Source of the DNA: an uncultured Desulfovibrio sp. | GTDB lineage: Bacteria > Desulfobacterota > Desulfovibrionia > Desulfovibrionales > Desulfovibrionaceae | Assembly: GCA_913060505.1 (NCBI GenBank) | Contig: CAJXRQ010000008.1 | Coordinates: 1-64,000, forward strand | Reading direction: 5' to 3' | Length of the DNA stretch: 64,000 bases | In this document: one piece after another, positions 1 through 64,000 of the stretch | Numbering within the stretch: the stretch's first letter is position 1 | How the letters are laid out: every line of letters begins with the position of its first letter | Notes under the pieces: model-generated | What the model was told of the DNA's origin: nothing | Seen by the model: the letters and a program-made list of their open reading frames with translations, nothing else | The model's database searches: none | Made by a program: the position numbers and the translations under genes

Positions 1-1
1 C

Positions 2-1006
2 CCGACCTGCCTGCGTAACCACATGATGCTTCGCGAAATGCGCGAAGGTCGCGGCCCGATCTACATGGACACCAAGAGCGCCCTGCTGAAGACCGTCGAC
101 GGCGACCTCTCCAGCCCCGACTGGAAGCACCTCGAGTCCGAAGCCTGGGAAGACTTCCTCGACATGTGCGTTGGCCAGGCTAACCTCTGGGCCGCCACCA
201 ACTGCGCTCCTGAAGACCGCGGTTCCGAAATCATGCCCACTGAGCCGTACCTCCTGGGTTCCCACTCCGGTTGCTGCGGTATCTGGGTTTCCGGTCCGGA
301 CGAGTCCTGGGTTCCTGATGAATACAAGGTCAAGGCTGACAACGGAAAGATCTACAACCGCATGACCACCGTCAACGGCCTGTTCACCTGCGCTGATGGT
401 GTTGGCGCCTCCGGTCACAAGTTCTCCTCCGGTTCCCACGCTGAAGGCCGCATCGTCGGCAAGCAGATGGTCCGTTGGGTTGTTGATCACAAGGACTTCA
501 AGCCGACCCTGAAAGAAAACGCTGCCGACCTGGCCAAGGAAATCTACCAGCCGTGGGAAACCTACAAGGCTGGCGCTGCTATTTCCACCGACCCGGTTGT
601 CAACCCCAACTACATCACCCCGCACAACTTCATGATGCGCCTGATCAAGGCCACCGACGAATACGGCGGAGGTGTTGCCACTCTGTACATGACCTCCAAG
701 GCTCTGCTGAACACCGGCTTCTGGCTGCTTGGCATGCTGGAAGAGGACTCCAAGAAGCTGGCCGCTCGCGACCTGCACGAACTGATGCGCTGCTGGGAAC
801 AGTTCCACCGCCTGTGGACTGTGCGTCTGCACATGCAGCACATCGAGTTCCGTGAAGAATCCCGTTACCCGGGCTTCTACTACCGCGGCGACTTCATGGG
901 CCTGGACGACAGCAAGTGGAAGTGCTTCTGCAACTCTACGTACGATCCTGCAACTGAAGAGACCAAGATCTTCAAGCGTTCGTACTACCAGATCATCCCC
1001 GAATAA
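2..1006 (+). CDS. aprA: Adenylylsulfate (APS) reductase alpha subunit, C-terminal part
   Basis: Partial gene: the frame is open from base 2, so the start lies left of the window. The 334 residues present would be about half of a typical AprA of roughly 660 residues. AprA is the FAD subunit of dissimilatory APS reductase, which reduces APS to sulfite and AMP in the cytoplasm. The sequence has the AprA-like HMMLREMREGRGPIYMDT stretch near its start and the C-terminal YPGFYYRGDFMGLDD segment that follows the helical region of the fumarate-reductase-like fold. Identification is strengthened by qmoABC directly downstream, the usual order in Desulfovibrio (aprB would be upstream, outside the window). 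The gene ends just before a strong terminator, so apr and qmo transcripts may be partly separate. Confidence 0.96.
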   Translation, partial: PTCLRNHMMLREMREGRGPIYMDTKSALLKTVDGDLSSPDWKHLESEAWEDFLDMCVGQANLWAATNCAPEDRGSEIMPTEPYLLGSHSGCCGIWVSGPDESWVPDEYKVKADNGKIYNRMTTVNGLFTCADGVGASGHKFSSGSHAEGRIVGKQMVRWVVDHKDFKPTLKENAADLAKEIYQPWETYKAGAAISTDPVVNPNYITPHNFMMRLIKATDEYGGGVATLYMTSKALLNTGFWLLGMLEEDSKKLAARDLHELMRCWEQFHRLWTVRLHMQHIEFREESRYPGFYYRGDFMGLDDSKWKCFCNSTYDPATEETKIFKRSYYQIIPE

Positions 1007-1021
1007 GGGATTGATTATCCG

Positions 1022-1056
1022 GGCGGCCGCGGGCTTTCCGCGGCCGCCTTTCTTTC
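1022..1056 (+). terminator. Rho-independent terminator after aprA
   Basis: A perfect 11-bp GC-only stem (1022-1032 pairing with 1038-1048) with a 5-base loop GCTTT is followed by TTTCTTTCT. It starts 16 bases after the aprA stop codon. It should end most apr transcripts and limit read-through into qmoA. Confidence 0.9.
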
Positions 1057-1068
1057 TCAGACCTGGTG

Positions 1069-1129
1069 AAAATGGTCTGAACCCGGGCTGGAACAGATGC
1101 CGGCGTCCAGTCCGGGTTTAGGCCATTTT
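1069..1129 (+). promoter_or_regulatory. Long imperfect hairpin in the qmoA leader
   Basis: Bases 1069-1086 (AAAATGGTCTGAACCCGG) can pair with 1112-1129 over 18 positions using two G-U pairs, and CTGGA at 1088-1092 pairs with TCCAG at 1106-1110. The element lies between the aprA terminator and the qmoA ribosome binding site. It lacks a full T-tract on either side, so it is not a standard terminator. A role in qmo mRNA stability or attenuation is inference. Confidence 0.5.
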
Positions 1130-1167
1130 GTTGGCTGAGCCTCAAATCATTAGGGAGGAGTGTGAGA

Positions 1168-2415
1168 ATGTCGAATAACAGTATTCTCGTTGTAGGCGGA
1201 GGATTCGCCGGAATCACCGCCGCCCTCGAGGCCGCCGAAGTCGGGCACGAGGTTTACATCATTGAAACCAATCCCTACCTCGGTGGACGGGTGGCGCAGC
1301 TCAAGCATTATTTCCCGAAGATGTGCCCGCCCTCCTGCGGCCTGGAAATTCAGTTCCAGCGCATAAAGAAGAATCCGAAGGTCAAGGTTTACACCATGGC
1401 CGAGGTGGAGTCCGTTTCCGGAACTCCGGGCAATTTCGATGTGAAAATCCGGCAGCGTCCTCGGTATATCAATGAAAAGTGTACAGCTTGCGGTGACTGT
1501 GCCAAGGCTGCCAGCACGTCCGTGAAAAGCGAATTCGAGTTCGGAATGGGAAAACGCAAGGCCGCGTATATCACCCATCCGTTCGCTTTCCCCCAGCGTT
1601 ATGTGCTGGACAAGGACGCTTGCGACGCCTCCGAATTGGAGCAGATCAAGACCGCGTGCAGCTACGATGCCATTGATCTCGAAGATTCCGGAAAGGTTTT
1701 TGACCTGAACGTGGGTTCGGTTGTCTGGGCCACCGGCTGGAAGCCGTATGATCTTTCCAATCTGGAAAATCTTGGCGGCGGACAGTTGGCAAACGTTGTT
1801 TCCAACATGCAGTTCGAGCGTCTGGCCGCTCCCAACGGACCGACCGCAGGCAAGATCCTTCGTCCTTCGGACAAGGCCGAGCCCAAGCGCATCGCGTTTG
1901 TACAGTGTGCCGGTTCCCGCGACCAGAACCATCTGAACTACTGTTCCTACATCTGCTGCATGGCTTCCCTGAAGCATGTGCGTTATCTGCGCGAGCAATA
2001 CCCGGATGCATCGATCACCGTATATTACATCGATCTGCGCACCCCGGGCCGCTACGAAAAGTTCAAGGCGCTGACTGTTAACGATCCCAAGCTTTCGCTG
2101 GTTAAGGGTAAGGTTGCCGAAATCGTCGAAGACAGTGCCAAGAACCCGGTAGTGACCGTGGAAAACGCCGTTACGGGCATTAAGTCCGACGAGCAGTTCG
2201 ACATGGTTGTTCTGGCCACCGGCATGCAGCCGAGTGTGGCCGGCCAGCAGGTGCCTGCCGGCGCCCCCATGGACGAAGAGGGGTTCGTTGTGGGTGGAGA
2301 CGAGCAGGGCTTCATCGCCGCCGGTTGCGCCAAGCAGCCGCTCGACGTCATGAAGAGCGCCCAGTCCGGCACAGGTGCCGCGATGAAAGCGATCCAAACC
2401 GTTGTTGGGAGGTAG
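1168..2415 (+). CDS. qmoA: Quinone-interacting membrane-bound oxidoreductase subunit QmoA
   Basis: Soluble flavoprotein of 415 residues, related to HdrA of heterodisulfide reductase, and part of the Qmo complex that links the menaquinone pool to APS reductase on the cytoplasmic side. The N-terminus is a FAD-binding Rossmann motif (LVVGGGFAGITAAL) followed by ETNPYLGGR, and a second nucleotide-binding part precedes the end. Cysteine groups PKMCPPSCG and CTACGDC are visible; the latter is followed by alanine and serine rather than the rest of a full ferredoxin motif. ATG 1168 is chosen because AGGGAGGAG at 1152-1160 is 7 bases away; the in-frame GTG at 1162 is too close. It is followed 6 bases later by qmoB. 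Confidence 0.96.
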   Translation: MSNNSILVVGGGFAGITAALEAAEVGHEVYIIETNPYLGGRVAQLKHYFPKMCPPSCGLEIQFQRIKKNPKVKVYTMAEVESVSGTPGNFDVKIRQRPRYINEKCTACGDCAKAASTSVKSEFEFGMGKRKAAYITHPFAFPQRYVLDKDACDASELEQIKTACSYDAIDLEDSGKVFDLNVGSVVWATGWKPYDLSNLENLGGGQLANVVSNMQFERLAAPNGPTAGKILRPSDKAEPKRIAFVQCAGSRDQNHLNYCSYICCMASLKHVRYLREQYPDASITVYYIDLRTPGRYEKFKALTVNDPKLSLVKGKVAEIVEDSAKNPVVTVENAVTGIKSDEQFDMVVLATGMQPSVAGQQVPAGAPMDEEGFVVGGDEQGFIAAGCAKQPLDVMKSAQSGTGAAMKAIQTVVGR

Positions 2416-2421
2416 TGAAAG

Positions 2422-4698
2422 ATGGCTGAAAAGCTTGGTGTATATATCTGCGGAGGCTGTGATATCGGGGCCAATCTCGATGTTGACGCCCTGGCTGAAT
2501 TCGCCCAGAACGGCAAGCATTCTGCCGTGGTAAAGGTGTCCAAGGCCAATCCGGTGCTGTGTAGCCCGGAAGGCAGGGCCGCCATCGAGGCTGACATTGC
2601 CGAGCATGAGCTCGACGGTGTGGTCTGCTGTGCCTGTTCTCCGCGTGTCAAGTGGGACGTCTTCGGATTCGGCAAGACTCAGGTGGAACGTGTCAACCTG
2701 CGCGAACACTGTGTCTGGTCTTTCCAGGACGACAAGAAAATGCCCGGACAGATGGAAGTCATTGCCAAGGACTACATCAACATGGGTATTTCCAAGTTGA
2801 CCAAAAGCAATGTTCCTGATCCGGAACTTCCGGAAACCGTCAAGACCATTCTGGTCATGGGTGGTGGTTTCACCGGCCTTAACGCCGCCAAGAACGCAGC
2901 CGGTCTCGGCTATGATGTCGTTTTGGTGGAAAAGGCCGACAACCTGGGTGGCAAGGCTGTCAATTTCCGGAAATCCTTCCCTCTGGCATACCCGTATGAC
3001 CAGACTCAGGAAACCGGTTTGGAAGCGCTCATTGCCGAAGTGACCGGCAATGCGAAAATCAAGGTCTTCACCGGTACCACGGTCAAGACCATTGAAGGTG
3101 CTCCCGGCAATTATTCCCTGACCCTGAGCAGCGGCGACACCATGGAAATCGGTTCCGTCGTGCTTGCTACCGGTTGGGTTCCGGGCGACGCCCATTATCT
3201 GGCTCCGTTGGGCTACGGCAAGATCAAGGACGTGGTCACCACGGCCGAGTTCGAAACCATGGCTTCGCACGACGGCGTCAAACGGCCTTCCGACGGCAAG
3301 GCACCGCAGACTGTCTGCTTCATTTGCGATCCCGGCAAGTTCCTGGAAGGGGTTTCCTATGAAGCTGGCGCTGTATGCGAGCCGGTGGAAGATTTGCCTG
3401 AAGAAACAAAAGCCGAAGGCGAAGAGGGCGAGGAAGAGGAGGATTCCTTTGTCTATCCGGACAAGGAATCTGCCAAGCACCTGGCTTACAGCTCCGAGCT
3501 GACTTCGCTGGTTGCGCTCAAGCAGGCCAACTATGTTGCCGACGACGGTGGCGTGGCCTATATTCTTTATGATCACATGATGGTTCCGGGCATCAACGAG
3601 CAGTACTACAAGGCTGCCCAGGATAATCCGGCGGTCATGCTCTCCAAGGCGGACGTGGTCGAGGTCAAGGAAAACGGCGGTTCCGTCGTTGTCGTGGCCA
3701 AGAACACCCTGCTGGGCGACAGCGTGGAAATCGTGGCCGACATGGTTGTGCTTCCCACTGCCATGGTTCCGACCACGGCTGCCGATCCGACCATCAATCT
3801 GGTTTACCGCCAGGGCCCGGCATTCCCGGATCTCGAACTCTTTGACGGGTTTGCGGATTCCAACTACGTGTGTTTCCCGTACGAGACCCGTCGTACCGGC
3901 GTGTACGCTGCGGGTGCTGTTCGCCAGCCCATGGGACTGGGGCTTGCCCGTGAAGACGCCGCCGGTGCCGTACTCAAGGCCGTTCAGTGCATTGAGTCCG
4001 CCAACCACGGTGTTGCGGTTCATCCGCGTTCCGGTGACCTCAGTTATCCGGTCTTCAACTTCATGCGTTGTACCCAGTGCAAACGCTGCACCGAGGAATG
4101 CCCGTTCGGCGCACTGGACGATGACGAGAAAGGGACACCGAAGCCGAACCCGTCGCGCTGCCGCCGTTGCGGTACCTGCATGGGTGCTTGCCCCGAGCGC
4201 GTCATCTCCTTCGACAACTACAACATCGACCAGATCGGTTCCGCCATCAAGGAAGTCAAGGTTCCCGACACCCTCGAAGAGGGCGGCCCGCGCATCATCG
4301 TGCTGGCCTGCGAGAACGACGCCTACCCGGCTCTGGACATGGCAGCCATGCGCGGCAAGGGCTGGAGTCCTTATGTCCGCTTCCTGCCCGTGCGTTGTCT
4401 CGGTTCTGTGAACGCCATCTGGGTTGCCGATGCCATGAGTAAGGGTGTTGACGGCGTGATGATGCTTGGCTGCAAATATGGCGACGATTACCAGTGCCAC
4501 TTCATGAAGGGGTCCGAGCTGTGCAGCCGCCGCAAGGAGAACATTGCCGAATCCCTTGGCCGCCTGGGTGTCGAACCCGAGCGTGTCGAACAGTACGAGC
4601 TGTCCATTGACGAGTACGACAAGGTGCCGTCCATGATCGCCGACTTTGTCGACAACATCACCAACAACTTCGGCCCCAACCCCTTTAAGGGCTACTAG
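2422..4698 (+). CDS. qmoB: Quinone-interacting membrane-bound oxidoreductase subunit QmoB
   Basis: 758-residue HdrA/MvhD-type iron-sulfur flavoprotein of the Qmo complex. In order: an N-terminal YICGGCDIG segment, a FAD-binding fold beginning LVMGGGFTGLNAA near residue 150, an unusually acidic linker around residues 325-345, two [4Fe-4S] motifs starting at Cys550 (CTQCKRCTEECP) and Cys580 (CRRCGTCMGACP), and a C-terminal MvhD-like domain with further cysteines (LGCKYGDDYQCH). It is expected to pass electrons between QmoA/QmoC and APS reductase. It is tightly coupled to qmoA (6-base gap) and qmoC (12-base gap), so the three are one operon. Confidence 0.96.
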   Translation: MAEKLGVYICGGCDIGANLDVDALAEFAQNGKHSAVVKVSKANPVLCSPEGRAAIEADIAEHELDGVVCCACSPRVKWDVFGFGKTQVERVNLREHCVWSFQDDKKMPGQMEVIAKDYINMGISKLTKSNVPDPELPETVKTILVMGGGFTGLNAAKNAAGLGYDVVLVEKADNLGGKAVNFRKSFPLAYPYDQTQETGLEALIAEVTGNAKIKVFTGTTVKTIEGAPGNYSLTLSSGDTMEIGSVVLATGWVPGDAHYLAPLGYGKIKDVVTTAEFETMASHDGVKRPSDGKAPQTVCFICDPGKFLEGVSYEAGAVCEPVEDLPEETKAEGEEGEEEEDSFVYPDKESAKHLAYSSELTSLVALKQANYVADDGGVAYILYDHMMVPGINEQYYKAAQDNPAVMLSKADVVEVKENGGSVVVVAKNTLLGDSVEIVADMVVLPTAMVPTTAADPTINLVYRQGPAFPDLELFDGFADSNYVCFPYETRRTGVYAAGAVRQPMGLGLAREDAAGAVLKAVQCIESANHGVAVHPRSGDLSYPVFNFMRCTQCKRCTEECPFGALDDDEKGTPKPNPSRCRRCGTCMGACPERVISFDNYNIDQIGSAIKEVKVPDTLEEGGPRIIVLACENDAYPALDMAAMRGKGWSPYVRFLPVRCLGSVNAIWVADAMSKGVDGVMMLGCKYGDDYQCHFMKGSELCSRRKENIAESLGRLGVEPERVEQYELSIDEYDKVPSMIADFVDNITNNFGPNPFKGY

Positions 4699-4710
4699 GA
4701 GGTATGGACC

Positions 4711-5982
4711 ATGTCGAACAACGTCAGGGTACAACCGGACCTGAAATTCGTAAAAGAATTGCAGGCTGTTGGAGGGGAATCCCTCAAGAAGTGCTACCAG
4801 TGCGCGACCTGTAGTGTCGTCTGTCCTCTTTCTCCTGCCGACAGCCCCTATCCCCGCAAGGAGATGGTCTGGGCCCAGTGGGGACTCAAGGACCGCCTGG
4901 TCAACGATATCGATATCTGGCTCTGCCACAACTGCGGAACCTGTTCCGATCTGTGCCCTCGTGGCGCAAAGCCTGGCGACCTGCTGGCCGCCCTGCGGAA
5001 CATGGCCTACCGTCAGCTGGCTCCGCTGGGCTTCATCGGAAAGCTCATGTCCAACTTTGGCGGCGTGCTGATGCTCGCCTTGGTGCCTGCGGTCATTTAT
5101 CTGGCCATCTGGGTTGCCCAGGCTGCTCATTTCGGCACCGCGTTTCCGCTGTTCGCCCCCGGTGAAGGACACGGTGTTTGGGAACCCGTCGCCAACGGTA
5201 AAGTCATTTACGGTGGCTTGTTCCCGGGCGATTATTTCATCGACCCGATTTTCGGGGCCGCGTTTGCCTTCATGCTGGTCTGCTTCTATCTGGGCGTCCA
5301 GAAGCTGCTCAAGGGCCTCAAGGCCTCCCCGGCAGTGTACGATCTGACCGGAGCGGAAAAGCCCGGCATGCTTGCCGCCTTCATCGACACCATCAAGCAC
5401 GAAGTGTTGCAACACTCCCAGTTCAACGATTGCGGTGAGGACGAGGAAGACAAGAAACGCGCCTTCGGCCACAAAATGGTCATGTACGCCTTCATCATCC
5501 TCATGGTGGTGACCGGTGTCGTAGCTACCGGCCACTGGTTTGGCGCATGGTTCCTGGAACACGTTATGGGCTTGAAGGATCCGTTCTCCAAGTTCATCGC
5601 ACTGCTAGGCTCCACGCCCATGCCGCTGCACAGCGTGGTCAAAGTAGCCGCAAACGTGGGTGCCGTGATGCTGATTTACGGCCTGATGCAGCTCACCAAA
5701 CGCCGTCAGGGACTGGACCCCAAGAAACAGGGTTCCAACTTCTATGACTGGTATCTGCTGTATGTGATCTGGGCCATCGCCCTGACCGGCGTCGGTGCCG
5801 AGATCTTCCGTCTGGTGAACATCAAGTATCTGGCGTACCCCACATACTTCCTGCATCTGGTGGCAGTGTTCATGCTTCTGGCATACCTGCCCTGGTCCAA
5901 GCTCGGACACCTCGTGTACAGGATTGTGGCGCTTTCCTATGCCAAGACTATTGGACGTATCCCCATGGGCGCCGCGAAGTAA
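4711..5982 (+). CDS. qmoC: Quinone-interacting membrane-bound oxidoreductase subunit QmoC
   Basis: 423-residue membrane anchor of the Qmo complex, a natural fusion of HdrC-like and HdrE-like parts. The N-terminal soluble domain holds two [4Fe-4S] motifs, the first starting at Cys28 (CYQCATCSVVCP) and the second reading CHNCGTCSDLCP. About six hydrophobic segments follow (for example LMLALVPAVIYLAIWV, MVMYAFIILMVVTGVVA and YFLHLVAVFMLLAYLPW), as expected for a cytochrome-b-like quinone-reacting module. TAGGAGGT immediately upstream overlaps the qmoB stop codon, so translation is probably coupled. ATG 4711 is the only well-placed start. Confidence 0.96.
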   Translation: MSNNVRVQPDLKFVKELQAVGGESLKKCYQCATCSVVCPLSPADSPYPRKEMVWAQWGLKDRLVNDIDIWLCHNCGTCSDLCPRGAKPGDLLAALRNMAYRQLAPLGFIGKLMSNFGGVLMLALVPAVIYLAIWVAQAAHFGTAFPLFAPGEGHGVWEPVANGKVIYGGLFPGDYFIDPIFGAAFAFMLVCFYLGVQKLLKGLKASPAVYDLTGAEKPGMLAAFIDTIKHEVLQHSQFNDCGEDEEDKKRAFGHKMVMYAFIILMVVTGVVATGHWFGAWFLEHVMGLKDPFSKFIALLGSTPMPLHSVVKVAANVGAVMLIYGLMQLTKRRQGLDPKKQGSNFYDWYLLYVIWAIALTGVGAEIFRLVNIKYLAYPTYFLHLVAVFMLLAYLPWSKLGHLVYRIVALSYAKTIGRIPMGAAK

Positions 5983-6034
5983 GGCTGCATGGGTAGGAAA
6001 TACGATAAGCTTATTCTCTTTAAGGAGGAATAAA

Positions 6035-6694
6035 ATGGCTGAATCTAAAGTTTTCCCGATGAACACCTTTGTGTCCGTCCTTCGCGGCCAATCTGCTGAT
6101 GCTGCTCAGCTCGAAATGCTGGCTTTCGTGCTGCAGGTTGAATCCGTGGATGCTGACGCAGCTCCTCTGGCACAAGGGTTGGTGAAGGCTCACATTTACG
6201 AAATCGAACCCGCTTTGACCAAGTACGCCGAAGGCGAGCTTGGCAAGCTGGGTAATCAGGTGAAGATTGTTCCCATGCCCGCTCCCGAGAAGGCGCAGGC
6301 TGTGCTGGAAAGCTTCGCTGCAATGAAAGCCGATCTGGCCGGCGCGCAGGCTGCCGTTGCCAAGGCTGAAGACGCCAATAAGGCGTTGACCAAGGAGGTC
6401 GCTGACCTCAAGGCCAAGGTCAAGACCTTTGATGATGCCTCCAAGGGCGCTGAAAAGGCCATCATGAGCTCCAACACCAAGATCGACGAGCACATCAAGA
6501 AGCTTAACGACCTGCTGGCCGAAGTTGAAAAGGTCAAGAAGGAAGGTGTTGTGGTTGCTGGCGTTGCCGGTGCCGCTGATGGTGCCGCCGCTCCCGCCGA
6601 AGGCGGATCCTCTGGAGATGCTCCGGATACTGGCGGTGAGCCTGAAGCCGATTTCGGCTTCGGTTCCAACCCCTTTGCCGACTCCGACTGGTAG
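6035..6694 (+). CDS. qmoD: QmoD, sulfate-reducer-specific protein at the end of the qmo operon
   Basis: 219-residue soluble protein of unknown activity. Its position after qmoABC matches the gene called qmoD in Desulfovibrio vulgaris (DVU0851). Residues 1-95 look like a small folded domain, residues about 95-175 are alanine/lysine/glutamate rich with heptad-like spacing suggesting a coiled coil, and the tail is flexible and rich in glycine, alanine and proline, ending FGFGSNPFADSDW. There is no signal peptide or membrane segment. ATG 6035 has a strong AAGGAGG at 6022-6028; earlier in-frame ATGs lie inside qmoC. A helper role for Qmo or APS reductase is inference from gene order. Confidence 0.85.
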   Translation: MAESKVFPMNTFVSVLRGQSADAAQLEMLAFVLQVESVDADAAPLAQGLVKAHIYEIEPALTKYAEGELGKLGNQVKIVPMPAPEKAQAVLESFAAMKADLAGAQAAVAKAEDANKALTKEVADLKAKVKTFDDASKGAEKAIMSSNTKIDEHIKKLNDLLAEVEKVKKEGVVVAGVAGAADGAAAPAEGGSSGDAPDTGGEPEADFGFGSNPFADSDW

Positions 6695-6736
6695 TCGACT
6701 GTTGGGGATGCGCTTCAGGCGCAGACCAATGTATGC

Positions 6737-6770
6737 AAAGCCCTCGTCCGAAAGGACGGGGGCTTTTTTT
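6737..6770 (+). terminator. Rho-independent terminator of the qmo operon
   Basis: A 13-bp stem (6737-6749 with 6754-6766, loop GAAA, one G-U pair) runs straight into a seven-T tract at 6764-6770. It closes the qmoABCD unit 42 bases after the qmoD stop. Confidence 0.93.
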
Positions 6771-7203
6771 GTGCCGTTTGTCGTGTAAGCGGAGAATCTT
6801 CGGTAATCAGTCTTCGCTTCAACCGCTTTTCATGGTATCTAGTTCTTAGTAATGTGAGTATGCGCACGATTTTCATATTTCCGTCAATTTATCTTCATGA
6901 AAAGTGCAAAAATAGTAATTTTGAGGGTAGTTTTTTGCATTTTTTGTGTTTCAAAACAGCTGCTGAATGGCTGAAAGTGGCTCGAAGTGTTGTTTTGGCG
7001 TTGGAGTCACTCGATCTGTTCGTTGAAAGACATTTAAATTGAGGGTTGAGCATGAATAAATGAACGAAAATATGAAAAAGTGCTGAATATAATTCTGTTG
7101 GGCATGTATGTTATACGAATTTGCAAATATAAGCACCTGATATGGTGCTCAAAAAAAATGAACTTGAGTATTTTGACAAAATTTCATAATAGTACAATTA
7201 ATT
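6771..7203. other. AT-rich intergenic region upstream of livG
   Basis: 433 bases with no convincing gene and clearly richer in A and T than the surrounding coding DNA, with many A and T runs. It contains an imperfect inverted repeat (about 6900-6912 with 6931-6946, centred on TGCAAAAA and TTTTTTGCA). Near livG there is a TTGACA at 7173-7178 and a TACAAT at 7193-7198, but their spacer is only 14 bases. No Shine-Dalgarno sequence is visible in front of livG ATG 7204. The region probably carries the liv promoter and control sites; the exact promoter cannot be assigned by eye. Confidence 0.6.
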
Positions 7204-7959
7204 ATGGCTAATCTTACTCTTTCGGATATCAGTGTACGGTTCGGTGGATTGCAGGCACTTACGGATGTGAATTTTTCTGTTGCCGAAGGCGACGTTGTCG
7301 GGCTTATCGGACCCAACGGCGCAGGCAAAACTACGGTCTTCAATGTCATTACCGGCGTATACAAGGCCGCGAGCGGGGCCGTCCGTTACGGCGATCAGGT
7401 CATCAGCGGGATGCGACCTTACCAGGTGTTGGGCATGGGGATTGCCCGAACCTTTCAAAACATCCGTCTGTTCCAGAACATGACCGCATTGGAAAATTGC
7501 ATGGTAGCGCAGCATTGCCGCAGCCGGTGCGGTGTTGTGCGCTCGATTCTCCGTTCCCCTTTTCAGCGCAGGGAAGAGGCTCGTATCGAGGAAAAATCCC
7601 GCAAGGCTTTGGCTTTCATGGGGCTGGAAGAATACGAGAGCGAAGTGGCTTCCAATATGCCGTATGGGCACCAGCGCCGGTTGGAGATTGCCCGGGCCCT
7701 GGCCTCGGAGCCGAATACAATTTTGCTGGACGAACCCGCTGCCGGGCTGAATCCGGCGGAAAGCCATGAACTTATGGAAACAATCGGCCGCATCGCGGCT
7801 CTCGGCATCAACGTTTTGATGGTCGAACACGATATGAAAGTGGTCATGGGGATCTGTACCCATCTTGTGGTGCTGGACCATGGCGTCATGATAGCCGAAG
7901 GGCTGCCCGAGGAAATCCGGAAAAACCAGACGGTAATTGAAGCATATCTCGGCCATTAG
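7204..7959 (+). CDS. livG: Branched-chain amino acid ABC transporter ATP-binding protein LivG
   Basis: 251-residue cytoplasmic ATPase of a HAAT-family importer. Walker A (GPNGAGKTT), signature region (YGHQRRLEIARAL) and Walker B (TILLDEPAAGLNP) are intact, and the C-terminus has the LivG-type VEHDMKVVMGICTHLVVLDHG segment. It is first in a five-gene liv unit, where it would pair with LivF to power LivHM. The family N-terminus supports ATG 7204, although no ribosome binding site is visible upstream, which could mean a weak site or a very short leader. The order with the ATPase gene ahead of the binding-protein gene differs from the Escherichia coli livKHMGF order. Confidence 0.95.
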   Translation: MANLTLSDISVRFGGLQALTDVNFSVAEGDVVGLIGPNGAGKTTVFNVITGVYKAASGAVRYGDQVISGMRPYQVLGMGIARTFQNIRLFQNMTALENCMVAQHCRSRCGVVRSILRSPFQRREEARIEEKSRKALAFMGLEEYESEVASNMPYGHQRRLEIARALASEPNTILLDEPAAGLNPAESHELMETIGRIAALGINVLMVEHDMKVVMGICTHLVVLDHGVMIAEGLPEEIRKNQTVIEAYLGH

Positions 7960-7998
7960 TCGCTTGGCTGGTAAACACTCAACCATGGGAGAGCTGCA

Positions 7999-9126
7999 AT
8001 GAAACGGATTTTGATACTGATGCTCGTGCTGGCCATCTCGCTGGTTTCAGCATCCGCCTTCGCCGAAACCCTGAAACTCGGAAGCATGAGTCCGCTGACC
8101 GGACCGTATGCCGCAGACGGAAACGACATTGCCAACGGCGTGCGCACCGCCATTGAAGTCGTCAAGTCCGAAGGAGGCATTCCGGGGTTCGACGACATTA
8201 CATTGTCCGCACAGGATACCGCATGTGACCCCCGCCAAGCTGTTGCTGCCGCCAACAAACTCATCAATGAAGGTGTCAACGCCGTTATCGGCACCTATTG
8301 CTCCAGCGCCACACTTCCGTCATCCGAGGCTTTTGATGAAGAGGACATCATTATGCTTACGCCCGGCGCTACGAACGAGAATGTAACCGAGCGTGGACTT
8401 CAGAATATGTTCCGCACCTGTGGCCGTGACGACGATCAGTCCAAGGCCGCTCTTGCCTTCATGACCAATTACCTGAAGTCGAAAAGCATTTATCTGGTGG
8501 ACGATAAGACTGCATACTCTCAGGGGCTTGCCGATAACGTTGAGAAGGCCAGTGGGGCTGCCGGGATCAAGGTTCTCGGTCATGACCACGTCAATCAGGG
8601 GGACAAGGATTTCTCCGCAGTGCTGACCAAGGTCAAAGCCGCCAATCCCGACGTGTTTTATATTTCCCTGCAAAATTCGGCTACAGGCGCACTGCTGTTG
8701 ATCCAGGCCAAGCGCATGGGCATTGACGCCGTGTATCTCAGCCAGGATGCCGTTTACCATCCGCAGCTCATCACCATCGCCAAGAAGGACGCGGACGGCA
8801 TGTACCTGACGTTCGGTTATGTTGATACCAGCGCACCTTCCTACAAGAAGTTCATCAAGGCCTATGAGCCCAAGTATGGCAAGCCCGGCGCATATTCCGC
8901 CTATGCCTACGACTCTGCCATGGCGTATCTGGCCGCTGTGAAAAAAGCCGGTTCCGTCGAGTTGTCCAAGGTCCGGACCGCCTTGCTCTCCATGGAGTTC
9001 AAAGGCGCTTCCAAGACTTTCCGCTATAAGGAAAACGGCGATTCCGGTTCCAACTATATCATTCGTAAAATCGAGAACGGAAAGTTCGTTGACTACTGGA
9101 ACGTCCAGACCGGCGAAAAGTTCTAA
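7999..9126 (+). CDS. livK: Periplasmic branched-chain amino acid binding protein (LivK/LivJ-like)
   Basis: 375-residue solute-binding protein of the Leu/Ile/Val family. A signal peptide with a basic start and hydrophobic core (MKRILILMLVLAISLVSASAFA) precedes the mature start ETLKLGSMSPLTGPYAADG, which is typical of periplasmic binding fold type I proteins. It would deliver the substrate to LivHM; specificity (branched-chain amino acids or another amide or amino acid) cannot be read from sequence alone. GGGAGAG lies just before ATG 7999. A GC-rich hairpin follows the gene, which may favour its mRNA over the permease genes. Confidence 0.93.
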   Translation: MKRILILMLVLAISLVSASAFAETLKLGSMSPLTGPYAADGNDIANGVRTAIEVVKSEGGIPGFDDITLSAQDTACDPRQAVAAANKLINEGVNAVIGTYCSSATLPSSEAFDEEDIIMLTPGATNENVTERGLQNMFRTCGRDDDQSKAALAFMTNYLKSKSIYLVDDKTAYSQGLADNVEKASGAAGIKVLGHDHVNQGDKDFSAVLTKVKAANPDVFYISLQNSATGALLLIQAKRMGIDAVYLSQDAVYHPQLITIAKKDADGMYLTFGYVDTSAPSYKKFIKAYEPKYGKPGAYSAYAYDSAMAYLAAVKKAGSVELSKVRTALLSMEFKGASKTFRYKENGDSGSNYIIRKIENGKFVDYWNVQTGEKF

Positions 9127-9140
9127 AGACCGTTTGAAAG

Positions 9141-9160
9141 CGGGGCCCTGCGGGGCCCCG
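9141..9160 (+). other. Intercistronic hairpin between livK and livH
   Basis: An 8-bp stem (CGGGGCCC with GGGGCCCCG, loop of four bases) lies 14 bases after the livK stop, without a T-tract. Such hairpins between binding-protein and permease genes often protect the upstream mRNA from 3' decay, so livK may be made in excess of livHM; this is inference. Confidence 0.6.
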
Positions 9161-9185
9161 TCAACACTCTCACGCAAGAGATTTC

Positions 9186-10088
9186 ATGGACTACTTTCTG
9201 CAACAGCTCATCAACGGCGTGACCCTCGGGGGCGTATATGCGCTCATAGCCCTGGGCTATACCATGGTCTACGGTATCATCCAGCTCATCAACTTTGCCC
9301 ACGGCGAGTTTTTTGCCGCAGGCGGCTATATGGGCGTGATCATTATCAGCTATCTTTCCGCCAAAGGCGTCAGCCCGGTACTTTGCATTGCGCTCGGCCT
9401 CGGGCTGACCATGGTCTATTGTGCCATTCTGGCCATGGCCGTTGAAAAGGTCGCCTACAAGCCTTTGCGCAGCAGTTCCCGTCTGTCGGTGCTGTTGTCC
9501 GCGTTGGGCATGTCCATCTTTCTTCAACACGGCCTCATGCTTACGCAGGGCGTCTATGACAAGCCGTACCCCACTGCCATGACCGCCGGAGGGTTCGAAC
9601 TCGGCGGGGTAGTGGTTTCCTACATGCAGATTTATATCATCCTGATCACGGCGTTCCTGCTCGTCGCCCTGAATCTGCTGGTGTTCAAGACGCGTATCGG
9701 CAAGGCCATGCGCGCCACGGCTCAGGACAAGGTCATGAGTGCTTTGTTGGGCATCAATTCCAACAGGATCATTTCCCTGACCTTTGCCATTGGCGCGGGG
9801 CTGGCCGCCGCCGCTGGCATCATGGTCGGATTTTATTACGGGTCCGTGAACTATACCATGGGCTTTGTCCCCGGCATCAAAGCCTTTGCCGCCGCCGTGC
9901 TCGGCGGAATCGGCAACATCACCGGCGCAATGATAGGTGGATTGATCATCGGCATGGTGGAGATTTTCGCGGCCGGGTATCTTTCCAGCGAATACAAGGA
10001 CGTGTTCGCCTTCATCATTCTGATTGCGGTGCTGTACTTCAGACCCACCGGCATCATGGGAGAGAACGTTGACGACACAAGAGTCTAG
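9186..10088 (+). CDS. livH: Branched-chain amino acid ABC transporter permease LivH
   Basis: 300-residue integral membrane permease. It begins with the typical LivH pattern QQLINGVTLGGVYALIALGYTMVYGIIQLINFAHGE and has roughly eight hydrophobic segments, with the family motif GRAMRATAQD-like sequence (GKAMRATAQDKVMSALLGIN) in the cytoplasmic coupling loop. It would form the translocation channel with LivM. The gene overlaps the proposed start of livM by 20 bases, which indicates translational coupling. Confidence 0.95.
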   Translation: MDYFLQQLINGVTLGGVYALIALGYTMVYGIIQLINFAHGEFFAAGGYMGVIIISYLSAKGVSPVLCIALGLGLTMVYCAILAMAVEKVAYKPLRSSSRLSVLLSALGMSIFLQHGLMLTQGVYDKPYPTAMTAGGFELGGVVVSYMQIYIILITAFLLVALNLLVFKTRIGKAMRATAQDKVMSALLGINSNRIISLTFAIGAGLAAAAGIMVGFYYGSVNYTMGFVPGIKAFAAAVLGGIGNITGAMIGGLIIGMVEIFAAGYLSSEYKDVFAFIILIAVLYFRPTGIMGENVDDTRV

Positions 10089-11292
10089 GAAACGGTGGAT
10101 ATCGTTCGGTATCGGCCTCATCTGGCTGTTCATCATTCTCTGGCCGCTTCTGGGCATCAAGCCCGAAGGGCTGGAGTTCATGCCCACGTTATCGCTGTGG
10201 ATCAAGCTGGCCGTCGCCAGTGTGTGTGTCATGTTGGTATACGAACTCAACCGTGGCGGTGTTTTTGATCCCATCAAGCGGACCGGGGCCTCGCTCAAGG
10301 ACTCGACGCAACGTCTCTATACCGCCACGCCGAACTGGCTGCTCATCTGTATTGCTTTGGCGTTCGCCATCGCCTTTCCTGCCATGACCGGGCGGTATGG
10401 CCATGATGTGGCCTGCAACGTGCTCATTTACATCTGCCTCGGCCTCGGATTGAACGTCGTTGTGGGGTTGGCCGGTCTGCTGGACCTCGGATACATCGCC
10501 TTTTACGGAGTGGGTGCGTATACCTATGCGCTTTTATCCATCCATTACGGTATTTCCTTTTGGCTTTGCCTGCCGGTTGCCGGTGCGCTGGCGGCCATTG
10601 CCGGATGCATCATCGGGTATCCTACCCTGCGGATGCGTGGCGACTATCTGGCCATCGTAACGCTCGGATTCGGGGAGATCGTCCGTTTGGTCCTGAACAA
10701 CTGGATGGATTTGACCAACGGTCCCAACGGCCTGATGGGAGTCAAGCGTCCGGGGCTGTACTGGCTTGATTTTACCAACGGCTGGTCTCTGGAACATATC
10801 TGGCTCAAGAAGGTCTGGATGTTCTATTACGTGATTCTGCTCATCGCCATTTTTACCATCATTGCGGTGTACAGGCTCAATTATTCACGCATCGGTCGGG
10901 CATGGGAGGCCATTCGCGAGGATGAAACCGCTGCCGAGCTCATGGGCGTGAATACCTTTTTGCTCAAGCTGCTGGCATATGCCTCCGGAGCCGTGTTCGC
11001 CGGATTTGCCGGAGCATTTTTCGCGGCCCGGATGCGGTTCGTCAGCCCGGAATCGTTCACCTTTCTGGAGTCGGCCATGGTTTTGGCCATGGTTGTGCTC
11101 GGCGGCATGGGATCCATCCCCGGTGTCATGCTCGGGGCGTTGGCGCTCATAGCCCTGCCTGAGGCGTTCCGGGAATTCGACGTTTACAGAATGCTGGTTT
11201 TCGGTGGCGTGATGACCCTGATGATGCTCGTACGCCCCAAAGGGTTATGCCCAGCCAAGCGAGTGGGCCGCAGGTCCGAGGAAGCGGAATAG
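10069..11292 (+). CDS. livM: Branched-chain amino acid ABC transporter permease LivM
   Basis: 407-residue inner-membrane permease, partner of LivH. An N-terminal extension of about 90 residues with two hydrophobic segments precedes the conserved part (LNVVVGLAGLLDLGYIAFYGVGAYTYALL), as in the long LivM of enteric bacteria. The coupling-loop motif GRAWEAIREDETAAELMGVN is present. I propose the TTG at 10069 as start because GGGAGAG at 10058-10064 is suitably placed and the upstream in-frame ATG at 10024 lies deep inside livH. A start slightly further downstream cannot be excluded. Confidence 0.93.
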   Translation: MTTQESRKRWISFGIGLIWLFIILWPLLGIKPEGLEFMPTLSLWIKLAVASVCVMLVYELNRGGVFDPIKRTGASLKDSTQRLYTATPNWLLICIALAFAIAFPAMTGRYGHDVACNVLIYICLGLGLNVVVGLAGLLDLGYIAFYGVGAYTYALLSIHYGISFWLCLPVAGALAAIAGCIIGYPTLRMRGDYLAIVTLGFGEIVRLVLNNWMDLTNGPNGLMGVKRPGLYWLDFTNGWSLEHIWLKKVWMFYYVILLIAIFTIIAVYRLNYSRIGRAWEAIREDETAAELMGVNTFLLKLLAYASGAVFAGFAGAFFAARMRFVSPESFTFLESAMVLAMVVLGGMGSIPGVMLGALALIALPEAFREFDVYRMLVFGGVMTLMMLVRPKGLCPAKRVGRRSEEAE

Positions 11293-11328
11293 GGCGCGCA
11301 GCCTTGCAACGCCAAACACGGAAAAAGA

Positions 11329-12054
11329 ATGGCAGACAAGAACGAAATCATACTGGAACTGAAAAACGTTACCTCGGCCTATGGCAAGATAGCCGCGCTC
11401 AAGGGCATTTCCCTGACCCTTCTCAAGGGGGAGATAGTATCCATCATCGGGGCCAACGGTGCTGGCAAGTCCTCCACACTCATGACTATCTGCAACATCG
11501 TGCGCGCCACGGGTGGCGACATTCTGTATCAGGGAAAGCGCATCAACAATGTCAACCCTGACCTGTTGCCGGGCATGGGATTGTGTCAGGTGCCTGAAGG
11601 GCGCCGGATATTCCCGCGTCTGACCGTGACGGAAAACCTTGAAATGGGAGCATTCTTTCGGCGTGATGCCGCAGGCATGGCCGAAGACATGAAACGGGTT
11701 TACGAATTTTTCCCCAAACTTCGGGAGCGCCGCCGTCAGCTCGGCGGAACCCTTTCCGGCGGCGAACAACAGATGTTGGCCATCGGCCGCGCCATTATGA
11801 GCCGTCCCAAGGTGTTGTTGCTAGATGAGCCTTCCATGGGCCTTGCCCCGTTGATCGTGCAGCAGATTTTTCGGATTATCGAGGAAATCAACAGCCAGGG
11901 GGTGACCGTTTTGCTGGTTGAGCAAAACGCCAACCTTGCGCTGCAGTGCGCCAGTCGGGGATATGTGTTGGAGACCGGCAATGTTGTCATGGAAGATGAC
12001 GCCGACGCCCTGCTGCACAACCCGGATATCCGCAAGGCCTATCTCGGCGAGTAA
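11329..12054 (+). CDS. livF: Branched-chain amino acid ABC transporter ATP-binding protein LivF
   Basis: 241-residue ATPase, last gene of the liv unit. Walker A is GANGAGKSS, the ABC signature is TLSGGEQQMLAIGRA, and Walker B is VLLLDEPSMGLAP. The tail VLETGNVVMEDDADALLHNPDIRKAYLGE is characteristic of LivF. It would form a heterodimer with LivG. Transcription ends shortly afterwards at a strong hairpin terminator. Confidence 0.95.
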   Translation: MADKNEIILELKNVTSAYGKIAALKGISLTLLKGEIVSIIGANGAGKSSTLMTICNIVRATGGDILYQGKRINNVNPDLLPGMGLCQVPEGRRIFPRLTVTENLEMGAFFRRDAAGMAEDMKRVYEFFPKLRERRRQLGGTLSGGEQQMLAIGRAIMSRPKVLLLDEPSMGLAPLIVQQIFRIIEEINSQGVTVLLVEQNANLALQCASRGYVLETGNVVMEDDADALLHNPDIRKAYLGE

Positions 12055-12074
12055 TCAAGCCTTCTTGTTGAGTG

Positions 12075-12112
12075 AAGACGCCCGGTCCATCAGGGACCGG
12101 GCGTCTTTTTTT
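12075..12112 (+). terminator. Rho-independent terminator of the liv operon
   Basis: A perfect 14-bp stem (12075-12088 with 12094-12107) followed by a T-tract to 12112, starting 20 bases after the livF stop codon. Confidence 0.93.
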
Positions 12113-12175
12113 CTAATGGCGGTTTTCGCTAAGTGGCGTATGGTTATGGTGAACCAATATAGAGGTAGGCTCTCC

Positions 12176-14938
12176 ATGCACTGTCTTGTGGAAATGACCA
12201 AAATCGACAGGGAACATCTGGGACGGGCAGTTCGAAAACATGCTGAACAGCATGATGGTTTCGCACGCATCATGGCCTGCACGAGCGCCGTTGCCGATGC
12301 TTTTGTGACTGCGGCACGGGAATTATGCATGGCGACATCTCCGGACAATCCGCATGAACACGTTGAGAGCCCCGCCTGTCTTGAGCCGTTGGCGGCAAAG
12401 CTGGTCGCCCGCTGTCTTTCCCAAAGCGGTTCCATGCATTCCATGCTGCTGCTCATCCATTGTTTTCGGGAAGGTTTTCTCGATTATCTGGCAGAGCATA
12501 CCGAAACAAGGGAAGAGGCAGACCAGTGTCGGACCGTTGTGCTGACCATGCACGAAACCCTTGGATTGCTCGTCGCCCGGGAGTGGGACAACGTCGAGCA
12601 GGCAAGGCAATGCTCACGGGAGAGTTCCAATCCGGCAGCCAGTACCATTTTCTGGCAGTTGCCCGAGGCCGTATTCCTCCATACTCGTGGAGGCGGCATC
12701 ATGGATGCGAATCCGGCCGCGTGCGCATTGGTGGGTGCTCCTGTGGAGCGCCTCAAAACCATGCGTATGCAGGATATTGAAGCGCCTGTTGCTTCGGGAG
12801 GGCGTGGCCGCAATCAGACCATGCCCGGACATGGCGAAAATCTGGTCTTTCAAACCGTGTTCATAAACGCATCGGGAAAACGCATTCCATGCGAAGTCCG
12901 TTGCCGACGGGGAAGTCTGGATGAATCCGTTTTCTTTGTAAGCGTTGTTCGGGACATCACGGAAACGCGGCATCAGGAAAAGCGTTTGCGCGACTCCCGT
13001 CGAGTCATGGAAATGCGCATGGACAAGAACGTGAAACGGCTTCGTGAAAGCAACACCCGTTTTCAGGCTGTGCTTGATAATAGCCCCATGGCCATATTCA
13101 TCATGGACGCGAAAGGACAGCATCTGGTGGCCAACAACGCATGGTGTGCCATGCTGGGGCGGGAGCATGACGAAGTGGTGGACAAAAGCGTGGAAGATCT
13201 ACTGCCTGCGGATTGCGCGAAAACTTTTTTGGACAGTCTGTTTCTGTCCGAAGAAAGACAGGACGCCGTGGAACTGGATGCGCATCTTGAATTGAACGGG
13301 GAAGAACGGCGAATTTCCGGCACTTTGTTCCCGTTGCCCGACGAGTCCGGTGTGGTGCGGGCCTACTGCGGCATGGCCATGGACGTGACCAGAAGCCGCC
13401 GGGCCGAGCAGCGGGTGCGCGCACTGGCCAGACAGAACGCCATGATTCTCAATTCAGCGGGCGAGGGCATCTTCGGCATGGACTGCGACCGAAAGACAAC
13501 GTTCATCAACCCTGCGGCCGCAAGCATGTTGGGGTGGTCCGTTTCGGAAATGATCGATTCTGACGGACATATGCTGTTCCATCACTCGGATGAGGCCGGT
13601 TTACCTCGGCCTCCCAAGAAATGCCCCATGTGCCGTGTGCTTGAAACCGGAAAACCCAACAGGGGCGAAGATTGCCTGTGGCACAAGGACGGCTCCGCGA
13701 TCCCGGTGACCTATACGGCAATGCCCCTATACAGCGGCACTGAAGTCGAAGGCGTGGTCGTTACCTTCAGCGACATCAGCGAACACAAACGCATCGAACA
13801 CGAGCTGACCATGGCCAAGGAACGTGCCGAACTTGGCAACCAGGCCAAAACGCAGTTTCTGGCCAACATGAGCCATGAATTGCGCACACCGCTTAATGGA
13901 ATTTTGGGCCTTGTGCAATTAATGCTGGAAACCGAGCGCAACAAGAACAAGCGGGAATATCTGACCATGGTTCGTGAGGCCTCGGATCGTTTGCTGGGAT
14001 TGGTTCGCAATCTGCTTGATCTTTCCAATATCAAATCCGGCCGCATGGAGCGGACGGATACCCGCTTTGCCCTGCGCCAGAGCCTTTCCACCCTGGTGGA
14101 GACTTTTTCGGTGCAGGCCAAGCTCAAATCGCTTGAATTTGTCTGTTTTGTCGAGGAGTCGCTGCCCGAACAATGGTATGGGGACATCGCGCATATCAAA
14201 CAGGCTCTGAATAACCTGCTGAAAAACGCCATCCAGTACACGCCTTCAGGCCGGGTTATGCTGGATATCCGCAAGGAAGCCGGGGAGTACGGGGAACCCC
14301 GATTGGTGCGCTTCACGGTGACGGACACCGGCACCGGCATTGCCGAAGACATGCAGGAACGTATTTTCGATAGTTTCTCTCTGGGTGAAGACTACCTGAC
14401 CAAACGCTACAGCGGTTCCGGTGTGGGCCTGAGCATTGCCCACAAACTGGTGGAAATGCTGGGCGGCGAGCTGAACATGAGCAGCAAGTCCGGGGTGGGA
14501 AGCATTTTTTCCTTTACGGCGGCGCTTGCCCCTGTTCACAAGGAAGAGGGAAAGCGGTCTTCGGGGCTTCGTATCCTGTATGCAGAGGATGAATACACCA
14601 ACCAGAGAATGGTGCAGGGTGTTCTTTCCCGCGCCGGGCATGAGGTGGTCCTCGCTTCTGACGGAGCCGAGGCCTTGCAGACGTTATCCGAATCGCATTT
14701 CGATCTTGTGCTCATGGATATTCAAATGCCCGTGCTGGACGGGTTGGAAACGACCCGGCGCATTCGTTCGGACATGAAGCTGGACCTGCCTGTCATTGCG
14801 TTGACCGCATTTGCCAACGAAGGGGACTTGAACCGTTTTGAAGCCGTGGGCATGAACGGGTTGCTGCACAAGCCTTTCGAATTGGAGGAATTGCTGCAAA
14901 CCCTTGAAGACCACGCAGGGACGGGCAACGCGGCGTAA
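12176..14938 (+). CDS. Three-PAS hybrid sensor histidine kinase with receiver domain
   Basis: 920-residue soluble-looking sensor kinase with no evident membrane segment. An N-terminal helical region of about 150 residues is followed by three PAS modules (the first starting near FWQLPEAVFLHTRGGGIMDANPAAC), then HisKA with phospho-acceptor His567 (ANMSHELRTPLNGILG), HATPase_c with N, G1 and G2 boxes (NNLLKNAIQYT, VTDTGTGI, GSGVGLSIAHKLVE), and a C-terminal receiver with phospho-acceptor Asp848 (LVLMDIQMPVLDG) and HKPFE. The middle PAS linker includes CPMCRVLETGKP, a cysteine pair that might sense redox state or metal. I chose ATG 12176 because AGAGGTAGG lies 6 bases upstream and the liv terminator precludes a start further left. 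It is monocistronic, and its partner is not identifiable here. Confidence 0.9.
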   Translation: MHCLVEMTKIDREHLGRAVRKHAEQHDGFARIMACTSAVADAFVTAARELCMATSPDNPHEHVESPACLEPLAAKLVARCLSQSGSMHSMLLLIHCFREGFLDYLAEHTETREEADQCRTVVLTMHETLGLLVAREWDNVEQARQCSRESSNPAASTIFWQLPEAVFLHTRGGGIMDANPAACALVGAPVERLKTMRMQDIEAPVASGGRGRNQTMPGHGENLVFQTVFINASGKRIPCEVRCRRGSLDESVFFVSVVRDITETRHQEKRLRDSRRVMEMRMDKNVKRLRESNTRFQAVLDNSPMAIFIMDAKGQHLVANNAWCAMLGREHDEVVDKSVEDLLPADCAKTFLDSLFLSEERQDAVELDAHLELNGEERRISGTLFPLPDESGVVRAYCGMAMDVTRSRRAEQRVRALARQNAMILNSAGEGIFGMDCDRKTTFINPAAASMLGWSVSEMIDSDGHMLFHHSDEAGLPRPPKKCPMCRVLETGKPNRGEDCLWHKDGSAIPVTYTAMPLYSGTEVEGVVVTFSDISEHKRIEHELTMAKERAELGNQAKTQFLANMSHELRTPLNGILGLVQLMLETERNKNKREYLTMVREASDRLLGLVRNLLDLSNIKSGRMERTDTRFALRQSLSTLVETFSVQAKLKSLEFVCFVEESLPEQWYGDIAHIKQALNNLLKNAIQYTPSGRVMLDIRKEAGEYGEPRLVRFTVTDTGTGIAEDMQERIFDSFSLGEDYLTKRYSGSGVGLSIAHKLVEMLGGELNMSSKSGVGSIFSFTAALAPVHKEEGKRSSGLRILYAEDEYTNQRMVQGVLSRAGHEVVLASDGAEALQTLSESHFDLVLMDIQMPVLDGLETTRRIRSDMKLDLPVIALTAFANEGDLNRFEAVGMNGLLHKPFELEELLQTLEDHAGTGNAA

Positions 14939-14943
14939 TCATT

Positions 14944-14980
14944 CGGGCCGTGCCGGATTTCCGGCACGGCCCGTTTTCTT
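14944..14980. terminator. Terminator between the hybrid kinase and the first chemoreceptor
   Basis: A perfect 13-bp stem (14944-14956 with 14961-14973, loop ATTT) followed by TTTTCTT on the plus strand. It ends the kinase transcript. The minus-strand chemoreceptor gene stops within the T-tract, so the stem could also stall that transcript, though no T-run is present in that direction. Confidence 0.88.
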
Positions 14981-16976
14981 AGAATGTTTCAAAGTGTTCG
15001 TCCGAATCGGACATGTCCAGCGTCAGTCCTTCCGCGGCCTTTTGCGGGTGTGGAATTTGCGAATAAGGAGTGCCCTGTTCAAGGGCTTTCGGGGCAGATT
15101 GTTTGTGCTGCTTTGGGTGGCTGGAATGTATTCTGGCCGTTGTCCCGTTCTCTCTGACCCTGAAGAACGAAATGGTCTGCTGCAATTGCGTGGCTTCGTC
15201 GGCGAGGTTATGGGATGTGGATGCCATTTCTTCCGATGCCGCAGCGTTTTGCTGTACCACGAGATCCAGTTGCTGCAACGCGGTGTTGATCTGTTCGGCC
15301 CCGGCGTTCTGTTCATTGGAGGCCACCGAGATCTCCCGAACCAGCTCGGCTGTGCGCCGGATGTCCGGGATGATGTCGGTAAGCATGGTTCCTGCCTTTT
15401 CCGCAACTTCGACACTTGAAGAAGACAATTCACTGATTTCTGCTGCTGCACTGCCGGAGCGTTCCGCCAGTTTGCGCACTTCCGCAGCGACAACGGCGAA
15501 GCCTTTACCGTGCTCTCCGGCACGGGCGGCCTCGATGGCCGCGTTCAGGGCCAGCAGGTTTGTCTGGCGGGCAATCTCTTCAATGATGGATATTTTTTCG
15601 GCGATCTGCTTCATCGCGTTGACGGTTTCAAGAACGGCTTTCCCGCCTTCTTCCGCGCTGCCCGAAGTGCTCTCGGCAATGGCTTCGGTGTCACTGGCGT
15701 TTTTGGCGTTCTGGCGGATATTGGCCGCCATTTCCTCCATGGATGAGGATACTTCCTCAAGGGACGAGGCCTGTTCGGTCGCTCCCTGCGAAAGGGATCC
15801 CGCCGTGCTTGAAAGCTGCTCGCTACCTGCGGCCACGGTAGAACTGCCGTCCATGACCTGCGTGACCACGGAAGTAAGGCGTTCAGCCATGGTGTTCAAG
15901 GCGCTGACCATGGTGCCGATTTCATCCTTGCGTTTGATATCCACACGGCCTGTGTAGTCGCCTTCGGCCGCGTGGTTGAGGAAAGATACGATGGAGAAGA
16001 TGGGGGTGACGATGGTTTTCGTCACATACAGCCACATGAGTGTCAGGATCAGGGCCAGTGAGGCTGCCATGACGATACCGATCTGTATAAGCAGGGTGTG
16101 GACCGGTGCCATGACTTCTTCTGCCTGCATGAGTCCTATGAAACGCCAGCCAAGTTCCGGGGAGGTGTAAACCTGTGCGAGATGGTCAATCCCGTCAATT
16201 TCTACCTGCGCCTGCCCTGAACCTAGATCGAAAAGTTTTTTGTAGACCTTTCTGCGCATGTCAGAAAGATTTCTGAAATTCATCGCTTCTTCATGCGGGT
16301 TGGCAATAACCGTTCCGTCCTGCTGCACGAGGAACACATAGCCGGTTTTGCCCATTTTGAGTGTGCCCATGAGGTCTGCAAGCCCTTTGAGCGTCAGGTC
16401 GAGTCCCGCGACAGCCGCAACCTGGCCGTTGCGCGTATAGGCTTTGGATATGCTGATCATCGCGTCGCCTGTGGTTCCTTTGTAGGCTGCGGAAATTTGC
16501 GGCTTGGATGTGTCCTTGAGGGCTATGATCCACCATGGGCGTTCACGTGGATTGTAATTCTGGAGCGTTTCATCCGTATCGTCGACATAACCACCCCCGT
16601 GTGTGGCGATGAAGACGCTGTCGTAGTCCGGGTGGGCCGATTTGATCCATCGAAGCATTGGCTTCATGGCCTGACAATATGCATTATCCGGGTTCGGGGT
16701 GGTACGTTTTGCTTCCAGTCCGGTATAGCTGCTCACATTTTCATCAATCTGCGCGTTCAACGGGCTTTTGGTCAGCATATCCACACTTTTTCCGGCTTCG
16801 GTCAGCATGATGGTGATGGCCTTGTTCACCTGCTTGATTTCATTATGGCTTGAGCGGGAGTATTCCGAAATGGATTGATCACTCACATTTACATAAATAA
16901 TGGAATAAATGATAACGAACGGAACGGCTATGAGTAGGCTTAACCCGACTAGCAATTTGAACTTGATGGAATTCAT
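14979..16976 (-). CDS. Methyl-accepting chemotaxis protein (Cache-HAMP-MA)
   Basis: 665-residue transmembrane chemoreceptor. TM1 is about residues 8-28, a periplasmic dCache-type ligand domain follows (with the NPRERPWW and [16 protein letters not shown] signatures), TM2 is near residues 295-315, then HAMP ([27 protein letters not shown]) and the cytoplasmic signalling domain with hairpin tip [21 protein letters not shown]. After a flexible linker of about 60 residues the protein ends HFETF, matching the form of a CheR/CheB tethering pentapeptide. The ligand is unknown. Its signalling domain is nearly identical to that of the next chemoreceptor, while the sensor domains differ. Confidence 0.93.
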
Positions 16977-17165
16977 GTGTTCTCCTGATGTAGTGGTGAA
17001 TGTACATCTGTTTCAGCGTTGAATCATGATTATACGGGAGTTCGCGTGCGAGCGCAGATGACCACTCCCCATGATTCTTTTTTTTATCGCATGCTCACAG
17101 CGACTTATGCTCATCGTCAAAACGATATGAATGCTTTAGTATCAATTTTGAATATTGAAAGGTTA

Positions 17166-17193
17166 GTCGTTTTATATTTATGTAAAAAACGAC
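17166..17193. promoter_or_regulatory. Dyad element upstream of the candidate small gene
   Basis: GTCGTTTT at 17166-17173 and AAAACGAC at 17186-17193 form an 8-bp inverted repeat around AT-rich DNA. TTGAAT at 17148-17153 and TATATT at 17173-17178 could form a sigma-70 promoter with a long 19-base spacer, which would place the dyad over the -10 region like an operator. This is suggestive only. Confidence 0.35.
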
Positions 17194-17234
17194 AGGAACA
17201 CACTGGATGTGCTGGCTCCATACAGGAGATATTT

Positions 17235-17312
17235 ATGTCGGAGTCGGGTTGTATGCCTGCTGAATCAGGCGCTATGGATGGCTGTCCGGGAAAGAAACGA
17301 TGTGGGAAATGA
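17235..17312 (+). CDS. Candidate 25-residue cysteine-containing small protein
   Basis: A short open frame not recognisable as any known family. It encodes 25 residues with cysteines at positions 6, 17 and 23 and a basic end (GKKRCGK). Support comes from three signals seen directly: AGGAG at 17224-17228 six bases before ATG 17235, a stop codon at 17310-17312, and a strong plus-strand terminator starting 4 bases later. The gene sits alone between two minus-strand chemoreceptor genes, so read-through from a neighbour is not the source of the terminator. The function is unknown; metal binding or redox chemistry would fit the cysteines but is only a guess. Confidence 0.5.
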   Translation: MSESGCMPAESGAMDGCPGKKRCGK

Positions 17313-17315
17313 TGT

Positions 17316-17348
17316 GGGCCGCGCCGGGTACCCGGCGCGGCCCTTTTT
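17316..17348 (+). terminator. Perfect palindromic terminator after the small gene
   Basis: A 28-base perfect palindrome (17316-17343, 14-bp arms, no spare loop) followed by TTTTT on the plus strand. The T-run direction shows it serves a rightward transcript, namely the candidate small gene at 17235-17312, as both flanking large genes run leftward. Confidence 0.88.
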
Positions 17349-17350
17349 GT

Positions 17351-19357
17351 TTAGAATTTTTCGAAGTCGTCATCCGATCCTGTCATGTCCAGAGCCAGTC
17401 CTCCGCCGGAGTCCTCTGCCTCCCCTACGGCTGGGGGTGGCGTCGGCTTGGCCTGAATCCTGGGCTTGGGCGCGGCCGCTTTGCGGGAAGCCGGCCTGTT
17501 CATTCTTGGCGGCGCTGCATGCATGCTTCCATCGATCTTGAAGAAAGATATAGTCTGCTGCAACTGGCTGGCCTGTCCTGCAAGGTCCGTGGAAGTGGAA
17601 GCCATTTCTTCGGATGCCGAGGCATTTTGCTGCACCACGTTGTCCAACTGCTGGAGGGCCTGGTTGATCTGGTCGGCCCCGGTATTCTGTTCATTGGACG
17701 CCATCGAGATTTCCTGAATCAGCTCGGCGGTGCGCTTGATGTCCGGTACAATGTCGGCGAGCATGGTTCCCGCCTTTTCCGCGACTTCCACACTTGAGGA
17801 TGACAGCTCGCTGATTTCCGCTGCGGCGTTGCCGGAACGTTCCGCCAGCTTGCGCACTTCCGCGGCGACAACGGCGAATCCCTTGCCGTGTTCGCCTGCG
17901 CGTGCGGCCTCAATGGCCGCATTCAGCGCCAAAAGGTTTGTCTGGCGCGCGATTTCCTCAATAATGGATATTTTCTCGGCGATTTGCTTCATGGCCGTGA
18001 CAGTCTGAGCCACTGCGGCGCCGCCTTCCTCGGTGCTCACGGACGTCTTGCCTGCAAGCGCCTCGGTGTCGTGCGCGTTTTTCGCATTCTGGCTGATGTT
18101 GGAGGCCATTTCTTCCATGGAAGAAGAAACTTCTTCAAGCGAAGAAGCCTGCTCCGTGGCTCCCTGCGCAAGGGCTTCGGATGTGGCCGAAAGTTCCTCA
18201 CTGCCTGCGGCAACCTTGGAACTGCCGTCAATGACCTGTTGCACAACGTGCACAAGCTTGCTGGCCATGGTGTTCAAGGCTTCTACCATGGTGCCGATTT
18301 CATCCTTGCGTTCGATGTCCACCCTGTGGGTGTAGTCGCCCTTGGCCGCACGATTCAGGAATTTCACGATGGCCCGGATGGGCGTGACCAGCATTTTTTC
18401 GATATACAGCCAAATTGCGACAATAACCACGCCGAGGCAGAGGATTATCGCAATGGAAAAGGCCCAGAGGTTTTCATATACGGGAGCCATGGCTTCAGCC
18501 CGTTCCATGACGCCGAATATCTTCCATCCCAATTCCGGGGATGTATAGACTACACCGAGCATTTCCGTATTGTTCAGGTCTACGTCGAGCTCGCCGGAAC
18601 CAATGGAAAACATTTCGGAGTATGCAGAATCCAGATCCGAAACATTCTTGAAGTTGTTGTCAGGGTTTTTGGGGTCCGCCAGCACGACGCCGTCATCCTG
18701 CACCAGAATAACATAGCCGGTTTCGCCCAGCTTGATGTTTTCGGTGATGTCCGTGAGGTTTTTGAGCGAGATGTCTACGCCCACGACACCGACTGTTTCA
18801 CCGTCACGCGCGGTTGGGTGCGTGACGCTTGCCACGGCTTCGCCGGTCGTGGACAGGTACGCCTTGGACAGTGAAGCCTTGTTGCCGTTCTGGATGGCGA
18901 CCGTGTACCATGGACGCTTGCGAGGGTCGTAACCGGCAGGCATGTTGCTGTCTGTAGCCGAAGTGACGAAGTTACCCTTGATGCTTCCAATGAATACTTC
19001 GACATAACTCGGATGTGTATTAGACATCCTTTTGAATTCCCCTACAATTTTCTCTCCCCTGAGGTCGCCGGGAACCGTGACCGCAGGCTGTTTTGATGTT
19101 GTCGTAACAAACGTCGTCTTGATTTCATCGATATGCTGAACATCCGGTTGTTGCGCAAGAAAGCTCACATTCATCTTGGATTCTTCGATGAAAAGCGTGA
19201 TGGAAGTGTTCACCTGCGTCAGCTGGGATGCAATGGATTCATTGTTGGCATCGAAAGACGAATGGTAGGTATTGATGGATACGATGGTGAATAAAACCAA
19301 GCCGATAATCACAAGGGCTGTCGTAAAGCCAAGGATTATTTTGGTTTTTATGTTCAT
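17351..19357 (-). CDS. Methyl-accepting chemotaxis protein (Cache-HAMP-MA), paralogue
   Basis: 668-residue transmembrane chemoreceptor with the same plan as the neighbour at 14979: TM1 near residues 7-29, periplasmic dCache domain ([30 protein letters not shown]), TM2, HAMP ([27 protein letters not shown]), signalling domain with the same hairpin tip, a proline/alanine-rich linker and the C-terminal pentapeptide DFEKF. ATG 19357 is preferred (GGGGGAG about 9 bases upstream, giving the usual short MNIKTK start); ATG 19363 is nearly as good. A TATAAT on the minus strand at 19445-19440 is a likely -10 element. The ligand is unknown. Confidence 0.93.
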
Positions 19358-19503
19358 TCTCATGGGCTCCCCCTCGTCAGTTATTATAAGTGCGGTCTTT
19401 CCAATAAGAAAATTATGCCTCCTCATTTGGAACTAATCCATTATATAAATATGTCATATGTGTGACGCGTTGTTGCAAGCCTTGTCGGATATGAGTAATA
19501 CCC

Positions 19504-19989
19504 ATGCGCATGGCACCAATGACATTTACCGAAATCGAGGAAAGGATTCTGGCCCTTGCTGGCGGGGACATCCCCGACCATCCCGAGCCATTCAAGGTTA
19601 TCGCCGAAAAGGCCGGGGCTACGGAAAAACAGGTTCTGGAGCTGCTGAACCGGTTGCGTGAAGACGGTGTGATCCGTCGGTTCGGGGCCACCTTGCGGCA
19701 TCAGAAGGCTGGTTATAGCTATAACGCCATGGTGGCGTGGCGCGTTCCCGAAGAGCGTGTGGACGAACTGGGCGATCTGTTTTCGAAACGACCGGAAATC
19801 AGCCATTGCTACGTGCGCAGAACATATCCGGAATGGACCTATAATTTTTATACCATGATCCACGGAGAGCGGCCAGGGCATTGCGCCGAAGTTGTGGCCG
19901 AACTGGAAAAACAGTCCGGCATTGCAGATCACTGCACCTTGAACAGCCTCAAAGAACTCAAAAAGACCTCCATGGTCTATTTCAAGTAG
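19504..19989 (+). CDS. ahbA/ahbB: Siroheme decarboxylase subunit (AhbA/AhbB family, Lrp/AsnC-like)
   Basis: 161-residue protein with the Lrp-like winged-helix N-terminus and ligand domain found in siroheme decarboxylase subunits ([31 protein letters not shown]). AhbA and AhbB together remove two acetate carboxyls from siroheme to give 12,18-didecarboxysiroheme in the alternative heme pathway of sulfate reducers. The call is favoured over a transcription factor by its position 11 bases before hemL and by the RRFGA motif. Which of the two subunits it is cannot be decided with confidence. ATG 19504 has only a weak ribosome binding site; ATG 19519 is an alternative. Confidence 0.8.
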
Positions 19990-20000
19990 GAGCGGACAAT

Positions 20001-21260
20001 ATGGATTCCAAGACATTGTACGCCCGGGCGCAGCGAGTGATGCCCGGCGGCGTGAACAGCCCGTTGCGTGCCTGCCGGTACGTCAACAGCGAACCCGTGT
20101 TCATTGAACGGGCCGAGGGTGCCTACCTATGGGACGTTGAAGGCCGGAAATATATCGACTACGTGCTCAGTTGGGGACCGTTGTTGCTGGGGCATTGTCA
20201 CCCGGACGTGGCTGAAGCCGTCTACATGGCCGTGAACAAGGGTACCAGTTACGGGGCCCCGTGTGAGGGCGAAGTCGCCTTGGCCGAGGAGATCAACAAG
20301 CTCGTCCCTTCCATGGAAATGATGCGCATGGTCTCTTCCGGGACCGAGGCCACCATGTCCGCGCTGCGTTTGGCGCGTGGCTATACGGGGCGCAACAAAG
20401 TGGTCAAGTTCGTTGGCAACTACCATGGGCACAACGACGCATTTCTGGCTGCAGCGGGTTCCGCTGCGCAGATCGTGCCCGGTACGCCCGGCGTTCCCGA
20501 AGGCGTCATTCAATACACGTTGCTGGCCCAGTACAACGATCTTGAAGCCGTCAAGGCTCATTTTGAACAGAGCGGCGACGACATCGCCTGCGTGATAGTG
20601 GAGCCGGTGGCCGGCAACATGGGTTTGGTGTTGCCCAAGGACGGTTTTTTGCAAGGACTGCGCGACCTGTGCACCCAGTATGGGGCGCTGTTGATTTTCG
20701 ACGAAGTCATTACCGGATTCCGGCTCAGCATTGGCGGTGCCCAGCAGCGTTTCGGCATCACGCCGGACCTGACCACCATGGGAAAGATCATCGGCGGCGG
20801 TTTTCCGGTCGGCTGTTTTGGCGGCAAGCGGGAAATCATGGAACACATGGCCCCGTGCGGCGGTGTTTTTCAGGCCGGTACGCTCTCGGGCAACCCCGTG
20901 GCCATGGCTTCCGGTCTGGCGACACTCAAGGCGTTGCAGCAGTGCGATTATGACGCGCTGGAAGCCCGGACTACGAAATTCGCCAGCGAACTGTGCAATA
21001 TCCTGCGGGAAAAGGGGCAGGCCATCGCCCTGAACCGGATCGCTTCCGTATACACCCTTTATTTCTCGGAAGTTCCAGTGACCAACATGATCGAATCCTC
21101 AGCCTGCAACGGCGACCTCTACGCCGCCTTCTGGCAGCAGATGCACGCGCAGGGCGTCAATCTTGCCCCGGCCGGATTCGAGTGCACGTTCACCTCCTTC
21201 GCGCATACGGATGAGGATTTGGAGCAGACGTTGGAGGCCGCCCGGAAGGTCTCTTTCTAA
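20001..21260 (+). CDS. hemL: Glutamate-1-semialdehyde 2,1-aminomutase
   Basis: 419-residue PLP enzyme converting glutamate-1-semialdehyde to 5-aminolevulinate, the committed precursor of all tetrapyrroles. It starts with the typical [19 protein letters not shown], has the [22 protein letters not shown] cofactor-binding region and the PLP lysine Lys262 in [17 protein letters not shown] 20001 is the family start, with TAGGAG 8 bases upstream overlapping the stop codon of the preceding ahb gene. It supplies the pathway used by the ahb gene before it and the cobalamin genes after it. Confidence 0.97.
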
Positions 21261-21300
21261 GCCACCACAGGCAACCAGCTTCTTTGAAGAAACATGGGTC

Positions 21301-21325
21301 GGCCGGATTCCCGGTCGGCCTTTTT
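21301..21325 (+). terminator. Weak terminator after hemL
   Basis: GGCCG at 21301-21305 can pair with CGGCC at 21316-21320, followed by TTTTT. The stem is only 5 bp with a 10-base loop, so partial read-through into the acetyltransferase gene is likely. Confidence 0.5.
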
Positions 21326-21341
21326 CTCATGCGGGAGGGAT

Positions 21342-21812
21342 ATGCAGGATATTCAGTATCTTCAAGCGGACGTCCATGAACTGGATGACATCCGTCCTTT
21401 GTGGGAGCAGCTCAATGCCTTGCATATATCCTGTTCGCCGCATTTCGCGAGTCGGTTCGAGCGATATCGTTTTGACGACCGCAAGAAGGAATTGCAGCGT
21501 CTTGCCCATGCCGGGGAGTTGCTTCTTCTGCTTGCCCGGAAAACGGGTCAGGGCCAGTGCGTAGGCTATTGCGTGAGTTCCATCCACGGCCGACGTGGAG
21601 AAATCGAGTCCATTTTCGTAAATGAATCGTATCGGCATCAGGGTGTCGGCCACGCTCTCATGGTCCGCAGTCTGGAATGGTTGAATGAGCGCGAAGTGAA
21701 CGATATCATGGTTGGCGTGGTGGCAGGCAATGAATCCGCATGGAATTTTTATGCTCGGTATGGATTTATGCCCCATTGTACCAGCCTTCTGCGCAAGATG
21801 GATGCAAAATGA
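21342..21812 (+). CDS. GNAT-family N-acetyltransferase
   Basis: 156-residue protein of the GCN5-related acetyltransferase fold. The acetyl-CoA binding motif A is visible (IESIFVNESYRHQGVGHALMVRSLEWL, a Q/RxxGxG/A type loop) and the C-terminal strand has AWNFYARYGFMP, typical of the family. The substrate is unknown. ATG 21342 has GGGAGGGA immediately before it. It lies between hemL and cbiG and may be co-transcribed, but nothing in the sequence links it to tetrapyrrole synthesis. Confidence 0.88.
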   Translation: MQDIQYLQADVHELDDIRPLWEQLNALHISCSPHFASRFERYRFDDRKKELQRLAHAGELLLLLARKTGQGQCVGYCVSSIHGRRGEIESIFVNESYRHQGVGHALMVRSLEWLNEREVNDIMVGVVAGNESAWNFYARYGFMPHCTSLLRKMDAK

Positions 21813-21840
21813 ACAGGGTGGAAACAACCGGGAAGATCTT

Positions 21841-22869
21841 ATGAATCGCTATGCGCTCTATGTCCTCAGCCGTTCAGCCCTGCCGCTGGCCCGTTCTCTG
21901 GCCCAGGCGTTGGAAGCTGACGTATACGCTCCCGTTCGTTTTGCGCCCGATGGTGTGACTGGTTTTGAAGGCATGCCCGAACTGGTGGGGCAAACGTTTT
22001 CCCAATATGCTGGTCATATTTTCATTGCCGCATCCGGCATTGCCGTGCGTGCCATTGCCCCGCACCTGCGTTCCAAGGCCGTTGACCCTGCCGTGGTGGT
22101 CATGGACCCAGGGGGGCGCAATGTGATCAGCCTGCTGTCCGGGCATCTGGGCGGCGCCAATGAACTGGCCCGGCAATGCGCGGCTATCAGCGGCGGCAGG
22201 GCGGTCATTACCACGGCCACGGACTGCGCTGGGGTACCGTCGCTGGACATGATGGCACAGGAGCATGGGGTGCGCATCGGAAATGCGAATGCAGTGAAGG
22301 CCATCAATGCGGCTCTGCTGGAAGGCTGTCCCGTACAGGTTTATGATCCTCTTGGGTGTCTGGGGGATCTGGATACGCGGTTCTTTGTCAATCGGACAAC
22401 TCTGGAAGAGTGGCATGAAGGCGAACCCGGTGTGCTGGTGCATTGGAAAATTCTGCCAAAGACGGCTGATACGTTGCATCTTTATCCTCCTGTGCTGGCC
22501 GTAGGCGTTGGATGCCGGCGGGGAACACCGTCCAGCGAAATCCATGAATTTTTATTGCGTGTCTTGCAGAAACATGGGTTGGCTATAGAGAGCGTTGCGG
22601 TCATGGGATCGGCAGATATCAAGCAGGATGAGTCAGGCCTGCTGCTCGCCGCCGAAGAATTTGGGCTTCCATTGGAATTTTTTCCCGCAGACCAGCTCAA
22701 AGCCATGGACCCGCCAACGCCATCTTCACTGGTGGAGTCCCATGTGGGTACGCCCGGCGTGTGCGAAGCCGCGGCTCAGCTACTTTCGGAAGGCGGTGAA
22801 CTGCTGGTTTCCAAACAGAAAACATCAAGGGTCACCATCGCCGTGGCCAGGAGAAAAAAATGCTCGTAG
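21841..22869 (+). CDS. cbiG: Cobalt-precorrin-5A hydrolase
   Basis: 342-residue CbiG, which opens the lactone of cobalt-precorrin-5A and releases acetaldehyde in anaerobic cobalamin synthesis. The N-terminal domain (YAGHIFIAASGIAVRAIAPHLRSKAVDPAVVVMDPGG; VISLLSGHLGGANELA) and C-terminal domain (LAVGVGCRRGTPSSEI; EAAAQLLSEGGELLVSKQKT) are both present. ATG 21841 is preferred, after GGGAAG; in-frame ATGs upstream overlap the acetyltransferase gene. It overlaps the next gene by 10 bases, so the two are translationally coupled. Confidence 0.95.
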   Translation: MNRYALYVLSRSALPLARSLAQALEADVYAPVRFAPDGVTGFEGMPELVGQTFSQYAGHIFIAASGIAVRAIAPHLRSKAVDPAVVVMDPGGRNVISLLSGHLGGANELARQCAAISGGRAVITTATDCAGVPSLDMMAQEHGVRIGNANAVKAINAALLEGCPVQVYDPLGCLGDLDTRFFVNRTTLEEWHEGEPGVLVHWKILPKTADTLHLYPPVLAVGVGCRRGTPSSEIHEFLLRVLQKHGLAIESVAVMGSADIKQDESGLLLAAEEFGLPLEFFPADQLKAMDPPTPSSLVESHVGTPGVCEAAAQLLSEGGELLVSKQKTSRVTIAVARRKKCS

Positions 22870-23618
22870 CCGTAAGCCTTGGCCCCGGAGATGAAAGCCT
22901 GTTGACACCGGCGGCAGCAGCCGCCCTTGCCGGAGCTGACGCCATCGTGGGGTACAAGGGATATATTGATTTGGTGCCGCCCGGGCTGCTGGAGGGAAAA
23001 GAGGTCTTTTCCACGGGGATGATGGGCGAGGTGGAGCGTGTGAACCGGGCTGTGGATCTTGCGGAGCAGGGACGGCGTACGGCCGTTGTTTGCAGTGGGG
23101 ATGCGGGAATATACGCCATGGCCGGACTCATGCTGGAAACGCTGGAGGCCCGGGGGCTTCTGGATACCGTGCCGTTTGAAGTCATTCCGGGCGTAGCCGC
23201 TTTCAATGCCGCTGCCGCCTTGCTGGGCGCACCGCTTATGCATGACTTTTGTTCCATCAGCCTCAGCGATCTGCTGACGCCGTGGGATTTGATCCGTAAA
23301 CGACTGCGGCTTGCTGCCGAGGGCGATTTTGTGATTGCCCTGTATAATCCACGCTCCAGGCGGCGAAGTGGGCATTTGGCCGAAGCCTTGGGTATCATTG
23401 GCGAGCAACGAAGCCCACAAACGCCTGTGGGCGTTGTGAATCGTGCCTGGCGCGAGGGGCAACAGGTTCACATCTGCACGCTTGAAGATATGGAACCGGA
23501 TATCGTGGATATGCAAACCATTGTACTTGTAGGCAATTCTGCAACACGCAAGGCAGGTGGTTTTCTGCTCACCCCAAGGGGGTATCATACCAAGTATGCG
23601 GTAGGGACAACGGCGTGA
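22860..23618 (+). CDS. cobJ: Precorrin-3B / cobalt-precorrin-3 C17-methyltransferase
   Basis: 252-residue SAM-dependent tetrapyrrole methylase (CobJ/CbiH). It starts MLVAVSLGPGDESLLTPAAAAALAGADAIVGY, contains the VVCSGDAGIYAMAG loop that binds S-adenosylmethionine, and ends with the family segment QTIVLVGNSATRKAGGFLLTPRGY. It methylates C17 with ring contraction in corrin synthesis; in an anaerobe the substrate is the cobalt form (CbiH role). It immediately follows cbiG, whose product acts two steps later. Confidence 0.95.
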   Translation: MLVAVSLGPGDESLLTPAAAAALAGADAIVGYKGYIDLVPPGLLEGKEVFSTGMMGEVERVNRAVDLAEQGRRTAVVCSGDAGIYAMAGLMLETLEARGLLDTVPFEVIPGVAAFNAAAALLGAPLMHDFCSISLSDLLTPWDLIRKRLRLAAEGDFVIALYNPRSRRRSGHLAEALGIIGEQRSPQTPVGVVNRAWREGQQVHICTLEDMEPDIVDMQTIVLVGNSATRKAGGFLLTPRGYHTKYAVGTTA

Positions 23619-23634
23619 TTATTGGAACTATTTT

Positions 23635-23655
23635 CTTGCAAAAGCGAGAGTTTTT
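23635..23655 (+). terminator. Possible short terminator after cobJ
   Basis: CTTGC at 23635-23639 pairs with GCGAG at 23644-23648 around an AAAA loop, followed after AG by TTTTT. The short stem makes it weak. Confidence 0.4.
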
Positions 23656-23692
23656 CGGGTAAAAAGCAGTGTTTTCTCTAGCCGATACCGGC

Positions 23693-23721
23693 TTGACACT
23701 GTGAGATATGTAATTTATCCC
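23693..23721 (+). promoter_or_regulatory. Candidate sigma-70 promoter of the cytochrome c3 gene
   Basis: A perfect TTGACA at 23693-23698 lies 74 bases before the cytochrome c3 start. The best -10 at the right distance (16-17 bases) is TTATCC or TATCCC at 23715-23721, which is poor, so an activator or another -10 choice is possible. Confidence 0.4.
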
Positions 23722-23772
23722 GCAGGGTAGAGAGTGTGACGTATATCCAATGCAACAGGAGGATCGAGGAGA

Positions 23773-24162
23773 ATGAAAAAAGTACTTTTGATCAGCCTTG
23801 TGGCTGCGGCTCTGGTCTGCGCTTTTGCGCTGCCCAACCTGTCCGCTGCCACGAAAGCGCCTGGTGACATGGTGCTCAAGGCTCCCGAAGGCATGAAGGC
23901 GAAGAAATCGCCGGTAGCTTTCCCGCATGGCAAGCATGAAACCATGTTTAAGGACTGTAAGGTCTGTCACCACCAGTACAGTGGTTCCGGCGACGTGAAG
24001 GGCTGCGCTGCTGCTGGTTGCCATGACAAGGCAAGCAAGAAAGAAAAGATGGCCTTCTATAAGGCCTTCCATAGCAAGGACAAGAGATCCTGCGTGGGTT
24101 GTCACAAAGCTGAAAAGAAAGGACCCAAGTCCTGCAAGCAGTGTCACCCGAAGAAAAAGTAG
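23773..24162 (+). CDS. Tetraheme cytochrome c3 (class III)
   Basis: 129-residue periplasmic cytochrome. A signal peptide (MKKVLLISLVAAALVCAFALPNLSAA) is followed by four heme-binding motifs: CKVCH, CAAAGCH (the four-residue-spaced form), CVGCH and CKQCH, with the extra axial histidines in FPHGKHE, CHHQY and AFHSK. It acts as the electron carrier between periplasmic hydrogenases or formate dehydrogenases and membrane complexes. The fourth site uses the short CXXCH spacing, as in some but not all c3 proteins. It has its own upstream TTGACA and downstream terminator, so it is monocistronic and probably strongly expressed. Confidence 0.96.
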   Translation: MKKVLLISLVAAALVCAFALPNLSAATKAPGDMVLKAPEGMKAKKSPVAFPHGKHETMFKDCKVCHHQYSGSGDVKGCAAAGCHDKASKKEKMAFYKAFHSKDKRSCVGCHKAEKKGPKSCKQCHPKKK

Positions 24163-24181
24163 CCGCTTAGGATACGTCAGA

Positions 24182-24208
24182 GGGGGCTGCCATGCGGCCC
24201 CTTTTTTC
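24182..24208 (+). terminator. Terminator after cytochrome c3
   Basis: GGGGCT can pair with GGCCCC (one G-U pair, about 6 bp) across TGCCATGC, followed by TTTTTTCTC and a further T-run. Confidence 0.75.
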
Positions 24209-24242
24209 TCTTTTTTTATATCCTTCCACGGAGGTGGAGAGC

Positions 24243-26018
24243 ATGACCCCGGTTCCCCCGTCTGATTCTCCTGAAGATATCCTCGAAATGTCTGATTTGG
24301 CTGAGGATTCCCGCTCAATGAACGGGGATGGTCTCGATAATGACGCCATTGATGCCGATTTCGAGCAAGAGCTTGAAGATCTTTTTTCCGAGGAGTTGGA
24401 CGACGGCCACGGCAGCGATGCCGAGGACGCCGAACCTGTTTTGCTTGATGAGATCGTGGAAGAAGCTGCAGCGCTGGCAGATGACGGCAGTGCCGATGAG
24501 GCCGAAGAAACCGCCGTTGAAGCCGAAGACACTCTCGAACTGACCGATGTTGCCGAAGATGAATCGGATGAAGTCGATGCCTTGCTGCTTGACGAAATCA
24601 TGGAAGAGACTGGCGAGGAGCCGGATGAAACCGTGACGGAAGTATCTGATGGGGCTGACGACCTTGACGCATTGCTGCTGGACGAGATTGTGGAAGAAGC
24701 CCCGGCGGAAGATGATATCCCGCTTGAGCTGACGGACGTTGCTGAAGAACCGGAAGCTGCCGATGACGTTTTGTCGCTTGACGATGTCGTCGGGGAGGAG
24801 CCTCTCGAGCTGACCGATGTTGCCGAGAGTGCGGACGATGCCATGGTTCTTGACGACGTTCTGGAAGAAGCCGGTGCGGTGGAAGAAACCATCGTTCTCG
24901 ACGATATGGTTGCCGAGGACACTCCCGCGGAAGAGGCTGACGCCGACGAATCTGAGGAAGCGTTGATTCTTGACGATGTGCTTGAAGAAGCCGCTCCCGG
25001 GGCGGAAGAAAAAATTTCTGAAGAGTCCGACGGGCTGGGCGATATTGACGTGGACGCTCTGCTTTCGGAAGGCCAGGACGAAGATGTCGCGGTCTCCGAT
25101 GAAGACGTTGCCGAATTGGACGCCTTGCTGGACGAAGTTGCCGAAACAACCGAGGCTGCCGGGGAAGAAGGGGTGGATGAAGAGGCCGTGATCGACCTTG
25201 ATGATCTGCTGGACGAAGGGCCTGCCGAGGTTGAGCCGGAAGCCGTCGTTGCGGAGGAAGAGCCGGAGTTGGCGCCGGAACCGGAAGCTGTTTCCCGGCC
25301 CGAAGATGTTCCTGAGCCTGAAGTTGAGCCTGAGCCGGAAGTAGTTTCCGAAGCTGAACCGGAAGCCGAAGCTGAGGTTGAACCGGAGGTTGTTCCCGGG
25401 TCTGAACCTGAAGTCGAGCCGTCCGTCGAGGATGTTGCTTCTGTAGAAGAAACCGAAGGCGATCCGCTGGAAACCTTTGTTGCCGAAGTGTCGAATGAGG
25501 ACGGGCCGGAATCCGAACCGGATACCGCGTTTGGCGAGGACGGCATTGCTGCTGCGCAAGAGGCTGTTGTTGAGGACATCCCGGATGTGGAGGACGATAT
25601 GGACTCCCTGTTGGAGGATGTCGATGTGGACGTCTCCGACATTTTCCCCGATGAAGAGTTGGAGGTCGATGCCGAAGAGGTTGTCGTCCTGTTTGATGAC
25701 GATGACCTCGGGCTTGAAGCTGGCGTGGATGTTTCCGAAGACGTGAGTGTGGATGCGCTCATGGAAGACGTTGAGCGGGAAAGCGTGGGCGTGGACGATC
25801 TGGTTTCACGCATGGATTCGCTGGAAGAACGTTTTGCCCAGCTGGGTGGCGATACGGAAGCCGAAGAAGAGTTGGAAAAGCGTATCGAGGTTATGGAAGC
25901 CAAGCTGGACGAAGTGGAAGAGCTTGTTCGGCGCGAGGTTGAACGCCTTGTGCCTGCGGAAGCCGCACGTATTATTCGTGAGGAAATCGCAGCACTTGCC
26001 CGGGAGCTTGATTCCTGA
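24243..26018 (+). CDS. Highly acidic repeat protein with a PopZ-like C-terminal helix region
   Basis: 591-residue protein not assigned to a named family. Residues about 30-500 are low-complexity and dominated by Glu, Asp, Ala and Val. Two short motifs recur: roughly nine variants of LLLDEIVEEA (for example LLLDEIMEET, MVLDDVLEEA, LILDDVLEEA) and three copies of LELTDVAE, then a Pro-Glu rich stretch. The last 80 residues look structured: a heptad-patterned helix (LEERFAQL, LEKRIEVMEAKLDEVEELV) and the end VERLVPAEAARIIREEIAALARE, which resembles the C-terminal assembly helices of PopZ-type polar organising proteins. There is no signal peptide. ATG 24243 follows GGAGGTGGAG. Scaffold function is inference. 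Confidence 0.75.
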   Translation: MTPVPPSDSPEDILEMSDLAEDSRSMNGDGLDNDAIDADFEQELEDLFSEELDDGHGSDAEDAEPVLLDEIVEEAAALADDGSADEAEETAVEAEDTLELTDVAEDESDEVDALLLDEIMEETGEEPDETVTEVSDGADDLDALLLDEIVEEAPAEDDIPLELTDVAEEPEAADDVLSLDDVVGEEPLELTDVAESADDAMVLDDVLEEAGAVEETIVLDDMVAEDTPAEEADADESEEALILDDVLEEAAPGAEEKISEESDGLGDIDVDALLSEGQDEDVAVSDEDVAELDALLDEVAETTEAAGEEGVDEEAVIDLDDLLDEGPAEVEPEAVVAEEEPELAPEPEAVSRPEDVPEPEVEPEPEVVSEAEPEAEAEVEPEVVPGSEPEVEPSVEDVASVEETEGDPLETFVAEVSNEDGPESEPDTAFGEDGIAAAQEAVVEDIPDVEDDMDSLLEDVDVDVSDIFPDEELEVDAEEVVVLFDDDDLGLEAGVDVSEDVSVDALMEDVERESVGVDDLVSRMDSLEERFAQLGGDTEAEEELEKRIEVMEAKLDEVEELVRREVERLVPAEAARIIREEIAALARELDS

Positions 26019-26046
26019 TCCGATTCTATACCGAAGACGATTTTCA

Positions 26047-26076
26047 GGGTTCGCACTTGTGTGCGGACCCTTTTTT
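26047..26076 (+). terminator. Terminator after the acidic repeat gene
   Basis: A 10-bp stem (26047-26056 with 26061-26070, one G-U pair, loop TTGT) followed by six T residues. Confidence 0.9.
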
Positions 26077-26126
26077 CTTGTATGCGATAAGGGCGTTTTT
26101 TTGCCAATCATGCAAGGGAGGGCTTT

Positions 26127-27383
26127 GTGCGCAGGTCGTATTTGGTATTGTTCGTGCTGGCGTTGGTTCTTGTTGCGGAAAATGCCCGGGCTACGGATCT
26201 GGGTTCCCATTATCGCAACCTGTATACCTCGGTGGTTACACTGGTGACCGAGGGGCGCACCATTGACAGGAAACGAACCGGTTTTACTGCTGCCGAGGGC
26301 CTTGGCTCCGGTGTGTTGATTGATGGTGACGGTTTGATCCTCACGGCCAGTCATGTGGTGCAGGTGGCGGATGTCGTCGGTGTTGTGTTTGCCGGAGGAG
26401 AGAGTGTTCCGGCAACAGTGGTTTCCACCATGCCCCAGGCTGACCTGGCCCTCGTTCGGGCCGATTCCGTACCTTCCGGCATCAAGTCCGTGCAGCTGGC
26501 GGATTCATCCAGTGTGGAAGCTGGAAATGAAATTTTTGTCATTGGCGCTCCATACGGTCTTCATTCCACCATTACATCAGGTATCGTCAGTGCCCGATAT
26601 GCTCCGGGCGCAAATCCTCGTTTCTGGCTGGCGGAGATGATCCAGATCGATGCTGCCGTGAACCGGGGCAGCTCCGGAGGGCCGGTGTTTGACGCAAAAG
26701 GCCGGTGCATCGGTATTGTCAGTCATCTCAAAACCACGACTGGCGGTTTTGAAGGACACGCCTTTGCGGTGACCACGAATACGGCCAAGAAACGCCTGCT
26801 CGGCAAACCGGGAATTTGGAGCGGCATGAGTGGAAAAATGTTGACCGAGGATTTGGCGTGGGCCTTCAATTTGCCTGAGGCTCAGGGTGGTTTTCTCGTG
26901 GAGCGGATTGCTTCCGGTTCTCTTGGTTCCTCTCTGGGGTTGATAGCCGGGACCATTCCAGCCCGGATTCGGGGCAGGGATTATTTGCTGGGGGGCGATG
27001 TCATCCTGCGGATCAACGGTATTCCTGTCTGGGCGCTCAAGGATCGTTATGACGAGTTGTTGCAGTCGTTGAAGGCGAACGCTGACGTGACAGTAGCGGT
27101 CATGCGCGGCGGTATGGTCATGGATTTGGTGGGGCCGTTGCAGTTATCGTCCTGTTTACATGTTTTCATCATCCACGCTGACTACACCACGGGTGATAAT
27201 GCCTACGGTGAGCGCGAACATGACGTAACCGGTCATGCACTCCAGTGTGGTCAGCAGTTTGGCTCCGGCCGAGAGCGGGGTGATGTCCCCGAATCCCAGC
27301 GTGGTCATGGTAATGACGGTAAAATACAGCGCGTCCACAAGTACCCCGGATTTCTGGGCAAAAGGGAATTGGATTGCCGATAG
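26127..27383 (+). CDS. Trypsin-like serine protease with PDZ domain (HtrA-like), with antisense-overlapping tail
   Basis: 418 residues as an open frame from GTG 26127 (AAGGGAGGG upstream). A signal peptide leads into a trypsin-fold domain with catalytic triad His76 (LTASHVVQ), Asp106 (ADLALV) and Ser183 (RGSSGGPVF), followed by a PDZ domain around residues 230-330 (LLGGDVILRINGIPVW). It should act in the periplasm as a quality-control or signalling protease. The family-like sequence ends near residue 338. The remaining 80 residues are low in hydrophobicity, look unlike any protease, and from residue 344 are read from DNA antisense to the 3' end of the channel gene. A lost stop codon near 27141 would explain this. 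Confidence 0.85.
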   Translation: MRRSYLVLFVLALVLVAENARATDLGSHYRNLYTSVVTLVTEGRTIDRKRTGFTAAEGLGSGVLIDGDGLILTASHVVQVADVVGVVFAGGESVPATVVSTMPQADLALVRADSVPSGIKSVQLADSSSVEAGNEIFVIGAPYGLHSTITSGIVSARYAPGANPRFWLAEMIQIDAAVNRGSSGGPVFDAKGRCIGIVSHLKTTTGGFEGHAFAVTTNTAKKRLLGKPGIWSGMSGKMLTEDLAWAFNLPEAQGGFLVERIASGSLGSSLGLIAGTIPARIRGRDYLLGGDVILRINGIPVWALKDRYDELLQSLKANADVTVAVMRGGMVMDLVGPLQLSSCLHVFIIHADYTTGDNAYGEREHDVTGHALQCGQQFGSGRERGDVPESQRGHGNDGKIQRVHKYPGFLGKRELDCR

Positions 27384-27932
27384 CAATCCTGCCCGGTGGG
27401 CCACCTCCAGCGTGGCGTTGAAGAGCGTGAAGCAAACGATGATATTGATGTATATTTCCACGAGCCGCAGAATTTCCGGCCATACGCAATAGTGCCCGGG
27501 TTTGAGCATGGTGATGACATTGCGCCCGAATTTCTTGAGGTGGGTTATGGTCAGCAGCAGAAGCACCAGCGTGGAAAGTCCCAGTCCCCAGTCGCTCAGG
27601 GCCAGAAAAATGGTGGCCCCGCCGCACACGAGGCCTGTGATTGCACTGATTCCCACATGCCGCAGCCTGTCTTGTCGTGACCTCGTTCCAAGCAGTCTGC
27701 CCATGATTCTGGCATGCAGCACTTCATGGTAAAAGGCGTTGATGAACGCTGTTCCGATGCCGCAAAACGCCGCAGCCAGCAGAATCATGTGCAGCTTGCC
27801 ACTCGTATGGATGATTTGGAGGTCTTCCCCGCAATTGAGTGAAAAAGCAGCCAGTAACAGGTAGCCGCAAAAAAAGGACGGCACGATGTGTCTGAGGACT
27901 ATCTCGGCGTTTCGTGTGCGGTTATGGTCCAT
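27156..27932 (-). CDS. Two-pore-helix type potassium channel family protein (Ion_trans_2)
   Basis: 258-residue integral membrane protein with about five to six hydrophobic segments. Near the C-terminus is a pore loop and selectivity filter, YFTVITMTTLGFGDITPLS, followed by a final transmembrane helix (MTGYVMFALTVGIITRGVV), as in bacterial two-TM potassium channels. Here extra N-terminal hydrophobic segments precede the pore module, and no regulatory RCK domain follows. ATG 27932 has GGAG 8 bases upstream. Its last 228 bases overlap, on the opposite strand, the open frame of the protease gene. Confidence 0.85.
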   Translation of the reverse strand: MDHNRTRNAEIVLRHIVPSFFCGYLLLAAFSLNCGEDLQIIHTSGKLHMILLAAAFCGIGTAFINAFYHEVLHARIMGRLLGTRSRQDRLRHVGISAITGLVCGGATIFLALSDWGLGLSTLVLLLLTITHLKKFGRNVITMLKPGHYCVWPEILRLVEIYINIIVCFTLFNATLEVAHRAGLLSAIQFPFAQKSGVLVDALYFTVITMTTLGFGDITPLSAGAKLLTTLECMTGYVMFALTVGIITRGVVSVDDENM

Positions 27933-28158
27933 GTCGGTCTCCGTATCAGTCTATCTGTTTTTTAGCTCTTCGGAAGCAGGGCGAAACAGCATGGGAAAGT
28001 ATGAATGAGACCCCGGCTTTGGGCAAGGAGAATAGGTGTATGGCCCCGTCAGTCAAAGCTTGACTAAACCTTGACAATGTCATAACTCACGTACTCTTTG
28101 CCCGCGCTGGACGGTGCTTTTGCGCGTGGAAAATGAAGAGAATTCCGGGAGATGTGCA

Positions 28159-29703
28159 TTGTTTGACAGCCTGCAAGACAGATTAGGTGACGCGTTCAAG
28201 AAGTTTCGGGGACAGTCCAGCCTTGATGAAAACAATATCAAGGAAGGTCTGCGCGAGGTGCGTCTTGCCTTGCTTGAAGCGGATGTGAACTTCAAGGTGG
28301 TCAAGGATTTCGTGGAATCAATCCGCGAACGGGCCTTGGGGGAAGATGTTACCAAGGGGCTTGATCCTGGCCAACAGGTTGTCAAAATCGTTCATGAAGG
28401 ATTGATCGAGCTGCTCGGTGGTGAACAAACCGGGCTGGATCTCAAGCCTTCGCCGCTCAAGGTCATGATGGTCGGCTTGCAGGGCTCGGGTAAGACCACG
28501 TCTTCGGGCAAAATTTCGCTTTTCCTGCGCAAGAACGAGAACCGCAAGCCCTACCTTGTCCCGGCTGACGTGTACCGCCCGGCAGCTATCGAACAGTTGC
28601 AGACTCTGGGTCGTCAACTGGACGTGCCGGTATACCCGTCGTCTCCGGACATGGACCCGGTGGAAATATGCAGGGACGCGCTGGTCAAGGCGGAAGAAGC
28701 CGGGTGCGACCTGATCATGTTCGATACCGCTGGCCGGCTGCATATTGACGAGCCGCTCATGGAAGAGCTGGGCAACATCAAGCAGAGCTGCCGCCCGGAC
28801 GAAATACTTTTTGTGGCCGATGCCATGACCGGTCAGGACGCCGTGACCGTGGCCGGGACATTTGACCAGCGTCTGGACATCACCGGTGTCGTGCTGACCA
28901 AGATGGACGGTGATGCCCGCGGCGGTGCGGCCCTGTCCATCAAGTCCGTGACCGGCAAGTCCGTCAAGTTCGTGGGTGTGGGCGAAAAGCTCTCGGACCT
29001 CGAACTGTTCCATCCGGACCGCATTGCTTCGCGGATTCTGGGTATGGGCGATATGCTTACCCTCATCGAAAAGGCCCAGACCACCATTGATGAGGACGAG
29101 GCCAAAGGGCTGGCCGAGAAAATGGCCAAAGCCCAGTTCGACCTTGAGGACTTCCGCTCCCAGATGCGGAAGATGAAGAAGCTCGGTTCGCTGGAAGGAC
29201 TTTTGAAGTTGATTCCCGGCATGGGGGGAATCATGAAGCAGTTGGGCGATGCCCAGTTGCCCGAGGATGAGATGAAACGCACCGAAGCGATCATCAATTC
29301 CATGACCATGAAAGAACGTCGCAACCCGAAATTGATCAATGCCAGCCGAAAGGAACGCATTGCCAAGGGATCGGGGAACGATGTGGCTGCCGTCAACGCC
29401 TTGCTCAAGAATTTCAAGCAGATGAGCAAGATGATGTCCAAGATGATGGGCGGCGGCAAAGGCAAGAAAGGAAAATTTCCCAAGTTCCCCAAAGGAATGC
29501 CTGCGCTCGGTGAGGGCGGCATGCCTGATATGGGGGCTGGAATGCCGGGTATGCCCGGTATGCCCGGTATGCCGGGGATGCCAGGAATGCCGGGCATGGA
29601 AGGAATGGAAGATGCCGGCCAGCGCCGGACCATTTCCAAGAAAACGCTGAAAGAGCGCAAGAAAAAGAAGCTTAAGAAAAAGCTGCGCAAGAAAAAGCGT
29701 TAA
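28159..29703 (+). CDS. ffh: Signal recognition particle protein Ffh
   Basis: 514-residue SRP54-type GTPase that binds signal sequences on the ribosome and targets them to FtsY. The NG domain has GLQGSGKTT, DTAGRLHID and TKMDGDARGG, and the methionine-rich M domain contains the RNA-binding SRKERIAKGSG loop. I propose TTG 28159: it gives the canonical MFDSLQDRLGDAFKK start and GGGAG lies 7 bases upstream, whereas the in-frame ATG-type start at 28114 adds 15 unrelated residues. Unusual is the C-terminal tail with about six consecutive MPG triplets followed by a very basic Lys/Arg end. First gene of a translation operon. Confidence 0.96.
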   Translation: MFDSLQDRLGDAFKKFRGQSSLDENNIKEGLREVRLALLEADVNFKVVKDFVESIRERALGEDVTKGLDPGQQVVKIVHEGLIELLGGEQTGLDLKPSPLKVMMVGLQGSGKTTSSGKISLFLRKNENRKPYLVPADVYRPAAIEQLQTLGRQLDVPVYPSSPDMDPVEICRDALVKAEEAGCDLIMFDTAGRLHIDEPLMEELGNIKQSCRPDEILFVADAMTGQDAVTVAGTFDQRLDITGVVLTKMDGDARGGAALSIKSVTGKSVKFVGVGEKLSDLELFHPDRIASRILGMGDMLTLIEKAQTTIDEDEAKGLAEKMAKAQFDLEDFRSQMRKMKKLGSLEGLLKLIPGMGGIMKQLGDAQLPEDEMKRTEAIINSMTMKERRNPKLINASRKERIAKGSGNDVAAVNALLKNFKQMSKMMSKMMGGGKGKKGKFPKFPKGMPALGEGGMPDMGAGMPGMPGMPGMPGMPGMPGMEGMEDAGQRRTISKKTLKERKKKKLKKKLRKKKR

Positions 29704-29802
29704 TGTTCAGGTGGAAAGCGAAGTGCTTTTATAAACTTTCATGCGACCTTGCATTTATTGGGTCGAAAACTTATCAAATGATTATATGGGGGTAATGAAA
29801 CC

Positions 29803-30042
29803 ATGGCAATGAAGATCCGACTGACCCGTATGGGCTCCAAGAAGCGTCCCTTCTACCGCATCGTGGCCATTGATGGCGCCAAGCGTCGTGACGGCCGTCC
29901 AAGCGAATTTTTGGGACACTTCAATCCCATGACGGAACCCGTCGAACTGAAAATCGACAAGGAAAAGGTCGAGAAATGGCTTGCTTTGGGCGCAAAGCCG
30001 TCCAATACCGTTCGTTCTCTGTTGAAGCAGGCTGGACTGTAG
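29803..30042 (+). CDS. rpsP: Small ribosomal subunit protein bS16
   Basis: 79-residue S16 protein of the 30S subunit, needed for subunit assembly. The sequence [21 protein letters not shown] and the FLGHFNP segment are diagnostic, and the length is normal. GGGGGT precedes ATG 29803. It sits in the widespread ffh-rpsP-khpA-rimM-trmD-rplS order. Confidence 0.98.
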
Positions 30043-30131
30043 AGCCCGATATTCGTCCGGTGTGCTTGGCGTAACGCTCACTGAATTCCATGGCATGAAC
30101 GAAACTCATGCCGTACGCGGAGGTAGTCCGA

Positions 30132-30365
30132 ATGCTGAAAGAAATGATTGAGTACATTGCCAAGTCCCTTGTGGACAACCCGGATGAGGTTCAAGTGTCC
30201 GAAGTCGAGGGTGAACAGACATCGGTCATCGAGCTGAAGGTCGCCAAAGAAGACCTTGGCAAAGTGATCGGAAAGCAGGGGCGGACCGCCCGGGCCATGC
30301 GCACTCTTTTGGGGGCTGCGTCCACCAAGGCCAGAAAACGTTCGGTCCTGGAGATTCTCGAGTAA
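30132..30365 (+). CDS. khpA: KH-domain RNA-binding protein KhpA
   Basis: 77-residue single KH domain protein. The GXXG RNA-binding loop and its helix are clear ([19 protein letters not shown]). Proteins of this family bind RNA, often with KhpB/Jag, and affect cell division and envelope genes. ATG 30132 follows GGAGGT; the upstream in-frame ATG at 30108 would place that site inside the gene. Its place between rpsP and rimM is the usual one. Confidence 0.95.
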
Positions 30366-30376
30366 GATCCACGATC

Positions 30377-31027
30377 ATGACCGCTCACTACGGCAAGGAT
30401 TTTGTCGTTGTCGGCAAGGTGGTCAAGCCGCATGGTATCCGGGGGGAGTTCTGCATCAAGAGCTTTGCGGACTCCCCTTTACTCTTTGACGAGGTTCCCC
30501 AGTTGTTCCTCGACAGGGGGAGAGGGCGGCCGAAACCTTTGTCGATGAAGACTTGGCGCATGCATAAAGGCATGGTGCTGATGACTGCTGCCGGAGTTTC
30601 CGACCGTAATATGGCCGAGGAACTTCGGGGTTTGAACGTACTGGTGCGCACTGCGGACTTGCCGGAGATCGAAGACGACGACTTCTACCTCTATGAGCTG
30701 GAAGGCTTTGCCGTGGGGCTTGAGGATGGCGAGGACATCGGCACGTTGTCCGGGTTTATCGAAACTCCCACGCAGGATGTCTGGGTTATCACCGCACCCG
30801 ACGGGCGCGAAATTCTCTTGCCCGGTGTTCCCGAATTCATCGTTCAGGTGGATGCGGATGCGCAGCGTATTGTCGTGGACCCGCCCGAAGGGTTGCTTGA
30901 GCTTTATGAAAAGCCACAGGCGCAGGGGCACAATGGTCCCGGCAGGAAGATGAAGACGAAGTCGTCTGCCAAACGGGGCAGTTCCCGCTCCAAACGGCCC
31001 TCCAAAGCTTCCGGAGCCAAATCCTGA
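30377..31027 (+). CDS. rimM: Ribosome maturation factor RimM
   Basis: 216-residue 16S rRNA processing factor that helps assemble the 30S head, acting with S19. The N-terminal RimM domain (VVVGKVVKPHGIRGEFCIKSF) and the PRC-barrel domain (LYELEGFAVGLEDGEDIG; DVWVITAPDGREILLPGVPEFI) are complete. Beyond the usual length it has a Lys/Ser/Arg-rich tail of about 35 residues, probably an rRNA-contacting extension. It begins 12 bases after khpA. Confidence 0.96.
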   Translation: MTAHYGKDFVVVGKVVKPHGIRGEFCIKSFADSPLLFDEVPQLFLDRGRGRPKPLSMKTWRMHKGMVLMTAAGVSDRNMAEELRGLNVLVRTADLPEIEDDDFYLYELEGFAVGLEDGEDIGTLSGFIETPTQDVWVITAPDGREILLPGVPEFIVQVDADAQRIVVDPPEGLLELYEKPQAQGHNGPGRKMKTKSSAKRGSSRSKRPSKASGAKS

Positions 31028-31055
31028 TCCGCAAATTGCGGATTTCCGAGTCGTC

Positions 31056-32351
31056 ATGCAATTCAATCTGGTCAGCCTGTTCCCTGAATTTTTCGAGTCT
31101 CCGCTTGGAGCCGGACTCATGGCCCGTGCCGTGGATTCGGGGTTGGTGGCTTTCAATCATGTGAATCCGCGGAACTTCACCACGGACAGACATCATACTG
31201 TGGATGACCGACCCTATGGTGGCGGTCCGGGCATGGTCATGATGCTTGATCCGCTCGTGCAGGCTCTGGAATCCATCAGGCAGCGCGGGCGCATCATCAT
31301 GCTTTCCCCTCGGGGCAGGGTGTATGATCAGAGCATGGCCCGGGAGCTTGCACAGGAATCAGACGTCACGTTCATTTGCGGCCGGTATGAAGGCATTGAC
31401 GAACGCCTGCTTGACCTCTACCCGGTTGAGTTGGTCAGCATGGGGGATTACGTGCTCAACGGTGGCGAAGCCGCTGCCGTGTGCATGGTGGAATCCGTGG
31501 CCCGGCTCGTGCCCGGGTTTATGGGGCATGAGGACTCCGGCGAGGAAGAAAGCCATTCTGCCGGGCTTCTGGAATATCCTCATTATACACGTCCGGAAAC
31601 ATATGAAGGTTTGTCCGTTCCCGATGTTCTTCAGTGCGGCGATCACGGTCGCATTGCTGATTGGCGACGGGAGCAGGCGCTTGCCCAGACCCTGCACCGC
31701 AGGCCTGAGCTGCTGGACGGAACATGTCTGTCGCAAGAAGACATTGATGTTCTGTGCGGATTGGATCGGACTACTTTGGGGCGCAATCTCTATATCGCTC
31801 TGACCCATTATCCGGTGCTGAACAAGTTCGGGGAAAAGGTGGCCGTTTCCCTGACCAATCTCGACGTACACGATATTTCCCGCGTGTCCCGCTCCTACAA
31901 TGCCGGAGGGTTCTATGCGGTAACGCCCATCGAGGACCAGAAGGCCCTGGCCAACAGCCTCCTGAGCCACTGGATCGGCGGCCCCGGCGCCCGTGCCAAC
32001 CCGGATCGGGCCGAGGCGCTTTCGCTTGTTCGGGTCGTTGACGATATTGCTTCCGCAGTCCTTGACATCGAACGCAGAACAGGGCAAAGTCCCGTGCTCG
32101 CGGCAACGTCTGCGAAGCTGGACCGACGCAAGAAGGCACCAGCACCGCTTCGGTATCAGGATGTGCGTAAATGGTTGAAAGAAAAGCCTGTTTTGCTCAT
32201 ATTCGGAACGGGGCACGGTTTGTCGGAAGAGGTCGTCGATCAGAGTGACGGCGTGCTTCGGCCCATTCGTTATCTGGATGAATATAACCATCTGTCCGTG
32301 CGCAGCGCGGTAACCATCACGGTGGATCGACTGCTGGCGGACGTGTTTTAG
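31056..32351 (+). CDS. trmD: tRNA (guanine-37-N1)-methyltransferase TrmD fused to a second SPOUT-type RNA methyltransferase domain
   Basis: 431 residues, against about 240 for ordinary TrmD. Residues 1-245 are a full TrmD (NLVSLFPEFFESPL; GGGPGMVMMLDPLVQAL; the knotted SAM site SMGDYVLNGGEAAAVCMVESVARLVPG), which methylates G37 in tRNAs reading CNN codons. From about residue 248 a second domain begins (YIALTHYPVLNKFGEKVAVSLTNLDVHDISRVSRSYN) with features of the SAM-dependent RNA methyltransferase family seen elsewhere as a stand-alone protein (Methyltrn_RNA_4), including VLLIFGTGHGLSEEV and the C-terminal LSVRSAVTITVDRLL. The target of the second domain is unknown. ATG 31056 is 28 bases after rimM. 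Confidence 0.95.
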   Translation: MQFNLVSLFPEFFESPLGAGLMARAVDSGLVAFNHVNPRNFTTDRHHTVDDRPYGGGPGMVMMLDPLVQALESIRQRGRIIMLSPRGRVYDQSMARELAQESDVTFICGRYEGIDERLLDLYPVELVSMGDYVLNGGEAAAVCMVESVARLVPGFMGHEDSGEEESHSAGLLEYPHYTRPETYEGLSVPDVLQCGDHGRIADWRREQALAQTLHRRPELLDGTCLSQEDIDVLCGLDRTTLGRNLYIALTHYPVLNKFGEKVAVSLTNLDVHDISRVSRSYNAGGFYAVTPIEDQKALANSLLSHWIGGPGARANPDRAEALSLVRVVDDIASAVLDIERRTGQSPVLAATSAKLDRRKKAPAPLRYQDVRKWLKEKPVLLIFGTGHGLSEEVVDQSDGVLRPIRYLDEYNHLSVRSAVTITVDRLLADVF

Positions 32352-32378
32352 AATAGATTTTCGAGAAAGGAGTTTCCC

Positions 32379-32729
32379 ATGGACATCATGAAAAAAATCG
32401 AATCCGAACACCTTCGTTTGGACCTCCCCGATTTCAAGGCCGGTGACACGGTCAAGGTGCACTACCGCATCATCGAAGGTGAAAAGGAACGCATTCAGGT
32501 TTTTCAGGGTGCTGTTCTGCGCGTACGTCGCGGTACGACCGATGCCACCTTCACTGTTCGCAAGATTTCCGACGGTGTGGGCGTTGAACGCGTGTTCCCG
32601 GCTCACTCTCCGTACATTGACCGCGTTGAAGTGGTCTCCGAGGGCAAGGTTCGCCGCAGCCGCATCTACTACCTGCGCAACCTGCGTGGTAAGGCTGCCC
32701 GCATCAAGTCCAAGCAGATCTGGGAATAG
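32379..32729 (+). CDS. rplS: Large ribosomal subunit protein bL19
   Basis: 116-residue L19 protein located at the 30S-50S interface. The family pattern [29 protein letters not shown] and [34 protein letters not shown] is complete and length is normal. AAAGGAG sits before ATG 32379. A strong terminator follows, making it the last gene of the ffh operon, with rnhB perhaps partly separate. Confidence 0.98.
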
Positions 32730-32777
32730 CCCGCATCTGTCCGGTTCGTTCACGAACCGTGTTCTGTTGAAAACGAG

Positions 32778-32826
32778 CTCCCCGCCGTACCGGAATCCCG
32801 GTATGGCGGCGGAGTTGTTTTTGTTT
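32778..32826 (+). terminator. Terminator after rplS
   Basis: CCGCCGTACCGG (12 bp, one G-U pair) pairs with CCGGTATGGCGG around a short loop, extended by CTC/GAG at the base, and is followed by TTGTTTTTG. It lies about 50 bases after the rplS stop. Confidence 0.85.
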
Positions 32827-32851
32827 CCTTTTGTCTGCACGGAGTCGGCAC

Positions 32852-33529
32852 ATGAGCCATCATATGGATTTAATAGCGCTGACCGGTGATCCTGCCATTG
32901 GGCCTGAGCAGGTGGCCGGGGTGGATGAAGCCGGACGCGGCTGTCTTGCCGGTCCTGTCGTGGCCGGAGCCGTTATTCTGCCTGCCAAATGGGACCTGCC
33001 CGGTCTCAACGATTCCAAGAAGCTGACACCTGCCATTCGTGAAGTCCTTTACGAGGGGATTCGTGCCCAGGCCATTACATGGGCCGTGGGTTTGGCCTGG
33101 CCTCCTGAGGTAGACAAAATCAACATCCTTCAAGCCACGTTTCTGGCCATGTCCAGAGCCGTGAAGCATCTTCGCCAGTGCCCTGCGCGTCTGTTGGTGG
33201 ATGGCAACAAAACCATTCCCGAGCATGCCATACGCCATGTGGGTGGCCAGAGTATTGCCCAGCGTGCCATTGTCGGGGGCGACGGTCTGGTTCCGGCTAT
33301 TTCCGCGGCGTCCATAATGGCCAAGACGTTTCGGGATCGACTCATGACGCGGTTGGATAAGCATTATCCCGGCTATGGTTTCAATGAACACATGGGCTAT
33401 GGTACCAAAGCCCATTATGCCGCGTTGGCCGAGCTTGGCCCTAGTCGCATGCATCGACTGACATTTCGTGGCGTGGGCAGGGAAGAAAATAAGCCGCAAA
33501 AAACGCAAGGCTTGTTGCCCGGCTTGTAA
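32852..33529 (+). CDS. rnhB: Ribonuclease HII
   Basis: 225-residue RNase HII that removes ribonucleotides from DNA and RNA primers. Catalytic acidic residues lie in [21 protein letters not shown] and in LLVDGN, with the conserved [14 protein letters not shown] and the C-terminal [18 protein letters not shown] segment. ATG 32852 is chosen with GGAG 7 bases upstream; an in-frame ATG 21 bases earlier lacks a site. It continues the translation gene block in the same direction. Confidence 0.96.
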
Positions 33530-33556
33530 AATTTTGATTTGGCTGGAGATATTTGG

Positions 33557-33616
33557 CACCACACGGCACAAGGCCCCGGACAGTAATTACTGTCCGGGGC
33601 CTTGTGCCGTGTGGTG
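33557..33616. repeat. Perfect 60-base palindrome between convergent genes
   Basis: Bases 33557-33586 are the exact reverse complement of 33587-33616 (30-bp arms, no spacer; centre CAGTAATTACTG). It lies between the rnhB stop and the stop of the minus-strand gene at 33626. It probably acts as a bidirectional terminator, but neither side has a T-tract, and symmetry this long without a loop is unusual for one. Confidence 0.9.
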
Positions 33617-33625
33617 GGTGTTTAC

Positions 33626-34141
33626 TTATTTCCAGCCGTTTTTGTAGCAGAAGATATGGCGGTTGGGGATGACCTTCACGGCATGAAAGGCTGCATGGCG
33701 TGCTTCGCTGGCAGTGGCGCCGGAAGCCTCGAAAATTTGTTCCTTGTAGGAAAGAACGCCCACGTACGGTACCGTTTTGGATTTTGAGCGGCGGACTTTG
33801 CAGACCATGGAATCCGGAGAAATGGCATGGTAACGGGCCTTGTAGGTGCCGTCCGGCATTTTGGTGACCACCATACGGGAGCGTGAAAAGCGGTGATTTC
33901 TATTGAGCGATGAGATCTTGACGCGAGCAAAGGATTTGAAGGCTTTATGTTGCCTTGCCAAATCCTCGTCCAGATAAACGGGGAGATTTTGGGAAGCTAC
34001 CGGAAGAGTTTTGTCAGATGGTTTGGCAATGGCGACGCTGACGGTTTTTGCCTCTTTCTTCGTGGCGTCCTGCGCCAAAGCGGGAACACTCAGGGCCAAT
34101 ATGGTCGCAAGCGCAAGCGCTATGGGGAATCCGTTTTTCAT
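33626..34141 (-). CDS. Exported basic protein of unknown function
   Basis: 171-residue protein with a clear signal peptide (MKNGFPIALALATILALSVPALAQ) and a lysine/arginine-rich mature part. I do not recognise the family. The mature region carries VYLDEDLARQHKAFKSFARVKI, a basic stretch (CKVRRSKSKTVPYVGVLSYKEQIFE) and two cysteines (positions in MVCKV and IFCYK) that could form a disulfide in the periplasm. GAGG precedes ATG 34141. It lies downstream of the VWA-OmpA gene in the same direction but is separated by a strong terminator. Confidence 0.75.
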   Translation of the reverse strand: MKNGFPIALALATILALSVPALAQDATKKEAKTVSVAIAKPSDKTLPVASQNLPVYLDEDLARQHKAFKSFARVKISSLNRNHRFSRSRMVVTKMPDGTYKARYHAISPDSMVCKVRRSKSKTVPYVGVLSYKEQIFEASGATASEARHAAFHAVKVIPNRHIFCYKNGWK

Positions 34142-34153
34142 GACAGCCTCGGT

Positions 34154-34193
34154 AAAAAAGTGCGGGTCGGCCGGGGCCCCGGCCGACCCGCAC
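34154..34193 (-). terminator. Perfect palindromic terminator after the VWA-OmpA gene
   Basis: A 34-base perfect palindrome (34160-34193, 17-bp arms, centre GGGGCCCC) followed on the minus strand by TTTTTT. The direction of the T-run assigns it to the leftward VWA-OmpA transcript. Confidence 0.92.
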
Positions 34194-34202
34194 AGCATAC
34201 GG

Positions 34203-35249
34203 CTACTTGGTGCGGATTTCAACCCTTCTGTTGAGCCTGCGGCCTTCCTTGGTGCCGTTGTCATACTTGGGCTTGGTCTCGCCATAGCCCACGGATTCCA
34301 GTCGCCCGGAATCAATGCCATTCTCGATGAGCCACTTGGTCACGGAGTTGGCACGGCGCTCGGAAAGTCCCTGGTTGTAGGCCTCGGCACCGGTGGAGTC
34401 GGTGTGACCTTCAATGAAGTAGCTGGCCGAATGGTTGTCGTCCAGAATCATCTTGGCCTGCTCGAGGATGGGGATCATCTCGTCTGTTATCTGGTATTTG
34501 TCGAACCCGAAGTGCAGGTCGAAGGTGATGACTTCGGCATCAGGTGCCGGTGCCGGTGCCGGTGCCGGAGCAGCGCCCATTTCATCATAGAACACGTCTT
34601 TCACGTACTGGTCGAGCGTAGCGTCACAGGTCAGCGCTTCGGCGTCCGCATTTACGGAGCAGCGGGAGAGAGCGCGGATTTCATCGATAACCATCTGCCC
34701 GGCAGCAGAGTCGGCATAACTGACCACATGGATGCACAGGTGGTCGCCGTACTTTGCATACAGACCCTTGGCCTGGGCAACGGGATCGGCGCCAATGTTG
34801 GACGCGCCGTCCGTAAAAATGATCAGGGCAGTACGTCCCTTCATGCCGGAAATGACCGGGTCGATATCCATGAGCCCGTCGCCCATGGGGGTTTGACGGC
34901 CGAAGATGTCGAAGTCGGAATTGATTCCTGCCACGGCGCTCTTCATGGCGGCCTTGGAATACGGTTTCGGGGCAAGTTTGGAATCGAACGGGGCGAACAT
35001 GAACAGGGAACCGTCGTACCCCAGTTCGGGGATACGGTCGCTCATGCGGGTCAGGGTGTCCTTGGCCATGTCGATTTTCTTCATGCCGGAAGCTTCATAG
35101 GTTTGCGCCATGGAGCCTGAATGGTCTACGAAGAGTATGAAGTTGTCGATTTTCTTTACCATTTTTGCGGAGGCCACAGCCGGAAATGCCAGCATGATGG
35201 CCATGGCCGCAACAACAGCGGGATGGAGAATGTTTTTGCATTTGATCAT
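34203..35249 (-). CDS. VWA domain-OmpA domain fusion protein, exported
   Basis: 348 residues. After a signal peptide (cleavage near AVASA) comes a von Willebrand factor A domain whose metal-ion site DxSxS is intact (Asp42, Ser44, Ser46 in FVDHSGSM) with further MIDAS parts (TPMGDGL; IIFTDGASN). Two cysteines (LSRCSV, LTCDAT) may form a disulfide. An alanine-proline linker leads to a C-terminal OmpA peptidoglycan-binding domain (IEGHTDSTGAEAYNQGLSERRA; GYGETKP). It is thus probably a cell-wall-anchored periplasmic or outer-membrane adhesion or scaffold protein. ATG 35249 has AAAGGAG upstream. Confidence 0.9.
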   Translation of the reverse strand: MIKCKNILHPAVVAAMAIMLAFPAVASAKMVKKIDNFILFVDHSGSMAQTYEASGMKKIDMAKDTLTRMSDRIPELGYDGSLFMFAPFDSKLAPKPYSKAAMKSAVAGINSDFDIFGRQTPMGDGLMDIDPVISGMKGRTALIIFTDGASNIGADPVAQAKGLYAKYGDHLCIHVVSYADSAAGQMVIDEIRALSRCSVNADAEALTCDATLDQYVKDVFYDEMGAAPAPAPAPAPDAEVITFDLHFGFDKYQITDEMIPILEQAKMILDDNHSASYFIEGHTDSTGAEAYNQGLSERRANSVTKWLIENGIDSGRLESVGYGETKPKYDNGTKEGRRLNRRVEIRTK

Positions 35250-35515
35250 GGATAACTCCTTTCCATTGAATTCATACTATAAGGCGGCCTGTTACAAAAA
35301 TCCTTCATGTTTTGCTGTAAACAAGTTTCTCCCACCAAGCAACAGTCTAACAATAATAATAACGGAAACTCTGTTTGAAGGCAGGCCTAAAATCGGGCAT
35401 ATCCTTAACCTTGCGAAGCTGGCGGCAACAGCGTATAAAAAACCGGTTTATGCAAAGCGCGGCAAGGGCTTAACGTCCGCTGCGCCTCAAGAGCAAGCAA
35501 ACGCAAGGAGCGGAT
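35250..35515. other. Divergent intergenic region between the VWA-OmpA gene and hldD
   Basis: 266 bases holding the start regions of two divergent genes. On the minus strand a TATAGT is visible near 35280 as a weak -10 candidate for the VWA-OmpA gene. The hldD side contains AT-rich DNA (AATAATAATAA) and TAAAAT near 35390, with no clear -35. No other gene is seen; AAGGAG just before ATG 35516 is the hldD ribosome binding site. Confidence 0.5.
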
Positions 35516-36493
35516 ATGTATATAGTCACGGGCGGCGCCGGGTTCATCGGCAGCGCAATGGTCTGGAAACTCAACCAGATGGGCATCGACGACATTCTCG
35601 TGGTGGACAATCTTTCCACGACGGAGAAGTGGAAGAATCTGGTCAACCTTCGTTATGAGGACTATCTGCACCGTGACCAGTTCCTCAAATTTGTGGTGGA
35701 AGGGGATGACCCCTTTGAAACCGAAGCGGTCATCCATATGGGCGCCTGCTCCTCGACCACAGAGCGGGATGCGGATTTCCTTATGGAAAATAACTACCGC
35801 TATACCCAGATGGTGTGCCGTTTCTGCCTGCAAAACGAGGCGCGTTTCATCAACGCCTCCAGTGCGGCGACCTATGGTGGAGGCGAATTCGGTTTCGACG
35901 ACGACCATGATGGTATTTCCCGACTCAAACCGCTGAACATGTACGGCTACTCCAAGCAGCTTTTCGACCTCTGGGCCAAACGTGCTGACGTGCTGGACAG
36001 GATTGTCTGCCTCAAGTTTTTCAATGTCTTCGGTCCCAACGAATATCACAAGGACGACATGCGCAGCGTTATCTGCAAGGCATTCACGCAGATCAACGAA
36101 ACCGGCAAGCTCAATTTGTTCAAATCGTACCGGGACGATTACCCGCACGGCGGACAGAAGCGGGACTTCGTGTACATCAAGGACTGCGTGGACATTATGG
36201 CCTGGCTGCTTGAGAACCCCGAGGTGGGCGGCATTTTCAATGTGGGAACGGGAACGGCCCGGACCTGGAAGGATCTGGCCAACTCCGTGTTTGCGGCCAT
36301 GGAACGTGAACCGGAAATCGGGTTCATCGAAATGCCGGAATCCATCCGGGACAAGTATCAGTATTTTACGCAGGCAAACATGCAGAAGTTGCGCGATGCC
36401 GGATATACCGCGCCCATGACTTCGCTTGAGGATGCCGCAGCCGATTACGTGCAGAATTATCTGGCACAGGACGATCCCTATCTGAAGCCCTAG
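35516..36493 (+). CDS. hldD: ADP-L-glycero-D-manno-heptose 6-epimerase
   Basis: 325-residue short-chain dehydrogenase/reductase-type epimerase producing ADP-L-glycero-D-manno-heptose for the lipopolysaccharide core. It has the NADP-binding GGAGFIG motif at the N-terminus, the family segment NLSTTEKWKNLV, and the catalytic Tyr-Lys pair in NMYGYSKQLFD. Length is normal for HldD (RfaD). It is 15 bases ahead of lptD, so core synthesis and LPS export are linked in one transcript. Confidence 0.95.
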   Translation: MYIVTGGAGFIGSAMVWKLNQMGIDDILVVDNLSTTEKWKNLVNLRYEDYLHRDQFLKFVVEGDDPFETEAVIHMGACSSTTERDADFLMENNYRYTQMVCRFCLQNEARFINASSAATYGGGEFGFDDDHDGISRLKPLNMYGYSKQLFDLWAKRADVLDRIVCLKFFNVFGPNEYHKDDMRSVICKAFTQINETGKLNLFKSYRDDYPHGGQKRDFVYIKDCVDIMAWLLENPEVGGIFNVGTGTARTWKDLANSVFAAMEREPEIGFIEMPESIRDKYQYFTQANMQKLRDAGYTAPMTSLEDAAADYVQNYLAQDDPYLKP

Positions 36494-36508
36494 GGCAACG
36501 AGGACCGT

Positions 36509-38890
36509 TTGAAACTTCGATCTTCACGATACCTGTTCGTTGCGGTAATCATCGCCGCGCTTCTGCTTTGCCTGCCTCTGACCATGCTGGGTGATGGAAG
36601 ACGCGTGTCGCAGATTCAGCGCTACGTTCCCCACACTGATTTGCCCAAGACTCAGGAAACTGAAAAGTGGACTTTTGTCGCGGACAAGGTGACCGGCGAT
36701 CATACCAGTGAATATCTTCAGGCCGAAGGTAACTGCACCCTGGCCATGGGTGAGGATTCCGTACGTGCGGATTTTGCCCGCTATTACCAGTCAACGGGTT
36801 GGGTTTATCTCAAAGGACATATCCGGGCAAAATGGCAGGGAGATTTTCTGGAAGCGGACGAGGCCGAATTTGACCTGAACAACAAGCTGGGCTGGCTCAA
36901 GAATGGTCGTGTTTTCGTGGCCAAGCCGCATGTCTATGTGCAGGCTGAACATGTGGAGCGCCACCCCGGCGATACCTATTCGTTCAAGAACGCCCGCGTC
37001 ACGCGTTGTAGTGGGGAAACACCTGCATGGTCCCTTACTGCCAGTCGTGGCGACATCAATCTTGACGGCAATGTGCGTGTCTACCATAGCGCGTTTCGTA
37101 TTCACGACATTCCTGTCGCGTATCTTCCCTATGCATCACTGCCTACGGGGAAACGGCGCGAAAGTGGCTTCCTGCTGCCGGAGATCGGTTCCAGCGATAA
37201 ACTCGGCTTTCGGATCAACCAGCCGTATTACTGGGCCATTAATGACGAGGCCGATGCTACTTTCTACGAACACTGGATGAGCAAGCGCGGGCTGATGCAG
37301 GGCGTGGAATTGCGCTATGTGCCGGATACCAACACCAAAGCCATGGTGCTGGGCACGTGGTTGTATGACGATAAAGTGCATAATACCGAAGCCGATGAGA
37401 GCAGCAACCTGGACGACGATGGCCTGACTCGTCCCAACCGCAACCGGTGGTGGGCCGTGGGTAAATACGATGGATGGCTCGGCAGTCCGCAATGGAAGCT
37501 GCGAGCGGACATCGATCTTGTTTCCGACCAGAACTATTTGCGCGAATTCAAGAGTGGTTCCACCGGCTTTTCCGCCATGCGTAAACAGTTTATCGATCAA
37601 TTTGGCCGTGACATCGACGATATCGACGACTCCAACCGCACCAGCCGAATCTATCTTTCCCGCAGTTGGGATCGGTTGGGTGTGGCCGGTAAAGTGGAGT
37701 ACCATCAGAATCTTGAATATATGAACGGCAATGGGGATAGTGACAAAAATCCCTCCATCCAGACCTTGCCGGAGCTGGATGTTTTTGCCTGGAAAGATTC
37801 CATTCCGGGGACACCGTTGGAATTTGAAGGCGGAGCAAAATATGACTATTTTACCAGTAATTACGGAGCAAAAGGACACCGGCTGGATTTGAATCCGTCT
37901 ATCAGTCTGCCCGTTCGTACGCGCTATTTGACGTTTATTCCCAAGGGAACCGTGCGCCAGACGTGGTATTATACAGACCATCAGGATGATACCGGTGAAC
38001 GTGAAATTTCCCGATTTAACGTGGAAGACAGCACGGATACGGAGACCGGCTTCAAGTCGCGCTTCAACTGGGAAGGGGGCGCCTCCCTGTTCTCGGAACT
38101 GGAGCGCATTTATCAATTGAACGAGCCGGTGCGGCCTACCTTGTCCAATGCCGGGATGAGCCGCTGGGTCAGTCTGCGCCATGCCATCACACCCCGTGTT
38201 GAATACACCTACAGCCCGAACCTGACCGGCCAGTCCGAGCTTCCCTATTTTGATACCCGTGACCGGCTCAAAGGTACCAACAAGGTCACATATTCGCTGA
38301 ACAGCTCTTTTGACCGCAAACGTGAGCGTGTAGTCATGGTTGCGGATGATCAGGGAAATGAAGTTCCGGTGCTCAAGACGGATTATCTTGATTTCCTGAC
38401 ATTTCGTCTGGAACAGTCCTATGACCGTAATGAAGCCACGCGTAATGACATGCGCTCGTCCTATGAGCTCCGTCCATTCTCGGACTTTCTGGCCGAAGTC
38501 ATGCTTCGCCCTGCTGAATTGGTTTCCTTATCCATGCGGGCATGGTATTCGCCGTATCTTGGATCCATCACCGAGCATGAACATATGCTCCGATTGTATA
38601 AGGACGGCCTGGGTGAAGTGTATGCCGGGCTGGACTTCCGCGAGCCAGTGGATGAATATGCGCGATATCGTGACGACCGCATGAGCATTTTGCGGCTTGG
38701 CGGCAAATGGAATTTCGCAAACAATTTGGAACTGGGTGTGGATTGGCGACAGAATCTTGAAAATGGCAAAAACGTGGAGACTTCAATGAACCTTCGTTGG
38801 AGACGGGAATGCTACGACGTGATTTTCTATGTAAAGTCTGAAACAAGCGACACCTCGTACGGTCTCAAATTCGACCTTTTCAATTTCTGA
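36509..38890 (+). CDS. lptD: LPS-assembly outer membrane protein LptD
   Basis: 793-residue outer-membrane protein that inserts lipopolysaccharide in the outer leaflet. An N-terminal hydrophobic export signal is followed by an OstA/LptA-like periplasmic domain (DKVTGDHTSEYLQAEGNCTLAMGEDSVRADFARYY, residues about 55-190) and a large C-terminal beta-barrel domain rich in alternating aromatic strands and ending in DLFNF with a terminal phenylalanine. TTG 36509 is the proposed start, giving MKLRSSRYLFV with AGGA just upstream. Cysteines are scarce, so the four-cysteine disulfide pattern of enteric LptD is absent. Confidence 0.9.
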   Translation: MKLRSSRYLFVAVIIAALLLCLPLTMLGDGRRVSQIQRYVPHTDLPKTQETEKWTFVADKVTGDHTSEYLQAEGNCTLAMGEDSVRADFARYYQSTGWVYLKGHIRAKWQGDFLEADEAEFDLNNKLGWLKNGRVFVAKPHVYVQAEHVERHPGDTYSFKNARVTRCSGETPAWSLTASRGDINLDGNVRVYHSAFRIHDIPVAYLPYASLPTGKRRESGFLLPEIGSSDKLGFRINQPYYWAINDEADATFYEHWMSKRGLMQGVELRYVPDTNTKAMVLGTWLYDDKVHNTEADESSNLDDDGLTRPNRNRWWAVGKYDGWLGSPQWKLRADIDLVSDQNYLREFKSGSTGFSAMRKQFIDQFGRDIDDIDDSNRTSRIYLSRSWDRLGVAGKVEYHQNLEYMNGNGDSDKNPSIQTLPELDVFAWKDSIPGTPLEFEGGAKYDYFTSNYGAKGHRLDLNPSISLPVRTRYLTFIPKGTVRQTWYYTDHQDDTGEREISRFNVEDSTDTETGFKSRFNWEGGASLFSELERIYQLNEPVRPTLSNAGMSRWVSLRHAITPRVEYTYSPNLTGQSELPYFDTRDRLKGTNKVTYSLNSSFDRKRERVVMVADDQGNEVPVLKTDYLDFLTFRLEQSYDRNEATRNDMRSSYELRPFSDFLAEVMLRPAELVSLSMRAWYSPYLGSITEHEHMLRLYKDGLGEVYAGLDFREPVDEYARYRDDRMSILRLGGKWNFANNLELGVDWRQNLENGKNVETSMNLRWRRECYDVIFYVKSETSDTSYGLKFDLFNF

Positions 38891-38905
38891 TAGCAGGGAG
38901 CTGCC

Positions 38906-40843
38906 ATGCCTGAACGCGTTTCCATACGTCCTTTGCCACCTGCCTTGCGAAACCAGATTGCGGCTGGTGAGGTGGTGGAACGCCCGGCCAGTGTGGTCAA
39001 GGAATTGGTAGAGAACAGCTTGGATGCCGGTGCCGAACGGGTGGACGTCACGCTGGAGCAGGGAGGCCGTTCGCTCATCGTCGTGCAGGACGATGGATTC
39101 GGTGTACCGGCTGATGAGTTGTCGCTGGCTGTGACGCGCCATGCTACCAGCAAGATTCGCGAAGCGTCCGATCTCGTGTCCATCGGTTCGTTCGGTTTTC
39201 GCGGCGAGGCTTTGCCCAGCATTGCCTCGGTTTCGAAATTTAAAATGACATCCAAACCCCGGGACGGGGAAGAAGCTTCTTTTCTGGAAGTGAATGCCGG
39301 AGAGATTCACGAGCAGGGACCTGCAGCCCTGTCCGCCGGAACTCGCGTCGAAGTGCGCGGACTGTTTTCAAACGTCCCGGCACGGCTCAAATTCCTGAAG
39401 ACCGAAACCACGGAAAATCGTCGTTGTCACGATACGCTCATGCGCATCAGCCTTGCGCATCCTGAAGCAGGATTCACATTGACCGTGAACGGCAGGGAAT
39501 CCTTCCGGCTCCCACCCGAACAGGATCTGTGCGCACGCATAGGAACATTCTGGCCTTCAAGCGTGTGCGAGGGATTACGCCCGTTTGACGTGACGCGGGA
39601 AGATTACCGGGCCCATGGACTGGCTGGATTGCCGGCCTTTGCCCAGAGCCGGGGTGATCGGATTCTGTTGTTCGTGAACGGTCGTCCCGTATCGGACAAG
39701 GTCATGTTGCAGGCTGTTCGTCAGGCATATCGCGGCATGCTGTTATCCCGCGAATATCCTCAGGTTTTGCTTTTTCTGGAATTGCCTGCGGATCAGGTGG
39801 ACGTGAATGTGCACCCTGCAAAAATGGAAGTGCGTTTCATGGATGAAAGCGCCGTGTTCGCCACTATTCGAAGGGCCATCATGCAGGCTGTTTCCGCGCC
39901 CGATCCGGCTGCCGCGGCAACAGAACACGGCCCCGTCGCTTCGGGAGCCGTTTTTTCGGCCGAGTCAACAGCTCCTTATGGCCGGACTGAACATTCATCC
40001 GGCAACGGATTTTCCGACGGCAGTATTCCGGGTGACTCCGGGGCAGTGCCTGCAGGGCCGGGAAATACGTCCTCCCGGACGGAAGACGGGCTGCTTGGGC
40101 AGAGTTTTTCCTCTTACCGGGAATTCAAGGCCGTTGTGAACGAGCCTGTGGCTCATCCTGCCGACTTGCCGTTTTCCATGCAGGATCAATCGGCTGATGC
40201 CGTCGAGTCTACGGAGCATAATGTGGATTCCGTGACGGGCAGCTTTTCTTCCATGGAAGCGGGAGATGTGACAACCGCTCGTTCCATGACTCTGGCCGGA
40301 ACCGATATTACATATTTAGGGCAGTTCGCCGATACCTACCTGATCCTCAAACAGGGCGGCCAACTCATGCTGGTGGACCAGCATGCGGCGCACGAGCGCG
40401 TATTGCTGCATGTCATGCGCGCACAACGTACCAGTGGAAATTCGCAACCGTTGGCCGTACCTCTTGAAATCCCCTTGCACCCAAGCGAGGCCGAGCAGTT
40501 GCAAGACATTTGGACCGAGCTTCGATCCATGGGGTTTTTGTTGGAAATGGACGGGGCGCAACGCGTGCTGGTCAAGGGAATTCCGCCCACACTTGAAACT
40601 GGCCAGGCTCGCGAATACCTGAGGGACGTTCTGGCCTGCAAATCCGGGGGGCTTGATGCCCTTTGGACCATGCTGTCCTGCAAGTCGGCCATCAAGGCCG
40701 GACAACCGTTGGCTCATGATGAAGTCATGGCCTTGCTCGAAGCGTGGCTGGCCACGCCTGACCATGATTTTTGCCCGCACGGTAGACCCGCCGTCATACG
40801 CTGGAGTGTGGGCGACCTCGAGCGACTTTTTAAACGGAAGTAA
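38906..40843 (+). CDS. mutL: DNA mismatch repair protein MutL
   Basis: 645 residues. The N-terminal GHKL ATPase is intact (IAAGEVVERPASVVKELVENSLDAGA, VQDDGFG, GSFGFRGEALPSI), followed by a variable Ser/Pro/Gly-rich linker around residues 330-450 and the C-terminal dimerisation/endonuclease domain. That domain has the metal-site motif starting at Asp491 (DQHAAHERVLLH), CKSAIKAGQPL and CPHGRP, so it is of the nicking type used by bacteria without MutH. One departure: the last Glu of the DQHAX2EX4E motif is His502. It follows lptD by 15 bases and precedes alr by 6. Confidence 0.96.
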   Translation: MPERVSIRPLPPALRNQIAAGEVVERPASVVKELVENSLDAGAERVDVTLEQGGRSLIVVQDDGFGVPADELSLAVTRHATSKIREASDLVSIGSFGFRGEALPSIASVSKFKMTSKPRDGEEASFLEVNAGEIHEQGPAALSAGTRVEVRGLFSNVPARLKFLKTETTENRRCHDTLMRISLAHPEAGFTLTVNGRESFRLPPEQDLCARIGTFWPSSVCEGLRPFDVTREDYRAHGLAGLPAFAQSRGDRILLFVNGRPVSDKVMLQAVRQAYRGMLLSREYPQVLLFLELPADQVDVNVHPAKMEVRFMDESAVFATIRRAIMQAVSAPDPAAAATEHGPVASGAVFSAESTAPYGRTEHSSGNGFSDGSIPGDSGAVPAGPGNTSSRTEDGLLGQSFSSYREFKAVVNEPVAHPADLPFSMQDQSADAVESTEHNVDSVTGSFSSMEAGDVTTARSMTLAGTDITYLGQFADTYLILKQGGQLMLVDQHAAHERVLLHVMRAQRTSGNSQPLAVPLEIPLHPSEAEQLQDIWTELRSMGFLLEMDGAQRVLVKGIPPTLETGQAREYLRDVLACKSGGLDALWTMLSCKSAIKAGQPLAHDEVMALLEAWLATPDHDFCPHGRPAVIRWSVGDLERLFKRK

Positions 40844-40849
40844 ACAGCT

Positions 40850-41974
40850 ATGATCGAATACTCGAAAGTGGAGGTTCAGGTTGATCTTGGCGCGGTACGG
40901 CACAACTACCGCGAAATGACCAAAGCCGGAACCCGGCTTATCGCCGTGGTCAAATCCGATGCCTATGGGCACGGAGCCCGGGAAGTGGCCGAAGCCCTGG
41001 AAGAAGAGGGAGCTGATTCCTTTGCCGTGGGATATGTGCATGAGGGGCACATGTTGCGCGAATCCGGCTGCCGGGGGCGAATCATCAGTTTACTGGGACC
41101 GGCGGACAACGACGACGTGTCCTGTCTTTCTCAGGGAAACATCATCCCGTTCGTTGGCCATTTTGATACCTTGCACATGCTTGCCGGACAGAGCACCAGG
41201 CCGCTCGACATCGCTTTGAAATTCGATACGGGAATGTCCCGTCTCGGATTCAAGCGTGCGGATCTCGGCAACCTGCTGGATTTTTTGCATGCCCATCCAC
41301 AGTTGCGCCCGGTCATGGTTTCCTCGCACCTTGCGTCTTCTGACGAACCTGATCAGGATTCGCTCACACATTCACAATTGGCCGTTTTTAACGAAGTTGT
41401 GGATACGGTTCGTCAGGCCGGATTTTCCGTGGAAGCCAATCTTTCCAATTCCGCTGCGATTCTGGGCCATCAGCACTGTCGGTGCGACTCGCAGCGGGTG
41501 GGAATCACCTTATACGGTGGGAACCCGTTTGCCGGGACGTCCCGCGCGGAACTGGGGGCGAACATCCGCCCGACCATGGCCGTGACTGCGCCCGTGCTGC
41601 ACGTGCACACGCTGGAAAAGGGGCAAGGCATCAGCTACGGCCATACCTATGTTGCGGACCACCCCATCACTGTGGCGGTCGTGGGCGCAGGCTATGCGGA
41701 TTGCTACAGCCGCGGCCTGTCCAATGCCGGGTTCATGAACGCCGCCGGAGTCCGTGTGCCGATCGTGGGCCGGATCTGCATGCAGATGGCATGTGTTGAC
41801 GTCTCGGCCCTGGCCGGGCAGGGTGTCGATCTGCACGTTGGCGACTGCGTCCATCTGCTGGGCGGCGAAGGCCCAGGACGTGTGGACATCCATGAACTGG
41901 CTTCGTGGTGGGGGACCATTACCTATGAAGTTTTATGCTTGCTGGGCATGAACCGGCGGGTGTTTGCGCAATGA
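40850..41974 (+). CDS. alr: Alanine racemase
   Basis: 374-residue PLP enzyme interconverting L- and D-alanine for peptidoglycan. The N-terminal barrel has the PLP lysine Lys35 in AVVKSDAYGHGA, and the C-terminal domain has the catalytic-tyrosine region (GISYGHTYVADHPITVAVVGAGYADCYSRGLSN) and VGRICMQMACVDVS. Length is normal. The ribosome binding site before ATG 40850 is weak, and translation is probably coupled to mutL. Confidence 0.95.
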   Translation: MIEYSKVEVQVDLGAVRHNYREMTKAGTRLIAVVKSDAYGHGAREVAEALEEEGADSFAVGYVHEGHMLRESGCRGRIISLLGPADNDDVSCLSQGNIIPFVGHFDTLHMLAGQSTRPLDIALKFDTGMSRLGFKRADLGNLLDFLHAHPQLRPVMVSSHLASSDEPDQDSLTHSQLAVFNEVVDTVRQAGFSVEANLSNSAAILGHQHCRCDSQRVGITLYGGNPFAGTSRAELGANIRPTMAVTAPVLHVHTLEKGQGISYGHTYVADHPITVAVVGAGYADCYSRGLSNAGFMNAAGVRVPIVGRICMQMACVDVSALAGQGVDLHVGDCVHLLGGEGPGRVDIHELASWWGTITYEVLCLLGMNRRVFAQ

Positions 41975-41993
41975 TTGCAAAGGAGAATATGTC

Positions 41994-42197
41994 ATGAATT
42001 GGGTGGTTGCAGAAAGCTATCCCGTAGAGGAGATGGAAAAGGAAGGCGTGAGCCCTGCATGGTTGCGCAAGCGCTGGGAAGATACGGCCGACGACATGGC
42101 CCTGATTCCCGAGGCAAACGTTCGGGTGGAAATCCGTAACGGCGTTTGCTTTATCGAAGTGTCGGACGTGATGATGTCCTGCTTGCGCGGCATGTAA
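41994..42197 (+). CDS. Small hypothetical protein downstream of alr
   Basis: 67-residue acidic soluble protein of unknown function. AAGGAG lies 8 bases before ATG 41994, and a strong terminator follows the stop codon, so the gene looks genuine and is the last of the hldD-lptD-mutL-alr unit. The sequence has an N-terminal helix-like part (VEEMEKEGVSPAWLRKRWEDTADDM) and beta-like segments (VRVEIRNGVCFIEVSDVMMSCL) with two cysteines. No family is recognised. Confidence 0.7.
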   Translation: MNWVVAESYPVEEMEKEGVSPAWLRKRWEDTADDMALIPEANVRVEIRNGVCFIEVSDVMMSCLRGM

Positions 42198-42230
42198 TTG
42201 AAACACTTTTTATTTGCCCGAAAAAGGTAG

Positions 42231-42269
42231 GGAATTCTCCCGGATTGCTGGGGGAATTCCTTTTTTTTT
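42231..42269 (+). terminator. Terminator of the hldD-alr unit
   Basis: GGAATTCTCCC pairs with GGGGGAATTCC (about 10 bp with one bulge) across a short loop, followed by nine T residues at 42261-42269. Confidence 0.9.
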
Positions 42270-42301
42270 ATTGGGAAATGTTATCCTGAAGCGGGGGAAT
42301 A

Positions 42302-42332
42302 TTGACATCCATCCGTTCGCTGGGAATATAAT
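42302..42332 (+). promoter_or_regulatory. Sigma-70-type promoter upstream of a small membrane protein gene
   Basis: TTGACA at 42302-42307 and TATAAT at 42327-42332 both match consensus. The spacer is 19 bases, longer than ideal; using AATATA at 42325 gives 17. The start codon of the next gene is about 58 bases further on. Confidence 0.6.
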
Positions 42333-42389
42333 GAAGCCTGTGTCCTGAGTCCGGAGGGAGAGTTTGTTTACAACGGGAAACGGTGTGCC

Positions 42390-42620
42390 ATGCAACAGAA
42401 AGCGGAAGGTTCTGTTTCTATGCCAACACGGCTATTGGTGAGCAGGGTGCTTGGAGGACTGAGCGGCATGGCCGTCGGTCTTGCTTGTGGTGCTCGCGCC
42501 AACGATGAGTTTCTGACCATTTTTTTTGGCGTCATGGGAGCTTTTCTGGGGTTCAATATCGGTCTGGTACGTTCGGTTGCCGCCGGTTTGACTGTTTTGC
42601 TTCTGATCTATCTTTTTTGA
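42390..42620 (+). CDS. Small hypothetical membrane protein
   Basis: 76-residue protein with two glycine-rich hydrophobic segments (LLVSRVLGGLSGMAVGLACGA and IFFGVMGAFLGFNIGLVRSVAAGLTVLLLIYLF), so probably an inner-membrane hairpin protein. Not assigned to a family. ATG 42390 has only a weak GGGA upstream; ATG 42420, ten codons later and preceded by GGAAGG, is a reasonable alternative giving 66 residues. A consensus-like promoter lies just upstream, which supports expression. Confidence 0.6.
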   Translation: MQQKAEGSVSMPTRLLVSRVLGGLSGMAVGLACGARANDEFLTIFFGVMGAFLGFNIGLVRSVAAGLTVLLLIYLF

Positions 42621-42843
42621 TCCTGCTTTTTGAGGAATGTTTGTGGAGCGGCTTTTCGGGCCGTTTTTTTGTGTACGCGGCAATTGTCCTGGAGTGAACT
42701 TGATGCCCAAGGTTTTGAAAGTATAGGGCTATGTCTCCGTGGCAATTCCGTTGCTGGCGAGCGGAAAATCATTGGTGCCATAATTCATGAAAGCGTGTAT
42801 GGTGAGTTTGAGTCGTCTAAACTCTCAGCTCAGGAGTCGCGAC
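42621..42843. other. Intergenic region with a weak terminator
   Basis: CGGC and GCCG around 42649-42662 form a short stem followed by seven T residues at 42664-42670, a likely weak terminator for the small membrane protein gene. The rest up to 42843 shows no convincing gene; AGGAG just before 42844 is the next ribosome binding site. Confidence 0.45.
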
Positions 42844-43056
42844 ATGGAATACCGTAAAGAACATGGCAGTAACACGTGGCATTTCTGTCAGGATTGTTCC
42901 GAATGGCCCACCACCAGCTACAACAGCCGGGCAGGCGAACCTGCGAATGCGAAATTGTGTGACCAGTGCCGTTCCCTCAATGTTTCGGGGAGCTGTCGCA
43001 AGAACTGTGTCGTGGGGGACCACGATACTCGCCGTCCCGATGCAAACCCGGCATGA
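42844..43056 (+). CDS. Small zinc-ribbon-like protein
   Basis: 70-residue soluble protein with two CxxC knuckles, FCQDC (after HGSNTWH) and LCDQC, spaced 21 residues apart, plus a later CRKNC. This arrangement fits a zinc-binding ribbon. The pattern WHFCQDCSEWPT resembles small conserved proteins of unknown role in other bacteria. AGGAG lies 8 bases before ATG 42844; the in-frame ATG at 42787 lacks a site. DNA or RNA binding is possible but unproven. Confidence 0.7.
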   Translation: MEYRKEHGSNTWHFCQDCSEWPTTSYNSRAGEPANAKLCDQCRSLNVSGSCRKNCVVGDHDTRRPDANPA

Positions 43057-43092
43057 AAAAAGGGAAGCGCTCTGGCGCCCCCCTTCTTTTTC
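43055..43092. terminator. Likely bidirectional terminator between the zinc-ribbon gene and nfnB
   Basis: AAAAAAGGGAAGCGC and GCGCCCCCCTTCTTTTT form an imperfect stem (GCGC core, internal mismatches, then GGG/CCC) flanked by A- and T-tracts, so it could stop transcripts from both sides. Confidence 0.5.
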
Positions 43093-43111
43093 GATGAATC
43101 CGATTTCGTAG

Positions 43112-44536
43112 CTACAGCAGTCGTTTGGCTATTTCCATGGCGGCCTTGCGTCCGGCGCCCATGGCGGAGATGACCGTGGCAGCTCCCGTGACGATGTCGC
43201 CACCGGCAAACACGTTGGGTATGGATGTTTCGCCTGTTTCGGGGTCGGCCTTGATGTAGCCCCATTTGTTCAGTTCCATGTCCGGTGTGGCTTCCAAAAG
43301 GATCGGGTTGGGACGGGTTCCCACCGCGATCACAGCCATATCACAGGGAACGGTTTCGGTTTCGCCCTCAATGCAGACCGGGCTTCTGCGGCCGGATTCG
43401 TCCGGTTCGCCAAGGCACATCTTCTGCACCTTCATGGAAACAAGGTTGCCTTTGTCGTCGCCGTTGAACGCCAGAGGACCGCACAATGCCTTGATCTCAA
43501 TGCCTTCGGCAATGGCATGGTGCAGTTCTTCCAGACGTGCGGGCATGGCGTCCTGCGTGCGCCGATAGACGATGGACACGGAGTCCGCGCCCATGCGTTT
43601 GGCGGTACGCGCTGCGTCCATGGCCACGTTCCCGCCACCGAGAACCACCACGTTTTTACCCATGTAGGTGGGAGTGTCGTAGTCGGGGAAATCGTAGGCC
43701 CTGCCGAGGTTGACACGGGTCAGGTATTCGTTTGCCGAGAACACGCCCACAAGGTTCTCCCCGGGGATGTTCAGGAAGCGGGGCAGGCCGGCACCGACAC
43801 CAATGAAGATGGCGTCATAGCCCTGATCCTGAAGGTCCTGAATGGTGACGGTTTTGCCGCCGACCCAGTTGACCTTGATTTCGACGCCAAGTTCCTTCAT
43901 GGCCGCAACTTCGTTGGCCACAATGGACTTGGGGAGACGGAACTCGGGGATACCGTATATGAGCACGCCGCCCGGTTCATGCAAGGCTTCGAAAACCGTA
44001 ACCGGGATACCCTTGGAAGCCAGATAGCCAGCCACGGTCAGGGAGGAAGGTCCGGCGCCGATACAGGCGACCTTGCGTCCTTCCTGGGTCATGGAACATT
44101 CCTGTGTTCCGGTGATACTTTCGCAGGCGTTTTTAGCCATGAACGTGTCGGCCACGAACCGTTCCAGACGTCCGATGGCAACCGGTTCATATTTTTTGCC
44201 CAGAATGCAGTTACCCTCGCATTGGGTTTCCTGCGGGCAAACCCGGCCGCATACGGCGGGGAGGGAGTTGGATTCCCTGATGACCGCATACGCGCCGTCC
44301 ATGTCTTTTTCACAAATTTTGGAGATGAAACCCTTGATGTCGATTCCAACCGGGCAACCCTTCTGGCAAAGAGGCTTTTTGCACTGCAAACATCGTTCAG
44401 CCTCGATCAGCGCCTGTTCCACGGAATAGCCGAGGGCCACTTCCTTGAAGTTCCCGGCCCGGACGTCTGCCGGTTGCTCGGGCATAGGTGTGCGGGGTCC
44501 GGCGTCCTTGGGGCTTCTGGGCTTAGTGTTTCCCAC
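43112..44536 (-). CDS. nfnB: NADPH-binding large subunit of NfnAB-type transhydrogenase (GltA/SudA family)
   Basis: 474-residue flavoprotein. The N-terminal part has cysteine clusters for two [4Fe-4S] centres (CLQCKKPLCQKGCPVG and CPQETQCEGNC), followed by a FAD-binding fold (CIGAGPSSLTVAGYLA), an NADP-binding fold (VVLGGGNVAMDAARTAKRMGA) and a C-terminal FAD segment (IPNVFAGGDIVTGAATVISAMGAGRKAA). In anaerobes this subunit pairs with the gene before it as an electron-bifurcating ferredoxin:NAD/NADP oxidoreductase. I chose GTG 44536 because AAGGAG lies 7 bases upstream; it overlaps nfnA by 14 bases. A role as glutamate synthase small subunit is less likely as no large subunit is near. Confidence 0.9.
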   Translation of the reverse strand: MGNTKPRSPKDAGPRTPMPEQPADVRAGNFKEVALGYSVEQALIEAERCLQCKKPLCQKGCPVGIDIKGFISKICEKDMDGAYAVIRESNSLPAVCGRVCPQETQCEGNCILGKKYEPVAIGRLERFVADTFMAKNACESITGTQECSMTQEGRKVACIGAGPSSLTVAGYLASKGIPVTVFEALHEPGGVLIYGIPEFRLPKSIVANEVAAMKELGVEIKVNWVGGKTVTIQDLQDQGYDAIFIGVGAGLPRFLNIPGENLVGVFSANEYLTRVNLGRAYDFPDYDTPTYMGKNVVVLGGGNVAMDAARTAKRMGADSVSIVYRRTQDAMPARLEELHHAIAEGIEIKALCGPLAFNGDDKGNLVSMKVQKMCLGEPDESGRRSPVCIEGETETVPCDMAVIAVGTRPNPILLEATPDMELNKWGYIKADPETGETSIPNVFAGGDIVTGAATVISAMGAGRKAAMEIAKRLL

Positions 44537-45371
44537 AGCAGCACTCCTTCTTGTAATGTTCCATGGACTCCTGCTCCTGGTTGCGGAACTGCCACAGCCG
44601 GGTTTTGAGTTCGGAGAAGTCCACTTCCTGCCCGTCGAATTCGGGGCCGTCGACACAGGCGAACTTGGTCTCGCCACCGACTGTGCAACGACATGCGCCG
44701 CACATTCCGATGCCGTCCACCATAATGGAGTTGAGGCTGACCGTGGTCTTCACACCGAAGGGTTTGGTGACTTTCGCAACCGCTTCCATCATGGGAACCG
44801 GACCGACAGCCACGACTTCGCCAACGCTCTTGTCTTCCTCAAGACGTTTCTTGAGCAGATCGGTCACAAAGCCCTTGTGCCCTACGGAACCGTCGTCCGT
44901 GGCCACGAGAACTTCGGGACAGAAACCGTCCAGCTCACATTGGAAAAGCAGCAGGTTTTCGGTGCGTGCGCCGATGATGGCCACCACATGGTTTCCTGCC
45001 TCATGATGCCCCTTGGCGATGTGGTGCATTGCGGCTATTCCCGTGCCGCCGCCCACACAGATGACCGTGTCCTGTTTTTCTATGTGGGTAGCCTTGCCCA
45101 GCGGACCACATACGTCGAGGATTTCATCTCCCTGCTTGAGGGCGTTGAGCTGCGCGGAGGATTTGCCCACAACCAGAAAAACTATGGTGATGGTTCCCGC
45201 TTCGGGGTCTTTATCCGCGATGGTCAGGGGAACGCGTTCCCCGTGTTCATCAATGCGCAGAATCACGAAATTGCCTGGTTTTGCCTTGCGGGCTATTTGC
45301 GGAGCGTCAATAACCACCAGCGAGGTCTGGCCCGGAATGAGCTCCTGCTTCTGTAAAATTTTGTACGCCAT
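44523..45371 (-). CDS. nfnA: FAD/NAD- and [2Fe-2S]-binding small subunit of NfnAB-type transhydrogenase
   Basis: 282-residue protein of the ferredoxin reductase / dihydroorotate dehydrogenase electron-transfer subunit family (SudB-like). FAD binding lies in the N-terminal barrel (FVILRIDEHGERVPLTIAD), NAD binding in CVGGGTGIAAMHHIAKG, and a C-terminal [2Fe-2S] site in CGACRCTVGGETKFACVDG. The protein ends in a cysteine cluster, ECCCGKH, whose codons also include the ribosome binding site and start of nfnB. ATG 45371 is chosen over the in-frame ATG at 45443 because the proposed promoter lies between them. Confidence 0.9.
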   Translation of the reverse strand: MAYKILQKQELIPGQTSLVVIDAPQIARKAKPGNFVILRIDEHGERVPLTIADKDPEAGTITIVFLVVGKSSAQLNALKQGDEILDVCGPLGKATHIEKQDTVICVGGGTGIAAMHHIAKGHHEAGNHVVAIIGARTENLLLFQCELDGFCPEVLVATDDGSVGHKGFVTDLLKKRLEEDKSVGEVVAVGPVPMMEAVAKVTKPFGVKTTVSLNSIMVDGIGMCGACRCTVGGETKFACVDGPEFDGQEVDFSELKTRLWQFRNQEQESMEHYKKECCCGKH

Positions 45372-45432
45372 GGATGTTTCGTCCTTTGAGGGTGTTGAAA
45401 GGCGGATCGAAAAGTTTTGACCTAGGGAAAGT

Positions 45433-45461
45433 TGATTAGCCATTCAATGTGGGGTTGTCAA
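45433..45461 (-). promoter_or_regulatory. Promoter of nfnAB
   Basis: On the minus strand TTGACA (45461-45456) and TAATCA (45438-45433) are separated by exactly 17 bases. It faces the nfnA start 62 bases away. Its -35 hexamer overlaps the -35 of the opposite promoter. Confidence 0.5.
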
Positions 45462-45483
45462 ACCGAAGAATACTGACTATATT
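45455..45483 (+). promoter_or_regulatory. Promoter of the 45615 gene, back to back with the nfnAB promoter
   Basis: TTGTCA at 45455-45460, 17-base spacer, TATATT at 45478-45483. It would start a transcript near 45490, giving a leader of about 125 bases before the next start codon. Confidence 0.6.
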
Positions 45484-45554
45484 GTTCATAAAGTTTTCTT
45501 TCACGGATTGAAGGAAAGCACCGCAAATCCCTCAGGAATGAGCGCGGCGGGGAG

Positions 45555-45598
45555 CCGCAGGGAAAGCCGGGCACGCTGTTGTGTGCTGCGGTTTTTTT
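45555..45598 (+). terminator. Hairpin with T-tract inside the leader of the 45615 gene
   Basis: CCGCA at 45555-45559 pairs with TGCGG at 45587-45591, with an inner GCAC/GTGC stem, and TTTTTTT follows at 45592-45598. It lies between a good promoter and the start codon at 45615, so it could be an attenuator or the end of a small RNA. Confidence 0.6.
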
Positions 45599-45614
45599 GT
45601 TTTCTGGAGATGTG

Positions 45615-46085
45615 ATGCAGATACAGGCGCAGGCCCTTGACCTCTATTCCCGCATACAGGCGGCGCAACCTGTCGGATCTGCCGGCAAGGTTTCCTCGCG
45701 TGCGGAGAATTCCGCTTCCCAGAAAGATAGTGGAACAGAAAACGGGACAACTGCCAGCGCACGCGTGACCACACGAACCGTAGGTTTTTCTCTTGGTTCG
45801 TTCGGAGTGGAGTATTCCTCCAGCAATCTCCATTTGGATGAATCCCTTTCGGCCGAAGCCTCACAGACCCGCCAAACCGCCCAGGCTTTTACCACGGAAG
45901 CGGAAGTGGAGTCGCTGCGCGCACAGGTTGCGGTTCAGGCGGTGACGAGCCGCCAGTCTCTCTCTGATGCGGGAAATTCCTCTGACGGAGTTAAGGCCTC
46001 CATGCAGGCCTGCATCGCGGCTTATGCACAGGCGTCCTCTCCGGAAATGCCGGTTCCCGGCTCCATGTTTGCCTCCATGGCCTGA
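45615..46085 (+). CDS. Hypothetical Ser/Ala-rich protein
   Basis: 156-residue protein without signal peptide or membrane segment. Composition is rich in serine, alanine, glutamine and threonine, suggesting partial disorder (for example SSRAENSASQKDSGTENGTTASARV); there is one cysteine near the C-terminus (SMQACIAAYAQ). No family is recognised. GGAG is 5 bases before ATG 45615. It is preceded by a structured leader with a terminator-like hairpin, so expression may be controlled by attenuation. Confidence 0.65.
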   Translation: MQIQAQALDLYSRIQAAQPVGSAGKVSSRAENSASQKDSGTENGTTASARVTTRTVGFSLGSFGVEYSSSNLHLDESLSAEASQTRQTAQAFTTEAEVESLRAQVAVQAVTSRQSLSDAGNSSDGVKASMQACIAAYAQASSPEMPVPGSMFASMA

Positions 46086-46172
46086 TTTTTAGTAAAAATA
46101 TTCTTTTCAGTACTTGCTTCTCTTCATTGTCGTTGATAATTATTTTCATCAAATCCGTACGATGGAGTTGTT

Positions 46173-48656
46173 ATGAGTGAACAAGCAAAAGCCCATGTTA
46201 CGGGCATGCATTGTGCTGCCTGTTCGGCGCGTATTGAAAAGATAGTGGGCGGCATGGACGGCGTTGCAGATATCAACGTGAATCTGGCTTCGGAAAGCAT
46301 GAATCTGGAGTATGATCCGGAGTTGGTCCAGCCCGAAGATGTTGCCGAACGTATTGCCGGACTCGGCTTCGGTGCCGAGTTCGAGAAGGCCGCTGAATCC
46401 GGGGAACAGGAATTGGACCTCTCTGTTGGAGGTATGCATTGTGCCGCATGTTCCAGCAGGATTGAGCGCGTTGTAGGCAAGATGGACGGTGTGCGCGAGG
46501 CTTCGGTCAATCTGGCCTCGGAAAGGGCGCAGATATTTTTCGATCCTGCCGTGGTCTCACGCCGGGACATCCGCAAAGCCATTCATGGCGCCGGATTTAC
46601 CACCGAGGTTTCGGACGGAGCCGGTGCGCGCTACCAGCAACAGCGCAAAGAGGCCGAACAACGGCTGGCCGTGCAAAAGCGAGAGCTGATTCCGGCGTTT
46701 GCCTTTGCCTTGCCGCTTTTGGTTATCAGCATGGGGCATATGTGGGGCATGCCTCTGCCCGGATTTATCGATCCTGCGCATAACCCTCTCGGCTTTGCCC
46801 TGACCCAGCTGTGTCTCACGCTTCCCGTGGTTTGGGCTGGCCGCGGATTCTACCTCAGGGGCATCCCGGCCTTTTTGCGGCGTTCCCCCAGCATGGATTC
46901 CCTTGTGGCCATGGGAACAGGGGCCGCTTTTGTCTATTCGTTCTGGAATACGGTGGAAATCGTGATGGGCATGCAGGCTCATGCCCGGGCCATGGATTTG
47001 TATTATGAATCAGCGGCAGTGCTGATCGCCATGATTTCGCTGGGAAAATATTTCGAGGCCCGTTCCCGGCTGCGGACAACAGACGCTATCGGCGCGCTGC
47101 TCCGGCTGGCACCGGAAACGGCCATACTGTTGCGCGACGGCGAACAACAGGAGATAGCCGCGCAGGAAGTGGAGCCGGGCGATATGCTGTTGATTCGCCC
47201 CGGAGCCAGAATTCCGGTGGATGGCGTTGTTGTTTCCGGGCGATCCCATGTGGATGAATCCATGCTTACCGGAGAGCCGGTTCCCGTTTCCAAGGATGAG
47301 GGCGATGCTCTGGCCGGAGGTACGTTGAATACCAATGGCAGTCTGACCATGCGGGCCGAGCGGGTGGGAGAAGACACCATGCTTGCCCGGATTGTTCGTT
47401 TGGTGCAGGACGCGCAAGGGTCCAAGGCTCCCATTGCCGGGCTGGCGGATCGCATCAGCTTTTACTTTGTGCCTGCCGTCATGAGTGTGGCCCTGCTTGC
47501 GGCCATTGCCTGGGGCGTGCTCGGGCATGCCGATTTCTCCTTCTGCCTGCGCATTTTCGTGGCTGTCATGGTTATTGCCTGCCCTTGCGCCATGGGGTTG
47601 GCTACGCCGGTTTCCATCATGGTTGGAACCGGACGTGGCGCACAGTTGGGTGTGCTGGTCAAAAGCGGCCGGGCCTTGCAGGAAGCCGGAAGCGTGGACA
47701 CCATTGTTTTCGACAAGACCGGGACATTGACCCACGGCAGCCCCGAGTTGCAGGAAATCACGGCCTTTGACCCGTTTGACGAAGCGCAAGCCTTGCGTAT
47801 TGCGGCGTGTGCCGAATCGGAATCCGAACATCCTCTGGCTAGCGCTCTGGTCCGCGGGGCAGCGGATCGTGGTTTGGAATCCGGTGCCGTGGAATCGTTG
47901 GAAGCTGTTCCCGGACGAGGATTGCGCGCAAAAGTTGACGGCAGGGCCGTATTGTTGGGTAACCGTGAATTCATGGAAGAGAGCGGCATCGATGGCGATT
48001 GGCTCGCCCCGTCCGTAGAGGCTGCCGATGCGTACTCGGCGCAGGGCATGACAGCCTTGTTCATGGCCGTGGACGGCCGAATGGCCGCTGTTTTCGCCAT
48101 TGCTGACCAGTTGCGTTCCGAGGCTCCTGCTGTTGTTCGTGATTTACAGGCCATGGGTGCGGAAGTCGTCATGCTGACCGGCGATAACGAGGTAACGGCT
48201 CAGTCCGTGGCAAAGCAGGCCGGAATCGTCACGGTTGTGGCGCAGGTATTGCCGGACCGCAAAGCCGGGGAAGTGCAACGGTTGCAGGATGACGGGCACA
48301 TCGTGGCCATGGTCGGTGATGGAATCAACGATGCTCCGGCTTTGGCCCGGGCCGATTTGGGTATGGCCATGGGGTCTGGTATCGACGTGGCCGTGGAATC
48401 CGGGGATGTGGTGCTCATGAAGGGGGAGCTGGATGCCGTGCTTACGGCCTTGCGTTTGAGCAGGGCCACCATGCGCAATATCCGGCAGAATCTTTTTTGG
48501 GCCTTTGCCTTCAACGTAATCGGTATTCCCATTGCTGCCGGACTGTTGCATGTGTTCGGCGGGCCGACGCTGAATCCCATGATCGCCGGGACCGCCATGG
48601 CGCTCAGTTCCGTGACAGTGGTTTCCAATGCTCTTCGGTTACGCTTTTTTTCATAA
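46173..48656 (+). CDS. copA: Copper-translocating P1B-type ATPase CopA
   Basis: 827-residue copper exporter. Two N-terminal heavy-metal-associated domains carry MHCAAC and MHCAAC metal sites (residues about 12-20 and 85-93), followed by eight transmembrane helices with the CPC transport motif (Cys470-Pro-Cys472), the phosphorylation site Asp514 in DKTGTLT, TGDN and [16 protein letters not shown]. The CPC type and copper chaperone gene directly downstream point to Cu(I) export to the periplasm. A weak ribosome binding site precedes ATG 46173 (AGTTGTT region), but the start matches the family. Confidence 0.96.
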
Positions 48657-48701
48657 TAGGGATGTCCTTTTTCGCAGAACAATCAACATGGAGGGATAAC
48701 C

Positions 48702-48902
48702 ATGAGTAAGGTTACCGTGAAAGGCATGAGTTGCCAGCATTGCGTCAAATCCGTGACGCAGGCGCTTGAAGCTTTGGATAATGTGGCGGACGTGCATGTG
48801 GATCTTGATTCGGGAGTAGCCGAATACAGGGAGCAGACTCCCGTGAGCCCGGAAGACGTGCGCAAGGCCATAGAGGCCATTGGCTTCGACGTGGAAGCAT
48901 AA
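48702..48902 (+). CDS. copZ: Copper chaperone CopZ (heavy-metal-associated domain)
   Basis: 66-residue single HMA domain with the metal motif GMSCQHC near the N-terminus and the usual beta-alpha-beta pattern ending AIEAIGFDVEA. It should carry Cu(I) in the cytoplasm to the N-terminal domains of CopA, whose gene ends 45 bases earlier. GGAGGGAT precedes ATG 48702. Confidence 0.95.
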   Translation: MSKVTVKGMSCQHCVKSVTQALEALDNVADVHVDLDSGVAEYREQTPVSPEDVRKAIEAIGFDVEA

Positions 48903-48910
48903 GGGAGAAC

Positions 48911-48939
48911 CATGGGCCGGGATCCTGTCCCGGCCCATG
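48911..48939. terminator. Palindromic terminator after copZ
   Basis: CATGGGCCGGGA (48911-48922) pairs exactly with TCCCGGCCCATG (48928-48939). The T-run afterwards is poor (GCATTTGG), so efficiency is uncertain; it lies between convergent genes. Confidence 0.65.
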
Positions 48940-48955
48940 GCATTTGGATATCTTT

Positions 48956-49171
48956 CTAGATCAGGTTCTGAACAGCCTGTTCCACCATGGCCAGATTGGG
49001 TTCCTGACTGGCGTCCCTGATTTCATTCTTTTGCCGAAAGAGGCTCGAAATCATCAATTCCGGGGTTTCCATTCCTACAAGGCAGGAGCTGCAAACCTTT
49101 CCCTGCCCGTAATCCATGAAGAAATCGTCTTTCACGATTTCCTCTCCGCAGATGTGGCACCTGTTTTTCAT
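48956..49171 (-). CDS. Small two-CxxC zinc-ribbon protein
   Basis: 71-residue soluble protein. CHICGEE at residues 5-11 and CSSC further on form two knuckles about 20 residues apart, a zinc-ribbon-like layout; the rest is helical (LMISSLFRQKNEIRDA; LAMVEQAVQNLI). No family is recognised. GGGAGAG lies about 9 bases before ATG 49171; an in-frame ATG far upstream (49351) has no site. Convergent with copZ. Confidence 0.7.
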   Translation of the reverse strand: MKNRCHICGEEIVKDDFFMDYGQGKVCSSCLVGMETPELMISSLFRQKNEIRDASQEPNLAMVEQAVQNLI

Positions 49172-49427
49172 GATGAAGTACTCTCCCTGTTCTTTTTTCC
49201 GAATGACAGCAGTATCGGGATACTTGCAAATTGCAGGCCGGATTCCCCCAGGGAAAATAATATGTGCGAGTACTGGGGTGCGGTATTGTTGGAGGACTTG
49301 AATCGTCAATAAATAGTGCGAAATACGCCTTGGTTGTATCTGTTTCGGCATATGGAAAAGTGAAAGGCGTTATGGTATCGATCAGTAACGTCAGACTGCA
49401 TATATTGCCGCTCAGCCGGAGGTTTTC

Positions 49428-52400
49428 ATGTCCCGCGCTCTCAGGATGTTATTCTTTTGTCTTGCGTTCATCATTTTTTTCCATGTCCCGTGCCGGGCGT
49501 TGGAGTCCGGTGGGCGTTTTGACAGGCTCTCCACGGAACACGGGCTTTCCCAATCGCATGTTCTGTGCATGATTCAGGATTCCCTCGGATTTATCTGGGT
49601 AGGTAACTATACGGGCCTGAACCGGTACGACGGGAAAAATGTTAAGATCTACAAGCATGATCTTGACGACGAGCGTTCTCTCTCCGATCACAACATCCGT
49701 TCCCTGCTTGAAGATTCCAAAGGCCGGCTCTGGGTGGGAACCAAGACCGGAGGGCTCAATCTTTTTGACCGCAAGACAGAGACATTTCGGCATTACATGC
49801 ATGATCCGTCCAATCCCGACAGTTTGTCCGGCAACTCTGTGCGTGCTTTGTATGAAGATTCCAAGGGACGGCTTTGGGTCGGTACGTTTGACGGATTGAA
49901 CCGTTTTGACGAAGAGACCGGCTCTTTCATCCATTACCGGCATGATCCATCAGATCCAAAATCCCTGAGCAGCAATGAAGTACGGGTCATCTGCGAGGAT
50001 GTCGACGGCCACTTGTGGGTGGGGACAGAGCATGGTTTGAACCGTTTTCATTCCAAGACCGGAACGTTTTCGCGCTTCGTTCATGATCCTGCCGACTCCG
50101 CCAGTCTTCGCCACGATGTCGTTCTGAGCATTTTTGCGGAACGGCCGGGAGAATTGTGGATAGGCACGGAAAAGGGCGGCCTGAGCCTTTTGGATACGAG
50201 TTCCGGCCATTGTCGCCATTTCATGAAACCCATGGAAGTTGACGCGATTTACAGGGACAGCCGTGACGTCTTCTGGGTGGGAACGGAGCATGGGCTTGCT
50301 CGCCGTGTTCGCGGCGGGGCGACTCATGGACCGTGGCATTTCGATTTCTACCGGCACAATCCGTATGACCCCGAAAGTCTTCCCGACAATGAAATCCGTG
50401 TCATTTTCGAGGACCGGTCCGGTGTGCTTTGGATTGGTACCTATGGCAACGGCGCGTGCCGTATGTCTTCCAAGATGCAGGCGTTCGAGCTTTGTCGCCA
50501 CAAGCCCTGGGACAGCAACAGCCTGAGCGGTCCGGTGGTGTCTTCGGTTTGGGGCGGCAAAGAATATCTCTGGGTGGCCAATCTGAACAACGGATTGAGC
50601 CGGGTGAACCGCAATACGGGTAAAATAAAGCATTTTTCCCTGTCAGGAGGCAACCTGCCTTCAAACAAGATCAACTACGTGGTGGGCGGCTCCGGCGGGC
50701 TGCTGTGGGTCGGGACAAACGATGCCGGTTTGCTGGCATTGCAACGTCCGAGCGGAAAACTCGTGTCTTCCTACAGGCATGATCCGGATGATCCTTCCAG
50801 TCTGAGCATGAACAATATCTGGTATGTTTTTGAAGACAGCAAGAAGCGGCTTTGGGTCGGGACCAGCAAACGGGGATTGAACCTCATGGATCCGGTCACA
50901 GGCGGATGTGTTCGTTTTCAGCATGACGACCAGAACCCGCACAGTCTGAGCCACAACCGTGTTCGCAATATCTATGAGGATTCCAGGGGGACCATTTGGG
51001 TGGGCACCAATGGCGGCCTGAATCGCTTTGATCAGAAAACCGGCGGTTTCAGGCATTGGGCTAACGATCCGGGCGATCCCCTTTCTCTGTCCAACAACAG
51101 GGTGACGCCTCTTGTGGAGGGACCGGATGGTAAACTTTGGGTCGGGACGGACTTGGGGTTGAACCGTTTCGATGATCCGGAAAAAGGCGTTTTTTCCCGT
51201 TTTACCTCGGAACAGGGACTTGCCAGCAATGCCATACAGGGGTTGGCTTTTGATCCGGAAGGCTTTTTGTGGGGAAGTACGTACAAGGGGTTGTTCCGGC
51301 TTGATCCGAAAAGCGGAACGGTAAACACGTTTGACCAGTCGGACGGCTTGCAGGGCAATGAATTCTGGATGAATTCCTACGCCAGAACCGAGGATGGTGC
51401 GTTCGCCTTTGGCGGCACCAGGGGCGTATCCGTTTTTCATCCCGACAATGTGCGGATCAACAACGTGCCGCCTCCCGTCGTCCTCACCGGGTTCAAGGTC
51501 ATGAACAAGTCCGTACCTTTGTCGAGAAGCATTACCTGGACCAAGCGTATAACCCTGTCCCACAAGGACCGTTTTTTCTCTTTCTCCTTTGCGGCTCTGG
51601 ATTACAACAACCCGCAAGAGAATCGTTTTCAATACATGCTGGAAGGATTCGACAAGGAATGGGTGGATGCCGGAACATCCAATACTGCCACCTACACGAA
51701 TTTTGATCACGGGCATTACGTATTCCGGGTGCGAGCAGCAAACAGCGACGGCGTATGGAATGATGCCGGCACGTCCGTTGAATTAGTCATTACCCCGCCA
51801 TACTGGAAAACATGGTGGTTCAGGGTGTTGCTTATCTGCTTCATTTCCCTTGGTGCGTTTATCTTTTTCAAGCGGCGCTTGCACAATCTCGACATGCAGC
51901 GCAAGCAACTGACCAGGGAAGTTGACGCCCGAACCGAAGATTTGCGCCGGGAGGTGGAGGACCACGAGCAGACTATGAAGGATCTGCGCGAGGCAACTGT
52001 TGCGGCTGAAGAGGCCAACGTGTCCAAGGGCGTATTCCTGACTACCATGAGCCACGAGATCAGAACGCCGCTTAACGCCATCATCGGCACGGCCGACCTG
52101 TTGACCGAGACCGACATGAACAGTCAGCAGATGCGCTATGTGGAATTGTTGCAGACCTCGGGAGAGACCTTGCTGGCCATTATCAACGACATTCTCGACT
52201 TCTCCAAGATCGAGGCCGGGCAGGTTCATCTGGAGCATATTCGTTTCCGGCTGCGCGAAGAGGTGGAAAATGCCACGGCCACATTGAGTTCCCAGGCCGG
52301 AGGCAAGGGGCTGGAACTGTTGTGCCGCGTTGCGCCTGAAGTGGCAGATACCGTATTGGGCGATCCCACCCGGTTGCGTCAGGTATTGCTGAACCTGCTG

Positions 52401-53849
52401 TCCAATGCCGTGAAGTTTACGGATACCGGAGAGGTCATGGTGGACGTGAATCCGGCTACCAATGACGACAGTGGCGAAATGTTGCAGTTTTCGGTCCGGG
52501 ATACAGGTGTCGGTATCGACCCGCGCAAGCTGGACTCCGTTTTTGACGTTTTCCATCAGGCGGATAGCTCGACCACGCGCCAATACGGTGGAACCGGTTT
52601 GGGATTGGCTATCTGCCGGAGGCTCGTGGGGCTTATGGGCGGACGCATCTGGGTCAACAGCAATCCCGGGGAAGGTTCTGTCTTCAGTTTTACGGCCAAA
52701 TTGCCGGAAGCCGAGTCTCTTCCCATGTCCCATGTCCCCGATCTTTCCGGTTTCGATATTCTGGTGGTGGACGACAACGCCTCCAGTCGTGATGTGTTGA
52801 CCGAAATACTTACCCTTTGGGGAGCCGAGATCCGTGGGGTGAGCAATGCGGACAAGGCCGTGAAGGAATTGCACGGCAGTGGAACCAAGCCGTTCGATAT
52901 TTTGTTCGTGGATCAGTTGATGCCCGGCAAGGACGGAGTTGCGCTTGCCCATTCCATTCGTGAGGAATTCGGCGTTGAAATGCCCATTGTCATTCTTTCC
53001 CAGAGCTATTTTGATTGCAGCGCCTTTTTTAAAAATCTGGACAATATTTGTTGTTGCCAAAAGCCTTTCAAACGCAGGGACTTGGCCCGTGCGGTGTTTA
53101 CTGCTCTTGGAAAGCCCATGGAGTCCCGGCAGGATGATGCGGAAATCGACAACATGCTGCCCCCCATGAGGATTCTTGTGGCCGAGGACAATCCGTCAAA
53201 CCGTGAGATTGTACGATTGTACCTGTCCGACTCCCCGGTGCACGTGGATATGGTCGAAAACGGTGCCGAGGCCCTGAAGAAGATCGGCCAAAGCCGGTAT
53301 GATGCCGTGCTCATGGATATGGAAATGCCGGTCATGGACGGCTACGAGGCCACGGCAACACTCAGGAAAATGGAAGCCGACAATCCAGACCAGCCTGAAA
53401 CCCCGGTCATCGCGTTGACTGCCCACTCCTTTGCCGAGCATCGTGACCGCTGCCGTGAAGCAGGGTGTGACGATTACCTCGTCAAACCGGTCAAGAAAGA
53501 AACCCTCCATGACGCCTTGCTGCGTTTTGCTCCAAAAGATGCTGAACAGCCTTCAGGCGTCCGGGAGACCGTTCCCGAGATTTTTCGAGGTCTGATCCCG
53601 CGATTCCTGGAACATTCAGTACGCGATAGCCGGGAAATGCTGGCTGCCATGGAGAACAATGATTTCGAGCGCATCCGCAGTCTTGGACACAAGGTTGGCG
53701 GTGCCGCCTATGGATTCGGCATGTCTCACCTCGGGCGAATGTGCCGGGAAGTGGAAAGCCTGGCCGAGGCCAGAGATGCTGCTGCTTTGGACGAAATACT
53801 GGCTGGTCTGGCCTCGTATTTTGATGTGGTGGACGTTAAGTTCAATTGA
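49428..53849 (+). CDS. Beta-propeller (two-component regulator propeller) hybrid histidine kinase with two receivers and HPt
   Basis: 1473 residues, the largest gene here. Export signal at the N-terminus, then at least 13 propeller repeats with the LWVGT(x)GLNRFD pattern (residues about 45-680), which suits two seven-bladed propellers in the periplasm, then a Y_Y_Y domain (NRFQYMLEGFDKEWVDAG) and one transmembrane helix (WWFRVLLICFISLGAFIFF). Inside the cell: HisKA with His876 (MSHEIRTPLNAIIG), HATPase_c, receiver 1 with Asp1162 (ILFVDQLMPG), receiver 2 with Asp1297 (AVLMDMEMPVMDG) and an HPt domain with His1421 (SLGHKVGGAAYGFG). GAGG precedes ATG 49428. No DNA-binding domain is fused, so an external response regulator is expected. 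Confidence 0.93.
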   Translation: MSRALRMLFFCLAFIIFFHVPCRALESGGRFDRLSTEHGLSQSHVLCMIQDSLGFIWVGNYTGLNRYDGKNVKIYKHDLDDERSLSDHNIRSLLEDSKGRLWVGTKTGGLNLFDRKTETFRHYMHDPSNPDSLSGNSVRALYEDSKGRLWVGTFDGLNRFDEETGSFIHYRHDPSDPKSLSSNEVRVICEDVDGHLWVGTEHGLNRFHSKTGTFSRFVHDPADSASLRHDVVLSIFAERPGELWIGTEKGGLSLLDTSSGHCRHFMKPMEVDAIYRDSRDVFWVGTEHGLARRVRGGATHGPWHFDFYRHNPYDPESLPDNEIRVIFEDRSGVLWIGTYGNGACRMSSKMQAFELCRHKPWDSNSLSGPVVSSVWGGKEYLWVANLNNGLSRVNRNTGKIKHFSLSGGNLPSNKINYVVGGSGGLLWVGTNDAGLLALQRPSGKLVSSYRHDPDDPSSLSMNNIWYVFEDSKKRLWVGTSKRGLNLMDPVTGGCVRFQHDDQNPHSLSHNRVRNIYEDSRGTIWVGTNGGLNRFDQKTGGFRHWANDPGDPLSLSNNRVTPLVEGPDGKLWVGTDLGLNRFDDPEKGVFSRFTSEQGLASNAIQGLAFDPEGFLWGSTYKGLFRLDPKSGTVNTFDQSDGLQGNEFWMNSYARTEDGAFAFGGTRGVSVFHPDNVRINNVPPPVVLTGFKVMNKSVPLSRSITWTKRITLSHKDRFFSFSFAALDYNNPQENRFQYMLEGFDKEWVDAGTSNTATYTNFDHGHYVFRVRAANSDGVWNDAGTSVELVITPPYWKTWWFRVLLICFISLGAFIFFKRRLHNLDMQRKQLTREVDARTEDLRREVEDHEQTMKDLREATVAAEEANVSKGVFLTTMSHEIRTPLNAIIGTADLLTETDMNSQQMRYVELLQTSGETLLAIINDILDFSKIEAGQVHLEHIRFRLREEVENATATLSSQAGGKGLELLCRVAPEVADTVLGDPTRLRQVLLNLLSNAVKFTDTGEVMVDVNPATNDDSGEMLQFSVRDTGVGIDPRKLDSVFDVFHQADSSTTRQYGGTGLGLAICRRLVGLMGGRIWVNSNPGEGSVFSFTAKLPEAESLPMSHVPDLSGFDILVVDDNASSRDVLTEILTLWGAEIRGVSNADKAVKELHGSGTKPFDILFVDQLMPGKDGVALAHSIREEFGVEMPIVILSQSYFDCSAFFKNLDNICCCQKPFKRRDLARAVFTALGKPMESRQDDAEIDNMLPPMRILVAEDNPSNREIVRLYLSDSPVHVDMVENGAEALKKIGQSRYDAVLMDMEMPVMDGYEATATLRKMEADNPDQPETPVIALTAHSFAEHRDRCREAGCDDYLVKPVKKETLHDALLRFAPKDAEQPSGVRETVPEIFRGLIPRFLEHSVRDSREMLAAMENNDFERIRSLGHKVGGAAYGFGMSHLGRMCREVESLAEARDAAALDEILAGLASYFDVVDVKFN

Positions 53850-53878
53850 TCCCGCTTGATCCAAGCGCTCGTTGCAAA

Positions 53879-53920
53879 CAAAACGGGGGGTCTCCAGCGA
53901 GACTCCCCCGTTTTGTTTTT
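53879..53920. terminator. Strong bidirectional terminator between the hybrid kinase and ilvD
   Basis: ACAAAACGGGGGG-TCTC pairs with GAGA-CTCCCCCGTTTTGT around a CAGC loop (one bulge), flanked by A-rich DNA on the left and TTTTGTTTTTG on the right, so it can serve both convergent genes. Confidence 0.92.
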
Positions 53921-53936
53921 GCTTTTTATTGTCGCC

Positions 53937-55598
53937 CTAACTTTCAAACACTGCGCCTGTGGCAGCAGATGTTACCTGTCTGGCATAGCGGCGCAGGAAC
54001 GGGGACTTCACTTCCTTGACGACAGGCTTCCAGACAGCCCGGCGTTTTTCCAACTCGGCTTCGTCCACCAGCAGTTCTATGCTGCGTTCCGGGATGTTGA
54101 TTTCAATGCTGTCGCCATCTTGAACAAGGCCGATGAGGCCGCCTGCCGCAGCTTCCGGCGAGATGTGGCCGATTGCCGCACCGCGTGTGCCGCCCGAGAA
54201 CCTTCCGTCCGTGATCAGTGCCACGCTTTCGCCCAGTCCCATGCCGGCGATGGCTGAGGTGGGAGTGAGCATTTCGCGCATGCCCGGGCCGCCTTTTGGT
54301 CCTTCATAGCGAACCACGATGACATCGCCCGGCTTGATGCTTTTGCCCAGAATGGCTTCCACACATTCCTCTTCGGAATTGAAGCAGCGGGCCTTGCAGG
54401 TACGGTGCATCATTGCCGGGGCCACGGCAGACTGTTTTACACAGCAGCCCTGCGGGGCCAGATTGCCGTGGAGAATGGCGATGCCGCCTTCCTTGCTGTA
54501 CGGCTCGTCGATGGGGTGCACGATGCTGGTGTCCCTGTTGGCGGCTTTCATGTCCTCAAGGTTTTCACCCACGGTCTTTCCGGTAACGGTCAGGGCGTCC
54601 AGATGCAGCAGATTCTTTTTGGCCAATTCGGTCATGACTGCGGGAATACCGCCTGCACGGTCGAGGTCTTCCATGTGGTGCGGCCCTGCCGGGGAAAGCT
54701 TGCACAGGTTCGGGGTCTTGCGACTGACTTCGTTGAAGATGTCCAACCCGAGGTCAAGTCCGGCCTCGCGGAACAGGGCGGGCAGGTGCAGCACCGTGTT
54801 GGTGGAGCAACCCAGTGCCATGTCCATGGTCACGGCGTTGTGTACGGACTGTTCGTTGACGATGTCGCGGGGCTTGATGTCCTTTTCCAGCAGGTTCATG
54901 ACGCGCATGCCCGCTTCCTTTGCCAAACGGGTGCGGCCTGCCATGACGGCGGGAATGGTGCCGTTGCCCGGCAATGCCAGCCCGATGGTTTCCGAAAGAC
55001 AGTTCATGGAGTTTGCCGTGAACATGCCCGAGCAGGAACCGCAGGTGGGGCAGGCGGAATGCTCCAGCTCGCAGAGTTCATCTTCGGTCATGGTTCCGGC
55101 CTTGACCCGTCCCACACCCTCAAACACGGTGATCAGGTCCGAGTTGCCACGATTGCCAGCCAGCATTGGGCCGCCCGAAACAATGATGGCCGGAATGTTC
55201 AGGCGCAGGATGGCCATAAGCATGCCCGGTACGATCTTGTCGCAGTTGGGGATGCACACCAGTGCATCAAAAGGATGCGCCGTGGCCATGATTTCCACCG
55301 AGTCCGCAATTATTTCACGGCTGGGGAGGGACATTTTCATGCCTTCATGGTTCATGGCGATGCCGTCACAAACGGCGATAGCGGGGAATTCCATGGGTGT
55401 TCCACCAGCCATGCGCACGCCGTCCATGACCGCGCGGGAAATCTGTCCTAGGTGCACGTGTCCGGGTACAATCGTGTTGGCCGCATGGCATACGCCGATA
55501 AGCGGGCGGTTCATCTCTTCCCGGGTAAGTCCGGATGCATGCATCAGGGAACGGTGCGGGGCTTTTTCCAGCCCTGCGGTCATTTTCTTGCTTCTCAT
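53937..55598 (-). CDS. ilvD: Dihydroxy-acid dehydratase
   Basis: 553-residue iron-sulfur enzyme that dehydrates 2,3-dihydroxy acids in valine, leucine, isoleucine and pantothenate synthesis. The iron-sulfur ligands lie in [11 protein letters not shown] and [19 protein letters not shown], and the C-terminus has the family segments [24 protein letters not shown] and [11 protein letters not shown]. The start ATG 55598 gives the standard [10 protein letters not shown]-terminus with AGGAG 9 bases upstream; the in-frame ATG 105 bases earlier lacks a site. Monocistronic. Confidence 0.97.
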
Positions 55599-55783
55599 TG
55601 GGGAACACTCCTTGTTTGCTGAGCCGAGAGTTGAATCGGGATTGGCACGGATGTCAAGCAACAGATTGTCCTTGGGGCTGTATCGGATGGTGAAGAAACA
55701 CATCTTTTCGGCAAAAAATCATTTCGCTGTGACATATTCCACGTACCAGAATGATAGAAACCTTTAGCCGAACGGAGGCATCC

Positions 55784-56245
55784 ATGAGGATATGGATCGT
55801 ATGTGCAGTTCTTTTGGCCGGGATAACCGCTTTTGCCCAAGCCGGGGACATGCCCGGTCCGGATGCGGAAGCCCTTTGGACCTACATCACGAAGACTGAT
55901 CCGTATTGCAAGTGGGAATATTGGCCGGATCATCAGGGAATGCAGCCCGGACGCTCACCGCACGGGCCGATGCACGAGATCCGCGTCAATCACACGGCCA
56001 TGGTCAAGGGGCATCCCAAGCAGGCCGGAGCCATTGTGATCAAGGACAACTTCTCGAAGGAAAAGAAACTGCTGGCCGTCACGGTTATGTACAAGATTCA
56101 GGACTACAATCCCATGGCCGGGGATTGGTTCTGGGTAAAGTATGGCCCGGATGGAACCGTGCTCAAGGCAGGAAAGCCCAAAGGCTGTATTGCCTGCCAT
56201 GGTTCCCGGGCGGACATGGATTACATTATGGTTTCGGATCATTGA
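55784..56245 (+). CDS. Exported cytochrome P460-family heme protein
   Basis: 153-residue periplasmic protein. A signal peptide (MRIWIVCAVLLAGITAFAQA) is followed by the P460-like fold (ITKTDPYCKWEYWPDHQGM; HGPMHEIRVNH; DWFWVKYGPDGTVLKAGKPKGCIACH) with a single CIACH heme c motif near the C-terminus. Proteins of this family bind heme c and have unknown or oxidative roles; a lysine crosslink to the heme typical of true P460 cannot be seen from sequence. GGAGG lies 5 bases before ATG 55784. A terminator follows, so it is monocistronic. Confidence 0.85.
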   Translation: MRIWIVCAVLLAGITAFAQAGDMPGPDAEALWTYITKTDPYCKWEYWPDHQGMQPGRSPHGPMHEIRVNHTAMVKGHPKQAGAIVIKDNFSKEKKLLAVTVMYKIQDYNPMAGDWFWVKYGPDGTVLKAGKPKGCIACHGSRADMDYIMVSDH

Positions 56246-56294
56246 TCAGTGCGGCGTTTCGGACGGTTCCTCCTCTCCTGCCGGAATTGCCCGG

Positions 56295-56324
56295 AAAAGA
56301 GCGGTCATTCGGCCGCTCTTTTCT
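56295..56324 (+). terminator. Terminator after the P460-type gene
   Basis: AAAAGAGCGG (56295-56304) pairs perfectly with CCGCTCTTTT (56313-56322), giving a 10-bp stem that ends in its own T-tract. It isolates the downstream PHO-box promoter from the P460-type gene. Confidence 0.9.
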
Positions 56325-56371
56325 ACGTATGAACATCGGGAGGAAAAGCCGATTGGAAAAGGAATTCGTTC

Positions 56372-56415
56372 CTGTCACACAATTGTAACATTTTTTCTGT
56401 CACACAGTTGTAACA
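56372..56415 (+). promoter_or_regulatory. Two PHO boxes upstream of phoR
   Basis: CTGTCACACAATTGTAACA (56372-56390) and CTGTCACACAGTTGTAACA (56397-56415) differ at one base. Each consists of two 7-base half-sites, TGTCACA and TGTAACA, whose starts are 11 bases apart, the layout of PhoB-binding PHO boxes. They lie about 85 bases before the phoR start codon. No good -35 is seen, as expected for PhoB-activated promoters; the -10 is not clear. Confidence 0.8.
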
Positions 56416-56500
56416 ATTGTGGTAGGGGTGCGCACGCGGACTGTTCGTCTGCAAAAAGCCCCGTTTCAGGGCGAATACCGGTTTCGACAATAGGTACCTT

Positions 56501-58297
56501 ATGAGATTGCGTTCTTTTCAGGTTCGTTTGTTGTTGTGGGGATGGACCCTGCTGCTGCTGGCTCTTGCCGCGGCGTTTTACTATTCTTCCACGCTGGTTG
56601 GCACCGAGCTTGTTGGTGAAACCGAATCACTTTCCTGGAAGCGGCTAGATGCCATCAAATGGCTGCTGGATGAACATCCCGTTTTTTCTTCGGAACAGTC
56701 CATGGATCAATGGGCCAAGACCTTGGGCCATAAGATGGGCAGCCGCATTACGTATATCAAAAGCGAGGATGGCCGGGTCATTGCGGATTCCGAAGTGCCG
56801 TTCGATCATATTTCCGAGATGGAGGACCACAGCCACAGGCCCGAGGTTCTGGCGGCCAAGAGTGACGGAAAAGGGCTGAATCTTCGTCATTCAAGTACAT
56901 TGGGCAAGGACATGATCTATGTAGCTTGCCGCGTGAACCGGGCAGGCGGCATGCCTGAGGGAATTCTTCGGGTGGCCGTGCCGTTTTCCCAGGTCCAGTC
57001 CCGTCTCAATTCCCTGCGTATCAATTTCCTGTGGATATTTCTTTCCGTCCTGCTCATCGCCGCTGGCGCAAGCTCCTATCTTTCCCGCAATGTCGGACGT
57101 TCCATACGTACTTTTTCCGAAGCTGCCCGTCAGATAGGCGAAGGCAACTACTCCATGCGATTGCGCGCCTCGCCGGGAGGCGAGTTCCAGCCTCTGGCCC
57201 ATTCCGTCAACGCCATGGCCAAGCGGATTGAAAAGCACATCCAGACCATTGAAGAACAGCGCGGACAATTGCGCGCCATGTTTGAGGGCATGAGTGAGGG
57301 GGTCATGGTGCTGGACGCCGATGGACGCCTTGTTTCCTACAACTCTACGCTGGATGCGATGATTTCCATGCCGGAAACCGCAATCGGGCGGACGCCCATT
57401 GAGGTTTGCCGCCGCTATGAAATCCAGAAGATCGTGGACCGGCTTTTGACCGAAGAAGGGCTGGAAAGGGACAGTGCCGAGATTGATCTTATGGACGGCC
57501 GTGTCGTGGATGTGAGCGGCGTTCCGTATTATGAAAACGACGGCGCCAGAAAGATCATTCTGGTGTTCCACGACATCACGATCATTCGCCAGGCGGAAAA
57601 AGGCCTCCGCGACTTTGTGGCCAACGCGTCCCATCAGTTGCGCACCCCGCTGACAAGCATCAAGGGCTATTCGGAAACTTTACTGGACAACCCTCCCGCA
57701 AAATTCGAAGATGCCCGCGCATTTCTGGAGATCATCGTCAAGAATTCGGACCATATGAACAAGGTCATCTCCAGCATGCTGGCGCTTGCCAAATCCGAGC
57801 AGATGGGTAAAGCGCTTCAGAGCACTCCGGTTTCCGGGCAGGAAATCCTGTCCCGCGCGCTGGATGATCTGGCTCCATTGGGAGCCGAGCGCGGTGTAGA
57901 ATTTTCCGTTGTGGTGCCGGACGACGACCCGCTTATGGTCATGGGCGAGCCGGACGGCGTTTTGCATGTGTTCCACAACCTGATGCAGAACGCGGTCAAG
58001 TACAGCCCTGAAAACGGGACCATAACGGTTGAAGCCCGGCGCGAGAACGGCTTTGTAGCCTTCTCCGTGGAAGATCAGGGACCGGGCATTTCAAAGGAAC
58101 ACAGCCTCAAGGTTTTCGAACGGTTTTACCGTGTCGATGAAAATACCATCGAGGGACACGGCAGCGCGGGATTGGGGCTGGCTATTTGCCGCCGCATCGT
58201 GCAAAACCTCGGGGGCGAAATCTGGCATGACGGCTACGGCGAGGATACACGGGGAGCAAGGTTTTGCTTCCGTCTGAAAACCCCGGCGCAATCCTGA
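56501..58297 (+). CDS. phoR: PhoR-like sensor histidine kinase
   Basis: 598-residue membrane kinase. TM1 near residues 10-30 and TM2 near residues 172-192 enclose a periplasmic domain; HAMP, PAS (LRAMFEGMSEGVMVLDADGRLVSYN), HisKA with His378 (FVANASHQLRTPLTSIKGYSETLL) and HATPase_c (NLMQNAVKYSPENGT; EDQGPGIS; GSAGLGLAICRRIV) follow. The HQLRTPLTSIKGY H-box and PAS placement are PhoR-type, and two PHO boxes upstream plus a phosphate permease gene downstream support control by phosphate. No phoB is in the window. Weak AGGT precedes ATG 56501. Confidence 0.88.
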   Translation: MRLRSFQVRLLLWGWTLLLLALAAAFYYSSTLVGTELVGETESLSWKRLDAIKWLLDEHPVFSSEQSMDQWAKTLGHKMGSRITYIKSEDGRVIADSEVPFDHISEMEDHSHRPEVLAAKSDGKGLNLRHSSTLGKDMIYVACRVNRAGGMPEGILRVAVPFSQVQSRLNSLRINFLWIFLSVLLIAAGASSYLSRNVGRSIRTFSEAARQIGEGNYSMRLRASPGGEFQPLAHSVNAMAKRIEKHIQTIEEQRGQLRAMFEGMSEGVMVLDADGRLVSYNSTLDAMISMPETAIGRTPIEVCRRYEIQKIVDRLLTEEGLERDSAEIDLMDGRVVDVSGVPYYENDGARKIILVFHDITIIRQAEKGLRDFVANASHQLRTPLTSIKGYSETLLDNPPAKFEDARAFLEIIVKNSDHMNKVISSMLALAKSEQMGKALQSTPVSGQEILSRALDDLAPLGAERGVEFSVVVPDDDPLMVMGEPDGVLHVFHNLMQNAVKYSPENGTITVEARRENGFVAFSVEDQGPGISKEHSLKVFERFYRVDENTIEGHGSAGLGLAICRRIVQNLGGEIWHDGYGEDTRGARFCFRLKTPAQS

Positions 58298-58334
58298 AGC
58301 AATTCGGTTTGCCGTCCCCCAAGGAGGGGGCTTG

Positions 58335-59567
58335 ATGGACGTTTACGATATCTTTTTTTACCTGTCGATTCTGGCGGGATTCATGATGGCTTTCAACCTG
58401 GGGGCCAACGACGTGGCCAACTCGATGGCTTCGGCCGTCGGGGCCAAGGCTATCACGGTCCGTCAGGCGGTGTTTATTGCCGGTGTGCTCAATTTTGCGG
58501 GTGCGGTATTTCTCGGCTCGCATGTTACGGCAACGGTCAGCAAGGGCATCATCAACGCCAGTTCGATTGATCCCAAGATCATGATGATAGGCATGTTTGC
58601 GGCTCTTTTGGCTGCCGCGTTATGGGTGCTTCTGTCCACGTTGACGTCACTACCGGTTTCCTCGACACACTCCGTTGTGGGAGCCATTGCGGGCATGGGC
58701 ATCGTTGCCGGAGGCATGGACGTGGTCAACTGGCTCAAGATGGGCGGCATTGTGCTTTCATGGGTAATCTCGCCGTTCTTCGCCGCCGCTATCGGGTTCG
58801 CGGTGTTTTCGCATATCCGGCGTTACATTCTGTATAAAAAGCACTTCATTCAGCAGGCTCGGCGCTGGGCTCCGTTTTGGGTGGCCCTGACCGTGTCGTT
58901 GGTTGTGCTGTCCTTTTTGTATAAAACACCCATTGGGAAAAGTCTGGGGCTGGCCTGGCCGATATCTCTCGGCATTGCGCTGGTGCTCGCGCTCTGTACA
59001 TGGGCGCTGGCCCGTGTCTGGGCTGGCCGTGTTGTCAGGGACGTGGAAGAAGGCGCCGAAGGTGTCGAACGTGTTTTTCGCAAGATGCAGGTGGGCACCT
59101 CCTGCTATGTGGCGCTTTCCCAGGGAGCCAACGACGTGGCCAATGCCATCGGTCCTGTGGCCGCCATTTACCTGATCGCCAAGGAACATGTGCTGCTGGG
59201 CAAGGCCGAGGTGCCGCTTTCCATGCTGGTGCTTGGCGGCGTAGGCATTGCCGTGGGTATTGCCCTTCTCGGGCACAAGGTCATGGGCACGGTGGGCAGC
59301 AAGATAACCACCCTGACCAACACTCGCGGATTTGCCGTGGACTTCGGTGCAGCCAGCACGGTTCTGGTGGCCTCAAATCTCGGGTTGCCGGTTTCCACGA
59401 CCCATGCCGCTGTCGGTGCGGTAGTCGGCGTTGGCATTGCGCGCGGTTTTAGTGCTGTCGATTTTCGCGTTTTGGGCCGCATTGTGATTTACTGGCTGCT
59501 GACCGTCCCCATTGCGGCCTTGACAAGTATCGTCATTTTTGAGCTTTTAAAATGGATGTGCCTGTAG
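58335..59567 (+). CDS. pit: Inorganic phosphate transporter, PiT family
   Basis: 410-residue integral membrane permease with about ten hydrophobic segments and the two inverted PiT signature repeats, FNLGANDVANSMASAVGAKAI near the N-terminus and SQGANDVANAIGPVAAIYL in the second half, each ending in an SSTHS/STTHAAVGA motif (PVSSTHSVVGAI, PVSTTHAAVGAVVG). It imports metal-phosphate with protons or sodium. AAGGAGG lies 8 bases before ATG 58335. It follows phoR by 37 bases and precedes the DUF47 gene by 27, a common pit-DUF47 pairing. Confidence 0.95.
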   Translation: MDVYDIFFYLSILAGFMMAFNLGANDVANSMASAVGAKAITVRQAVFIAGVLNFAGAVFLGSHVTATVSKGIINASSIDPKIMMIGMFAALLAAALWVLLSTLTSLPVSSTHSVVGAIAGMGIVAGGMDVVNWLKMGGIVLSWVISPFFAAAIGFAVFSHIRRYILYKKHFIQQARRWAPFWVALTVSLVVLSFLYKTPIGKSLGLAWPISLGIALVLALCTWALARVWAGRVVRDVEEGAEGVERVFRKMQVGTSCYVALSQGANDVANAIGPVAAIYLIAKEHVLLGKAEVPLSMLVLGGVGIAVGIALLGHKVMGTVGSKITTLTNTRGFAVDFGAASTVLVASNLGLPVSTTHAAVGAVVGVGIARGFSAVDFRVLGRIVIYWLLTVPIAALTSIVIFELLKWMCL

Positions 59568-59594
59568 GCGCAAAAAAATATACGGAGCCACACC

Positions 59595-60269
59595 ATGTTT
59601 TTGAAGATTCCCTTTTTCGGATTGATCGCCAAACGTTCTCCCATGGACAGCCTCATCGAGCATTATGATAAAATTTCCGAGTGCGTGGCGACCATTGATG
59701 AATCGTTGGAATGCTATGTCTCCGGCGGCGTTTGCCGGGAATTCGAGGAGTTGACCAAGACGATCGATACGATCGAAAACCATGCGGACAAGATCAAGCG
59801 GAATATCCGCAACCATCTGCCCAGAGGTCTGTTCATGGCCGTGGATAAGGGGACGTTCCTCAACTATACGAAGTTTCAGGATAATGTCCTTGACGCCTCG
59901 CAGGATGCCCTGCACTGGCTGGGCATGCGCCCCGTGCCAATCCCGGAAGAGTTCCAGAAGGACCTCATCAACCTGCTGGACAGTGTGCGTCATGTCACCG
60001 AATTGCTTGGCCCCGCTTTGAAATCCACCATCGCTTTGGTGCATGGCGAATCTCTGGACCGTTCCGGTACCAAGGACAATTACCGGAAGGTCCGCCACGA
60101 GCGTGAGGTTATCCGCAAGTCCGCCAACAGGCTGCAAAGCAAGATTTACAATTCGGATATGGATTTCAAGGATATCTACCAGATCCTTCACTTTATCGAT
60201 TGTTTGAGCGAAATGGGTCACAACTGCGAAAACTGCGTTGATTCGCTGCGGAACATGATAGCTCGCTAG
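59595..60269 (+). CDS. DUF47 (PhoU-like) family protein, partner of the phosphate transporter
   Basis: 224-residue all-helical protein of the DUF47 / TIGR00153 type, related to PhoU (ENHADKIKRNIRNHLPRGLFMAVDKGTFLNY is the conserved core). Such proteins usually accompany PiT genes and are thought to regulate them. ATG 59595 starts MFLKIPFFGLIAKRSP as in the family. It is last in the phoR-pit unit, followed by a terminator, so it should be under the same PHO boxes. Confidence 0.93.
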   Translation: MFLKIPFFGLIAKRSPMDSLIEHYDKISECVATIDESLECYVSGGVCREFEELTKTIDTIENHADKIKRNIRNHLPRGLFMAVDKGTFLNYTKFQDNVLDASQDALHWLGMRPVPIPEEFQKDLINLLDSVRHVTELLGPALKSTIALVHGESLDRSGTKDNYRKVRHEREVIRKSANRLQSKIYNSDMDFKDIYQILHFIDCLSEMGHNCENCVDSLRNMIAR

Positions 60270-60305
60270 CTACAGTTTGTAGCATTTCGGTTTGAAATCA
60301 GTCTG

Positions 60306-60337
60306 CGGCGGTCCCGGTTTCGGGGCCGCCGTTTTTT
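60306..60337 (+). terminator. Terminator of the phoR-pit-DUF47 operon
   Basis: CGGCGGTCCC (60306-60315) pairs with GGGGCCGCCG (60322-60331, one T-G pair) around a 6-base loop, followed by six T residues. Confidence 0.92.
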
Positions 60338-60430
60338 CTTTGCGCGATTTCAGATCAAAAACGTCCTGATTGCCTCCTTGCCGGAAAGCCTGTTGCCGCT
60401 GGCGCATATTTACGGTAAATCCATTTCCCT

Positions 60431-60784
60431 ATGCATGAAATGTCCATCGTTCAAAGCATACTGGCTATTCTCAAGGATGAAATGGTCAAACGCGACATCT
60501 CGCGGCTCAAACGTGTTGTTCTCAAGAACGGCGCATTGGCCGGGGTGGTGTCCGAATCCATGGAATTCTGTTGGACCGCATTGGTACCGGGAACCGAGTT
60601 TGAGGATACGGTGCTGGAGTTGAGCGAGATTCCCCTGAAGCTGCGGTGCGGGAAATGTGGCGAGGAGTTTTTTCCGGACGATATTCGCTATACCCCATGC
60701 CCCCAGTGCGAGACGGTCATAGGCCACGATGTTTTGGAGGGGAAGGAATTGTATATTGATTTTGTGGAACCCGCCGAGGAGTAG
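60431..60784 (+). CDS. hypA: Hydrogenase maturation nickel metallochaperone HypA
   Basis: 117-residue protein that, with HypB, inserts nickel into [NiFe] hydrogenases. The N-terminal nickel-binding MHEMS is present and the zinc site has two CxxC knuckles (CGKC and CPQC) 24 residues apart. Length and sequence are typical. It is 20 bases before hypB. Confidence 0.96.
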   Translation: MHEMSIVQSILAILKDEMVKRDISRLKRVVLKNGALAGVVSESMEFCWTALVPGTEFEDTVLELSEIPLKLRCGKCGEEFFPDDIRYTPCPQCETVIGHDVLEGKELYIDFVEPAEE

Positions 60785-60804
60785 GGCGGTATAAGGAGCC
60801 TGCG

Positions 60805-61464
60805 ATGAGCATGGAAATTCCCATTGTCAGAAATGTGCTGGAAGCAAACGACCGGATTGCCGAGGAACTGAAGGCCCTCTTCAGGGAAAAAGGCATTCTG
60901 TGTCTCAATCTCATGAGTTCGCCGGGTGCTGGTAAGACCAGCCTGCTGGAACGCACCCTGACCGACCTCAAGGACGAGTTCGGCATGGCCGTGGTGGAAG
61001 GCGATTTGCAAACCGACAACGACGCCCGGCGCGTAGCCGCCACAGGTGTGCAGGCCGTACAGGTCAACACCGAGGGCGGTTGCCATCTGGACTCCGGCAT
61101 GGTGCTGGATGCGGTTCGTTCCATGGATTTGAACAATATCGACATTTTGTTCGTGGAAAACGTAGGCAACCTTGTCTGTCCGGCCGAATTCGACGTGGGC
61201 GAAGATTACAAGGTCACGCTTCTTTCCGTGACCGAGGGCGACGACAAGCCTGAAAAGTATCCCCTCATGTTCCATATCTCTGCCGTGATGTTGCTGAACA
61301 AGGTCGACCTGTTGCCCTATGTCGATTTCAATCTCGACAATGCGGCCAACCATGCCAAGACCTTGAACAAGGATATCGAGGTCATGCCCATTTCCTGCCG
61401 AAACGGCGACGGGCTTGAATCATGGTACAAGTGGTTGCGAGAAAAACGCTCCGAAAAAAAATAA
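60805..61464 (+). CDS. hypB: Hydrogenase maturation GTPase HypB
   Basis: 219-residue SIMIBI-class GTPase. The P-loop SSPGAGKTS, GDLQTDNDARR switch region, CHLD metal-site part, FVENVGNLVCPAEFDVGE and NKVDLLPY are all present. There is no histidine-rich N-terminal nickel-storage tail. It delivers nickel with HypA using GTP hydrolysis. AAGGAG lies upstream of ATG 60805 and a strong terminator follows the gene. Confidence 0.97.
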   Translation: MSMEIPIVRNVLEANDRIAEELKALFREKGILCLNLMSSPGAGKTSLLERTLTDLKDEFGMAVVEGDLQTDNDARRVAATGVQAVQVNTEGGCHLDSGMVLDAVRSMDLNNIDILFVENVGNLVCPAEFDVGEDYKVTLLSVTEGDDKPEKYPLMFHISAVMLLNKVDLLPYVDFNLDNAANHAKTLNKDIEVMPISCRNGDGLESWYKWLREKRSEKK

Positions 61465-61489
61465 TTTTTCCGACTTAACATTTCGTCAT

Positions 61490-61523
61490 GCCCCGCCCGG
61501 TTTGCCGTGCGGGGCTTTTTTTT
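61490..61523 (+). terminator. Terminator after hypB
   Basis: GCCCCGC (61490-61496) pairs with GCGGGGC (61509-61515), followed by eight T residues. Confidence 0.92.
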
Positions 61524-61569
61524 GTCGGGCGAATAATTAGTCCGCTTTCGTGTTATTTATCCTCTTTTC

Positions 61570-62937
61570 ATGCGTGAATTTTGGGCGTATGCTGCGCCCA
61601 TGTCGTTTCCAAAAGAGTTGCCGTTCGAGGATGTGCTGGCCTCCATTGCCGATGGCGTGTTCACTGTGGATACGGATTGGAATATTACCTATTTCAACGA
61701 ATCCGCGGAACGGATCACTGGCATTCCCGCTCAGGAAGCCCTTGGTCAGAAGTGCTGGGACGTATTTCACTCCAGTCTGTGTGACGGTTCGTGTGCCCTG
61801 CGGGAGTGCATCGGCTCGTCCGGGGTGATTTCCGGCAAATCCATTTTTATCGTGCGCCCGGATGGGCACAAGGTTCCGGTGTCCATTTCCGCCGCGCCGT
61901 TGCGTAATGCGGACGGGGAAATTGTGGGAGGCGTGGAAACGTTCCGTGACCTGACCGAGTTGCAATTGATGCGTCGCAAGGTGGAAGACCAGTACGGTTT
62001 TGAGGATATCGTGGGGCACAGCGAAGCTCTGGACAAGATTTTTCGCATCCTGCCGCAGGTGAGCCGGAGCGAGGCCACGGTGCTGCTGTTGGGTGAATCC
62101 GGCACCGGCAAGGAGTTGTTCGCCCGCGCGGTGCACAATCTGAGCGGCCGGCGGGAGGGGCCGTTCGTGGCAGTGAACTGTGGCGCGTTGCCCGATACGC
62201 TTTTGGAATCCGAGTTGTTCGGCTACAAGGCCGGGGCTTTTACGGACGCCAAGGGCGACAAGCCGGGGCGTTTTGAACTGGCCCGTGGCGGAACAATTTT
62301 TCTGGACGAAATCGGCGACCTGCCTGCCAAATTGCAGGTAAAATTGCTGCGCGTGTTGCAGGAAAAGATTTATGAACCTTTGGGCGGAGTCAAGCCGGTT
62401 CCCTGTGATGCGCGCATCGTCGCAGCCACCAACCGTGATCTGGAAACACTCGTGGCGGAGGGAGCGTTCCGGCAGGATCTCTATTACCGGCTCAACGTGG
62501 TCACCTTGCGTCTGCCTCCCCTTCGGGACCGGCGGGAAGACATTCCGTTGCTGGTCAATCATTTCATCCGTGAATACAACGCCGTACAGGACAAGGACGT
62601 ACAGGGCGTGTCCGAAGACGTCATGGCCTTGTTGTTGCGGCACGACTTTCCGGGCAATGTCCGCGAACTGGAAAACATCCTCGAATTTTCCTTCATCCTC
62701 TGTTCCAGCGGTTTCATCCAGCTGGAGCATTTGCCGGACAGTATCCGGCCCTCACAGGCCGTCGACAGCATGACGGATGGTCAGGGCGGGACATTGGAGG
62801 AAATCAAGTGCCGGGCAGTGCTTCGTGCTCTGGAGCGTAACGAGGGCCGCAAAATGGCAACATGCCGTGAATTGGGAATTTCGAAGGACACGTTACGCCG
62901 AATGTTGCAACGATGCGCGGAGACGGGCGCAGAATAA
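61570..62937 (+). CDS. Sigma-54-dependent transcriptional activator with PAS domain, probable regulator of the orp genes
   Basis: 455 residues. An N-terminal PAS domain (residues about 18-130; includes a cysteine-rich segment CWDVFHSSLCDGSCALREC) is followed by an AAA+ domain with Walker A GESGTGKE, the sigma-54 contact loop reading GAFTDA instead of the usual GAFTGA, Walker B TIFLDEIGD, and a C-terminal Fis-type helix-turn-helix (ATCRELGISKDTLRRML). It corresponds in type and place to the cognate activator of the orange protein operons of Desulfovibrio vulgaris (DVU2106). A good -24/-12 promoter follows. Start is uncertain: ATG 61570 or ATG 61600, both without a clear ribosome binding site. 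Confidence 0.88.
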   Translation: MREFWAYAAPMSFPKELPFEDVLASIADGVFTVDTDWNITYFNESAERITGIPAQEALGQKCWDVFHSSLCDGSCALRECIGSSGVISGKSIFIVRPDGHKVPVSISAAPLRNADGEIVGGVETFRDLTELQLMRRKVEDQYGFEDIVGHSEALDKIFRILPQVSRSEATVLLLGESGTGKELFARAVHNLSGRREGPFVAVNCGALPDTLLESELFGYKAGAFTDAKGDKPGRFELARGGTIFLDEIGDLPAKLQVKLLRVLQEKIYEPLGGVKPVPCDARIVAATNRDLETLVAEGAFRQDLYYRLNVVTLRLPPLRDRREDIPLLVNHFIREYNAVQDKDVQGVSEDVMALLLRHDFPGNVRELENILEFSFILCSSGFIQLEHLPDSIRPSQAVDSMTDGQGGTLEEIKCRAVLRALERNEGRKMATCRELGISKDTLRRMLQRCAETGAE

Positions 62938-63024
62938 GCCGCCATAAATTTCCAAGACGAACTTTGCGCCGTTTTTAATGTGCGGCTTTGTTTTTAACTA
63001 GTTATTATTGTTGGGTTTATATTC

Positions 63025-63041
63025 TTGGCATGTTGTGTGCT
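63025..63041 (+). promoter_or_regulatory. Sigma-54 (-24/-12) promoter of the orp operon
   Basis: TTGGCATG TTGT GTGCT at 63025-63041 fits the YTGGCACG-N4-TTGCW pattern with the GG and GC doublets exactly 10 bases apart. Transcription should start near 63052, 35 bases before the next gene. It lies directly after the sigma-54 activator gene. An inverted GCCG/CGGC pair around 62968-62986 could be part of an activator site or a weak terminator. Confidence 0.85.
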
Positions 63042-63086
63042 TAACGGGTTTGTCCGTTGCGACAACCCGTAGCGGAGCAAAAAATT

Positions 63087-63572
63087 ATGAATGATAAACA
63101 ACTTGTTTGCCTGGCCTGTTACGAAGAACGTCTCGCTTCCGTGTTCGACAACGCGGACGAGTTTCGTTTCTATCAGGTGAACGAGGACGGAATTTGCCCC
63201 GCAGGTCACCTATCCCTTCCCTCAAAGGACCCAATGGACAGGACATCCGCCATACTGGCCTGCGGGGTAACAACTCTTGTTTGCGGCGCATTGTGCGGCC
63301 GCACTGAACGTCAGCTTATTAATGCTGGTATCGCCGTCCGCCCGTGGGTCAGAGGTAGCGTTGAGGAAGTGCTCGACGCTTTTGAACGAGGCTCCATTGA
63401 AACTCTGGCCATGCCCGGGTGCCGTGCCGCGAGTGGCGATGCAACCCGGCCGGGAATGGGGCGTTGCTGCTCCGGCACAGGTTTGGGACGGCGCCGGGGA
63501 ACCGGCTTGCAGAAAGCAACCGGTTGCCGGGCGGGCGGCGTACTCAAAAAGAAAACAAACGGGGGTAAATGA
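63087..63572 (+). CDS. Orange-protein operon protein with NifX/MTH1175-like C-terminal segment (DVU2107-type)
   Basis: 161 residues. The N-terminal 45 residues carry CLACYEERLASVFDNADEF and a CPAGH group; the middle (ILACGVTTLVCGALCGRTERQLINAGIAVRPWVRGSVEEVLDAFE) matches the dinitrogenase iron-molybdenum-cofactor-type domain; the C-terminal 50 residues are Gly/Arg/Cys-rich and low-complexity. In D. vulgaris the gene before the orange protein gene is of this kind. The protein is probably involved in assembly of the orange protein metal cluster. GGAG lies 10 bases before ATG 63087; it overlaps the next gene by 4 bases. Confidence 0.85.
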   Translation: MNDKQLVCLACYEERLASVFDNADEFRFYQVNEDGICPAGHLSLPSKDPMDRTSAILACGVTTLVCGALCGRTERQLINAGIAVRPWVRGSVEEVLDAFERGSIETLAMPGCRAASGDATRPGMGRCCSGTGLGRRRGTGLQKATGCRAGGVLKKKTNGGK

Positions 63573-63931
63573 TGAAGATAGCAATCAGCAGTACCGGGCC
63601 GGAACTTTCCAGCCCCATGGATGTTCGTTTCGGGCGTGCCGCCGGTTTCGTGATCATGGAAACCGACTCGGGCGATTTCGAATACGTTGATAATGAACAG
63701 AATTTTACCCTGCCGCAGGGCGCCGGCATCCAGTCTGCGCAGAACGTGGCAGCGACCGGAGCCAAGGTCGTGATTACCGGCCACGCCGGTCCCAAGGCCT
63801 ACAAGGCATTGGAACATGGCGGCATTGCCTTGTATCTGGGGCAGGGAGGCACAGTGCAGGAAGCGGTGGACGCTTTCAAGGCCGGAATGCTGGAAGCAGC
63901 ACAGGGGCCGGACAAGGAAGGCCACTGGTAA
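63569..63931 (+). CDS. orp: Orange protein (ORP), NifX/NifB-family molybdenum-copper cluster protein
   Basis: 120-residue protein whose sequence (MKIAISSTGPELSSPMDVRFGRAAGFVIMETDSGDFEYVDN; AGIQSAQNVAATGAKVVITGHAGPKAYKAL) matches the orange protein of Desulfovibrio, which binds a mixed Mo-Cu-sulfide cluster non-covalently and belongs to an ORP complex linked to cell division. No cysteine ligands occur, consistent with a non-covalently held cluster. ATG 63569 and ATG 63572 are tandem; the first overlaps the previous stop codon (ATGA). GGGGG precedes it. Confidence 0.9.
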   Translation: MMKIAISSTGPELSSPMDVRFGRAAGFVIMETDSGDFEYVDNEQNFTLPQGAGIQSAQNVAATGAKVVITGHAGPKAYKALEHGGIALYLGQGGTVQEAVDAFKAGMLEAAQGPDKEGHW

Positions 63932-63938
63932 TGGACAT

Positions 63939-63958
63939 AAGGGGTTTGACAACCCCTT
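63939..63958 (+). other. Intercistronic hairpin after orp
   Basis: AAGGGGTT (63939-63946) and AACCCCTT (63951-63958) form a perfect 8-bp stem with a TGAC loop, without a T-tract. A GTG at 63959 begins an open frame that runs off the window, so the operon may continue. Confidence 0.6.
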
Positions 63959-64000
63959 GTGAGTGATTATTTCCCGTTACACACCGGCCACGGCCGGAAT

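Follow-up and report, generated by a model that had tools for sequence, protein, structure and literature searches.

The gene analysed here lies on the forward strand of a 64,000-nt stretch of DNA from an uncultured Desulfovibrio sp. (contig CAJXRQ010000008.1), referred to below as the window, where it occupies positions 24243 to 26018 (P0001); all features of the gene described below lie on the same strand. The open frame starts with an ATG at 24243, preceded by a GGAGG ribosome-binding site, closes with a stop codon at 26016-26018 and encodes a protein of 591 residues that has homologues across the order. Aspartate and glutamate make up 40% and proline 6.4% of residues 1-500, a segment containing only three basic residues (K/R, at positions 24, 257 and 352), and the net charge amounts to -216 for the whole protein and -196 for residues 1-495. 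Since no signal peptide is apparent by eye, the protein should be cytoplasmic. None of the curated families matched it above the cut-off: scans of the whole protein and its tail against Pfam and NCBIfam, and of the tail against PHROGs, returned coiled-coil, low-complexity or otherwise weak matches, below the cut-off where one exists. No literature was found on DVU3172, which we take to be the D. vulgaris locus tag of the homologous gene, and the titles and opening lines of abstracts retrieved for cytochrome c3 together with DVU3171 or a terminator contain nothing on the acidic-protein gene.

The surroundings of the gene are largely constant on its upstream side. In 50 of 52 loci it adjoins a cytochrome c3 gene; the two remaining loci start at the end of a contig. 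A CobJ-like gene lies nearby in 44 of the 52, frequently accompanied farther upstream by CbiG-like and hemL-like genes (some genomes were sampled twice, and neighbours were named by reading their translations). Within the interval from the cytochrome c3 stop to the start codon of the acidic-protein gene (24163-24243), a terminator scan identified a strong intrinsic terminator, consisting of a hairpin and a T-run, at 24179-24205, 37 nt 5' of the start codon; another lies 3' of the gene at 26046-26071. An upstream terminator is likewise found in 41 of 45 distinct homologue upstream sequences (five loci in which no start could be recognised and two duplicates were excluded, and the count carries no shuffle control), being located 23-39 nt before the start codon in 38 of them; the one counted at locus L094, 90 nt before the start codon, is unconvincing. 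Because the terminator sits just before the start codon, little room is left for a separate promoter, and no sigma-70-like site was detected in 23600-26200, where shuffled sequences give 0.8 on average. This arrangement suggests that the gene may be expressed through partial read-through from the cytochrome c3 gene.

The downstream genes vary among the 11 loci read; a UbiE-like gene is present in six of them and does not adjoin the acidic-protein gene in the window. At three loci (L080, L094 and L099), the homologue and the UbiE-like gene are separated by a short conserved ORF (QVTKEIVVKFIEVGRISPSNF-like), which is not found next to the window gene. No polarity or segregation genes were noticed adjoining the acidic-protein gene. 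Elsewhere in the window, two adjacent chemoreceptor-like genes on the reverse strand (14979-16976 and 17351-19426) encode proteins ending in DEHFETF and DDDFEKF, which resemble the C-terminal pentapeptide known to tether CheR in other bacteria, and a gene at 28114-29703, by reading an Ffh-like signal-recognition-particle GTPase, contains a repeated PGM stretch near the C-terminus of its product.

Within one order of sulfate reducers, the acidic protein occurs in most of the members sampled, and it is, by the searches made, uncharacterised. Searching with its last 112 residues recovered it from its own genome, from all 35 same-genus relatives and from 3 of 24 other members of the order (39 of 60 genomes in total), and a profile of the last 100 residues (alignment A3, 31 sequences) matched 175 of 199 genomes of the order, representing 37 of its 43 genera. 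Among the matches listed for this profile, four genomes have two matching places and the other matching genomes one. In the sample of the phylum, the A3 profile matched 11 of 297 genomes, all within the same family-level group, and the profile of the smaller alignment A1 matched 8 of 247. The named homologue loci include Pseudodesulfovibrio, Salidesulfovibrio, Humidesulfovibrio, Desulfonatronum, Desulfonatronospira and one Desulfohalobiaceae bacterium.

Comparison of the homologues indicates that the tail and an acidic element near the N-terminus are conserved, the middle being variable. The N-terminal motif EDILEMSDLAED (residues 11-22, 24273-24308) recurs in several homologue branches as DDILELTDIVEEG, EEIIELTDIVEE or DEIIELTEIVEEG; many same-genus homologues lack a motif of this type and carry instead a DVNDVLN-like segment followed by DADFEQELEDLF. 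It precedes a helix predicted by AlphaFold2 at residues 33-52 (24339-24398), which covers most of DADFEQELEDLFSEELDD (residues 37-54). Outside the tail, a 15-sequence full-length alignment shows no variation at residues E43, F48 and L456, the last of which lies within MDSLL (residues 453-457, 25599-25613), whose L457 is conserved in at least 90% of the sequences. The tail itself carries the signature VPAEAARIIREEI (residues 570-582, 25950-25988), which follows the pattern P-x-x-AA-x-x-x-REEI: all 15 tails of alignment A1, a set gathered through plain protein search, share its P, A, A, R, E, E and I without exception, and the E that follows P-x is almost invariant. Two homologues found through the N-terminal motif (L063 and L064) keep the tail as KVPKEAAKVIREEI and KVPAAAAQVIREEI. 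The still stricter tail identity of alignment A3 (the window protein plus 30 loci) is built in and carries no weight here, since the search pattern that retrieved 30 of its 31 sequences itself required EAA[RK][IV][IV]REE. In the genus designated g15 (L056-L060), the tail proline is replaced and AAARILREEI is retained; the homologues of this genus are rich in proline and alanine and contain repeated DIDSLLAAA-type units. At another locus, L033 (genome G023), the C-terminal matches of the homologue are split over two frames, a division that may reflect either a genuine frameshift or an error in sequencing.

AlphaFold2, used here for monomer predictions only, places a helical region at residues 503-590 (25749-26012). 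When the C-terminal 100 residues were modelled separately, two helices were obtained at 503-535 and 538-590 (12-44 and 47-99 of the modelled piece), with a mean pLDDT of 87 and block values of 95-98 from residue 542 on, the second helix running unbroken through the conserved tail proline. The full-length model (mean pLDDT 50.5) has C-terminal helices at 503-512, 517-533 and 538-590 and the N-terminal helix at 33-52, with block values of 63-79 over residues 31-50; residues 53-500 are mostly below 50, with short helices at 70-78, 204-207 and 286-306. The gene is thus conserved, order-wide and almost always present in a single place, and its product combines a very acidic middle that has no confident AlphaFold2 structure with a conserved acidic-hydrophobic helix towards the N-terminus and a strongly conserved C-terminal helix. 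The original prediction, which described a long acidic disordered region in this frame joined to C-terminal helices ending in VPAEAARIIREEIAALARELDS, is borne out on both counts by the composition of residues 1-500, the low pLDDT of the middle and the C-terminus as found.

The acidic middle also contains the short repeats that had been reported for it. LELTDVAE occurs in exactly three copies, as predicted, at residues 98, 161 and 188 (24534-24557, 24723-24746 and 24804-24827), far above chance (for LELT[DE], mean 0.01 and maximum 1 in 2000 shuffles). About nine LLLDEIVEEA-like motifs had been claimed; the strict pattern LD[DE][IVMF][VLMA]xE finds seven (shuffle mean 0.05, maximum 2) and a looser LDE-type pattern marks nine sites. 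The copies located by motif scan include VLLDEIVEEA (24438-24467), LSLDDVVGEE (24771-24800), MVLDDVLEEA (24843-24872), IVLDDMVAED (24891-24920) and LILDDVLEEA (24963-24992). An xDALL motif overlaps an LDE-type motif in VDALLLDEIMEET (24573-24611, with DEVDALL starting at 24567), motifs overlap likewise in LDALLLDEIVEEA (24663-24701), and further copies of the former kind are VDALL (25050-25064) and LDALL (25116-25130). These patterns were picked after the sequence had been seen; independently of them, 19 6-mers are repeated in residues 1-495, whereas 1000 shuffles gave 0.5 on average and never more than 5. Codon comparison, which covered the LELTDVAE copies, VDALLLDEIMEET and LDALLLDEIVEEA, showed that copies of identical peptide differ in codon usage to a varying degree: the first LELTDVAE differs from the second in 5 of 8 codons and from the third in 2 of 8, and the remaining pair differs in 5 of 8. 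Tandem Repeats Finder reported a single short array, which lies in the Pro-Glu part, away from the LELTDVAE and LDE-type motifs.

Among 56 homologues (seven of them without a recognised start or out of frame, and the window protein not included), the class LxL[TDES][DE][VIML][VAL] is enriched in 20 and the class [LIVMF][DE][ADSE]L[LFM] in 29, at a criterion of no more than 3 of 300 shuffles. When ELT[DE][VIM][AV]E[DE] was sought as DNA in 41 genomes, it was found at eight places in seven genomes, all eight within the acidic-protein gene. The enlarged acidic repeat region of the original prediction therefore stands as to the repeats, which are real, but not as a general property of the homologues, given that the two motif classes are enriched in just these fractions of them. 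Because the repeats are not order-wide, the enlargement is a lineage-specific elaboration of a conserved plan and not the part that defines the protein family.

The same prediction likened the protein to PopZ. According to the available part of PMC9926476, PopZ has a short helix at its N-terminus that binds clients, followed by a disordered region that is acidic and rich in proline and by three self-assembling helices at the C-terminus, the C-terminal region being modelled as a parallel three-stranded bundle, and the PopZ chain in the PDB (6xry) spans residues 1-133, with the tail absent. Set beside that description, the AlphaFold2 models uphold the proposed plan of an acidic linker plus C-terminal helices as a layout. 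The profile match proposed as its check failed: DUF2497 (PF10691) has no match in the protein's own genome, the control having fired in Caulobacter, and among 60 genomes (own included) it gave 14 weak matches at E<=10, of which 13 lie outside the acidic-protein gene and the remaining one, a 68-residue frame in genome G040, is not placeable against it. In the reciprocal direction, the tail profile did not find popZ in three PopZ-bearing records, and none of 47 pattern matches to PopZ relatives in viral contigs was confirmed.

Direct alignment of profiles was more favourable. With hhalign, the tail aligns gaplessly with PopZ over 31-32 columns at both extreme C-termini, using a narrow PopZ profile that comprises four plasmid-borne PopZ proteins and a supplementary fifth row, with three of the five rows from Rhizobiaceae. 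The probability is 33-35% for the tail alone, 43% after the supplementary row is dropped and 46% and 52% with a broader tail alignment, but just 19% and 23% for the whole last 100 residues. No control reached the score of the real tail (22.6-23.6): column shuffles preserving hydrophobicity fell short in all 300 and all 500 trials (best 23.3, close to the real 23.6), the best of 289 windows drawn from 25 neighbouring families scored 15.8 and the best of 27 windows from chemoreceptor helices 12.9, and the reversed tail scored 9.3. The family and chemoreceptor controls are generous, as the chemoreceptor alignment comprises two sequences and the neighbouring families are, by reading, mostly globular. 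The tail-to-tail match is no more than suggestive; in view of the generous controls and the narrow profile, our claim is limited to likeness of design with PopZ.

Taken together, we favour the reading that the protein is a cytoplasmic, self-associating acidic scaffold working like PopZ, a tentative proposal to which we give slightly less than an even chance. The C-terminal helix would form parallel oligomers, trimers or more, and the charged middle would maintain the assembly in an open, soluble state. The repeated LELTDVAE, LxLDDVVEE and xDALL motifs, together with the N-terminal helix, would offer many-fold docking to client proteins, such multiple docking could produce a condensate-like hub, probably at the cell pole, and additional motif copies in some lineages would raise client valency. 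Against this proposal, a long charged helix need be nothing more than a plain coiled coil, and the weak Pfam and PDB matches are to leucine zippers. The protein might accordingly be an ordinary coiled-coil adaptor that carries an acidic spacer and would form defined dimers or trimers, with neither condensates nor a polar location; the long continuous C-terminal helix of the AlphaFold2 model and the restriction of even weak similarity to leucine zippers are what one would expect of it. We nevertheless regard this as unlikely, as the last ~20 residues are conserved more strictly than a generic coiled coil needs. In the opposite direction, a true but very diverged PopZ orthologue, sharing an ancestor with alphaproteobacterial PopZ, would account for the gapless, same-register alignment of the tails above all controls, and the EVLELSD of Sphingomonas PopZ resembles ILELTD of the acidic protein. 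The three Rhizobiaceae PopZ proteins read do not show this N-terminal resemblance, however, just ~31 residues can be aligned, the DUF2497 and reciprocal profile searches fail and the phylum sample holds no match beyond the family-level group, all of which makes orthology improbable.

Two further explanations take the motifs or the neighbouring genes as their starting point. EIDALL is described as the CheY-binding motif of FliM in the available part of PMC9126983, and the acidic protein contains four [LIV]DALL copies (shuffle mean 0.02, maximum 1). FliM begins with MSKILEQDEVDALL in the four same-genus relatives read, of six fetched, and all seven letters of DEVDALL are common to these FliM proteins and one copy in the acidic protein. 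The resemblance of xDALL to a CheY-binding peptide is a lead towards a hub for CheY-like response-regulator domains, in which xDALL would mimic the FliM peptide and gather or buffer many receiver-domain proteins; the broader motif class being enriched in 29 homologues, including the Pro-rich ones with DIDSLLAAA, fits such a role. On the other hand, short acidic-hydrophobic motifs arise easily at this content of D and E, the pattern was chosen post hoc and 27 of the 56 homologues are not enriched for it, so that we rate the idea as quite unlikely. A FliM match is present in 39 of 41 genomes; G037, which is 100% complete, has the acidic-protein gene and no FliM match, and the protein's own genome (81% complete) also has none, which makes a purely flagellar role unlikely and would at least untie such a hub from flagella. 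The protein could alternatively assist the cytochrome c3 or tetrapyrrole gene products encoded next to it, acting for instance as an acidic chaperone whose expression is linked to theirs by read-through, as the constancy of the cytochrome c3 and CobJ-like neighbours, the terminator before the start codon and the lack of a sigma-70-like site would allow. Cytochrome c3 is periplasmic, however, the acidic protein should remain in the cytoplasm, the downstream genes are variable and conserved gene order alone does not prove joint function; we see little likelihood in this role.

To our knowledge, no pole organiser is known for the Desulfovibrio group; searches for a Desulfovibrio PopZ or polar scaffold found none in the titles and opening lines of abstracts, and those on PopZ distribution yielded nothing relevant among the matches listed. 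Proteins with a polar location do occur in Desulfovibrio: according to the available part of PMC6345978, MrpORP-GFP is located mainly at one pole. An order-wide, syntenic protein of PopZ-like design is a specific candidate for a pole organiser in this group, and its lineage-specific motif arrays would form a natural series showing how scaffold behaviour depends on the number of motifs. In its most far-reaching form, which we consider very improbable, the protein would be the order's own polar condensate hub, a PopZ-like system outside Alphaproteobacteria, with a variable client code of FliM-like xDALL and LxLDDV motifs recruiting receiver-domain and other proteins, and with its level set at a small, constant ratio to that of cytochrome c3 through read-through of the conserved terminator.

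Three known systems provide the closest comparisons. With the leucine-zipper coiled coils (Pfam CLZ and GCN4 constructs), the acidic protein shares a heptad-like charged helix, yet the matches are weak or below the curated cut-off and fall mainly on the helix before the P-x-EAARIIREEI tail. With the N-terminal EIDALL peptide of FliM, it shares the xDALL motifs, which are repeated here, one of them identical over DEVDALL to FliM of relatives, but it has no FliM domain, and its xDALL motifs lie in a disordered acidic chain. With PopZ, as far as the available description goes, it shares the succession of a short N-terminal helix, an acidic proline-containing disordered middle and C-terminal helices, here predicted. 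It differs from PopZ in having no DUF2497 match and in its N-terminal helix at 33-52, which is conserved and predicted but unlike in sequence, the SMEEILASIRRI-type helix of PopZ not being seen. Its tail is predicted as one long helix that continues unbroken at the proline, it carries repeated internal motifs, it was found here in one order of sulfate reducers, and it is about three times longer than Caulobacter PopZ, which has 177 residues. The acidic protein is PopZ-like in design and is best filed outside the PopZ family.
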